Origin: Chloroflexota bacterium | GTDB lineage: Bacteria > Chloroflexota > Anaerolineae > Anaerolineales > DRMV01 | Assembly: GCA_011322445.1 (NCBI GenBank) | Contig: DRMV01000038.1 | Location: forward strand, 1-35,173 | Direction: 5' to 3' | DNA length: 35,173 nt | Shown here: positions 1-35,173 of the stretch, in pieces | Layout of the letters: every line of letters starts with the position of its first letter | Position numbering within the stretch: the first letter of the stretch is position 1 | Made by a program: the position numbers and the translations under genes | The notes under the pieces: model-generated | Told to the model about the DNA's origin: nothing | Seen by the model: the letters and a program-made list of their open reading frames with translations, nothing else | Database searches by the model: none

Positions 1-1
1 G

Positions 2-1015
2 ACGGCGCTGCCCACGGCTACCCCGCTGCCCACGGCGACCCTGCCCGCAGGGCCGGTAGTGGTGCCCACGTCCACGCCCACGGCGACGGCGGCGCCGCAC
101 ACGGGCAGCAACGCCCCGCCGCAGGCGCCCGCCGCGCCCAACAGCGGCGGGAACCCCGGCAGCGGGCCGGTGGTGGTGGACACTACGGCGCATGTTACCA
201 CCTCGCCGCCCGAAGCCCCGCGGCGGCCCTTGGGCAACCTGCCCCTGTGGGGCGGGGCGGCAGCGGCGTTTCTCGCGGCCTGGGCGGCGTATGCCCGGCG
301 CAAACGGCTGCAACATGCGATAGAAGAAGCCCGTGAACGCGCCGCACGGGCGGCAAGGCTGGCCGCGCAGCGGATGAAAGCCGCCGCGTTGATTGCCGCG
401 GTGGCAAGCGCCCAGGCCAGGAAGAAGACATCCAAGAGTGGCAGCAGCGATGACGGTGATGAAGACCCGCCGTCAGAGAATGCTACCCTTCCGCACGCCG
501 GCAAAACCCATTTGCTGCTCGACGGCGAAGTGCCGTTGGAGGAGGCCGCCACAGGCCGCACGCCGCAGCCGGGGCCAACGAAGCCCGATGGCTCTTACAC
601 CCCGCATGGCCTGCGAAAAGGGTATGTGACCGAGAGACCGGTAGACCTTGCTTCGTGGAAACAGGCCGACTATGGGCAAATGGCCCACGCGCACGAGGTG
701 GCAGCCACGTCTGCTGACAAGGTGCTCGAACCTTTTTCAGTGCCTGACTCTGCATCCATGCGAGATTTTTTTGGATGCCTTGGACGGTGGAAGAGACGTC
801 TTTATTGGCGGTACAACTGCTGCACGAGCCGCGTGGCGCATGTTCAAACCATTTTCCCATGTCCCAACATGGGGAGAAATCTCCCTGGCTCAACTCAATC
901 GGGATGCTGCCCGAGGCACCGTTACATCACCGGAAGAATACATCCAAAGATTGAATGCTATCCCCGACGAAACCAGCAAGCGCATCAACTATACGGAACT
1001 TGCCGAATTCTCTGA
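2..1015 (+). CDS. 5'-truncated Pro/Thr-rich membrane protein, N-terminal part (frameshifted)
   Basis: The reading frame is open from base 2, so the true start lies outside the window. The visible part begins with a Pro/Thr/Ala-rich low-complexity linker (bases 2-220), typical of a wall or extracellular spacer. One transmembrane helix follows at about bases 234-300 (GGAAAAFLAAWAAY), then a basic, Ala/Arg-rich helical stretch (RRKRLQHAIEEARERAAR) and a charged linker. This suggests an outside-to-inside single-pass protein with a large missing extracellular domain. The frame is broken at a run of seven T at 766-772: with six T the protein would continue as DFLDALDGG into the frame ending at 1550. 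As written, it runs on through 243 bases of out-of-frame sequence to 1015. GC content is very high up to about base 700 and then falls. I do not recognise the family. Confidence 0.6.
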   Translation, partial: TALPTATPLPTATLPAGPVVVPTSTPTATAAPHTGSNAPPQAPAAPNSGGNPGSGPVVVDTTAHVTTSPPEAPRRPLGNLPLWGGAAAAFLAAWAAYARRKRLQHAIEEARERAARAARLAAQRMKAAALIAAVASAQARKKTSKSGSSDDGDEDPPSENATLPHAGKTHLLLDGEVPLEEAATGRTPQPGPTKPDGSYTPHGLRKGYVTERPVDLASWKQADYGQMAHAHEVAATSADKVLEPFSVPDSASMRDFFGCLGRWKRRLYWRYNCCTSRVAHVQTIFPCPNMGRNLPGSTQSGCCPRHRYITGRIHPKIECYPRRNQQAHQLYGTCRIL

Positions 1016-1550
1016 CGGTATGCGTACGTTTTCGGAAGGTGCACTAAACCTTACACCTTTGGCTTTGCAACTTTACGGCCAATCAATACAGGATACTCAC
1101 CCGGAAACTGCCCGCGATGTGCTGGGGGCAGGAGGCACATTAGACGGTTTGCTCAATATCCGCCAAGGCTTTTCGCAGGCGTATGGTACATTTCAAGGAG
1201 TGGATTGGCTTGGGAGAATGCTCCGCTCGCCCCTTGGCAAACCTTTAGTACTGATACAAGGCCTTGTTGGGGCTATTGACTATGTAAGTGGGGCAAAGCG
1301 ACTCGTAACGGACCCTACCATTGCCCCTTACACCTCAAGGAGTACTTGGACAGAGCGAGTGGGTGTAGCGACGCAAGCGATTGGCGGTGCGTTTCTAACT
1401 GCGGGGGCGGCAGTCGCTTTGTTTGGGGGGCCGCCAGGTGTCGCCGTTGGAGGCGTGCTACTAACTGCTGGCTTAGCATTTGAGGGTGCTGGGCTTGTAA
1501 TGCAGAACTGGAAGTGGATTACTGATACAGTGAAGAACATCATGCCATAG
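771..1550 (+). CDS. C-terminal part of the same protein, shifted frame; Gly/Ala-rich hydrophobic tail
   Basis: This is the continuation of the preceding gene in the +1 frame after the T7 run, reading LDALDGGRDVFIGG onward to a stop at 1548-1550. The frame is also open upstream to 648, but that part is the shadow of the N-terminal frame. The polypeptide is about 260 residues of ordinary globular sequence, ending in two Gly/Ala/Val-rich hydrophobic segments joined by a GGPPG turn (bases about 1366-1500). These look like a membrane hairpin of the sort seen in pore-forming or channel-like domains. By eye the composition is near 45-50% GC, clearly lower than the first part. The next gene starts 13 bases later. 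Function unknown; an effector or toxin-like tip is only a hypothesis, based on the composition switch and the small unknown genes downstream. Confidence 0.6.
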   Translation: MDALDGGRDVFIGGTTAARAAWRMFKPFSHVPTWGEISLAQLNRDAARGTVTSPEEYIQRLNAIPDETSKRINYTELAEFSDGMRTFSEGALNLTPLALQLYGQSIQDTHPETARDVLGAGGTLDGLLNIRQGFSQAYGTFQGVDWLGRMLRSPLGKPLVLIQGLVGAIDYVSGAKRLVTDPTIAPYTSRSTWTERVGVATQAIGGAFLTAGAAVALFGGPPGVAVGGVLLTAGLAFEGAGLVMQNWKWITDTVKNIMP

Positions 1551-1563
1551 GCAGGAGTGCAAC

Positions 1564-2742
1564 ATGCATTCTCTTAAAACTGCAGAGGACTACTTTGAAG
1601 AATTTCGCCGATTGAGCGAACAACCGGTTCGAAAACGGGCCAAAGGCATCAGTTTCAATCGCATTGGTTTTTGGAGTATCAACACGTTTTTGGTGGCTGC
1701 AGGAATAAGCGCGCCTCTATTGCTGCGTATACGCGCGCGTTCCTACTTGTTTTTTTTATTGGTAGGATATGTGGTAGTGTGGTTTGTATGGGGGCTTCCT
1801 GAGTACTTCTACCATCAAGAAAAGCGACGCAAACGCTACCTGTGCAGAAAATATCCGGTCGTTTTCAAAGCCATCAGGGCTTTGCGCGAGAAAGGGGAAG
1901 CCACTTCCTACGATGCACCTCCCCTTCACATTGACGGAGAACCATATTTCCTGGTCAGTTACTTTTTCCGACAGCCCTGGTGGCAAATCAGGCCCTGGGT
2001 CAAATTGCGAGGCTGGATCGTGTTCGACAAACAGGGCTGCGCAATTCAGGATCCTTTTCTCTTTGCGAAGGCTTTCGTCACCATGATGCATGCCGACCTC
2101 GGTGCCGTGGAAACGCAAAAAAGGCAGGGCGGGGAATACGGGGAACTCCGTTTTGCCTTGCGCAAATATCTACCGCGGGCAGAACGGCTTTTTAAGCAGC
2201 AGAATTTTTTCCTGAAGAAAGGTTTGACGTATCAACAGACGTTCATCAACGCTCGTTTTCCCCTTTACTATCAAGCCGTTAGGGACGCCATGCTGTTTTA
2301 CGAAGCCAACAAAAAATTCCTGGAGGCTATTGGATATAGTTTTGGGCTGGAATTCTGGTACGAAGACGCCGTCCATGCGGAGAAAGTGCGGCGGGCATTT
2401 GGAGAATACATGCGTCTGAAGTACGAAAAAGAACTCACCGACACCTTGCAAAGGCTGGTAGAAATCTGGAAAGAATTGCCGCGGCATAAATCTCCGAGGA
2501 AATATGTATTGGACTTGTTTGCGCGAACACTCCACCAAGTCCTGCGGCTAACCTACTATGCGTTGGATAGCGGCATTCCCACAGTATCAGAATGGCAAGC
2601 CTATGTATCGCGATTGGAAGTCGCCCGGCATAAAGGGATACCCGTGTTGGAGAAAGCGCCATTGCCTGAGGAGTATCCCTTCAAAGGGGTGCTGTATCAC
2701 GATGACCCATGGAAAAAGAAAGAGAAAGACACGAGCCAATAG
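1564..2742 (+). CDS. Unrecognised two-helix membrane protein, 392 aa
   Basis: It begins with ATG at 1564 behind GGCAGGAG, 13 bases after the preceding stop, so it is probably co-transcribed. Residues 1-33 are charged. Two hydrophobic helices follow at about residues 36-54 and 60-78, the second rich in aromatic residues (FLLVGYVVVWFVWG). The remaining 310 residues look soluble, helical and rich in Lys/Arg/Glu/Tyr/Phe, ending in a lysine-rich tail. The orientation is probably a short N-terminal tail and a long C-terminal domain on the same, cytoplasmic, side. No catalytic motif is recognised. Lying right behind a gene with a composition-shifted C-terminus, it could be a partner or immunity-type protein, but this is positional inference only. 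Codon use is AT-richer than in the genes beyond 5.9 kb. Confidence 0.75.
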   Translation: MHSLKTAEDYFEEFRRLSEQPVRKRAKGISFNRIGFWSINTFLVAAGISAPLLLRIRARSYLFFLLVGYVVVWFVWGLPEYFYHQEKRRKRYLCRKYPVVFKAIRALREKGEATSYDAPPLHIDGEPYFLVSYFFRQPWWQIRPWVKLRGWIVFDKQGCAIQDPFLFAKAFVTMMHADLGAVETQKRQGGEYGELRFALRKYLPRAERLFKQQNFFLKKGLTYQQTFINARFPLYYQAVRDAMLFYEANKKFLEAIGYSFGLEFWYEDAVHAEKVRRAFGEYMRLKYEKELTDTLQRLVEIWKELPRHKSPRKYVLDLFARTLHQVLRLTYYALDSGIPTVSEWQAYVSRLEVARHKGIPVLEKAPLPEEYPFKGVLYHDDPWKKKEKDTSQ

Positions 2743-2830
2743 TGCCACAAGGCAAGCCCCAGATCGCGAGCATGGCAAAGTAAGAGGCCAAACCGCCACC
2801 AGCCTATCAGACCCACCCAAAATCGCTACC

Positions 2831-3145
2831 ATGAAAATCCGCCTTTCTCTATCTTCGCTGATACTGCTTTCTCTTATGGTCTCTTGCTTCCTCCTATGGT
2901 TTGGGGGAATTGGATATTTTCTCCTTTTACTCACCATGACCCATTGGATTGCAGGGATTCCTATTTTAGCCCCTGAAAGATTCCCCCTTCGGAACACCAA
3001 ATGGTCTCCAAGAGATACTTATACGAATCCCGTGAAATTCGCATGGGTGGTCACAGGAATCTTCTGGTTGTTTCTCACCTTTTACGCCTTCAAAGAAGCA
3101 AATGCATCTTTATCACAAATTCTCTTGATTGCCCTACACCATTGA
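2831..3145 (+). CDS. Small membrane protein, 104 aa
   Basis: I chose ATG at 2831 (MKIRLSLSSLILLSL) because the upstream extension of the same frame overlaps the preceding gene and is not membrane-like. There is no strong ribosome-binding site, so the start is moderately certain. The protein has about three hydrophobic segments: residues 5-24, 26-46 and 70-88 (FAWVVTGIFWLFLTFYAF). A short polar loop lies between the second and third. The family is not recognised. It lies 88 bases after the 392-aa membrane protein and before another membrane-anchored protein, so four consecutive island genes encode membrane-associated products. Confidence 0.6.
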   Translation: MKIRLSLSSLILLSLMVSCFLLWFGGIGYFLLLLTMTHWIAGIPILAPERFPLRNTKWSPRDTYTNPVKFAWVVTGIFWLFLTFYAFKEANASLSQILLIALHH

Positions 3146-3153
3146 GGAAAACT

Positions 3154-3267
3154 ATGTATTTGGGTGAGAGACAACGGCGCTCTTCTTCATTCCAAAACGA
3201 CAACAAACCTGACACCGTGACTTCCGCGCCTGAACGTAGCATTCAATGCCAAGATGGAAGCAGTTAG
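3154..3267 (+). CDS. Possible 37-aa ORF
   Basis: A short frame starts with ATG at 3154, eight bases after the previous stop, behind GAGGAAAAC, and ends nine bases before the next start codon. The product (MYLGERQRRSSSFQNDNK and so on) is polar and Ser/Gln-rich with no domain. The tight spacing and the ribosome-binding site favour translation. Its length and bland sequence leave open that it is a spacer or gene remnant. Confidence 0.3.
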   Translation: MYLGERQRRSSSFQNDNKPDTVTSAPERSIQCQDGSS

Positions 3268-3276
3268 GAGAGCACA

Positions 3277-4428
3277 ATGCGATTCTCACTGAGGGACATT
3301 GTTACCTTTGCTACAGTTGCTTTACTGGCAATGTTCATAGCAGCAACTTTGTTGGTTGTGGCAGCAGGGGGATATTCCTCACTTTCTTCACCGCGTTCTT
3401 CTTCTGCCCCACACCCGCCTGCGGCATTGTGGTCTGTAGATACAGAAGAGAAGGTACTCGCTGTTAGTACTGCGGGAGATCTGGTTTTTGTTTCCACCTC
3501 CCAGAGCGCCCGTGCGCTAAACCTCAACACAGGGGAAGAGATATGGCGTTTTCCTCGTTACACAGGGCAAAATATAGCGCCTTTATTGTGTGGCGGCATT
3601 GTGGTTTTTCCAAAACTGGATTCCTCGCTAATGGCTTTTGATGCTCAGAAAGGTTATCTGTTATGGCAAAATACGATGCCCCATGACGATACTTCGTCTC
3701 GCATCGTTTCTATGGCCTGTGGCCAAAATATCCTTGTTGTGGTGCGACGGTTTGGGCCGGTAGTGGCTTATAGCCTCGCTACCGGCAAAGAGATCTGGCG
3801 CTATCCGCTCTCGCTGCGGGCAAGTGTCGACATCGCGATAGATTCGTCTGTCGTTTACGTCCCCGCGATTTACCAGGGGGTATTTGCAATAAACATCAAG
3901 AATGGCAATCTCATCCATCATTTTGCTATCAGAGACGCCTATAAAGCAAAGGTCATTGACCATCGTGTTTGCGTTGCTGTTGGACAGCGCAAAAACGTTT
4001 ATGTGGTTGTCTTGAGTGAGGCCGGGAAGGTTTTAGGGGAAATACCACTTGGAGATGAAACCGACGTGGACACCATCAGCATTCATCAACATTCCATTCT
4101 CTTTTCTACTGGGAAATCTGTCGCAAGTGTATCCTTCCCTCAAGGACACACTCATTGGATTTACGAAAGCATCGAAGGACGCGTCCGACACGCCCCTCAA
4201 ACGACCGACGGGTTGGTGTTTTTTCGAGACGCTTACAATTTATATATACTTCAGGAAAGCAATGGTATGCTACAAGAGAAAATTCCGCTGGGAAATGGTC
4301 GGTGGCAAGATTTTTTCTTGTTATCTTACCCTGTGCCGGTGGTCGCGAAGCAGTCGCGGAATTCCTGTATTATTGTCTCATCACAGAATTGGGTGAAATG
4401 CTACCCGGTTTTTTCATCTGCCCCATAA
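3277..4428 (+). CDS. Membrane-anchored PQQ-like beta-propeller protein, 383 aa
   Basis: ATG at 3277 follows AGGAGAGCACA. Residues 9-31 form a hydrophobic anchor or uncleaved signal, followed by a Ser/Pro linker. From residue 50 there are repeated propeller blades with the PQQ-repeat pattern (A-x-D/N-x-x-T/N-G-x-x-x-W): ARALNLNTGEEIWRF (79-92), LMAFDAQKGYLLWQ (118-131), VVAYSLATGKEIWRY (162-176) and a weaker FAINIKNGNLIHHF (203-216). This is the fold of BamB and PQQ-dependent dehydrogenases, but I see no lipobox or cofactor or catalytic residues, so it is better read as an extracytoplasmic binding or scaffold propeller. It is the most recognisable member of the island cluster. GC is lower than in the flanking core genes. 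Confidence 0.8.
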   Translation: MRFSLRDIVTFATVALLAMFIAATLLVVAAGGYSSLSSPRSSSAPHPPAALWSVDTEEKVLAVSTAGDLVFVSTSQSARALNLNTGEEIWRFPRYTGQNIAPLLCGGIVVFPKLDSSLMAFDAQKGYLLWQNTMPHDDTSSRIVSMACGQNILVVVRRFGPVVAYSLATGKEIWRYPLSLRASVDIAIDSSVVYVPAIYQGVFAINIKNGNLIHHFAIRDAYKAKVIDHRVCVAVGQRKNVYVVVLSEAGKVLGEIPLGDETDVDTISIHQHSILFSTGKSVASVSFPQGHTHWIYESIEGRVRHAPQTTDGLVFFRDAYNLYILQESNGMLQEKIPLGNGRWQDFFLLSYPVPVVAKQSRNSCIIVSSQNWVKCYPVFSSAP

Positions 4429-4459
4429 GCAATTTTTATGTCTGTGGGGGTTTCACTCT

Positions 4460-4568
4460 TTGAAAAGCGTATGACGCCCTTGATATGGGCGATCCAACGG
4501 GAGTGGTTGGACAATTTCTTGGCGCTTTAGTAAAGGCAGGGCGCTTGCCACCAGGGCTTGGCTCTTAA
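4460..4568 (+). pseudogene. Possible remnant of a C-terminal coding tail
   Basis: The 190 bases between the propeller gene and the next ORF contain a short frame closed by a stop at 4566-4568. It reads like real protein: KAYDALDMGDPTGVVGQF, then LGALVKAGRLPPGLGS. There is no credible start other than an ATG at 4485 without a good ribosome-binding site, and an in-frame stop (TGA at about 4460) lies just upstream. It may be the left-over 3' end of a displaced gene. The YDALDMG stretch loosely resembles FLDALDGG at the composition switch of the first gene, but seven residues are too few to prove relatedness. Confidence 0.25.
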
Positions 4569-4825
4569 TATACAGCCTCGCGAAAGGATTTACTGGCAAA
4601 AAGTGCCATAGGAGAAAAATGATGCCCTTGTTTGTATACTTACTCTCCATTCTATGGTGGCTTTTCTTCTTTTGGCAAATGGGTAAAGCGGAAAAGATTT
4701 GTAAGGAAGAAAATGACCGTGTGCCTTGGGCTTTGTCTCCCACAAGCTGGTTAATGTTCTGGATACGCTCTATAAGTTGGGGCAAGGCAAGAGCCAGGGA
4801 CTACGCAGACGCAAGGAAAGACATA

Positions 4826-5765
4826 GAGTCTATCCGAAAAAAGCCAAATCGTGCACAATGGAGGCAGCAGCGAATAACACGAAGGCCAAATAGTTCTCTG
4901 GTTTTTTGCACCAACGAGTGCGAACGCTCCGGCGTTTCACTAACCATTTCAAGATGCGCTCAACGACCCAGCGTCGGGCTGGGTAGAGGGTTTCGCCGGG
5001 TGGTAAGGCCTCCACAACCGGTTCTCCGCGTCGGCGACGATGCTTGATGTGAGCCACATAGCGTTCTTGGAGCACAAATTGATGAACATCAGGGTAATTG
5101 TATCCCTTGTCAGCGCACAAATGTTGCTCCACCGTAGGCCGACGAACCACAATGGAGAAGACCTGTTCATCCACGAACCATTTGTCGTGCTGGTTGGCTC
5201 CGCTGATGTAGACGGCCAACGGTGCCCTGCGTTGGTCAACGAGAATGTAGATCTCGCTATCTCTCTTGCCGCGGTCGGTGGGGTTCCTTCCCGTTTGCGC
5301 CCCGCCTAAAGGGGCTGGAACGCTGCTTTTACTGTCTACTTTGCCACTTCCAAGCGATGCGCCGTCCTCGGGCATAGTACCGCACGATGCAGCGTAGGGC
5401 GCTCCCAACGGCCTTCGCGTTGCCAGGTTTGAAACCGCTCATGCAACACACTGCTGGAGACACCAAACCAATCCCGATGTACCGCTTTCCATTGACAGCC
5501 TGTCCACAACACATACTAAATCTCATTGAGGACACGACGGTTGTCTACACGGGGCCGCCCACGCTTCTTTTGCTTAGGTGGCTTAGGAAGTTCGCGCTCG
5601 AGAATGCGCCACAGATTTCTTGGCACACGAAAATAGTCCGGACTGGTTGGTTTTGTGTTAGGATTTTTTACGCATAGCGTAACCTCGCTAAAGTGGTGTT
5701 GGGATACCCTTTTTAGCAGGTTACGCTTGCTTTTTCAACCCTTTCCGTTTTTTCGGATAGACTCT
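4826..5765 (-). mobile_element. IS5-family-like insertion sequence, 940 bp, decayed copy
   Basis: The element is bounded by inverted repeats: GAGTCTATCCGAAAAAA at the left end (4826-4842) and its complement at the right end (TTTTTTCGGATAGACTCT to 5765). It is flanked by a TA duplication at 4824-4825 and 5766-5767. TA targets and roughly 900-bp elements with one DDE transposase fit the IS5 family (IS1031/IS427-like groups). The right-hand repeat has one more terminal base than the left. The transposase reads leftward and its stop codon lies inside the left inverted repeat. A second copy begins at 35032; over the 141 comparable bases I count 14 mismatches, so the two are related but not recent twins. 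Confidence 0.85.
4830..5680 (-). pseudogene. Transposase pseudogene, IS5/DDE type
   Basis: The C-terminal 192 residues (frame 4830-5408) carry family motifs: PLGGAQTGRNPTDRGKR, YISGANQHDKW (first catalytic Asp region), CADKGYNYPDV (second Asp) and ARRWVVERILKWLVKRRS (Glu region), then the usual RTRWCKKPENYLA. The N-terminal half is broken. The NTKPTSPDYFRVPRNLWRIL segment is out of frame with the only plausible ATG (5675) because of an A6 run (5664-5669). An in-frame TAG lies at 5516-5518 between LNEI and YVLWTGCQWKAVH. Two further frame changes separate this from IAWKWQS and from VDSKSSVPAPLGG. Some IS5 members use programmed frameshifting, but this many lesions point to a dead gene or to indel errors in the assembly. 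Confidence 0.8.
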
Positions 5766-5840
5766 TACGCTATTTTGTCAACCCAAGATGAAACGGTTAC
5801 CTCCCCACCCTCTCACTCTCGCGACTTCCCCTAACAGGTT

Positions 5841-5846
5841 TATAAT
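5841..5846 (+). promoter_or_regulatory. Candidate -10 box for the nuclease gene
   Basis: TATAAT at 5841-5846 lies 37 bases before the chosen start of the nuclease gene. The bases at the usual -35 distance (CTCGCG) do not resemble TTGACA, so only the -10 is supported. Confidence 0.4.
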
Positions 5847-5883
5847 TTCTCCATAACCTTTGTCTTCTCGGGAGAGAACCCCC

Positions 5884-8800
5884 ATGCGTCGTTTTCTGCA
5901 ACCTGCATCCTGCAACTCACATTATGTTCCCCGCGCCCTGCGCGTTGCAACGTGGATCCTTCTTGCCTTCCTTGCGGTAGCGTTGGCTGCTTGCGGCCCC
6001 AACACCCCCGCGCCCCCCACGGCCGCACCCGCAACGGCCACGCCAGCCGTTGCTGCAGCAGACCATCTCGTCATCGCACAGGTTATGGCCGGGGTGGACG
6101 GCGACAACAACCACGACTTCATCGTGCTCTACAACCCCACCGGCCAGATCGTCGACCTGCAGGGCTGGTCGCTGTGGTATCGGCTGGACGACAAAGCAAA
6201 GCCGCAATTGCTCTACTGCTGGCAGGAGCACGCCCTGGTGCCGCCCGGCGGCCATTACCTGCTGGCACACACCGGCGAAGACGTCGGCCTGACGCCCGAC
6301 GCCACCTTCGAGACGCCCATCGTGCCGCCGCGGGGCGGCCTGCAACTGCGCACCACCGACGGCAAAGCGGTAGACAGCGTGGCGTGGGGCAGCAACGGCC
6401 CGGCCTCCTTTGCCGAGGGCCAGCCCGCGTCCGGCTTCCGCAACGGCGAGGCGCTCCTCCGCAAGCCGGGCGGGGCGCAGGGCAACGGGCAGGATACCGA
6501 CGACAACGCCGCCGACTTCCAGGTGGGCAAGCCCCAGCCCGCCAATACCGGCAGCCCGCTGGTGGCTGCTTACGCCCTGCCTGCCACCTTAGTGTGGAAA
6601 GCCCCGGCGCAGGTTAAGCCCGGCGCGACCTTCGACGCCCCCCTCGTGTTCACCAACACCGGCTCGCAGGCTTTGAAAGACATCACGGTGCGCTTTCCCA
6701 TCCCCGCGGGGCTGAAGGTGGCCGACCACGCCGCAGCCACGCCCACGGGCGGCGTGCTGGTGTGGCACATCGCCAGCCTGGAAGCCGGGAAACAAACCGC
6801 GCTGCCGCTCACTTTCCAGGCCCCGTGGACCTACCTCACTGCCCGCGCGAGCGGCTTTTACGCCCAGGCCGACAGCCGTTATGCCTTCGGTGCGCCGCAG
6901 GCCGTAGCCATCGGCGGCGGGGCGATTCCCATCGGCGTGGCGCGCACCCTGCCCCAGGGCACCGAAGTGATGGTGGAAGGCATCGCCACCATGTACACCG
7001 GCGGCTTCTACGCCGGCGGCGGTAACACCAAGTTCTATGTGCAGGACGATACCGGCGGCATCCAGATTCAGGTGTTTGGCGGCGCAGGGCAGATCGACGT
7101 GCCCATTGGCGCGAAAGTACAGGTGCGCGGCGTGATTGCTGTGTATCGCGGCGCGGTGCAGATTCAGCCCAAACAGGTGCCCGCCGACATCAAAATCCTC
7201 ACCGAAGCGGGTGTGCACGAGCCGAAGCCGCTGCCGGTTTCCCTCGAAGAAGCCGCTTCGCCCGAACTGGAAGGCCGCCTCGTAACCGTGCGCGGCACCG
7301 TCACCGCCCTGAGCGAGCATTCCTACAGTTACACCCTCACCCTCTCCGACGAAAGCGGCCACAACCTCGGCGTGTACATCGACAAGAATACCCAGGCCAA
7401 CCCGCTGGAGGTGCTGGAAGTCGGGCAGGACGCCCAACTGACCGGCATTCTGGAAGAACGCGACGGCAACATACAACTCTACCCCCGCCGCCAGAGCGAC
7501 ATCGTACCGCAGTACCCGCCGGTGCTCGCGCTGAGCGTGCAGGCGCCGCTGTATGTCAGGCCCGGCAAGCCCTTCACCGTGACGCTGACGGCGGCCAACC
7601 ACACCGCCGACGCGCTGAGCCACCTGCAAATCCGCCTGCCGCTGCCTGCGGGTGCGGCCTTCCAGCAGGCCGACCACGGCGGCGCGGTGGAAGGCGGTGC
7701 GGTGGTGTGGCGCCTTCCCACCCTGAAGGCCGGGCAGAAAATCAGCGTGGAAGCCACCCTCACGGCGACGGCCACGCAGGGGCACCTCGCCCTCGCCGGC
7801 TATCAGGCCACCGCCGACCAGTGGCAGCAGCCCGCCACCGGCCCGACACGCTTCGTTTTCCTCGGCAACACCGTGCCCATTTGGGCCATCCAGGGCGATG
7901 GCTTCAAATCGCCTTATCGCGGTGAGGAACTGACTACCGAAGGCGTGGTGACCGGCGTGTTTCCTGAGTTGGGCGGTTTCTTCATCCAGGATCTCAAGCC
8001 CGACGACGACCCCGACACCTCGGAAGGGTTGTTCGTCAGTATTCCGAAAACGCTGTGGCAGGCTGTGGGGTTGCAGAAGCCTGGCTTCGTGCAGCGGCTT
8101 TACGGCCACAAGGTGCAGGTCACGGGCACGGTGCGGGAAGCCTGGCAGCAGACGGTCATCGAACTGGCCTCAGCCGACGCCTTCACGGTGGAAGGCGAAG
8201 CCCCCGAACCCAGGCCCGTGACCCTCGACCCGCCCACCGACCCGCAGCAGGCCGAGGCGTATTACGAGCACCTGGAGGGCATGTTGGTGGCCGCGCCGCA
8301 GGAAGTCGTGGCCGTCGGCCCCACCAACCGCTACGGCGAAACGCCGGTCATCCCGCTGGCCGACCTGCAAGACCTGCCCGACGGCAGGCACATCCCCCGC
8401 GGGGCTGAAGATGGCTTCCTGATGTTCGTAGACGACGGTTCTTCGGCAGTGTACCGCTCGGCCAAAGGGATGCCCTATCGTGCCACCACAGGCGACCGCC
8501 TGAGCATTCCTGCCGGGCCGCTGGCCTACACTTACGGCGCGTACAAAATCGAGCCGCTGCAGGAACCCACGGTGGAAGCCGAGCCGCACAACCTTCAGCC
8601 GCTGCCAAAGACGCCCGCCGATGTGCTCAGCGTGATGACCTGGAACACCGAGAACTTTTTCGACGACCAGCCGCCCAACCCCAGCGACCCGCCGATGCCC
8701 ACGCCGCAGCAATATCACATCAGTGTGCAGAAGGTGGCTAACACCATCGCCGACGCGGGCTTCCCGCTGGTGGTGGGGCTGGAGGAAGTGGAAAACGTCC

Positions 8801-9456
8801 GCGTGCTCAACGATGTGGCCGCCACCGACGTGCTCAAGCCGTGGCATTATCAGGCTGTGCTCATCGAAGGCCACGACGCGCGCGGCATTGATGTCGGCTT
8901 CCTGATCCGCACCGACCGCGTGAAAATCCTGGATGTGAAGCAATACGACGCGCCCGAAGGGCTGACGCCGCGCCCGCCGCTGGTCGTGCATTTGCAGGTG
9001 AGCGGCGGCAGCGCGCCTTTTGAAGTGTATGCCATCGTCAACCACTTCACTTCCATGGCAGGCGGCGAAAAAGTGACCGAACCGCGACGGCTGGCGCAGG
9101 CCAAATGGAATCTGGAGGTCATTCGTCGCATTCGGCAGGCTGACCCGCAGGCGCGCATCATCCTGATGGGCGACCTGAACTCGTACTTCGACTCGCCGCC
9201 CATCAACGCCCTGCGGAAGGGCGGGCTGGTGCATGTGATGGACGGCATGGACGCGGTTTCCCGCTACACCTACATTTACAAGGGAGAAGTGCAGACTTTA
9301 GACCATGTGCTGGTGACGCCTAACCTGGATGATTTGCTGTTGAAGGTGGCGGTCTTCCATGCCGACGCCGACTACCCGCCTCCGCCGCCCGACGACACCT
9401 CGCCCATCCGGAAGTCCGACCACGACCCGGTGGTGGTGTGGTTGCGGCTCCCGTAG
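5884..9456 (+). CDS. Secreted lipoprotein nuclease with lamin-tail, OB-fold and EEP domains, 1190 aa
   Basis: I chose ATG at 5884 (MRRFLQPASC) because GGGAGAG precedes it and a lipoprotein signal follows, ending in LAVALAAC. A Pro/Thr/Ala-rich spacer comes next. A lamin-tail-like domain (about residues 60-180: NNHDFIVLYNPTGQIVDLQG) follows, then two Ala/Gly/Pro-rich beta domains of DUF11 type (about 225-310 and 550-640). Each precedes an OB-fold-like region (about 345-545 with YTGGFYAGGGNTKFYVQDD, and 670-900). The C-terminus (from about 914) is an endonuclease/exonuclease/phosphatase domain: VMTWNTENFF, GLEEVEN (metal-binding Glu, about 966), GIDVGFLIR, AIVNHFTS, LMGDLNSYFDSPP (about 1095), TLDHVLV and the terminal SDHDPVVV. 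The layout matches extracellular DNases of the ExeM/NucH type. Its likely role is degrading environmental DNA for phosphate or nutrients, anchored to the cell surface. A strong terminator follows. Confidence 0.9.
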   Translation: MRRFLQPASCNSHYVPRALRVATWILLAFLAVALAACGPNTPAPPTAAPATATPAVAAADHLVIAQVMAGVDGDNNHDFIVLYNPTGQIVDLQGWSLWYRLDDKAKPQLLYCWQEHALVPPGGHYLLAHTGEDVGLTPDATFETPIVPPRGGLQLRTTDGKAVDSVAWGSNGPASFAEGQPASGFRNGEALLRKPGGAQGNGQDTDDNAADFQVGKPQPANTGSPLVAAYALPATLVWKAPAQVKPGATFDAPLVFTNTGSQALKDITVRFPIPAGLKVADHAAATPTGGVLVWHIASLEAGKQTALPLTFQAPWTYLTARASGFYAQADSRYAFGAPQAVAIGGGAIPIGVARTLPQGTEVMVEGIATMYTGGFYAGGGNTKFYVQDDTGGIQIQVFGGAGQIDVPIGAKVQVRGVIAVYRGAVQIQPKQVPADIKILTEAGVHEPKPLPVSLEEAASPELEGRLVTVRGTVTALSEHSYSYTLTLSDESGHNLGVYIDKNTQANPLEVLEVGQDAQLTGILEERDGNIQLYPRRQSDIVPQYPPVLALSVQAPLYVRPGKPFTVTLTAANHTADALSHLQIRLPLPAGAAFQQADHGGAVEGGAVVWRLPTLKAGQKISVEATLTATATQGHLALAGYQATADQWQQPATGPTRFVFLGNTVPIWAIQGDGFKSPYRGEELTTEGVVTGVFPELGGFFIQDLKPDDDPDTSEGLFVSIPKTLWQAVGLQKPGFVQRLYGHKVQVTGTVREAWQQTVIELASADAFTVEGEAPEPRPVTLDPPTDPQQAEAYYEHLEGMLVAAPQEVVAVGPTNRYGETPVIPLADLQDLPDGRHIPRGAEDGFLMFVDDGSSAVYRSAKGMPYRATTGDRLSIPAGPLAYTYGAYKIEPLQEPTVEAEPHNLQPLPKTPADVLSVMTWNTENFFDDQPPNPSDPPMPTPQQYHISVQKVANTIADAGFPLVVGLEEVENVRVLNDVAATDVLKPWHYQAVLIEGHDARGIDVGFLIRTDRVKILDVKQYDAPEGLTPRPPLVVHLQVSGGSAPFEVYAIVNHFTSMAGGEKVTEPRRLAQAKWNLEVIRRIRQADPQARIILMGDLNSYFDSPPINALRKGGLVHVMDGMDAVSRYTYIYKGEVQTLDHVLVTPNLDDLLLKVAVFHADADYPPPPPDDTSPIRKSDHDPVVVWLRLP

Positions 9457-9478
9457 CAGCCCGGCGTGTTAAAAACCA

Positions 9479-9523
9479 ACCGCGGATGAGGCAGCGATTT
9501 TGCCCCATCCGCGGTGTTTTTTT
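9479..9523. terminator. Bidirectional intrinsic terminator
   Basis: A 10-bp stem (ACCGCGGATG at 9479-9488 with CATCCGCGGT at 9506-9515) is followed by seven T at 9517-9523. Read on the other strand it ends in TTGGTTTTTAA, so it can also stop the ABC exporter operon arriving from the right. Confidence 0.85.
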
Positions 9524-9598
9524 ACCTGAAGTCGGGACGCACCCTGGCTACCCTGGGAAGCCAGAGCCCCGCCGTGCCGGCAGGGGGGAGATCCCGGT

Positions 9599-11509
9599 TT
9601 ATGCCGCGGCCAATGCCTCGGCGGCTTCGGCGGCGCGCACGGCAAACTGGCTGTTGTAAAGTTCGGCGTAGAAGCCGCCTTTGGCCAGCAGTTCGTCGTG
9701 GGTGCCTTGCTCGACGATATTGCCGTCGCGCATCACCAGAATCAGGTCTGCGTCGCGAATTGTGGAAAGCCGGTGAGCGATCACGAAACTGGTGCGGCCT
9801 TTCATCAACTTGTCCATCGCGGCCTGGATGAGTAATTCGGTATGGGTATCGACCGAACTGGTGGCCTCATCCAGAATCAGCATGGGCGGGTCGGCCAGAA
9901 TGGCGCGAGCAATGGTAATGAGCTGCTTTTGCCCTTGCGAGATGTTGGTGACTTCCTCGTTGATGACGAAGTCGTAGCCGCCGGGCAGCGCCTGGATGAA
10001 GTGGTGCGCGTGTGCAGCCCTGGCCGCGGCTTCCACTTCCTCGTCGGTAGCGTCCAGCCGCCCGTAGCGGATGTTTTCCCGCACGGTGCCGTTGAACAGC
10101 CAGGTGTCTTGCAGTACCATGCCGAAGAGGCGGCGCAGGTCGGCGCGGCGGAATTCCCGCACGTCGTGGCCGTCGATCAAGATCGCGCCTTCGTCCACAT
10201 CATAGAAGCGCATGAGCAACTTCACGATGGTGGTCTTGCCCGCGCCCGTGGGGCCGACGATGGCGACCTTTTGCCCCGGCTGGATGTCGGCGGTAAAGCC
10301 CTTGATGACCGGCTTCCCCGGCAGATAGCCGAAGCGCACCTTGCGGAATTCGACGTGCCCCTGCACGCTTTCCAGGGCAATGGCGTCGGCGGGGTCGGGT
10401 TCCTCTTCTTCCTCTTCGAGGAAGTCGAAGACCCGCTCGGCCGCGGCGACAGTTTGCTGCAGGATGTTGGAGATGTTCGCCAGTTGGGTGATGGGCTGGG
10501 TGAACGAGCGCATGTATTGGATGAACGCCTGAATGTCGCCCACCGTGATGAGGTCGCGCACGGCCAGCCAGCCGCCAACGATTACCACCGCTACATAGCC
10601 GAGGTTGCCGATCCAGCGCATGAGGGGGCGCATGGTGCCGGAGAAGAACTGCGCTTTCCAGGAAGCCTGGTAGAGCGTGTCGTTGTATTCGTCGAACTTG
10701 GCGATGCTCTTGCGCTCGCCATTGAAGGCTTTGACGATGATGTGCGCGCCGAACATTTCTTCGACGTGGCCGTTGACATGCCCCAGAAAGTCTTGCCGCT
10801 GGGCGAAGTATTTTTGGGAAGCCCGGATGATGAGCGCCATGGTACCGAAAGAGAGCGGCACGATGAGCACGGCGATCAACGTCATCTGCCAACTGATGGA
10901 AAGCATCATGCCCAAAATGCCCAGCACCGTAACCGCGGAGGTCACCACCTGCCCCAGGCTTTGGTTGAGCGTACGGTTGACTGTGTCCACATCGTTGGTC
11001 AGGCGTGAGAGCACCTCACCGTGGGTGGTGCCGTCGAAATAGCGGAAAGGCATCCGGTGGACTTTGTCCATTAGCGCCTGGCGCAGGTCGTAAGAGACGT
11101 CCATCGCGACGTCGGTCATCAGCCACCCTTGGGCATAGCCCAGCACGGCGGAAAGCACATACAGCGCGGTCGCGGTGAGCAAGATGTTGCCGATTTTGAC
11201 GAAATCCACGCTGCCAGTGCCGGTCAGTTGGGCAATCACGCCGTCGAAAAGGGTGGTCGTGGCGTTGCCCAGAATTTTCGGCCCGACGATGGAAAAGAGC
11301 GTCGACCCCACGGCCAGCAAAAGGACGATGAGGATTTTGGCCTGGTAAGGTTTGAGGTAGTCCACCAGTTTGCGGAGGGTGCCCTTGAAGTCAGTGGGCT
11401 TTTCCACGGGGCCTAAGGGCATCATGTGCCCCATAGGGCTTTTGTTGCGGCGTGGCGCAGCACTGCCCGCCGTCCGTTCCTGAAAGCGTGCTCCCGGAGT
11501 CGCGTTCAT
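9599..11509 (-). CDS. Heterodimeric ABC multidrug exporter subunit, consensus-Walker half, 636 aa
   Basis: This is a fused transmembrane-ATPase half-transporter of the BmrCD/EfrCD/TM287-288 type. About 50 charged residues precede six membrane helices (about 50-350: YLKPYQAKILIVLLLAVGST and so on). The ATPase has Walker A GPTGAGKTT, Walker B MLILDEATSSVD with the catalytic Glu, and switch histidine FVIAHRLST. The signature is ISQGQ instead of LSGGQ, as expected for the partner that supplies the degenerate half-site. The ATG at 11509 overlaps the stop of the upstream half by 4 bases (ATGA), so the two are translationally coupled. Likely role: drug or lipid export, substrate not predictable. Confidence 0.93.
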   Translation of the reverse strand: MNATPGARFQERTAGSAAPRRNKSPMGHMMPLGPVEKPTDFKGTLRKLVDYLKPYQAKILIVLLLAVGSTLFSIVGPKILGNATTTLFDGVIAQLTGTGSVDFVKIGNILLTATALYVLSAVLGYAQGWLMTDVAMDVSYDLRQALMDKVHRMPFRYFDGTTHGEVLSRLTNDVDTVNRTLNQSLGQVVTSAVTVLGILGMMLSISWQMTLIAVLIVPLSFGTMALIIRASQKYFAQRQDFLGHVNGHVEEMFGAHIIVKAFNGERKSIAKFDEYNDTLYQASWKAQFFSGTMRPLMRWIGNLGYVAVVIVGGWLAVRDLITVGDIQAFIQYMRSFTQPITQLANISNILQQTVAAAERVFDFLEEEEEEPDPADAIALESVQGHVEFRKVRFGYLPGKPVIKGFTADIQPGQKVAIVGPTGAGKTTIVKLLMRFYDVDEGAILIDGHDVREFRRADLRRLFGMVLQDTWLFNGTVRENIRYGRLDATDEEVEAAARAAHAHHFIQALPGGYDFVINEEVTNISQGQKQLITIARAILADPPMLILDEATSSVDTHTELLIQAAMDKLMKGRTSFVIAHRLSTIRDADLILVMRDGNIVEQGTHDELLAKGGFYAELYNSQFAVRAAEAAEALAAA

Positions 11510-13746
11510 GCCAGAGCCTCCTGCTTCAGTTGGGAAAGCGCAATTTCACGGTAAACCTCGCAAGTCTTCATCAGTTCTTTGTGCGGGCCTTCGCAGATGA
11601 GCCGCCCCTGGTCGAGCACCAGGATTTTGTCAGCGTCTTTGATGGTTGCCACGCGCTGAGAGACGATGATGATGGTGCGGCCAGCAAGGTGCTTCCGCAG
11701 CGCCTGACGCAGCCGGGCGTCGGTTTGGTAGTCCAGGGCTGAGAAGCACTCGTCGAAGATATAAATCGGCGCGTCTTTCACCAGGGCGCGGGCAATCGTG
11801 AGCCGTTGGCGTTGCCCGCCCGAGAAGTTGACCCCGCCCTGGGAAACCTCGGCCTTCAGCCCATCCGGATGCTCGAAGATGAACTGCGCCTGGGCGATTT
11901 CCAGCGCGCGGCGCATGGCTTCCTCATCGGCGTTGGGGTTGGCAAACCGCAAGTTGCTTTCGACCGTGCCCGCGAACAGGTTGCTGCGCTGGGGTACATA
12001 GCCAATCTGGGCGCGCAGGTCTTCCAGTGGCACTTCGCGAATGTCTACCCCGCTGATGGCGACGGTTCCGGCCGTGACATCGTAAAAGCGCGGGATGAGG
12101 TTGACCAGCGTTGATTTCCCTGAGCCGGTTGTGCCCATAATGCCCACTGTTTGCCCTGGGGCGATGTGCACCGTGATGTCGTGCAGCACGTCTTCCTCGG
12201 CGGTGGGGTAGCGGAAACCCACATGGTCGAAGCGGATGTCCGGCTTGAAGTCTTCCGGGAAGCCTTGCGGCTCGGGTGGTGTGAGCACGGTGATGTCGGT
12301 TTCCAGCACGTCGGCCACGCGGTTGGCTGAAACATCGGCGCGCGGTAGCAGGATGAACAGCATCGAGAGCATCAGGAAGGCAAACACCACCTGCATGGCG
12401 TATTGCATGAAGGCCATCATGTCGCCAACCTGCATGGTGGACTGCGCGACCTCGTGCGCGCCGACCCACAGAATCAAAATCATCACGCCGTTGAGGATGA
12501 GCATCATCAACGGCATCATCACGACGAAAACCCGGTTCACGAAGCGGTTGAGTTCCGTCAGATCGCGGTTGGAACGCTCGAAGCGCGCCGATTCGACGGG
12601 TTGGCGGTTGAATGCCCGGATGACCATCATGCCGGTCAGGTTTTCACGCAAAATCAGGTTGAGTTTGTCGATCAACCGCTGAATGATTTTGAATTTGGGA
12701 ATGACGATGCTGAACACCACGCCAATCAACCCCAGCAAGATGATCACCGCCAGCGCCATGGTCCACCACATGGAGGGGCTTTTGTCGAGGGCGTGAATGA
12801 CGGCCCCGATGCCAATGATGGGGGCGTAGAACGAAAGGCGCACCAGCGGCATGATGGCGTTTTGAATTTGGGTGATGTCGTTGGTGGCGCGGGTGATGAG
12901 GGAAGCGGTAGAGAAGCGGTCGAATTCGGCGCCTGAAAAGCGCATGACCTTCTCGAAGAGCAGATGGCGAATGTCGCGTCCCACCCCCGAGGCAATCCGG
13001 GCCGCGAAATATCCCACGCTGATGGTGGCGATGGCTGAGATGAGGGCAATCAACAGCATCAAGCCGCCCGTGCGCAGAATGTAGCGGTTCTGGATTTTGG
13101 CAGTGTCCATGCCCAGGGCTTCGTATTCGGCTTTGACTGCCCGGGTGGCCGCCTGAAGGATGGCCTTTTCGCCGCCGATGGCCTCAAAGCGTTTGTTCAT
13201 CGCGTCGCTAATCTGCTCTCGCTGGGCAGGCGGGAGTTTTGCCAGCAACGCGAAGAGATCGGTGTTGGGAGGCAGTTTGGAGAGGTCGAAGCCCATGCCG
13301 GGCATCAGTTTTTGGGCCTCTTCAGGGTTTTTCTGGATTTTCTCCAGGCCATATACCAGCAGCATGGCTCTGCCGAGGGAGGGCTCCAGCGCGGCAATGG
13401 TTTGCGGCGAGTTGTCGGTGAGGATGTAAATGGGCTCTTTGCTCACGGCGGGGTATTTTTCAACCTCGGCTTGTGCCTCGGCTGTGCCGGGTTCCACCAG
13501 CCGGTAGTGGGCGAGCACGTCTTTCTGCTCCTCGTCGGTGAGGAAGAGAGCGAGGTGCTCCATGGTGCTCTTGCGCATGGCTTCGGGCACGGCGTGTTCG
13601 ACCCCACCCTGCTGAATGCCAACGTTCACGATGTCCGACATATAGTCGGGCAGGGTGAGGTCGGCGTCGGCCTGGACGAACAGCAAGACGACGGCCGCGA
13701 GCAGGGGGATGATGTAAGGCTTGAAGTACTTGAAAATGCGGAGCAT
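11506..13746 (-). CDS. Heterodimeric ABC multidrug exporter subunit with large extracellular insertion, 746 aa
   Basis: I place the start at the ATG at 13746 (MLRIFKYFKPY), which has AAGGAGG nine bases upstream. The longer frame to 13827 adds 27 non-conserved residues overlapping marR. Between the first helix (PLLAAVVLLFVQADADL) and the second (GGLMLLIALISAIATISVGYF) lies a soluble insertion of about 190 residues. This is longer than in ordinary exporters but known in EfrD/BmrD-type halves. The ATPase has Walker A GTTGSGKST, signature FSGGQ and Walker B IYIFDECFSALD. The switch histidine is replaced by Gln (IVSQRVAT). Together with the ISQGQ of its partner this predicts one active and one degenerate nucleotide site. 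It is second in the marR operon. Confidence 0.93.
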   Translation of the reverse strand: MLRIFKYFKPYIIPLLAAVVLLFVQADADLTLPDYMSDIVNVGIQQGGVEHAVPEAMRKSTMEHLALFLTDEEQKDVLAHYRLVEPGTAEAQAEVEKYPAVSKEPIYILTDNSPQTIAALEPSLGRAMLLVYGLEKIQKNPEEAQKLMPGMGFDLSKLPPNTDLFALLAKLPPAQREQISDAMNKRFEAIGGEKAILQAATRAVKAEYEALGMDTAKIQNRYILRTGGLMLLIALISAIATISVGYFAARIASGVGRDIRHLLFEKVMRFSGAEFDRFSTASLITRATNDITQIQNAIMPLVRLSFYAPIIGIGAVIHALDKSPSMWWTMALAVIILLGLIGVVFSIVIPKFKIIQRLIDKLNLILRENLTGMMVIRAFNRQPVESARFERSNRDLTELNRFVNRVFVVMMPLMMLILNGVMILILWVGAHEVAQSTMQVGDMMAFMQYAMQVVFAFLMLSMLFILLPRADVSANRVADVLETDITVLTPPEPQGFPEDFKPDIRFDHVGFRYPTAEEDVLHDITVHIAPGQTVGIMGTTGSGKSTLVNLIPRFYDVTAGTVAISGVDIREVPLEDLRAQIGYVPQRSNLFAGTVESNLRFANPNADEEAMRRALEIAQAQFIFEHPDGLKAEVSQGGVNFSGGQRQRLTIARALVKDAPIYIFDECFSALDYQTDARLRQALRKHLAGRTIIIVSQRVATIKDADKILVLDQGRLICEGPHKELMKTCEVYREIALSQLKQEALA

Positions 13747-13823
13747 AGACGAAAAGCCTCCTTGAAAGCGCGATTTTGTGCTGTGTGCCGCGGCGTGTTG
13801 CGGGCTCACAGCGGGCGGGGAGT

Positions 13824-14297
13824 TCACTTTTTCGGCTGGGGGTGGGCGGGATGACCCTCGTGCTCTTCTTCGGGGGGCAGTTTGGCGAGCAAAAGTTCCA
13901 GCGCATCCAGAATTTGCTTGGTTTCCTCTGCCGAAAGGCGCTCCAGCAGGCGCTCGAAAGTGGTCCCCTGGGCTGGTGAGGCGATGGATTGCAAGGTGTT
14001 TTCACCTTTGGAAGTCAGCCGCAAGCGCTTGTTGCGACGGTCGGCGGGGTTTTCTTCCCGTACGACATAGCCTTGTTCCACCAGGCGACGAAGGAGTTGG
14101 CTGGCCGCAGCAGGAGTGATGCCCAACGCCCGTGCCAGGTCGGAGATGTTGGTCTGGCGGTGGTGGTCGATATAGCGCAAAGCGAACACCTGCGGCATGG
14201 AAAGCCCCGCCGCACGCACCCGTTGCCAAAAAGGGTGCATAATGGCCTGGATCAAGCGGCGAAGCGCGGCGCGCAGGCGGTCGGTTTCAGCGGGCAT
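13824..14297 (-). CDS. MarR-family transcriptional regulator, 157 aa
   Basis: This is a winged-helix repressor with the MarR layout: dimerisation helix at residues 1-40 (LRRLIQAIMHPFWQRV), helix-turn-helix at about 45-80 (TNISDLARALGITPAAASQLLRRLVEQ), and wing with the conserved DRRNKRLRLTSKG at about 86-100. It is first in an operon with the two ABC exporter genes (77-base gap to the chosen ABC start), the usual arrangement for drug-sensing autoregulation. The promoter and a 20-bp palindrome lie directly upstream. The C-terminal tail is Pro/His/Glu-rich and probably disordered. Confidence 0.93.
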   Translation of the reverse strand: MPAETDRLRAALRRLIQAIMHPFWQRVRAAGLSMPQVFALRYIDHHRQTNISDLARALGITPAAASQLLRRLVEQGYVVREENPADRRNKRLRLTSKGENTLQSIASPAQGTTFERLLERLSAEETKQILDALELLLAKLPPEEEHEGHPAHPQPKK

Positions 14298-14320
14298 GGT
14301 TAATGCTCCTAAATAGATAA

Positions 14321-14340
14321 GCGCACTTAACTAATTGCGC
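14321..14340. promoter_or_regulatory. Palindromic MarR operator candidate
   Basis: A 20-bp imperfect palindrome, GCGCAcTTAacTAAtTGCGC, has 16 of 20 symmetric positions. It lies between the -10 box and the marR start, at the expected transcription start. Blocking this site would repress marR and both ABC genes. Confidence 0.65.
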
Positions 14341-14344
14341 CGTA

Positions 14345-14372
14345 ATGATACCGCGCTTTGCGCGCGTGTCAA
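14345..14372 (-). promoter_or_regulatory. Promoter of the marR-ABC operon
   Basis: On the minus strand a perfect TTGACA (14367-14372) is followed after 16 bases by TATCAT (14345-14350). Transcription should begin near 14338, inside the palindrome, and run leftward into marR. Confidence 0.75.
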
Positions 14373-14413
14373 GGCTTACGCCACAACGGCGCAGGGCAAA
14401 CGCACCTTGCCTG

Positions 14414-14422
14414 TGCTATACT
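14414..14422 (+). promoter_or_regulatory. Extended -10 promoter of the lipoprotein gene
   Basis: TGCTATACT is an extended -10 element (TGn plus TATACT at 14417-14422), about 70 bases before the lipoprotein start. No good -35 hexamer is seen, which extended -10 promoters tolerate. Confidence 0.45.
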
Positions 14423-14494
14423 TTTTGTATACCCAAGCGTTTTTCAGAAAGTCGCACTCTATCCGCCTTTTCCCCCTTGAGGAGATAAATCCAA

Positions 14495-15385
14495 ATGCAC
14501 ATTTTTTCTTCGGCGGCAGGCCGCCGCATGGGCCTGCTGGTGGCGCTCGCTATACTTTTGATGGCCTGCGTGGTTGGTCAGAGCGGCACCGCTTCCCCTG
14601 ATGCTAACCTGGTGGCAACTCAGGTCGCGCTGACCTTCACCCAAACCGCGGTGGCAGGCCTGGTGAGTCCGGCCGCTTCGCCCCAGGTGCAGCCCACAGC
14701 CGTGCCGCCGACCGCGATGCCCCCTACACCCATCCCGCCGACCGCGGTTTCCCCCACGGCGACGTTGCCCGCTAAGCCACCGCCTTACGATGGCGCTTGC
14801 ACCGCCAGTATGCTGGCCGCGCCCAGCACGACGCCTACGCCCGGCAACTGGCCTTCTTACCGCGGCTACCGCCATCTCGGCCTTCCTGTGAACAACTTGC
14901 CTTATGAAGGGTTCCTCCTGAGCACCACGCCGGGCGACTCGGGCAAGGGCTTTGCCATTACCGTTTACAGAACTTTGGCGTCTGGCCAGTTGGTCTTCTT
15001 CCTCGACCGCATGGTGTGCTACAACGGCAACCAGCCTTATTGGGAAGTCGCTGACGTGATAGCGCTGCCGCAGCCGGGCACCAATCAGGCTATCGTGTTC
15101 ACCCCCGCGCTTTACGCCAGCAGCAACCATTTCTGGGACCCGGCCACGGCGGACAACCCTATGGCGTTGATGGGCGCGGTGCTTTCGCTGGAATGCGTGG
15201 CGCCGTTGGAGCCCTATGTGCTGGCGCGCATTCAGGTTGCTCCCGCGAATTTGCCGGCAACCTATGACGGCAATACGCGGGTGCCAGTGCAGGTGCTCCA
15301 GGCGTGGGCTATCAACTTCACCACGCAACGGTTCGAGCCGCTGGATATGAAGCGCTTTGGGGCGTGTGAAGCTCTTTTCCCCTAA
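14495..15385 (+). CDS. Pro/Thr-rich lipoprotein, 296 aa
   Basis: ATG at 14495 follows TTGAGGAGATAAATCC. A basic N-terminus, hydrophobic helix and lipobox (ILLMAC) predict a lipid-anchored protein. Residues 45-95 are a Pro/Thr/Ala spacer with repeated PPTAMPPTP-like units. The folded part (about 96-296) has four cysteines (GACTAS, MVCYNGN, SLECVAP, FGACEA) that could form disulphides outside the cell. I do not recognise the domain. It is divergent from marR and stands alone between a promoter and a hairpin, so it is probably monocistronic. Confidence 0.85.
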   Translation: MHIFSSAAGRRMGLLVALAILLMACVVGQSGTASPDANLVATQVALTFTQTAVAGLVSPAASPQVQPTAVPPTAMPPTPIPPTAVSPTATLPAKPPPYDGACTASMLAAPSTTPTPGNWPSYRGYRHLGLPVNNLPYEGFLLSTTPGDSGKGFAITVYRTLASGQLVFFLDRMVCYNGNQPYWEVADVIALPQPGTNQAIVFTPALYASSNHFWDPATADNPMALMGAVLSLECVAPLEPYVLARIQVAPANLPATYDGNTRVPVQVLQAWAINFTTQRFEPLDMKRFGACEALFP

Positions 15386-15421
15386 ATCTGCGTGGCGTTG
15401 AAGGGAGATAACCTCACATAG

Positions 15422-15459
15422 CAACCCCGCCCTTCGCCGGGAAGGCAAGGGCGGGGTTG
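15422..15459. terminator. Strong hairpin between converging genes
   Basis: A 13-bp perfect stem (CAACCCCGCCCTT at 15422-15434 with AAGGGCGGGGTTG at 15447-15459) lies between the lipoprotein stop and the end of pheT. The T-tract is weak on both sides, so termination efficiency is uncertain, but the position suits both converging transcripts. Confidence 0.65.
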
Positions 15460-15548
15460 ACTTTGGTGGCCTGGTTTTGGATGATATTCCTCGTGGCGTG
15501 CGGGGGCTGATTGCTCTGCAATCTTCGCCCAACGCGCGAGGTTTGAGG

Positions 15549-18083
15549 CTACCCGCGCAACTGCGCGCCGATTTTTTGCAGCGCCTTCACGATGCGCTTG
15601 CGAATCTTTGCCGCGTCTTTGTCGGTGAGGGTTTTCTCATAATCCTGATAGGTCAGGCGGTAGGCCAGGCTCTTTTTGCCCGCGCCAATCTGCTCACCGC
15701 GGTAGACGTCGAACAGCCGGACGTCGGCCAGCCGCTTGCCACCGGCTTTGCGAATCACGGCTTCCACGTCCGCGGCGGGGATGTCTTCGTCCACCACCAC
15801 GGCCAGGTCTTCCCGCACCGGGGGGAAGGCGGGCACGGGGCGCACGCCAAAGGCTTCGGGAATCAGACGGAGCAGGGTTTCCGCGTCCAGGTCGGCGAGG
15901 AGCACGGGCGCGGCGTCCAGGTCCAGGTCGTGGGCTACCGCGGGGTGCAGTTCGCCAAACACGCCCACAGGCTGGTCACCTACCACCATTTCCGCACATT
16001 TGCCGGGGTGCAGCGAGGGGTGCTGCGCGGGGCGGAACGTGACATTTTCCAGATGCAGGGCGGCGGCTAAGGCTTCCAGCACGCCTTTCAGGTCGTAGAA
16101 GTCCATCGGGGCGGTGTCCGCGCCTTCCCAGTGGGGGGCTTCCCGCTGGCCGGTGAGTGCGATGACCGCGCGGCGGGGTTCCTGAGGCAGCAGTTCGCCC
16201 TCGCGGGGCAGGAAGACGGGCGCGATTTCGAAGAGCGCCTGACGGGCCTGGTTGCGGCTGTTGCGCACCACCACTTCCATCATGCTGGCCAGCAGGCTGC
16301 GGCGCAGCACACGGCGTTCCTGCGCGATGGGGTTGACCAGGCGGACGTAGTCGGCTTCCGTGGGCGCGTTTTCCCGCGCATCGGGCGGCCACAGATGGGC
16401 TTCCCATTCAGGCGAGGTCAGGCGGTAGGTGATGACTTCCCGCAGGCCCAGGTTGACTAAGGTTTCCCGCAGACGCTGTTCGTGCAGCAGGTCGGGGTTG
16501 GGGCGCTGGGGCGGGAGTTCGTCCGCGATGCGGGTGGTGGGCAGGCGGTCGTAGCCGTAAAGCCGTGCGACTTCTTCGGCCAGGTCGGCTTTGCCGATGA
16601 TGCCTTCGCCGATGTCGAGGCGGTGGGGCGGGGTTTGCACCCGCAGCGCGTCGCCTTCGCGGGTGCAGGTGAATTCCAGGCGGGTGAGCAGGTCGGCGAT
16701 TTCGTCCAGCCCCAGGCGAATGCCCAAAATGCGGGCGATGTCGTCCTCGGTGAGGGTGACCGCCGGGTCGTGGGGCGGGTTGGGGTATTCGTCCAGGAAG
16801 CCCTGGGCTACGGTGCCGCCGCTCCACTGGCGCATGAGTTCCAGCCCGCGGCGCAGGCCGACTTCGGCCAGCGTGGGGTGCACCCCGCGGGAGAAGCGGT
16901 AGGCGGCTTCAGAGGAAAGCCGCTGGCGCTGCACGGTGCGGCGGATGTTGATGAAGTTCCAGGAGGCCGCTTCCAGCAGCACGTTGCGGGTGTTTTCGGT
17001 GACTTCGCTTTCTTCGCCGCCCATCACCCCGGCGATGGAAAGCGGGCCGGCCGTGTCGCAGACCAGCACGGTGAAGTCGTCCAGGGTGCGCTCCACGCCG
17101 TCGAGGGTGGTGAGTTTTTCGCCCGGGTGCGCGGTGCGGGTGATGATGGTGGGCGCTTTACCGCCAGCCCGTTGCACCAGCACATCGTAGTCGAAGGCAT
17201 GCAGCGGTTCGCCGGTTTCCAGCATCACATAGTTGGTCGCGTCCACGATATTGTTGATGGGGCGCATTCCGGCCAGTTTGAGGCGCATCTGCACCCAGAA
17301 GGGGCTGGGCTTGATTTCCACATCGCGAATCAGGCCAAGCATGAAGCGGGGGTTGAGGTCGGGGTTGGTAATCTGGATGGCGGCCTGGCCTTCGATGGGC
17401 GCGCCTTCGGCGAGCACATCCAGGGAAGGCTTACGCAGGGGCTTGCCGAGGATGGCAGCGGTTTCCCGCGCCACGCCGAGCACATTGGCATTACGCGCCA
17501 TGTTGGGGGTGATGGCGATATCGAACACCGCGTCGCCGAGGTAGTCGGCCAGGGGCGTGCCCACGGGCGCGTCGTCGGGCAGGTAGATGATGTCGTCCAT
17601 TTCCTCGGAGATGCCGAGTTCCTTTTCGGAGCAGACCATGGAATACGACACCACGCCGCGGATTTTGGCGCGCTTCAGGGTGATGAGTTCCCAGCCAGGG
17701 GCGTGGCCGTTGTAAAGGCGGGCGCCTTCGCGGGCGTAAGCCACCTTGAGGGGCTTTTCCAGCGTCTTGCCCTTGAGGGGCAGCAGGGAAGGCGCGCCGG
17801 TGAGCACGATGTGCTCCTGCTCGCCGTCGTCGAGGCGGCAGAGCACCAGCCGGTCGGCGTTGGGGTGCGGCCTGACCTCATGGATGGCCGCAACCACGAA
17901 TTTGTCGGGCGGCCATTCCAGGCCGGAAATCTTGAATTCGTGGCGCGGCCCCTGGGGCATGGGCAAGCCCACATAGCGCACGGCTTCGACTTCCAACCCA
18001 GCCAGCGTGAGCCGCTGGGCTAATTCTTCTACCGAGATGTCAATGTCAACGAAATCTTTGAGCCAGGAAAGAGGGATGAGCAT
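15549..18083 (-). CDS. pheT: Phenylalanyl-tRNA synthetase beta subunit
   Basis: This is the 844-aa beta subunit of the alpha2-beta2 enzyme, close to the usual length of about 800. In order: N-terminal MLIPLSWLKDFV; EMAP-type tRNA-binding domain (about 40-155: AAIHEVRPHPNADRLVLC); B3/B4 editing domain (about 210-400: FDYDVLV, SIAGVMGGEESEV); B5 domain (about 405-480: DDIARILGI, RLDIGEGIIGKADLAEEVARL); catalytic-like core (GYDRLPTT onward, with YRLTSPEWE); and C-terminal anticodon-binding domain (about 750-844: PPVREDLAVVVDED, TLTDKDAAKIRKRI). ATG at 18083 follows CGGAGGCCCCC. It is separated from pheS by 594 bases that hold a four-helix-bundle gene and low-complexity arrays, instead of the usual short gap. 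Confidence 0.97.
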   Translation of the reverse strand: MLIPLSWLKDFVDIDISVEELAQRLTLAGLEVEAVRYVGLPMPQGPRHEFKISGLEWPPDKFVVAAIHEVRPHPNADRLVLCRLDDGEQEHIVLTGAPSLLPLKGKTLEKPLKVAYAREGARLYNGHAPGWELITLKRAKIRGVVSYSMVCSEKELGISEEMDDIIYLPDDAPVGTPLADYLGDAVFDIAITPNMARNANVLGVARETAAILGKPLRKPSLDVLAEGAPIEGQAAIQITNPDLNPRFMLGLIRDVEIKPSPFWVQMRLKLAGMRPINNIVDATNYVMLETGEPLHAFDYDVLVQRAGGKAPTIITRTAHPGEKLTTLDGVERTLDDFTVLVCDTAGPLSIAGVMGGEESEVTENTRNVLLEAASWNFINIRRTVQRQRLSSEAAYRFSRGVHPTLAEVGLRRGLELMRQWSGGTVAQGFLDEYPNPPHDPAVTLTEDDIARILGIRLGLDEIADLLTRLEFTCTREGDALRVQTPPHRLDIGEGIIGKADLAEEVARLYGYDRLPTTRIADELPPQRPNPDLLHEQRLRETLVNLGLREVITYRLTSPEWEAHLWPPDARENAPTEADYVRLVNPIAQERRVLRRSLLASMMEVVVRNSRNQARQALFEIAPVFLPREGELLPQEPRRAVIALTGQREAPHWEGADTAPMDFYDLKGVLEALAAALHLENVTFRPAQHPSLHPGKCAEMVVGDQPVGVFGELHPAVAHDLDLDAAPVLLADLDAETLLRLIPEAFGVRPVPAFPPVREDLAVVVDEDIPAADVEAVIRKAGGKRLADVRLFDVYRGEQIGAGKKSLAYRLTYQDYEKTLTDKDAAKIRKRIVKALQKIGAQLRG

Positions 18084-18117
18084 GGGGGGCCTCCGAGGGG
18101 ATGGGATTGGGGGCGAC

Positions 18118-18206
18118 TGGGGGAGTAAGGCAACTGGGGCATTGGGGTATTGGGGTATTGGGGCAATTGGGGAATTAAGGCAACTGGGGGGTTGGGGGTG
18201 TTGAAG
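18118..18206. repeat. Degenerate GGGG(C/T)ATT low-complexity array
   Basis: Short words GGGGCATT, GGGGTATT (twice), GGGGCAATT and GGGGAATT follow one another, bracketed by two copies of TAAGGCAACTGGGG (about 18126 and 18177). The array lies just downstream of the four-helix-bundle gene. It is the approximate inverted counterpart of the array at 18600-18677. Confidence 0.7.
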
Positions 18207-18208
18207 GG

Positions 18209-18592
18209 TTAGGAACGGCGTTGTTTTCTGAGGAATTTGAGGTAACCGTTGAGGACGTGGCGCAAGGTGCGGAGTTCATCTTGCAAGGAATGGAAAAGAG
18301 CGTCGTCCAGATAATTCAGGCGGTGGGCCAAGACGAGGTAGGTGTACACTTCTTCCAGGGAACCGCGGGCAATGTAGTAGAAGTGCGAGGAATCCTTGAA
18401 AGTGTAGCGTCCATAGCCTTCAGCAATGTTGGCCGGCACACTCTGAACAGCGCGGCGCAGTTGGATTGCCAGCGCATATTTTTCTTCTGGCGGCAATTTA
18501 GGCAGCACTTCCCGATGCACCCGGATAGTGAACGCGACGGCTTTCTGCCAGGCCACCAGCGTTTCCAACCCGCGCTGCTCTTCCTTGTCCAT
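18209..18592 (-). CDS. Four-helix-bundle protein, S23/23S rRNA IVP type, 127 aa
   Basis: I chose ATG at 18592 (MDKEEQRGLETLVAWQKA), preceded by GAGGAGGAAGG. A GTG 15 bases upstream is the alternative. Family hallmarks are the opening helix LVAWQKAVAFTIRVHREV, the central RRAVQSVPANIAEGYGR and the third helix YIARGSLEEVYTYLVLAHRL. Related proteins include those encoded in intervening sequences of 23S rRNA and the Avd accessory proteins of diversity-generating retroelements; the biochemical role of stand-alone members is unknown. No reverse transcriptase or variable-repeat pair is seen here. The gene splits pheS from pheT and is flanked on both sides by inverted low-complexity arrays, which suggests insertion as a cassette. 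Confidence 0.9.
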   Translation of the reverse strand: MDKEEQRGLETLVAWQKAVAFTIRVHREVLPKLPPEEKYALAIQLRRAVQSVPANIAEGYGRYTFKDSSHFYYIARGSLEEVYTYLVLAHRLNYLDDALFHSLQDELRTLRHVLNGYLKFLRKQRRS

Positions 18593-18599
18593 CACCTTC

Positions 18600-18677
18600 C
18601 TCCTCACTTCCTCCTCACTTCCTCACTACCTCAATCCCTCAATACCCTAATTCCTCAATACCTCAATCCCTCCGTCC
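18600..18677. repeat. Degenerate CCTCAATACC low-complexity array
   Basis: Words CCTCCTCACTT (twice), CCTCAATCC (twice), CCTCAATACC (twice) and CCTAATT run from the start region of the four-helix-bundle gene to the pheS stop. The reverse complement (GGTATTGAGG, GGATTGAGG) resembles the GGGGTATTGGGG words on the other side of that gene. Confidence 0.7.
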
Positions 18678-19754
18678 TCAAAACTGTTCAAGAAACCTCA
18701 AATCACCACTCCAAAAATACCGGATATCCTCGATATGGTGGCGCAGCATGGTGATGCGTTCAGGGCCCATGCCGAAGGCAAAGCCGGTGTATTTTTCGGG
18801 GTCGTAGCCGCCGTTGCGGAGCACGGTGGGGTGCACTTCGCCGCAGCCCAGAATTTCCAGCCAGCCGGTGTATTTGCACACGTTGCAGCCTTTGCCGCCG
18901 CAGAGGAAGCATTCCACATCCATCTCCGCGCTCGGCTCGGTGAAGGGGAAATAACTGGCGCGGAAGCGAGTGCGCACCGTGGGGCCGAACATGCTGCGGG
19001 CAAAGTCCAGCAGGGTGCCTTTCAGGTCGCTGAACGTGATGTGTTTGCCCACGGCCAGTCCTTCCACCTGGGTGAACTGGATTTCGGAGCGGGCGGTGAT
19101 TTGCTCGTAGCGATAGACCATGCCGGGCAGGATGACGCGCAGGGGCGGCGGATTTTCGGGCAGGGGGCCTTCGCCGGTGTAGCCCGTGGCCGCGCGCATG
19201 GCGTGGATTTGCCCCGCGGTGGTGTGGGTGCGCAGCAGCACGGGGTAATGCTCGCCGTCGCCGCCGTGGTCGATGTAGAACGTATCTTGCATTTCGCGCG
19301 CGGGGTGATGCGGCGGAATGTTGACCAGTTGGAAGTTGTATTCGTCCAGTTCCACCTCGCGCGAGCGCACCACCTGAAAGCCCATTTCCGCGAAGATGGT
19401 GATGATGCGCTGGTGGGTTTGGGTGACCGGATGCATGCCGCCGCGGTGGGGGCGCCGGCCGGGCAGAGTGATGTCCAGCCGCTCGCTTTTCAGCGCCTGC
19501 GCCAGGGCCTGTTGGCGCAGGGCTTCCGCACGTTCCGCGTATGCGGCTTCCAGTGCCTGTCGAATTTCGTTGGCGCGCTTGCCCACCAGCGGGCGCTCTT
19601 CGGGCGAGAGTTTGCCCATCTGGGGGAAGACCTGCATCAGCGGCGATTTGCGCCCCAGGTGGGCCACCTTCCAGGCCTCGAGCGCCTCGGCATCTTGCGC
19701 GTCGGCCAGGGCCTGCAATGCCTTTTGTTGAATGCGTTCCAGTTCTTCCAGCAT
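18678..19754 (-). CDS. pheS: Phenylalanyl-tRNA synthetase alpha subunit
   Basis: ATG at 19754 (MLEELERIQQKAL) lies five bases behind AAAGGAGGT, so I prefer it to the ATG eight codons upstream. The product is 358 aa. The N-terminal coiled coil binds tRNA (residues 1-85). The catalytic core carries motif 1 (HPVTQTHQRIITIFAEMGF), motif 2 (VYRYEQITARSEIQFTQVEG) and motif 3 (FGMGPERITMLRHHIEDIR). A Cys-rich loop (CFLCGGKGCNVCKYTGW), with four Cys in two CxxC pairs, looks like a zinc knuckle; such a loop occurs in some bacterial PheS proteins. It is the first gene of the T-box-controlled pheST operon. Confidence 0.97.
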   Translation of the reverse strand: MLEELERIQQKALQALADAQDAEALEAWKVAHLGRKSPLMQVFPQMGKLSPEERPLVGKRANEIRQALEAAYAERAEALRQQALAQALKSERLDITLPGRRPHRGGMHPVTQTHQRIITIFAEMGFQVVRSREVELDEYNFQLVNIPPHHPAREMQDTFYIDHGGDGEHYPVLLRTHTTAGQIHAMRAATGYTGEGPLPENPPPLRVILPGMVYRYEQITARSEIQFTQVEGLAVGKHITFSDLKGTLLDFARSMFGPTVRTRFRASYFPFTEPSAEMDVECFLCGGKGCNVCKYTGWLEILGCGEVHPTVLRNGGYDPEKYTGFAFGMGPERITMLRHHIEDIRYFWSGDLRFLEQF

Positions 19755-19779
19755 ACGACCTCCTTTATTTTCATCCACC

Positions 19780-19955
19780 GATTGACACAGATTTACACCG
19801 ATTGGGTGAAAAACACAGAAGACACAAAAAACCCACAGCAGACACAGAAATTTTTTCTTTGCGTTGCGTCCATCCTTGGCGCCCTTGGCGTCATCTTGGC
19901 GACCTTGGCGCTAATCTCTCTGCGTCTTTGCGCCATCTCTGCGCTTCTGCGTTAA
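19780..19955. repeat. Degenerate word-repeat tract between Phe T-box and pheS
   Basis: This holds no gene. On the minus strand it is built from short recurring words: GCGCAGAAGCGCAGAGATGGCG, GCAAAGACGCAGAGAG, GCGCCAAGG (several near-copies), CTGTGTCTGCTGTGG, TGTGTCTTCTGTG, and a pair AATCGGTGTAAATC / GTCAATCGGTGG. It separates the T-box terminator from the pheS ribosome-binding site by about 180 bases. Similar words recur in many unrelated environmental genomes, as I recall; I could not check this. Confidence 0.6.
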
Positions 19956-19956
19956 A

Positions 19957-20229
19957 CCAAAACCTCCCGCCCCATCAAGGGACGGGAGGGAGAACCCGCG
20001 GTACCACCCTTGTTGGCCGTGCACGGCACAGCCCACTCGTTGCGCCTACGGGCAATGGTTGCCGATAGGCTCCCCCGATAACGCAGGGGCGGCGGCCCGG
20101 GCTACTGCACCTTCACCCGGGCGGCTCGGAAGGGAACTTCGGTCGGCTTCCACCGAGGGCGGGTTGCAGCCTGTGCCCGCCCCTCTCTGGCGGCTTCCGT
20201 CGGCCTACTTTCCTTCGTCATCGCCGTTG
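19957..20229 (-). promoter_or_regulatory. T-box leader, Phe-specific, upstream of pheS
   Basis: Transcribed leftward. The specifier codon TTC (Phe; complement at 20134-20136) lies in AAG-TTC-CCTTCCGAGC, in the same context as the Ile T-box at 34.8 kb. The conserved T-box AAGGGTGGTACCGCGGG is at about 19994-20011. The terminator is CCTCCCGTCCC / GGGGCGGGAGG followed by TTTTGG (19957-19989). Uncharged tRNA-Phe should pair with both the specifier and the T-box bulge and prevent termination, turning on pheS and pheT when phenylalanine is short. Confidence 0.93.
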
Positions 20230-20234
20230 GTTTA

Positions 20235-20262
20235 ATTGTGCCCGAAAACGGCCGTCTGTCAA
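20235..20262 (-). promoter_or_regulatory. Promoter of the pheST T-box leader
   Basis: On the minus strand TTGACA (20257-20262) is followed after 16 bases by CACAAT (20235-20240). Transcription would start near 20228, at the beginning of the T-box stem I. Confidence 0.65.
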
Positions 20263-20273
20263 GGGCTGGTGTG

Positions 20274-20308
20274 AAAAAAGCGCGGTTGTCGGGCTTTTAC
20301 GCCCGCGC
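20274..20308 (-). terminator. Terminator of the SDR-AIM24-glycosyltransferase genes
   Basis: Read leftward, GCGCGGGCGTAAAAGCCCG and then CCGCGC form a stem (20280-20308) followed by six T (20274-20279). The stem overlaps the stop codon of the glycosyltransferase-like gene. Confidence 0.7.
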
Positions 20309-21283
20309 AGCCTGGTGCACGGCTTGCAAAAAGGCTTCGCTTGTCCATGTTGCGGCGCGCGCCCGGCCGCTTTCCCGCAGGGCGTCGGCCACGTCGTCTT
20401 CCACGACGACGGTGACCAGGGCTGCGGCAAGGTCGCGTGCAGCGTCGCAGGGGGCGAGGTATGCCGCTGTGCCCACCATGGCCGCCGTGGCCGCTTCCTC
20501 ACAGGCTACCACCGGCACGCCCCACGCTAACGCCAGCCGAAGGGGAGAACCCCACGCCGTCGCAACCAGCGGGTGAAACAATGCCACCGCGTGGGCATAC
20601 ACCGCCGGCAGGAGCGCCGGGTTTACCGCGGGGTAGGGAATGATGGTGTCGGCAATTTCTGGCGGGGCAGGCACGGTCAGGTCGTCGGGCGCGCCCAAGA
20701 TCACCAGGGGCGTGCTGCCGCCGATGCTGCCTGCTGCCCACCGCAACCAAACTTCCAATGCCCGTTCCCAGTGGGCGGCGTGCAAAGGCGCGTGGAAGAG
20801 CACGAAGGCTTCTGGCAGAGGCCGCGGTAAAGGAAGGCTTGCAGGGCTGGAAAGAGGTGGCGGCGGTGGCAAAGCCGCCGACGAAAGCGTGGTCCCCCGT
20901 GCGGCCCCGCCTTCGCCCAGCGCCAGCCGCAACCGCGCCCACCCGCCAGAGCGGGCTGAGGAAGTTTCGGGAGCAGGCGCGTGCAGCGTAGGCACCGCGC
21001 GCCATAGGGGCAGGCCTGCGGTGCCGTAGAGCAGGTCAGCCTGTTGGTACCTGGCCTGCTGTGCTAAGGTGCGCTGTTCCCACCGCAGGCGCCCGCGCGA
21101 TGTGGGCGGCTGGGGGGAGATTTCCGCGGGCGCGGCTTCCCACGGCGGGGGTGGCGAAGCAGGCCAGGCTACGATGACTTCTTCCCCCGCGACGCGCAGG
21201 GCTTCCCAGGCGCTCCACAGATGCACCGCGGCGGGCGAAAGCGGCGCCCGCACCAACGGCCAGCCGTCGAGCAGCACCCGCAT
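20297..21283 (-). CDS. Glycosyltransferase-like protein (GT-B, family 4 type), 328 aa
   Basis: The N-terminus has the GT4 look (MRVLLDGWPLV at residue 1 and the W-x-A pattern). The C-terminal half carries the donor-binding region: PLVILGAPDD, HAVALFHPLVATAWGSPLRLALAWGVPVVACEEAA and DAARDLAAALVTVVVEDDV. It replaces the usual F-G-x-P-x-x-E-A-x-A pattern with a divergent W-G-S-P-L-R-L-A. The middle (about 125-165) is a Pro/Leu/Ser-rich low-complexity linker. The protein is shorter than typical GT4 enzymes (about 370-400 aa), with a poorly conserved acceptor domain. It is two bases downstream of the AIM24-family gene, so co-transcribed. Substrate unknown. Confidence 0.75.
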   Translation of the reverse strand: MRVLLDGWPLVRAPLSPAAVHLWSAWEALRVAGEEVIVAWPASPPPPWEAAPAEISPQPPTSRGRLRWEQRTLAQQARYQQADLLYGTAGLPLWRAVPTLHAPAPETSSARSGGWARLRLALGEGGAARGTTLSSAALPPPPPLSSPASLPLPRPLPEAFVLFHAPLHAAHWERALEVWLRWAAGSIGGSTPLVILGAPDDLTVPAPPEIADTIIPYPAVNPALLPAVYAHAVALFHPLVATAWGSPLRLALAWGVPVVACEEAATAAMVGTAAYLAPCDAARDLAAALVTVVVEDDVADALRESGRARAATWTSEAFLQAVHQAARA

Positions 21284-21285
21284 GG

Positions 21286-22047
21286 CTACGAACCGCTCAA
21301 CAAATTACCCAAAAGGTCGCCGCCGATGCCATCCACGCCTTTCTTTTCGCCCACTTGCTTGTGGGTAGCCGCGAGGATGCGGTCGGCCAGGCGGGAGAGC
21401 GGCAGGCTCTGCAAATAAACTTTCCCCGGCCCGCGCAGGGTGGCGAGGAAAAGCCCTTCGCCGCCGAAGAGCATGTTCTTGAAGCCCTTCATCAGTTGGA
21501 TGTTGTAATCGACGGTGGTGGAAAAGCCCACAATGCAGCCGCTATCGACCCGTAGGGTTTCACCCGCTGCCAGTTGCTTTTCGAGCACCGTGCCACCTGC
21601 ATGGATGAAGGCCAGTCCCTTGCCTTCCAGCCGCTGAAGTACGAAGCCCTCACCGCCGAACAGCCCGGCACCCAGCCGTTTGCTGAAAGCCACCGTGACG
21701 TCGATGCCCTGTGCTGAGCAAAGGTAAGCGTCGCGCTGGCAAATGAACGAGCCACCTTCCGCTGTCAGGTCCAGCGACACGATCTTGCCGGGGTAAGGCG
21801 CAGCAAAGGCCACGCTGGCGCGACGCTGCCCCCGGTTGAGGAAGGTGGTGATGAAGAAACTCTCGCCAGCAAAGGCGCGCTTGAGGCCCTTCAGGAATCC
21901 GCCGCCGGTGCTGGTTTCCATTTCGATGCCGTCTTCCATGAACGTCATCGTCCCCGTCTCGGCGCGCACGCCTTCGCCGGGGTCGAGGATGATTTCCACC
22001 ATCTGCAAATCGTCGCCGTGTATCCGGTAATCCACTTGGTCGGCCAC
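21286..22047 (-). CDS. AIM24/TIGR00266-family protein, 253 aa
   Basis: The start is GTG at 22047 (ADQVDYRIHGDDLQ), well placed behind AAGGAGG. The whole length matches the AIM24 family: beta-rich, GEGVRAETGTMTFMEDGI near the start, a Gly-rich LKGLKRAFAGESFF, GLFGGEGFVLQRLEGKGLAFIHAGG and FKNMLFGGEGLFLATLRGPGKVYLQSLP near the end. Bacterial members are intracellular beta-sandwich proteins of unknown function; AIM24 itself is a mitochondrial inner-membrane organiser. It lies between an SDR gene (30 bases upstream) and the glycosyltransferase-like gene. Confidence 0.92.
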   Translation of the reverse strand: MADQVDYRIHGDDLQMVEIILDPGEGVRAETGTMTFMEDGIEMETSTGGGFLKGLKRAFAGESFFITTFLNRGQRRASVAFAAPYPGKIVSLDLTAEGGSFICQRDAYLCSAQGIDVTVAFSKRLGAGLFGGEGFVLQRLEGKGLAFIHAGGTVLEKQLAAGETLRVDSGCIVGFSTTVDYNIQLMKGFKNMLFGGEGLFLATLRGPGKVYLQSLPLSRLADRILAATHKQVGEKKGVDGIGGDLLGNLLSGS

Positions 22048-22077
22048 TCGAGCCTCCTTGTTTTGGGAAAGGGTAAA

Positions 22078-22857
22078 CTAACTGACTTTGCCGGCAGCCC
22101 AGCGCTGGCCTCCGTCGAGCACCAGGGCCTCGCCGGTGATGAAATCGCTGGCAGGGGAAGCCAGGTAAAGCGCCGCGGCGGCAATTTCTTCCGGCGACGC
22201 CATGCGCTTTGCCGGGATGGTTGCCAGCACTTTTTCGCTCAGGGCCGGGTTATCCCACAGTGCCTGGCTGAAGCGTGTCTTGACCAGGCCGGGGGCAATG
22301 GCGTTGACCTGGATGTTGACTGGCGCAAGTTCCAGCGCCAGGGCGCGGGTCAGCATGATGACGGCGGCCTTGCTGGCACTGTAAACGCCCATGCCTTCCA
22401 GCGGGGTAAGCCCGGCAATGGAGGCGATGTTGATGATTTTGCCGCCGCCGCGCGCCTGCATGTGCGGCACCGCCGCTTTGACCGTGCGAAAATAGCCCAC
22501 CACGTTGACATCCAGAATTTTATGCCAGTGGCTCTCTTCAGCGGTCAGCAACGGCCCAAAATGCGGGTTGGTGGCGGCGTTGTTCACCAGGATGTCAAGG
22601 CCGCCAAACGTTTCCACGGCGCGGGCGATCAGGTGGCCCACGGCTTCGCTGTTGCCAGTGTGGGCGGCCACGGCCAGCGCCTGCCCGCCTTGGGCACGGA
22701 TGGCCTCGGCCACCGCATCCACGGCTTCCTGCTTGCGGCTGGAAACCACCACTGCTGCACCGGCGGCAGCCAACGCTTCGGCAATCGCCCGCCCGATGCC
22801 GCGCGAGGCGCCAGTAATGACGGCAACTTTGCCTTCCAGGTTCGTTGTGTTCATCAT
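22078..22857 (-). CDS. Short-chain dehydrogenase/reductase, 259 aa
   Basis: This is a classical SDR: cofactor motif TGASRGIG (residues about 16-23), [10 protein letters not shown] (about 95), catalytic Ser in [10 protein letters not shown], catalytic YSASKAA (Tyr/Lys) and a C-terminal [14 protein letters not shown] typical of FabG-like enzymes. Start at ATG 22857 ([16 protein letters not shown]) behind AGGAGGTGC; the next ATG is adjacent. The basic residue after the cofactor strand (SSRKQEAV) suggests NADP(H). Substrate cannot be told from sequence. First gene of the SDR-AIM24-glycosyltransferase group. Confidence 0.93.
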
Positions 22858-22872
22858 GCACCTCCTGGAGTG

Positions 22873-22878
22873 ATTATA
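22873..22878 (-). promoter_or_regulatory. -10 box upstream of the SDR gene
   Basis: TATAAT on the minus strand lies 15 bases before the SDR start. It implies a very short leader. No convincing -35 is present. Confidence 0.4.
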
Positions 22879-22931
22879 CAGCATTCCCCCTCGCAAGCGG
22901 CGTGTGGGTCAGGGCATTCCTTGCTGAAGGG

Positions 22932-24281
22932 TCATTCGTGTGGGGCGTTGGCTGCACGCAGCAAGGCCTCGGCGGCGGCCCGTGTGGGGGCAAAAGCCCA
23001 AACGGTGCGCTTCTCGGTCGCGCTGTAACGCAGCACCGCCGCACCGTGGGGGCTTTCCCAGTACAGCACCCGATACGCCCGCCCGGCTAACGGCCCATAC
23101 CGCCCGCGAGCGTAACGCACGAAAGCCCGCACGAAATTCGTTGCGTCGGTGCCTTCGGCCCAATGCACATCGGCGAGGAAGGCGAGTTGCCCGGCAGGGC
23201 CGTGGAACGTAGCCCATGCCCCGCCCCGCCACCCGGCGGTGTTGTTCAGCGCGTCGCTGCCGTCGAGGCGGGCGTCAGGGTGTATGCTGGCGGTCAGCAT
23301 GAGATAGAGCAGCCATTCGCCGCAAACGCCCCGGGCGTCTTCCTGCCAGCCTTTGCCCAGCGCGTTGGTGAGGGCGTCGGCGGCGGGTAGGGGGACGGCT
23401 TCGGGTGGCGCGGCAGGATAACTTTCGGGGTGCAAAATCTGGGCGGTGGCCAGCGGTGGGTGAGCAAAGGCCGCGTCGATACTCGCCCACCCATTTTGTT
23501 GGGAAAGCGCATAGATGAAGGCAAAGCCCCATTGCGCGGCGAATTGCTGCTGTTTCACCACCGCGAGGGGAAGTGCTTCGGGAGAGGCAATGAGGGGCGC
23601 GTTGCTTTCGGCCAGGGCTTGCAGGTCGTCGGGAGAAGCGTAAGCGAACAGCCACAAGGTTTCGGTGTAAGCCGCGTCGCCTTCGGCCAGGGCTTGCAGC
23701 GCGGCGCACTGATCGGCGTCGTTGCCGCAGGGTGGCAGGGCATGCTCGCGGAAGCGCAGCGCGCGGGCGTAAGCGTGGACATATGCCAACCGCAGCGGCG
23801 CGGTCAGCCCTTGGGGCGAGGTGAGGAAGATGGTCTGAGAGGCGGGGTCGAAAAAGGCCAGGGCGCGCTCGGCAGGGGCGTTCCACACCTGGGGGGCGAG
23901 GTCGGCGTCGGCGGGCAGCAGGTCGAGGGCGCGCCAGGCGGTGATGTGAGGGGGTGCGGAGGTGGGGAAAGCCTGTTGCCGCCGTTGGGTGTAGGCTTCG
24001 GGCGGCAGCACCACCCGCCGCACCGCCGCGGTTTTTGTCAACCCCCGCAAGGCGCGCACCTGGCTCTCGAGCGTGTCCAAGGCGGCGGCGAGGGAAGGCG
24101 AAGGCGCGCCGTAAGGTGTGGGGGTGGAAGAAGGCCGCGCGGTGGGGGTGGGTGTGGAGAGCGGGGTGGGCGTGATGGTGGGCGTGGGGGAAGGCCAGGG
24201 CGTGGCTGGCCCGCAGGATGCCAGCACGATGCCCAACCCTGCCAGCAGAAGCAGACCTGCGAAAAACCTACGCGCCACCAT
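22932..24281 (-). CDS. Pro/Thr-rich lipoprotein, 449 aa
   Basis: I chose ATG at 24281 (MVARRFFAGLLLLAG) because AAGGAGGGC precedes it and it gives a signal peptide ending in the lipobox VLASC. Residues 28-65 are a Pro/Thr/Ser spacer (TPTITPTPLSTPTPTARP). The extracellular part is about 380 residues, Ala/Leu-rich and helical. It includes YVHAYARALRFREHALPPC, ALAEGDAAYTETLWLFAYAS and EWLLYLMLTASIHPDARL. The Y-x-H-A-x-A and E-G-D-A-x-x-T-E spacing is reminiscent of gluzincin metallopeptidase-like proteins, but a true HExxH is missing, so I do not call it an enzyme. It overlaps the NYN gene by 14 bases. Confidence 0.85.
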   Translation of the reverse strand: MVARRFFAGLLLLAGLGIVLASCGPATPWPSPTPTITPTPLSTPTPTARPSSTPTPYGAPSPSLAAALDTLESQVRALRGLTKTAAVRRVVLPPEAYTQRRQQAFPTSAPPHITAWRALDLLPADADLAPQVWNAPAERALAFFDPASQTIFLTSPQGLTAPLRLAYVHAYARALRFREHALPPCGNDADQCAALQALAEGDAAYTETLWLFAYASPDDLQALAESNAPLIASPEALPLAVVKQQQFAAQWGFAFIYALSQQNGWASIDAAFAHPPLATAQILHPESYPAAPPEAVPLPAADALTNALGKGWQEDARGVCGEWLLYLMLTASIHPDARLDGSDALNNTAGWRGGAWATFHGPAGQLAFLADVHWAEGTDATNFVRAFVRYARGRYGPLAGRAYRVLYWESPHGAAVLRYSATEKRTVWAFAPTRAAAEALLRAANAPHE

Positions 24282-25350
24282 GCCCTCCTTCGTCGGCAAC
24301 AGCCAGCAGGGCGCGGACGGCGTCGAGGGTCACGCGCGGCTGGGTCATGTGGCCGTCGGTCAGCACGCCCAGGGCTACCAGGCGTTGCAGCAAACCCTTT
24401 GCCTGGCGGTTGGAAAGCCCCAGGCGGGCGCGCAAGGCCCGCCGCCAGTAAGGGCGGTCGGCGCGCGGCGGGGCTTCCCGGGCAATGTGGTGGACTGCGG
24501 CCAGCAGGCGGGCGGTTTCCACCAGGGCAGGGCGGCTTTCCATGGGCTGAATTTTGCCATACAGCCGCTCGCTTTGCAGCGAAATGCACGGGATGCCGGA
24601 GGGGCTTTCCCACAAATCAACTTTGCCCGCGCCCTGAGCCCGCCGAATGGCCTCGGCGGCTTTTTCAGGCCCCAGCAGCGCCTCGACCAGCGCCACCGGA
24701 ATGGCCGTGCTGAATTCCCGCCGCAGATTCCCGACCAGGGCGGCTAACGCTTCGGCCTGGTCGGCCTCTTCTTGCGGGGTGGGGGGCGCTTCGGGCTCCG
24801 GTTCGGGTTCCTGCTGGGTGACGGCGAAATCGAGCAGGTCGAACTCGGTTTGAATTTGCAGGCTCAGCGAGGGAGAATCGGGGTCGGCGGCGAGGAAAAC
24901 GACGTCGAACCCCATGTTCCGCAGGGTGCGGCCAATGGCGGTGAAGGCGTGGTCGCCGCTGCCGAGGATGTAAATGTCGGCAGGGCGGGTGGCAACATGC
25001 CGCCCCACTTCGAAGGCCAGCCGCATGTCGGCGTAGTTGCGGATGACGAACTTCTTGCCCTTGTGGCGGCCAAACTGCTGCTGGCGGGCGCCCCGGCTGA
25101 GAAAGCTCTGGGCGTCGATGACCGTTGCCACCCGATTGAGCCCGCCGATTTGGGGGTTGTAGTGGGTGAAGTTGGCGACGGCGATGAAATCTTCCCGTGC
25201 CAGTTGGCCGTAGTTTTCTTCAATGTAATCCACCAGTTGCTCGAAGTTCAAGCGAGGGGAAGCGCCGAAAGGGCCGTGCCGCCCCACGGTGCGCCGCTTG
25301 AGGGTTTGGTAGAAGTTTTCGAAATCCAGAAACAGCGCGACGCGCGACAT
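24268..25350 (-). CDS. NYN/LabA-like (PIN-fold) nuclease-domain protein, 360 aa
   Basis: The start at ATG 25350 (MSRVALFLDFENFYQTL) follows TGGAGACTTCC. The NYN domain spans about residues 1-165. It has acidic positions LFLDFENF (first Asp), KGKKFVIRNYADMRLAFEV (second), and ILGSGDHAFTAIGRTLRNMGFDVVFLA (third), as in LabA/DUF88 proteins and related RNases. An acidic Glu/Pro linker (about 185-205) is followed by two winged-helix-like segments (about 215-275 and 300-350: YWRRALRARLGLSNRQAKGLLQ), as in proteins that bind nucleic acid. Probably an RNA-processing or decay factor; targets unknown. It is translated into the lipoprotein gene by overlap. Confidence 0.88.
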   Translation of the reverse strand: MSRVALFLDFENFYQTLKRRTVGRHGPFGASPRLNFEQLVDYIEENYGQLAREDFIAVANFTHYNPQIGGLNRVATVIDAQSFLSRGARQQQFGRHKGKKFVIRNYADMRLAFEVGRHVATRPADIYILGSGDHAFTAIGRTLRNMGFDVVFLAADPDSPSLSLQIQTEFDLLDFAVTQQEPEPEPEAPPTPQEEADQAEALAALVGNLRREFSTAIPVALVEALLGPEKAAEAIRRAQGAGKVDLWESPSGIPCISLQSERLYGKIQPMESRPALVETARLLAAVHHIAREAPPRADRPYWRRALRARLGLSNRQAKGLLQRLVALGVLTDGHMTQPRVTLDAVRALLAVADEGGHGGA

Positions 25351-25428
25351 GGAAGTCTCCAGGGCAAGGGTTTTGTGCTGTGAGCCTGCTGGCGGGGCCG
25401 TGTGTGAGGCCACTGCGGGGAAGCCGTG

Positions 25429-26157
25429 CTATTTGGCGGGTGCCTCGGGCGGGGAAAGGAGCGCAGCCGCGAGGTCGGCGGTGGTGGGTAAGATGAGGTT
25501 CGCCCCGGCCCGGCGGAGTTCGGCTTCTTCGCCGAAGCCGCAGAGCACGCCCACGGTTTGGGCACCCGCGGCGCGACCGGCGCGAATATCCACGGTGGTG
25601 TCGCCGACCATCAGGCAGGCTTCCGGTGGCACGCCGAGGCAGTGGGCAGCCCAGCGCAACGGTGCGGGGTCGGGCTTGGTGCGCTCGCAGGTCTCGGCAG
25701 TGGCAATGCAGTTTTGGAAGTAAGGCGTGAGGCCAAAATGCTCCAGAAAGCCCAGGGTGGAAGGGCGCGGGCGGGCGCTGACCACTGCCAACCGGTAATG
25801 AGGCGCCAGCGCGGCCAACATCTCATGCACGCCGGGCACAAGGCGGTAAGCGGGTTGTCGGGCAGGCAGGAAAGCCCGCAGCGCACGGGCCAGCTTCAGC
25901 AGTGGGGCATCTAAGCCCAGGCGGTCGGTGGCTGCGTAGAGTTCGTTGAGCGGTGTTTCGGAAGCCATCACCAGTCGCCGCGCCAACCTTTCCGGCGCGG
26001 GGGTCAGGGGCAGCCATGCCAGCGGCTGCAACCAGCGCGCCAGGCGCGCGACAAGGATGTCGTCGGTATCGCTCAGGGTGCCGTCGATGTCGAAGCAAAT
26101 GGCCTGAATGCGGTGAAGATCGAGAGGGGTGGCGCGAAAGCGGGACACAGGCAACAA
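25429..26157 (-). CDS. HAD-superfamily phosphatase, phosphoglycolate-phosphatase-like, 242 aa
   Basis: All four HAD motifs are present: I, FDIDGTLSDTD (nucleophile and acid Asp, about residues 22-32); II, LAVVSARPR; III, TKPDPAPL (Lys); IV, LMVGDTTVDIRAG. A helical cap lies between I and II (about 35-110). This subgroup contains phosphoglycolate and pyrophosphate phosphatases, but substrate is unpredictable. The frame opens with TTG at 26157 and has no strong ribosome-binding site; GTG at 26148 or a later start just before motif I is possible, so the N-terminal 10-15 residues are uncertain. Confidence 0.9.
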   Translation of the reverse strand: MLPVSRFRATPLDLHRIQAICFDIDGTLSDTDDILVARLARWLQPLAWLPLTPAPERLARRLVMASETPLNELYAATDRLGLDAPLLKLARALRAFLPARQPAYRLVPGVHEMLAALAPHYRLAVVSARPRPSTLGFLEHFGLTPYFQNCIATAETCERTKPDPAPLRWAAHCLGVPPEACLMVGDTTVDIRAGRAAGAQTVGVLCGFGEEAELRRAGANLILPTTADLAAALLSPPEAPAK

Positions 26158-26224
26158 CGCTCAAACTCGAGATGTCGCGCAGGCCGCTTTTCGCAGGGGG
26201 GCTATGGCCTTCCCGGGGAAGGCG

Positions 26225-26434
26225 TTAGGCTGGGGATTCGTCGGCCAGCGCGAGGGTGACGTGGAGAAAGTGTACCACGCCTTGCGGCGGCAGGAGTTCG
26301 ATGACTTCCACAACGCGGTAGCGTTGCCCGTGCAGCACGACCATTTCCCCCACGTGGGGCGCATCGCGACGGGTCAGAATCGCCCCCGCCGCAGGACGAC
26401 CAGGTACAACGTAACTGACTTTGTAGAGCGCCAT
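26225..26434 (-). CDS. Small conserved-looking protein, 69 aa
   Basis: ATG at 26434 (MALYKVSYVVPGRPA) follows GGGGGAGGTGTGT, a strong ribosome-binding site. The sequence is beta-rich: RRDAPHVGEMVVLHGQRYRVVEVIELLPPQ and then HFLHVTLAL. This looks like a small SH3-like or OB-type barrel. The family is not recognised. It lies 24 bases after the cyclic-nucleotide-binding gene and is probably in its operon. Confidence 0.7.
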   Translation of the reverse strand: MALYKVSYVVPGRPAAGAILTRRDAPHVGEMVVLHGQRYRVVEVIELLPPQGVVHFLHVTLALADESPA

Positions 26435-26458
26435 ACACACCTCCCCCTGAGGTTAGGG

Positions 26459-26896
26459 CTAAACCATGCTGAGATTGTGGTGCCGAACTTTGAACCCCAA
26501 ATCGGCGGCAATGTTGCGCATGAGCCGATAGCCCATGCGCGGGTGTGCTTCGCAAAGGGCTAACAGGGCGTCGCGCTCGAAGGCCAGGACGCGGGTCGGT
26601 GTTTGGGTCACGACAACGGTGGCAGAGTGGGGGCCGCCATCAACCAGCGTGATTTCGCCAATCAACTGGCCTGGGCCAAGGGCGACCACTGGCCGCGCGG
26701 TTTCCCCGGCGTTGACCTGCACTTCCACCATGCCTTCCAGCAGCACGAAGACCTTGCCTTCGTGGCTGCCCTGGGTGACCAGCACGTCGCCCTTGTGGTA
26801 AGTTTGTTCTGTGCCCAGGGCAATGAGGCGGCGGATGTCCTCTTCCACAAGCCCATGAAAGAGGATGCACTGGCGAGCCAAACTGATTTCGACCAT
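26459..26896 (-). CDS. Stand-alone cyclic-nucleotide-binding domain protein, 145 aa
   Basis: ATG at 26896 follows TTAGGAGGG. A cNMP-binding beta-roll covers nearly the whole protein: TYHKGDVLVTQGSHEGKVFVLLEGMVEV, then the phosphate-binding-cassette region PGQLIGEITLVDGGPHSATVVV. In true cAMP binders this region reads GE-x-A-L/I-x-x-x-x-x-R-x-A/T. Here the critical Arg is replaced (GPHSATVV), so nucleotide binding is doubtful. There is no CRP helix-turn-helix; a short helical tail ends the protein. Such stand-alone domains act as protein-protein switches. It lies downstream of a receiver-roadblock protein. Confidence 0.88.
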   Translation of the reverse strand: MVEISLARQCILFHGLVEEDIRRLIALGTEQTYHKGDVLVTQGSHEGKVFVLLEGMVEVQVNAGETARPVVALGPGQLIGEITLVDGGPHSATVVVTQTPTRVLAFERDALLALCEAHPRMGYRLMRNIAADLGFKVRHHNLSMV

Positions 26897-26950
26897 CGTT
26901 TTCCCTCCTAAAGCGATGAGCGCGCCCGGCGCGATGCAACAGCGTCGCGA

Positions 26951-28018
26951 TTAATCTGAAGATTCCTCGCCGGGGGGAGCCAGCCCCAGCCGCTGCGCCT
27001 GCTCGTAGGAAAGCACGTCGGGGTTGATGGCGTGGGTTGGCGGTTCGTCGTCGACGGCCAGTTGTTCCCAAAAGTCTTCGGCTTCCTCGGGCGAAAGGCC
27101 GTCGTTGAGCAGCGCGAGCAGGTCGTCGCCGCCTTCGGCTGCCTCTTCCAACGCCTCGGTGAGGGGGGGAAAGGCGTCTTGAGCTTCTCGCTGGGAAGGC
27201 AGAATTCCCAGGCGTTTCATAACATCCAGCAAGCCGTTGACGGTGCGCTGCATGGCTGCGGCCAGTTCGTCGGGGGAGAGGGTTTTGCAATGCTGGTTGC
27301 ATACCACCAGCAGGGCATATTGTCGGCTGAGAGAAGTCAGGTGCAGGCGCAGGCCCTCGGCCTGGAGGTGGAAGTGAAAGCGCGGCGCGGGGGTGTGCAA
27401 CATGCGAGAGACCTTGACGCCACCCGCGTAGAGGGACATCAGGGCTAACAATGTGTCCTGGCTGAGGATGCTATCTAACGCGCCGGCCTGCAGCACCACC
27501 CGGCCAACGTCGTTGAGCAGCAAGACAGCCCGCGCCCCCAGGTCGCCCCGCAGGTCGGCCATCAGGTCGGTCATTCGCCCCACGGCGCGCTCTTCTTCTG
27601 CGGCCGACAGGCTGACGGGCGCATCGCCCAAGATGCTGCTCACCAGCCCCAGTTTGCGTTCCAGCGCATCCAGCAGGTCGGCCAGTTCCAGCGGCTTGCG
27701 GAACCAACCATCGGCCTGCACCTCTTCCGCTGCCGCGCGCAACTCGGCTTCCGGTTGCCCTGAAACCAGGAAAATTTTGATGTCGGGATGACGTTGGCGC
27801 AGCCGGCGGGCGACCTCGCGCCCATCCATGCCGGGCAAGCGAAGGTCGATGATGGCGGCGTCCATGTGCTCATGTCGGTAGGCGTCTAACAGGGCCTCTT
27901 CGCCGGAAGGCGCGTCGAAGACAGCAAAGTTTTCCCCCAGGGCCTCTACGCCGGCGCGCAGCACCCGCGCCAGTTCGCGATGGTCTTCCACAATCAGAAC
28001 GTAAAACTGCTCGCTCAT
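26951..28018 (-). CDS. Response-regulator receiver fused to a roadblock/LC7-like domain, 355 aa
   Basis: Receiver domain at residues 1-125: acidic pair ED (11-12), phosphoacceptor Asp58 in AAIIDLRLPG, Ser/Thr position LVSGQ (86) and Lys108 in FRKPLEL. Residues about 150-265 look like a roadblock/LC7 domain (ARAVLLLNDVGRVVLQAG, LLVVCNQHCKTLSPDEL), the family of MglB and other regulators of small GTPases. The C-terminal 90 residues are acidic and include ALLNDGLSPEEAEDFWEQL. No DNA-binding output domain is present. ATG at 28018 follows AAGAGGCTGCC, 33 bases after the HTH gene, so probably one transcript. Likely a cytoplasmic signalling hub. Confidence 0.85.
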   Translation of the reverse strand: MSEQFYVLIVEDHRELARVLRAGVEALGENFAVFDAPSGEEALLDAYRHEHMDAAIIDLRLPGMDGREVARRLRQRHPDIKIFLVSGQPEAELRAAAEEVQADGWFRKPLELADLLDALERKLGLVSSILGDAPVSLSAAEEERAVGRMTDLMADLRGDLGARAVLLLNDVGRVVLQAGALDSILSQDTLLALMSLYAGGVKVSRMLHTPAPRFHFHLQAEGLRLHLTSLSRQYALLVVCNQHCKTLSPDELAAAMQRTVNGLLDVMKRLGILPSQREAQDAFPPLTEALEEAAEGGDDLLALLNDGLSPEEAEDFWEQLAVDDEPPTHAINPDVLSYEQAQRLGLAPPGEESSD

Positions 28019-28051
28019 GGCAGCCTCTTGGCTTGAAAGGGTGGGAACGTA

Positions 28052-28693
28052 TCAGGCTGCGGGGAAACCTTTATCGTAGGCCTGGTAGGTTTCCAGCATG
28101 CTGCTTGCCACATCGGTGACAAAGGACTTGATTTTCTGCATCATTGCTGCCCAAACATGCGGCGATTGCACTCGGGAATGTTCCACCACTTCGACCAGGG
28201 CATCGACCACAACGCCCGCGAAGAAGAGGAAAGCCGTCAGTGCTTCACCCTCCGTAAGGCCGCTGCGACGCGCGAGGGTGGCGTATTCGTAGCCCAGGCT
28301 CTTGGCTTCTTCAGAGGCGTTGGTGCTATCCCCTGTCAAATAGACCCACAATTGCTGAGCCAGCGCCTGCCCGCGGCGGCGGTATTGGGCCCGTGCTTCG
28401 TCACTCAGTTTGCGATACCACGGCAGGGTGCGCACTTCGCTTTGAGCCATTTGGGTGCCTACTTGCCGCAAAAGGGTCTGGATGAAATCGCGCGGAATAT
28501 CCACTTCGTGGGAAGGGTCGCGGGAAAGCATCCACAATTCCAGTTCGCTGCGGCGGAAGCGGCGGTGGCCGCCATTGGTGCGATGGACGGGGATTTTCCC
28601 CTGGTTGGCCCAAATGCGGACGGTGGAGGGATGCACACCGAGAATTTGCGCCACTTCGCTCAAGGTGAGCCATTCTTTCTGAGGCCAGGGCAT
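28052..28693 (-). CDS. MerR/excisionase-type HTH protein with helical sensor-like domain, 213 aa
   Basis: ATG at 28693 follows AAGGAGCGCATT. Residues 7-55 are a MerR/excisionase winged helix: LTLSEVAQILGVHPSTVRIWANQGKIPVHRTNGGHRRFRRSEL. The remaining 150 residues are helical (WYRKLSDEARAQYRRRGQALAQQLWVYLTG, LTEGEALTAFLFFAGVVVDAL), resembling the helical N-terminal domain of RsbR-type stressosome proteins or short sensory globin-like bundles; I cannot separate these by eye. It has its own promoter and a palindrome that could be its operator, and leads a transcript with the receiver-roadblock and probably the cNMP genes. Confidence 0.82.
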   Translation of the reverse strand: MPWPQKEWLTLSEVAQILGVHPSTVRIWANQGKIPVHRTNGGHRRFRRSELELWMLSRDPSHEVDIPRDFIQTLLRQVGTQMAQSEVRTLPWYRKLSDEARAQYRRRGQALAQQLWVYLTGDSTNASEEAKSLGYEYATLARRSGLTEGEALTAFLFFAGVVVDALVEVVEHSRVQSPHVWAAMMQKIKSFVTDVASSMLETYQAYDKGFPAA

Positions 28694-28705
28694 AATGCGC
28701 TCCTT

Positions 28706-28719
28706 GCAGAGATGTCTGC
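28706..28719. promoter_or_regulatory. Palindrome in the leader of the HTH gene
   Basis: GCAGAgatgTCTGC is a 5-bp inverted repeat with a 4-base centre between the -10 box and the ribosome-binding site. MerR-type regulators often bind such dyads, so autoregulation is plausible. Confidence 0.35.
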
Positions 28720-28722
28720 CTA

Positions 28723-28751
28723 AGGATACCAGAAAATGAAAGAAACCTCAA
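28723..28751 (-). promoter_or_regulatory. Promoter of the HTH/receiver operon
   Basis: On the minus strand TTGAGG (28746-28751) and TATCCT (28723-28728) are separated by 17 bases, with about 30 bases to the HTH start codon. Confidence 0.6.
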
Positions 28752-28911
28752 ACTTTTTACAACTTACGCGCGGTTTTTTGGCGTGGCTGGCCGGGTACTA
28801 AAGGGCTATTTCGCGGGCAACGGCGTGGCTTGTGGCCCGGTTTTGGCTTTGCGCCGGGGTGCTCACCGTGAGGCGGTGGCTGGGGTTTGGGGTATCACCC
28901 CCCTGCTTAAA

Positions 28912-28944
28912 GCAAAAAAGCCCCCGCCCAGGGGGCTTTTTTGC
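28912..28944. terminator. Bidirectional terminator after hsp20
   Basis: GCAAAAAAGCCCCC (28912-28925) pairs with GGGGGCTTTTTTGC (to 28944) around a short loop, giving U-runs on both strands. It ends the hsp20 transcript 24 bases after its stop codon. Confidence 0.9.
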
Positions 28945-28967
28945 GCGCGGCGGTTTTGTGAAAACGG

Positions 28968-29399
28968 TTATTTCTTGGCCACGACTTTGATTTCTTTCGG
29001 ACGCACAGCCTCGGCTTTCGGCAGGTGCAGGGTGAGCACACCGTCGGCGATTTCGGCTTTGGCTTTGCCCGGTTCCAGCGGCGTGGGCAGGGTGATGACA
29101 CGCTTGAAGGGACCGGCGGGGATTTCCTGCAACAGCAATCCTTCGCCTTCCGGCGCTTGGAACTCGCCCGAAAGCACCACCGTGTCTTCCAGCACCTCGA
29201 TGTGCAGGTCGTCGCTGCTCAGGCCGGGCACCCACGCAATGATGGTGAAGGCGTCGTCATCGGCTTTGACGTTCAGCGGAATGCGTACGCCCCGCTGGCG
29301 GGTATCGCTCACCGGCACCACGCTGCTTTCCATCAGGCGGTCCATCGCGTCCATCAACCGCTCCATCCGGCGGAAGGGATCCATGCGATACAGGGTCAT
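28968..29399 (-). CDS. Hsp20/alpha-crystallin-family small heat-shock protein, 143 aa
   Basis: ATG at 29399 follows AAAGGAGGTGTGTT. The N-terminal arm (MTLYRMDPFRRMERLMDAMDR) precedes the alpha-crystallin domain (about residues 40-130: IPLNVKADDDAFTIIAWVPG, LSGEFQAPEGEG, FKRVITLPTPLEPGKAKAEIADGVLTLHLPK). The A-x-x-x-n-G-V-L motif is present as AEIADGVLTLHLPK, and the short tail contains the I-x-V anchor (EIKVVAKK). ATP-independent holdase chaperone that forms oligomers. I saw no CIRCE element upstream. Probably monocistronic, with a terminator right behind it. Confidence 0.95.
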   Translation of the reverse strand: MTLYRMDPFRRMERLMDAMDRLMESSVVPVSDTRQRGVRIPLNVKADDDAFTIIAWVPGLSSDDLHIEVLEDTVVLSGEFQAPEGEGLLLQEIPAGPFKRVITLPTPLEPGKAKAEIADGVLTLHLPKAEAVRPKEIKVVAKK

Positions 29400-29489
29400 A
29401 ACACACCTCCTTTGTTGGTTTTCTCATCCAACCACCCATAGCATAGCAGAGGCGTGTTAGAAAAATGCAAGCGTGAGATAGGAATTTTG

Positions 29490-30248
29490 TTAAAGACGCC
29501 GGGCGATGACGATCCAGTAAGGCGCATCGGCGGCTGGGGGCGTCTTGTCGAAATCCCCATATTGGGCCAGGGGGTGAAGGCCGGCGGCTTTCAGCCGGGC
29601 GAGTTCGGCTTCCAGCGGGGGCAGCCAGTGGGTTTGAGAGGCGGTCTGCCGGGTGGCTGTGCCATCGGGGTGGAGGGTGTCGTAGTGCCAAAACACCCTC
29701 CAGCGTTCTTCCATCCGGTGCCAGCCACTGCTCACCTGAACCGGCAAGCCGTTTTTTGGGTGAGGGAAAGCCGTTTCTGGCTCGGCTTCCCCTACGGGGG
29801 GCAGGGAAGCCACCAGGCGCGGGTTCGGGGCGCTGAACGCAAACAGCCCGCCTGGCCGCAGCACCCGCGCCACCCCTTGCAGGAATGTGCGCCGCTCGCG
29901 CGGTGGCACGGTGGTGTAGGTGTTGCAAGGCAGCACGGCGAGAGGGAACGCCGCGGCCCTGAGGGGCAATGCCCGGAAATCGGCCTGTACCAGCCTCAGA
30001 GGCAATCCCTCGCCGCGGGGCGCAAGCCGACGTCGCAGAAAGTTCAACATGCCCGCGTCCCAGTCCACCCCCACAGTGGGTATGCCCGCGGCGGCGATGG
30101 GCACTGCCACTCGCCCTGTGCCGCACCCCAAAGTGAGCACCGCCCCGCCGCTTTCGGCGGCCAGACCCTTCCAAAAAGAAAGGTCTTCGGCAAAGGCGCC
30201 GTGGTGGGCATGGTAAAGGGCGGGGGGCAGTTTGGCGGCTTTCGGCAT
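29490..30248 (-). CDS. SAM-dependent methyltransferase, class I, 252 aa
   Basis: I chose ATG at 30248 (MPKAAKLPPALYHAHHGAF) because AGGGAGGAAAATCC precedes it; the frame upstream overlaps the crotonase gene. The SAM-binding motifs are clear: I, AVLTLGCGTGRVAVPIA; II, GVDWDAGMLNFLRRRL; acidic LVQADFRALPL; post-motif LAVLPCNTYTTVPP and VLRPGGLFAFSAPNP. The C-terminal half is an antiparallel-sheet cap with HYDTLHPDGTA and PYWIVIARRL. Substrate unknown. It is 13 bases behind the crotonase gene and likely co-transcribed. Confidence 0.92.
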   Translation of the reverse strand: MPKAAKLPPALYHAHHGAFAEDLSFWKGLAAESGGAVLTLGCGTGRVAVPIAAAGIPTVGVDWDAGMLNFLRRRLAPRGEGLPLRLVQADFRALPLRAAAFPLAVLPCNTYTTVPPRERRTFLQGVARVLRPGGLFAFSAPNPRLVASLPPVGEAEPETAFPHPKNGLPVQVSSGWHRMEERWRVFWHYDTLHPDGTATRQTASQTHWLPPLEAELARLKAAGLHPLAQYGDFDKTPPAADAPYWIVIARRL

Positions 30249-30261
30249 GGATTTTCCTCCC

Positions 30262-31023
30262 TTAGCCGGTGCGTTTGCGGCTGGCAAAGCGGCGCACGGC
30301 TTCCACATGCTCAGGCGCGGCCCACAGCGGGGGGAAGAGTTCATGCTCCAGCCGCGCGGCCGTGGCGGGGGGCAGGGTCAGGCCGGCGCGTAGCACTTCT
30401 TTGATGGCACGGCTGACGGTGGGGGGCAAGGCAGCAATTCCGCGCGCCAGGTCGAGGGCAGCGGGCAGGGCTTCTCCCGCCGGCACCACCCGGTTGGCAA
30501 GGCCATGTTCCAGCGCCTCTTGCGGCGAGAGCACCTTGCCTGTCAGCAGCCATTCCAGCGCGCGGGCGTAACCGACCAGCCGCAGCAAGCGTTGCCCCGC
30601 GCCCCAGCCTGGGGTAACATACCAGGCAACCTGCACGAAGCCTAAATCGGCGTTTTCGGCCAGCACGCGCAGATCGCAAGCCAGCGCCACCTCGGAACCG
30701 CCCCCACGCGCCGGGCCGTTCACCGCGGCAATCGTCGGGAAGGGCAGGCTTTCCAGCGCGGTGAGGGCGCGGGTCATCAGGCGGCTCATGCGGCGGCCAT
30801 CGGCCTCGGTGGGGTAGGCGGCCAATTCTTTCAGGTCGCCCCCGGCGATGAAGGCGCGCCCGCCGCCGGTGACCACGAGGGCGCGCAGGTCGGCCATGCG
30901 GGCGGCTTCCACGGCTTCGCCGAAAGCCTGCATGGCTTCCCATGAAAGGGCGTTCAGCACCTGCGGGCGGGAAACCTGGAGCAGGCCGACGTGCGGTTCG
31001 GGAAAGGTGAGGGTGACAGGCAT
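30262..31023 (-). CDS. Enoyl-CoA hydratase/isomerase (crotonase) family protein, 253 aa
   Basis: ATG at 31023 (MPVTLTFPEPHVGLLQVS); in-frame alternatives lie 6 bases upstream. The ribosome-binding site is weak. Crotonase hallmarks: RPQVLNALSWEAM, the oxyanion-hole segments AFIAGGDLKELAAY and NGPARGGGSEVALACDLRVL, and TPGWGAGQRLLRLVG. The Glu of GGGSE matches the first catalytic Glu of enoyl-CoA hydratase. The second, normally in FG-x-P-E, is Gln here (LGFVQVAWYVTPG), so true hydratase activity is doubtful. Isomerase, hydrolase or other crotonase chemistry is possible. The promoter overlaps the tRNA-Pro promoter. Confidence 0.9.
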   Translation of the reverse strand: MPVTLTFPEPHVGLLQVSRPQVLNALSWEAMQAFGEAVEAARMADLRALVVTGGGRAFIAGGDLKELAAYPTEADGRRMSRLMTRALTALESLPFPTIAAVNGPARGGGSEVALACDLRVLAENADLGFVQVAWYVTPGWGAGQRLLRLVGYARALEWLLTGKVLSPQEALEHGLANRVVPAGEALPAALDLARGIAALPPTVSRAIKEVLRAGLTLPPATAARLEHELFPPLWAAPEHVEAVRRFASRKRTG

Positions 31024-31073
31024 GAGCACATCCGGGGGAAAAGGGTGAGCAAGGCACAGCGCCGCGAGGCTGC

Positions 31074-31102
31074 TTGACGCTGCCGCGTGAGGGCATTATA
31101 CT
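31074..31102 (+). promoter_or_regulatory. Promoter of tRNA-Pro
   Basis: TTGACG (31074-31079), 17-base spacer, TATACT (31097-31102); transcription should begin near 31109, 15 bases before the mature tRNA. Confidence 0.8.
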
Positions 31103-31123
31103 TGCACTCGCAAACCACGGCAA
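31095..31123 (-). promoter_or_regulatory. Promoter of the crotonase-methyltransferase genes
   Basis: On the minus strand TTGCCG (31118-31123) and TATAAT (31095-31100) are 17 bases apart. The -10 box shares four base pairs with the -10 box of the tRNA promoter on the other strand. Confidence 0.65.
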
Positions 31124-31196
31124 CGGGGCGTAGCGCAGTTGGAAGCGCACCGCGTTTGGGACGCGGGGGTCGGCGGTTCGAGTCCGCCCGCCCCGA
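31124..31196 (+). tRNA. tRNA-Pro, anticodon TGG
   Basis: The acceptor stem is CGGGGCG / CGCCCCG (31124-31130 with 31189-31195), with discriminator A at 31196. The D arm is GCGC / GCGC, the anticodon arm CCGCG-TTTGGGA-CGCGG carries TGG, and the T arm is GGCGG-TTCGAGT-CCGCC. All stems pair fully. No CCA is encoded (ACTC follows), so the 3' end must be added by CCA-transferase. It lies ahead of the phoB-like gene in the same direction. Confidence 0.96.
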
Positions 31197-31321
31197 CTCA
31201 ATTTTGGCCGTCTCGCACTTCGGGCCATCTGGCACGAGGTGCTTTGCACGGGGGAAACCATTGGGCAATGGCGTGGCTGAGGCTGCGCTGGTGCCTTCCC
31301 CCTTTCCCTGAAGGCTCGCCT

Positions 31322-32047
31322 ATGCAGGCCCAAATTTTAGTGGTGGAAGACGACCCCACCTTGCTCGATACCCTCACTTATAACCTCGAAAAACAACATT
31401 ATGCCGTGGTCACGGCTACCGATGGGTGGCAGGCTGTGGAACTGGCCCAGCAGCACCACCCCGACCTCATCATTCTTGATTGGATGCTGCCCGGGCTGGA
31501 CGGTTTGGAAGTGTGCCGCTTCATCCGGCAGAAGAGCGCCGTGCCCATCTTGATGCTCACTGCCCGCACGGCAGAAATCGACAAGGTGCTGGGGTTGGAA
31601 ATTGGGGCCGACGATTACATTACCAAGCCGTTCAGTATGCGCGAACTGCTGGCGCGGGTTAAGGCGCAATTGCGGCGCAGTCGCCTGACAGGCGGGCAGC
31701 GCGGCGAGCCTGTCCCGCCGGCGGGGGACGAATTGCCGGTTGCGCTATCGCCACTTGCCTTCGAGGGGCTGGTGATCGACCCTGCCCGCCGTGAGGTCCG
31801 GCGAGGGGGGCGGGTGGTGCGCCTCAAGCCCAAAGAGTTTGAACTGTTGCTCTTTTTGGCACGTCACCGGGGGATGGTGCTTTCTCGCGAGCTCATTTTG
31901 AAACGTGTCTGGGGGTGGGAATTTAGCGGCGGCAGCCGCACTGTCGATGTGCATGTCCGTTGGCTGCGCGAAAAAATCGAAGACGACCCTGCGCACCCCC
32001 AGCGCATCGTGACCGTGCGGGGAGCAGGCTACCGTTTCGAGGGTTGA
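31322..32047 (+). CDS. OmpR/PhoB-family response regulator, 241 aa
   Basis: I chose ATG at 31322 ([18 protein letters not shown]) because upstream codons run into the tRNA. The receiver domain has the DD pair at 10-11, phosphoacceptor Asp53 in ILDWMLPG, Thr in MLTARTA and Lys102 in DYITKPF. After a Gly/Arg/Pro linker comes the winged-helix output domain (about 150-241: [56 protein letters not shown]). Four bases separate it from a PhoR-like kinase and pstS follows, so a phosphate-response regulator is the best reading. Direct targets are probably the phased repeats before pstS. Confidence 0.92.
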
Positions 32048-32051
32048 AGCA

Positions 32052-33410
32052 ATGCGAGGCTTATCGCTGCGGGTAGCGGCCCTGACGACGGCGCTCATGG
32101 GGGTGGTCAACGGCGGCATGGCTTTGTTGTTGGTCTCTCCCGTCAATCGAGGGCGCGCCCTGGTGCTGGCGGCGCTGACCGCACTGCTGAGCGGCTTCCT
32201 TGTCGGCGCGTTCACCCATCGGTACGCCGCGTGGCTGGCGCGCCTGGAGGGGGCTTTGCAGCGGCTGGCGGAAGGCGATTTCCAGGCCCGCATTTTGGCC
32301 CCCCAACGCGCACGTGAGCATGCCTTGCTTACGGCTTTCAACCAGACCGCCGAGCGTTTGCAGGCCCATGCTGCCGGGTTGGCCGAAGTGCAGAGCCGCC
32401 TGGCTGCCATCGTTGACCATGCTGCTGAAGGTGTGGTCATTACCGATGCTGCCGGGCATGTGCTGCTCCTCAACCCTGCTGCGGCGCGCCTGCTGCAGGT
32501 GGACGCGGCAACCGCCACCACGCGCGTGTTGGCCGAAGTGGCGCCTTTTCCCACGCTGCTTTCGTTGTGGGAAGCCTGCTTGCGTGCCCCCGAAAAGCAG
32601 ACCGATATTGTCGAGGTGCCTTCACGCGGCCTAGTGTTGCAGGTGACGGGAGTAACCTTTGGGGAAGGCCGCCAGTGCCTGTTGCTTTTGCATGACTTGA
32701 GCCGCTTCCGCCAGATGGAAACCATGCGGAGCGATTTCGTCAGCAACCTTTCTCACGAATTGCGCACGCCTTTGGCTGGCATGAAAGCCGTGGTGGAAAC
32801 CCTGAGCGAAGGCGCGTGGGAAGATCCCCCTGCCGCGAAACGCTTCTTGCGTCACATGGAAACCGAACTGGACAATTTGATTCAAATGGTCGAAGAGATG
32901 CTGACGCTTTCGCGGCTGGAATCGGGCCAGGAGGTGCTGCAAAAGGAATGGCTGTGCCCGGAAGACATTTTGCACGAGCCAGTGGCTCAGTTGATGCCTT
33001 ACGCCAGGCGGGCAGAGGTGGCGCTGGAAGTGCAGTTGCCCCCCGGCCTGCCGCCGCTGCTCGCCGACAGGCGGCGCATTCAGCGGGCAGTGCTCAACCT
33101 GGTGCACAACGCCATCAAGTTCACGCCTGCAGGGGGGCGCGTGGTCGTGGCTGCGGTGGAAGGAGCGGACGAGGTGGTTTTTACCGTGCACGACACCGGC
33201 CGCGGCATTCCGCCCGATGACCTGCCGCGCATTTTCGAGCGGTTCTACAAATCTCGCGATAGCCAGGGAAGCGGCCTTGGCCTTGCCATTGCCAAGCATA
33301 CGATCCAGATGCACGGGGGGCGCATTTGGGCTGAGAGTGTTGAAGGGCAAGGCAGTATGGTGGGGTTTGCGTTGCCCAAGGGCGTTGAAGCCCCGGCCGT
33401 TTTTTGTTAA
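32052..33410 (+). CDS. PhoR-like sensor histidine kinase, 452 aa
   Basis: Two membrane helices at residues 8-28 and 35-54 have almost no extracellular loop between them, as in PhoR proteins that sense through the Pst system rather than by direct ligand binding. Then come a HAMP-type segment (about 55-108), a PAS domain (about 115-215: IVDHAAEGVVITDAAGHVLLLNPAA), a HisKA domain with His235 in SNLSHELRTPLAG, and an HATPase domain (NLVHNAIKF, DTGRGIPPDDLPRIFERFYK, GSGLGLAIAKHTI). Encoded four bases behind the response regulator; its stop codon overlaps the first of the Pho-box-like repeats. Confidence 0.92.
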   Translation: MRGLSLRVAALTTALMGVVNGGMALLLVSPVNRGRALVLAALTALLSGFLVGAFTHRYAAWLARLEGALQRLAEGDFQARILAPQRAREHALLTAFNQTAERLQAHAAGLAEVQSRLAAIVDHAAEGVVITDAAGHVLLLNPAAARLLQVDAATATTRVLAEVAPFPTLLSLWEACLRAPEKQTDIVEVPSRGLVLQVTGVTFGEGRQCLLLLHDLSRFRQMETMRSDFVSNLSHELRTPLAGMKAVVETLSEGAWEDPPAAKRFLRHMETELDNLIQMVEEMLTLSRLESGQEVLQKEWLCPEDILHEPVAQLMPYARRAEVALEVQLPPGLPPLLADRRRIQRAVLNLVHNAIKFTPAGGRVVVAAVEGADEVVFTVHDTGRGIPPDDLPRIFERFYKSRDSQGSGLGLAIAKHTIQMHGGRIWAESVEGQGSMVGFALPKGVEAPAVFC

Positions 33411-33460
33411 CCGCATGTTAGCATTCCCTTATCTCGCCGTTAACTTTGCCGTGCTACCAT
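33406..33460 (+). promoter_or_regulatory. Pho-box-like array and promoter of pstS
   Basis: Four units with an 11-bp period, each starting with a TTA core: GTTAAC (33406), GTTAGC (33417), CTTATC (33428) and GTTAAC (33439). An extended -10, TGCTACCAT (33452-33460), follows 7 bases after the last unit. PhoB/PhoP proteins bind direct repeats spaced 11 bp apart upstream of a -10 lacking a -35, so this is a strong candidate for phosphate-starvation activation of pstS. Confidence 0.7.
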
Positions 33461-33496
33461 TGCGGTGACAATCACAATCATTGAATGGAGGAGAAA

Positions 33497-34591
33497 ATGC
33501 GCAAAGTTTTTCTGTTCATCGTGCTGGCCGGTGCGGCACTGGCCGTGGCTGCCTGCGGCGGCAACGCTGCTTCTGCGGGGAACGGCCAGCAGGCAGGCCC
33601 CATTGTGTTGAACGGCGCAGGCGCGACCTTCCCGCTGCCGGTTTACAATGAATGGATTCAAATGTACAAGTCTGTGCAGCCCGATGTCACCATCAACTAC
33701 CAGGGCATTGGCTCAGGGGGCGGGCAGAAGGCCATCATGGACGGCACAGTGGATTTCGCCGGCTCGGATTCCCTGTTGAGTGAGGCGCAATATCAAAGGA
33801 TGCCTGACTTGCAAATGCTGCCAATGGTGGCGGGTGCTGTGGTGCCGATTTACAACCTGCCCGAGGTCAAAACGCTGGTCTTGGACGGCCCCGCGATGGT
33901 GGGCATTTTCATGGGGAAGATCACCAAATGGAACGACCCCGCCATTACCAAACTTAACCCCGGTGTGAACCTGCCTGACCAGACAATCACCGTGGTGCAC
34001 CGCTCCGATGGCTCGGGCACGACGGAGATTTTCACTTCTTACCTCGCGGCGATAGACCCGACGTGGAAAGAGCAGATTGGGGTTGGGAAAGCCGTGGAGT
34101 GGCCGGCCGATGCAGCCGGTCATGGCGTGGGGGGCAAAGGCAACCCTGGCGTGGCGCAAGCCGTGCAGTCCACGCCTTACAGCATTGGTTACGTGGAACT
34201 CGCCTACGCGAAGAGCAATAACATCCCGATGGCGAAGCTGGTCAATGCTGCTGGTAACACCGTGGAAGCCAACGCCGCCACCATGCAAGATGCCATGGCC
34301 TCGTTTGCCGATGCTTTCGATGCACATCTGACCGCCGAGATCGTCAACGCCCCTGGTGAGAACGCCTGGCCGATCATGGGCTACACTTACCTCATTGTCC
34401 ACATGAAAGATTACAAAGACTGCGCCAAGGCCAAAGCGTTGGTGGATTTCATCCACTGGGCGTTGACCGACGAAGCGGCTGCGAAGAAGGCTGCCGACCT
34501 CGGCTATGCCACGCTGCCCCCTGCCGTGCAGGAGAAGGTGTTTGCCAAACTGCACCAAATGGAATGCAACGGGCAGAAGGTCTGGCCGTAG
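33497..34591 (+). CDS. pstS: Phosphate ABC transporter substrate-binding lipoprotein PstS
   Basis: ATG at 33497 follows TGGAGGAGAAA. The 364-aa precursor has a lipoprotein signal (lipobox LAVAAC). PstS motifs: LNGAGATFPLPVYNEWIQMY near the N-terminus, IGSGGGQKAIMDGTVDFAGSD, FMGKITKWNDPAITKLNPG, and the phosphate-binding VVHRSDGSGTTEIFTSYL. Later come YSIGYVELAYAKSN and the C-terminal PIMGYTYLIVHMKDY. It captures phosphate for the PstCAB importer. The permease and ATPase genes do not follow here; a T-box leader and an IS copy come instead, so pstCAB must lie elsewhere. Confidence 0.95.
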   Translation: MRKVFLFIVLAGAALAVAACGGNAASAGNGQQAGPIVLNGAGATFPLPVYNEWIQMYKSVQPDVTINYQGIGSGGGQKAIMDGTVDFAGSDSLLSEAQYQRMPDLQMLPMVAGAVVPIYNLPEVKTLVLDGPAMVGIFMGKITKWNDPAITKLNPGVNLPDQTITVVHRSDGSGTTEIFTSYLAAIDPTWKEQIGVGKAVEWPADAAGHGVGGKGNPGVAQAVQSTPYSIGYVELAYAKSNNIPMAKLVNAAGNTVEANAATMQDAMASFADAFDAHLTAEIVNAPGENAWPIMGYTYLIVHMKDYKDCAKAKALVDFIHWALTDEAAAKKAADLGYATLPPAVQEKVFAKLHQMECNGQKVWP

Positions 34592-34667
34592 AGCCTCTTC
34601 GCCTTCTCGCCCCACCCTGCTGCGCCCTTGGGAGGACGAGTAGCCGCGTCATTCGTGGTGCGCAAAG

Positions 34668-34696
34668 TTGACCCCAGCGTGCCTTTATGGCATAAT
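34668..34696 (+). promoter_or_regulatory. Promoter of the Ile T-box leader
   Basis: TTGACC (34668-34673), 17-base spacer, CATAAT (34691-34696). Transcription should start near 34703. Confidence 0.75.
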
Positions 34697-34702
34697 GAAG
34701 GC

Positions 34703-35000
34703 ACGCAAGATGCATGACCCAAAGGCGTCGATGGAGACGAGTAGGTCTGTGACACGCCCACAGCGAGCCTGGAATGGTGGAAGCCGGGCGGCGGTGGCAG
34801 GCTGAAAATCCCTCCGGAGCCGCAAACCGAACGGGGCGCAAGCCCCCAGTAGGGGCGCCGATCTCGCCCTCCGTTACCGGGGCGCGGGCATAAGTCTTCC
34901 CCCAGGCCGTGCCCGACCGAGTGCCCGCCCACGCCGGCGGGAACCAGGGTGGTACCGCGGGAGTACGCGCTCTCGTCCCTGCTTGGGATGAGGGCGTTTT
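34703..35000 (+). promoter_or_regulatory. T-box leader, Ile-type specifier
   Basis: The specifier is read as ATC (34808-34810) in GAAA-ATC-CCTCCGGAGC, the same context as TTC in the pheS leader. The T-box AGGGTGGTACCGCGGG lies at about 34945-34961. The terminator is CGCTCTCGTCCC (34968-34979) with GGGATGAGGGCG (34985-34996), followed by TTTT. The regulated gene should be ileS or an isoleucine-related gene, but an IS element starts 32 bases after the terminator, so the expected gene is not visible. Confidence 0.9.
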
Positions 35001-35010
35001 GTGGTTAAAA

Positions 35011-35030
35011 GTGTCAGGTGTCAAGTGTCT
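35011..35030 (+). repeat. Short GTGTC word repeat
   Basis: AGTGTC-AGGTGTC-AAGTGTC, three near-copies of a 6-8-base word, fills the space between the Ile T-box terminator and the IS end. Confidence 0.5.
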
Positions 35031-35031
35031 A

Positions 35032-35173
35032 AGAGTCTATCCGAAAAAAGCCAAATCGTGCACAATGGAGGCAGCAGCGAATAACACAAAGGCCAAATAG
35101 TTTTCCGGTTTTTTGCACCAACGGGTGCGTACACTCCGGCGTTTCACCAGCCAACTTAGGGTGCGCTCCACGA
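35032..35173 (-). mobile_element. Second copy of the IS5-like element, cut by the window edge
   Basis: It begins AGAGTCTATCCGAAAAAAG after a TA dinucleotide (35030-35031) and matches the left end of the IS at 4826, with 14 mismatches in 141 bases. Only its left end is visible. The transposase would read leftward, against the T-box. Confidence 0.85.
35037..35173 (-). CDS. Transposase, C-terminal fragment (partial at window edge)
   Basis: The complement of 35037-35173 encodes the end of the IS5-like transposase (LAFVLFAAASIVHDLAFFG, then TAG within the terminal repeat). This is the same C-terminus as in the first copy. Whether this copy is intact upstream cannot be seen. Confidence 0.75.
   Translation of the reverse strand, partial: VERTLSWLVKRRSVRTRWCKKPENYLAFVLFAAASIVHDLAFFG

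Follow-up and report, generated by a model that had tools for sequence, protein, structure and literature searches.

The stretch of DNA analysed here, hereafter the window, consists of 35,173 nucleotides of contig DRMV01000038.1 from a Chloroflexota bacterium and contains a cassette between pheS and pheT that is probably one copy of a widespread mini-element, composed of a 5' word array, an S23 gene and a reverse-complement word array. The confidence expressed by this wording covers our best explanation as a whole, in which the element resembles both the intervening sequences (IVSs) of rRNA genes and the REPINs, encodes a putative hairpin-binding scaffold as its sole gene product and is, as we propose, copied by host enzymes.

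The gap between the two synthetase genes (18084-18677) is exactly 594 bp long and contains a single ORF. The encoded protein matched PF05635 (23S_rRNA_IVP) with an E value of 9e-32 over the whole domain (profile positions 1-106 of 106) and TIGR02436 (four helix bundle) with an E value of 6.9e-30 and 103.5 bits, for a cutoff of 24. Judged by these profiles, the gene is a clear member of the S23/IVP family, in agreement with the initial annotation, which had described one S23/IVP-type gene in a gap of 594 bp, bracketed by reverse-complementary word arrays. A relative in the PDB is 2gsc, the Xanthomonas protein Xcc0516 (E 1.3e-15, 60.8 bits by sequence), which has been described as a pentamer of four-helix bundles (PMC4990558). 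The features of the region are as follows:

19975..20230, minus strand: T-box leader upstream of pheS (Rfam RF00230, 93.9 bits vs a gathering score of 93)
18678..19778, minus strand: pheS, the host gene on the upstream side of the cassette, for the alpha subunit of phenylalanyl-tRNA synthetase (Pfam PF01409, PF02912)
18600..18675, minus strand: 5' arm in the sense of the gene, G-rich words GAGGTATT/GAGGGATT/GAGGAAGT (identified by sequence, inverted match and RNA fold)
18209..18607, minus strand, ATG at 18592: S23/IVP four-helix-bundle gene (PF05635, TIGR02436)
18092..18206, minus strand: 3' arm, C-rich words CCCCAATA/CCCCAATT/CCCCAGTTG (identified by sequence, inverted match and RNA fold)
15549..18083, minus strand: pheT, the host gene on the downstream side of the cassette, for the beta subunit of phenylalanyl-tRNA synthetase (Pfam PF17759, PF03483, PF03147, PF03484, PF01588)

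Both synthetase genes have complete domain sets according to Pfam, and the T-box leader suggests that transcription of pheS-S23-pheT is probably responsive to uncharged tRNA. Elsewhere in the window, the remnant of a DDE transposase was noted at 4830-5408 on the minus strand (PF01609, E 1.2e-8).

The 5' arm begins right behind the pheS stop codon, and the 3' arm extends from behind the S23 stop codon to the ribosome-binding region of pheT. The words of the 3' arm are the reverse complement of the words of the 5' arm, not copies of them; in the letters of the plus strand, the arrays read GGGGCATTGGGGTATTGGGGTATTGGGG on the pheT side and CCTCAATCCCTCAATACCC..CCTCAATACCTC on the pheS side. The inverted match between the two arms was 16.5 and thus far above chance, as arms exchanged among loci gave a median of 7.5. 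Furthermore, the arms were predicted to pair lengthwise in the RNA (MFE -206.6 kcal/mol, z -2.95), and none of the shuffled sequences folded as well. The inverted match and the fold bear out the bracketing by complementary arrays, and they place the S23 ORF, as in an IVS, in a loop that is closed by complementary ends. It was also noted that intergenic low-complexity word runs of the ACAGATTTACACCGATTGACACAG and CTCTGCGTCTCTGCG types are present without S23 at 19770-19955 in the window, at 1610-1800 in L003 and upstream of pheT in L041; these may belong to another word-array family.

A collection of species genomes was scanned with a five-row protein alignment, which yielded 80 S23 loci in many phyla, 73 of them with enough flanking sequence for arm matching. 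The median inverted flank match at these 73 loci was 14.5; it was 7.5 when the flanks were swapped between loci and 8.0 when the windows were shifted within the same loci (p 2.8e-22), and the match in direct orientation was at the level of the controls. Values above the 99th percentile of the shifted controls were obtained for 46 loci and values below it for 27, so the inverted arrays that the initial annotation had suggested looking for at other members of the family are found across many phyla. The own-family subset (n=25) had an inverted arm match of 16.5, as compared to 7.5 for swapped arms. The best word period was 7 nt in 25 of the 29 loci for which it was measurable and 8 nt in the remaining 4, and the words themselves differed between loci, even between orthologous sites. 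G was more abundant than C in the 5' arm at 59 of 63 loci. The neighbouring genes were mostly located on the same strand as S23, both upstream (56/73) and downstream (51/73). Inverted word arms were also present at 7 of the 8 S23 genes inspected on cyanobacterial plasmids. In Picosynechococcus, an S23 cassette was observed between cas10 and cmr3 in a type III-B CRISPR operon (L261, 1156-1585). Where arrays of short words lie near S23, screens based on association with CRISPR arrays might be misled.

An S23 gene was identified at the pheS-pheT junction in 3 related genomes (G005, G012, and G004), and G006 contained a truncated S23 remnant at the junction with the arms still in place (L043). The empty junctions sought on the basis of the initial annotation were found in 4 genomes of genus g3 (L044-L047), where the 2 genes are separated by 21 to 79 bp; in G003, which is of the same genus, and in genus g5, no pheS gene was found directly upstream of pheT. 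The S23 proteins encoded at the 4 occupied junctions formed a single clade with 100/99 support, so that the copy at this junction is, in this family of genomes, one old and vertically inherited insertion and not a recent hop. The earlier description of a small mobile cassette thus holds for the inverted array ends, the absence of a transposase from the cassette and the orientation with the operon, but not for recent mobility. An unrelated S23 gene was located between Pfam-confirmed pheS and pheT genes in Acidobacterium (L115), and this is an independent insertion into the same junction.

The S23 protein in the window was only 50% to 55% identical to its counterparts in G005, G012, and G004, despite 96% identity between the window and G005 in the pheT segment compared, which indicates that S23 either changes rapidly or has been replaced by a relative. 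The words of the arms were GAGGTATT in the window, CGGGATTCGGGAT in G005, GTCGTTNNGTCGT in G012, and TTCGTTACTTCG in G004. In a cross-matrix of the 4 orthologs, the inverted match of each 5' arm with its own 3' arm was 16.5, 16.5, 17.5, and 44.5, whereas the off-diagonal values were mostly 6 to 10, with the exception of the 5' arm in G012 against the 3' arm in G004 (L022 vs L027), which scored 23. The sequence of the arms has thus been replaced separately in every lineage, and both arms have changed together in the 4 genomes. At a second S23 site, the pattern was partial, in that the words of L013 differed but the arms of L014 and L015 still cross-matched.

The term cassette covers only part of the story, since arrays without a gene were common. 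The words of the window were also found without S23 in at least 10 other places in the same genome, as sampled by word pattern and by stretches; some of these arrays were inverted pairs and many were single, and the words varied inside the arrays. In the own family, arrays of the window type occurred lineage-wide and were not tied to one S23 locus, as these words were spread over genomes in which the S23 gene at the pheS-pheT junction uses other words. Many arrays and no S23 gene were found in G013, which is 62% complete. Two simpler schemes were therefore rejected, namely that arrays occur only where there is an S23 gene and that each word type is bound to a single S23 locus. Since the search patterns had been derived from known arms, arrays with other words were missed; the metagenome-derived genomes in the sample are incomplete. 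We also noted a conserved S23 site with GATGCCC words in G000, G003, G004, G012, and G006 (L009, L028, L029, L030, and L034), where the gene is near-identical in the first 4 genomes and the array length is strongly variable.

To relate arrays to the presence of S23, 35 Brucella/Ochrobactrum genomes were compared. Thirteen genomes had a filled S23 site and about 20 had an empty one. The precise position was identical throughout, directly at the stop codon of the upstream gene. No target duplication was seen at this site, and the ends of the element varied between genomes. PF05635 was detected in exactly the 13 genomes with a filled site, in one copy per genome. Searches by word pattern gave 27 to 72 dispersed array hits in these 13 genomes and 0 to 7 hits in 21 genomes without S23, while a control with the reversed pattern gave 0 to 1 hits. 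The remaining genome, G056, was ambiguous, with 25 array hits, no S23 gene found and the site cut by a contig end. Three genomes without S23 (G030, G047, and G061) were nested in the clade of S23-containing genomes and had 1, 1, and 4 array hits, respectively; a few arrays were also retained in some other relatives without the gene (G045 and G054). In a tree inferred from the flanks, the distribution of S23 required 4 state changes, at least 3 of which were placed on well-supported branches. The abundance of arrays in Brucella depends on the presence of S23, as seen across these few independent state changes. The initial annotation had named arrays occurring equally without the gene as evidence against a cassette: such arrays do occur in the Chloroflexota genome and elsewhere, but in Brucella their abundance follows the gene.

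The words of the 2 arms have switched jointly also in this group, with GGGAGTA accompanied by TACTCCC in 10 genomes and GGCAGTA by TACTGCC in 3 genomes, which are located in two parts of the tree. The gene-less copies were mostly convergent pairs of a G-arm and a C-arm, and in several genomes their inner end, AACATAC, recurred in the 3' arm of S23. One gene-less element of about 200 bp was located at the same site in 12 of the 13 S23-containing genomes, and further copies with 93% to 98% identity were present within the same genomes. In most genomes without S23, the corresponding site contained an ordinary terminator hairpin, and in a few it contained short or degenerate arrays. In the S23-containing genome G037, the site (L239) holds a terminator and a different inverted repeat insert of about 150 bp.

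The observed pattern could also be produced by a host regulon, in which S23 would be a cellular RNA-binding protein and the arrays selected binding sites, in the form of intercistronic or terminator-like hairpins, that decay after the loss of S23. We consider this rather unlikely. The median dN/dS of the Brucella S23 genes was 0.087 (20 pairs), which indicates purifying selection on the protein and would suit a regulator, as would the single S23 copy at one site per genome and the position of one mini-array between convergent genes, where relatives without S23 have an ordinary terminator hairpin; use of the arrays by the host would lead to a largely similar pattern. It is hard to account for cassettes in unrelated genes across phyla, including insertions within the coding regions of leuS and methylase genes, as regulation, and the near-identical copies of about 200 bp, several of which occur in separate places of a single genome, are indicative of dispersal.

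Distinctly less probable is that the arrays are the outcome of passive DNA mechanics, with slippage building them, quasi-palindrome correction by template switching inverting them and S23 being a tolerated hitchhiker. Such a process would explain the many gene-less arrays in the Chloroflexota genome, with their mixture of inverted pairs and single arrays and the variation of words within them. It would not predict that the Brucella arrays track the presence of S23 almost perfectly, that S23 is located between inverted arrays in most of the phyla sampled or that the 5' arm is so consistently the G-rich one.

At 8 loci, which by inspection represent five distinct sites, the cassette was located inside a host ORF that runs through the entire insert without a stop and is in the -1 frame with respect to S23. 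The host genes were three N6/N4 DNA methylase genes (one site), the related site L074, 2 Treponema leuS genes, a gene for a BcrAD-type activase and a gene for an Eco57I-type methylase. The insert in leuS falls between residues 363 and 368 of 1h3n (T. thermophilus LeuRS), and its arms consist of GGGGACT words; one of these leuS genes (L099) contained two more in-frame, gene-less GGGGACT arrays at about 2030-2100 and 3660-3790. With the S23 protein sequence taken as fixed, 4 to 8 host-frame stops would be expected per gene, and none was present in any of the 8 nested S23 genes (the P values multiply to about 1e-22, for cases that are not fully independent). From their open frames, these cassettes are candidates for dual coding, in which a second gene is contained in another frame of a host gene such as leuS.

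These open frames also bear on whether the cassette is an intron-like element that is removed from the mRNA, so that its position is irrelevant. The 23S rRNA IVSs are excised by RNase III (PMC4990558), and the arms in the window pair in the predicted RNA fold. Clean removal would have made it needless to keep the host frame free of stops, as was seen in all 8 nested cassettes; intron-like removal is disfavoured at these sites and is very improbable as a general explanation. Cutting of the message between operon genes is compatible with these results. Least probable of all, and already disfavoured for Brucella, is that the arrays are REPINs moved by a REP-associated Y1 transposase (RAYT) or were made by a reverse transcriptase in partnership with S23, as with the DGR enzymes and Avd, since neither enzyme tracked the arrays despite the REPIN-like pairing and dispersal and the resemblance of S23 to Avd (PMC10053308): Y1_Tnp (PF01797) was present in only 4 of the 35 Brucella/Ochrobactrum genomes, and RVT_1 had no match in the array-rich, S23-containing genomes G031, G036, G051, and G055.

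For the mini-element with S23 as a scaffold, we propose the following mechanism. S23, whose solved relative is a homopentamer of four-helix bundles, would bind the hairpin formed by the arms, either in RNA or in single-stranded DNA, and would help the replication and repair machinery of the host to copy arrays to new sites that tolerate a hairpin. Slippage would cause the words to drift, and the arms would be kept matched by template switching across the hairpin; recognition of the shape of the hairpin by S23 would leave the words free to drift as long as the arms match. The insertions are found in sense where an RNA hairpin is tolerated: between operon genes, at gene ends, in permissive protein loops and, according to the literature, in 23S rRNA as IVSs. 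The insert between pheS and pheT would be carried neutrally because it is in sense and between genes, and RNase III may excise it from the message, as it does an IVS. More tentatively, and with less confidence than in the element itself, we suggest a new class of mobile DNA, in which one non-enzymatic protein, S23, recognises the shape of a hairpin whose ends are rewritten in concert, spreads gene-less arrays by means of host enzymes, can nest in frame in essential genes and has given rise alike to the rRNA IVSs, the STRRs and the GGGAATC and TAACTGA repeats.

The S23/IVP proteins are very common, and to our knowledge no function has been assigned to them since the first descriptions of IVSs in rRNA genes. 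A concrete and testable role for the family follows from the arrays, which are complementary, are rewritten jointly and depend on S23. The arms also show how both ends of an element may change completely in sequence and yet still match. Among the published papers covered by our literature search, we found none that presents S23 genes and paired arrays together as a class.

Among known systems, the Rickettsia palindromic elements (RPEs) are palindromes inserted into genes without closing the reading frame of the host. The 8 nested cassettes likewise keep the host frame open, while the copy in the window is intergenic; the RPEs carry no gene, whereas the nested cassettes hold a second gene in another frame. 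The fixed, transposase-type ends and target-site duplications of IS elements and MITEs were not observed at the Brucella site. Avd, the accessory protein of the DGRs, binds nucleic acid and the reverse transcriptase. It is an S23-related four-helix-bundle protein that is required for DGR retrohoming (PMC10053308), whereas the S23 arrays do not need a reverse transcriptase, as several array-rich genomes with S23 lack a match to RVT_1.

The closest anatomical parallel is the 23S rRNA IVS with an S23p ORF, in which the same protein family is encoded in the loop of a stem with complementary ends; in Coxiella burnetii, tandem heptamers (GACAGAT) are located directly upstream of S23 (PMC4990558). 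In contrast to the IVS, the cassette in the window is located between pheS and pheT and not in an rRNA gene, and S23 cassettes in general are found in mRNA operons or protein genes, have arms of locus-specific word arrays and are accompanied by dispersed gene-less copies. The REPIN-RAYT system is similar in that one conserved single-copy gene is associated with dispersed paired inverted repeats mainly where the gene is present, as was observed in Brucella with one ambiguous genome. It differs in that the S23 arrays have no linked Y1 (TnpA_REP) transposase and consist of tandem words, mostly of 7 to 8 nt, that change in sequence, and in that no catalytic activity is known for the four-helix-bundle protein which the gene encodes. 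The S23 cassettes combine the anatomy of an IVS with the dispersal of REPIN-RAYT, yet they lack the location in rRNA that defines the former and the Y1 transposase that defines the latter.

Finally, the arms resemble the STRRs of heterocystous cyanobacteria, the Xanthomonas GGGAATC arrays and the TAACTGA repeats of the Beggiatoaceae, all of which are short tandem words that are mostly intergenic and in some cases form convergent pairs. S23 was not mentioned in the descriptions of the GGGAATC arrays, with 70 to 75 convergent pairs per genome, and the Nostoc GGGGA(C/T)T arrays (PMC4692102) or in that of the TAACTGA repeats (PMC4679880). Cyanobacterial S23 genes carry STRR-like arms, and the word in the arms of the Treponema leuS cassettes, GGGGACT, is the Nostoc word; L116 has AACTGATAACTGA. 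We put forward as a testable proposal that S23 may be causal for the STRR, GGGAATC, and TAACTGA repeats, which would link several unexplained families of short repeats in unrelated bacteria.
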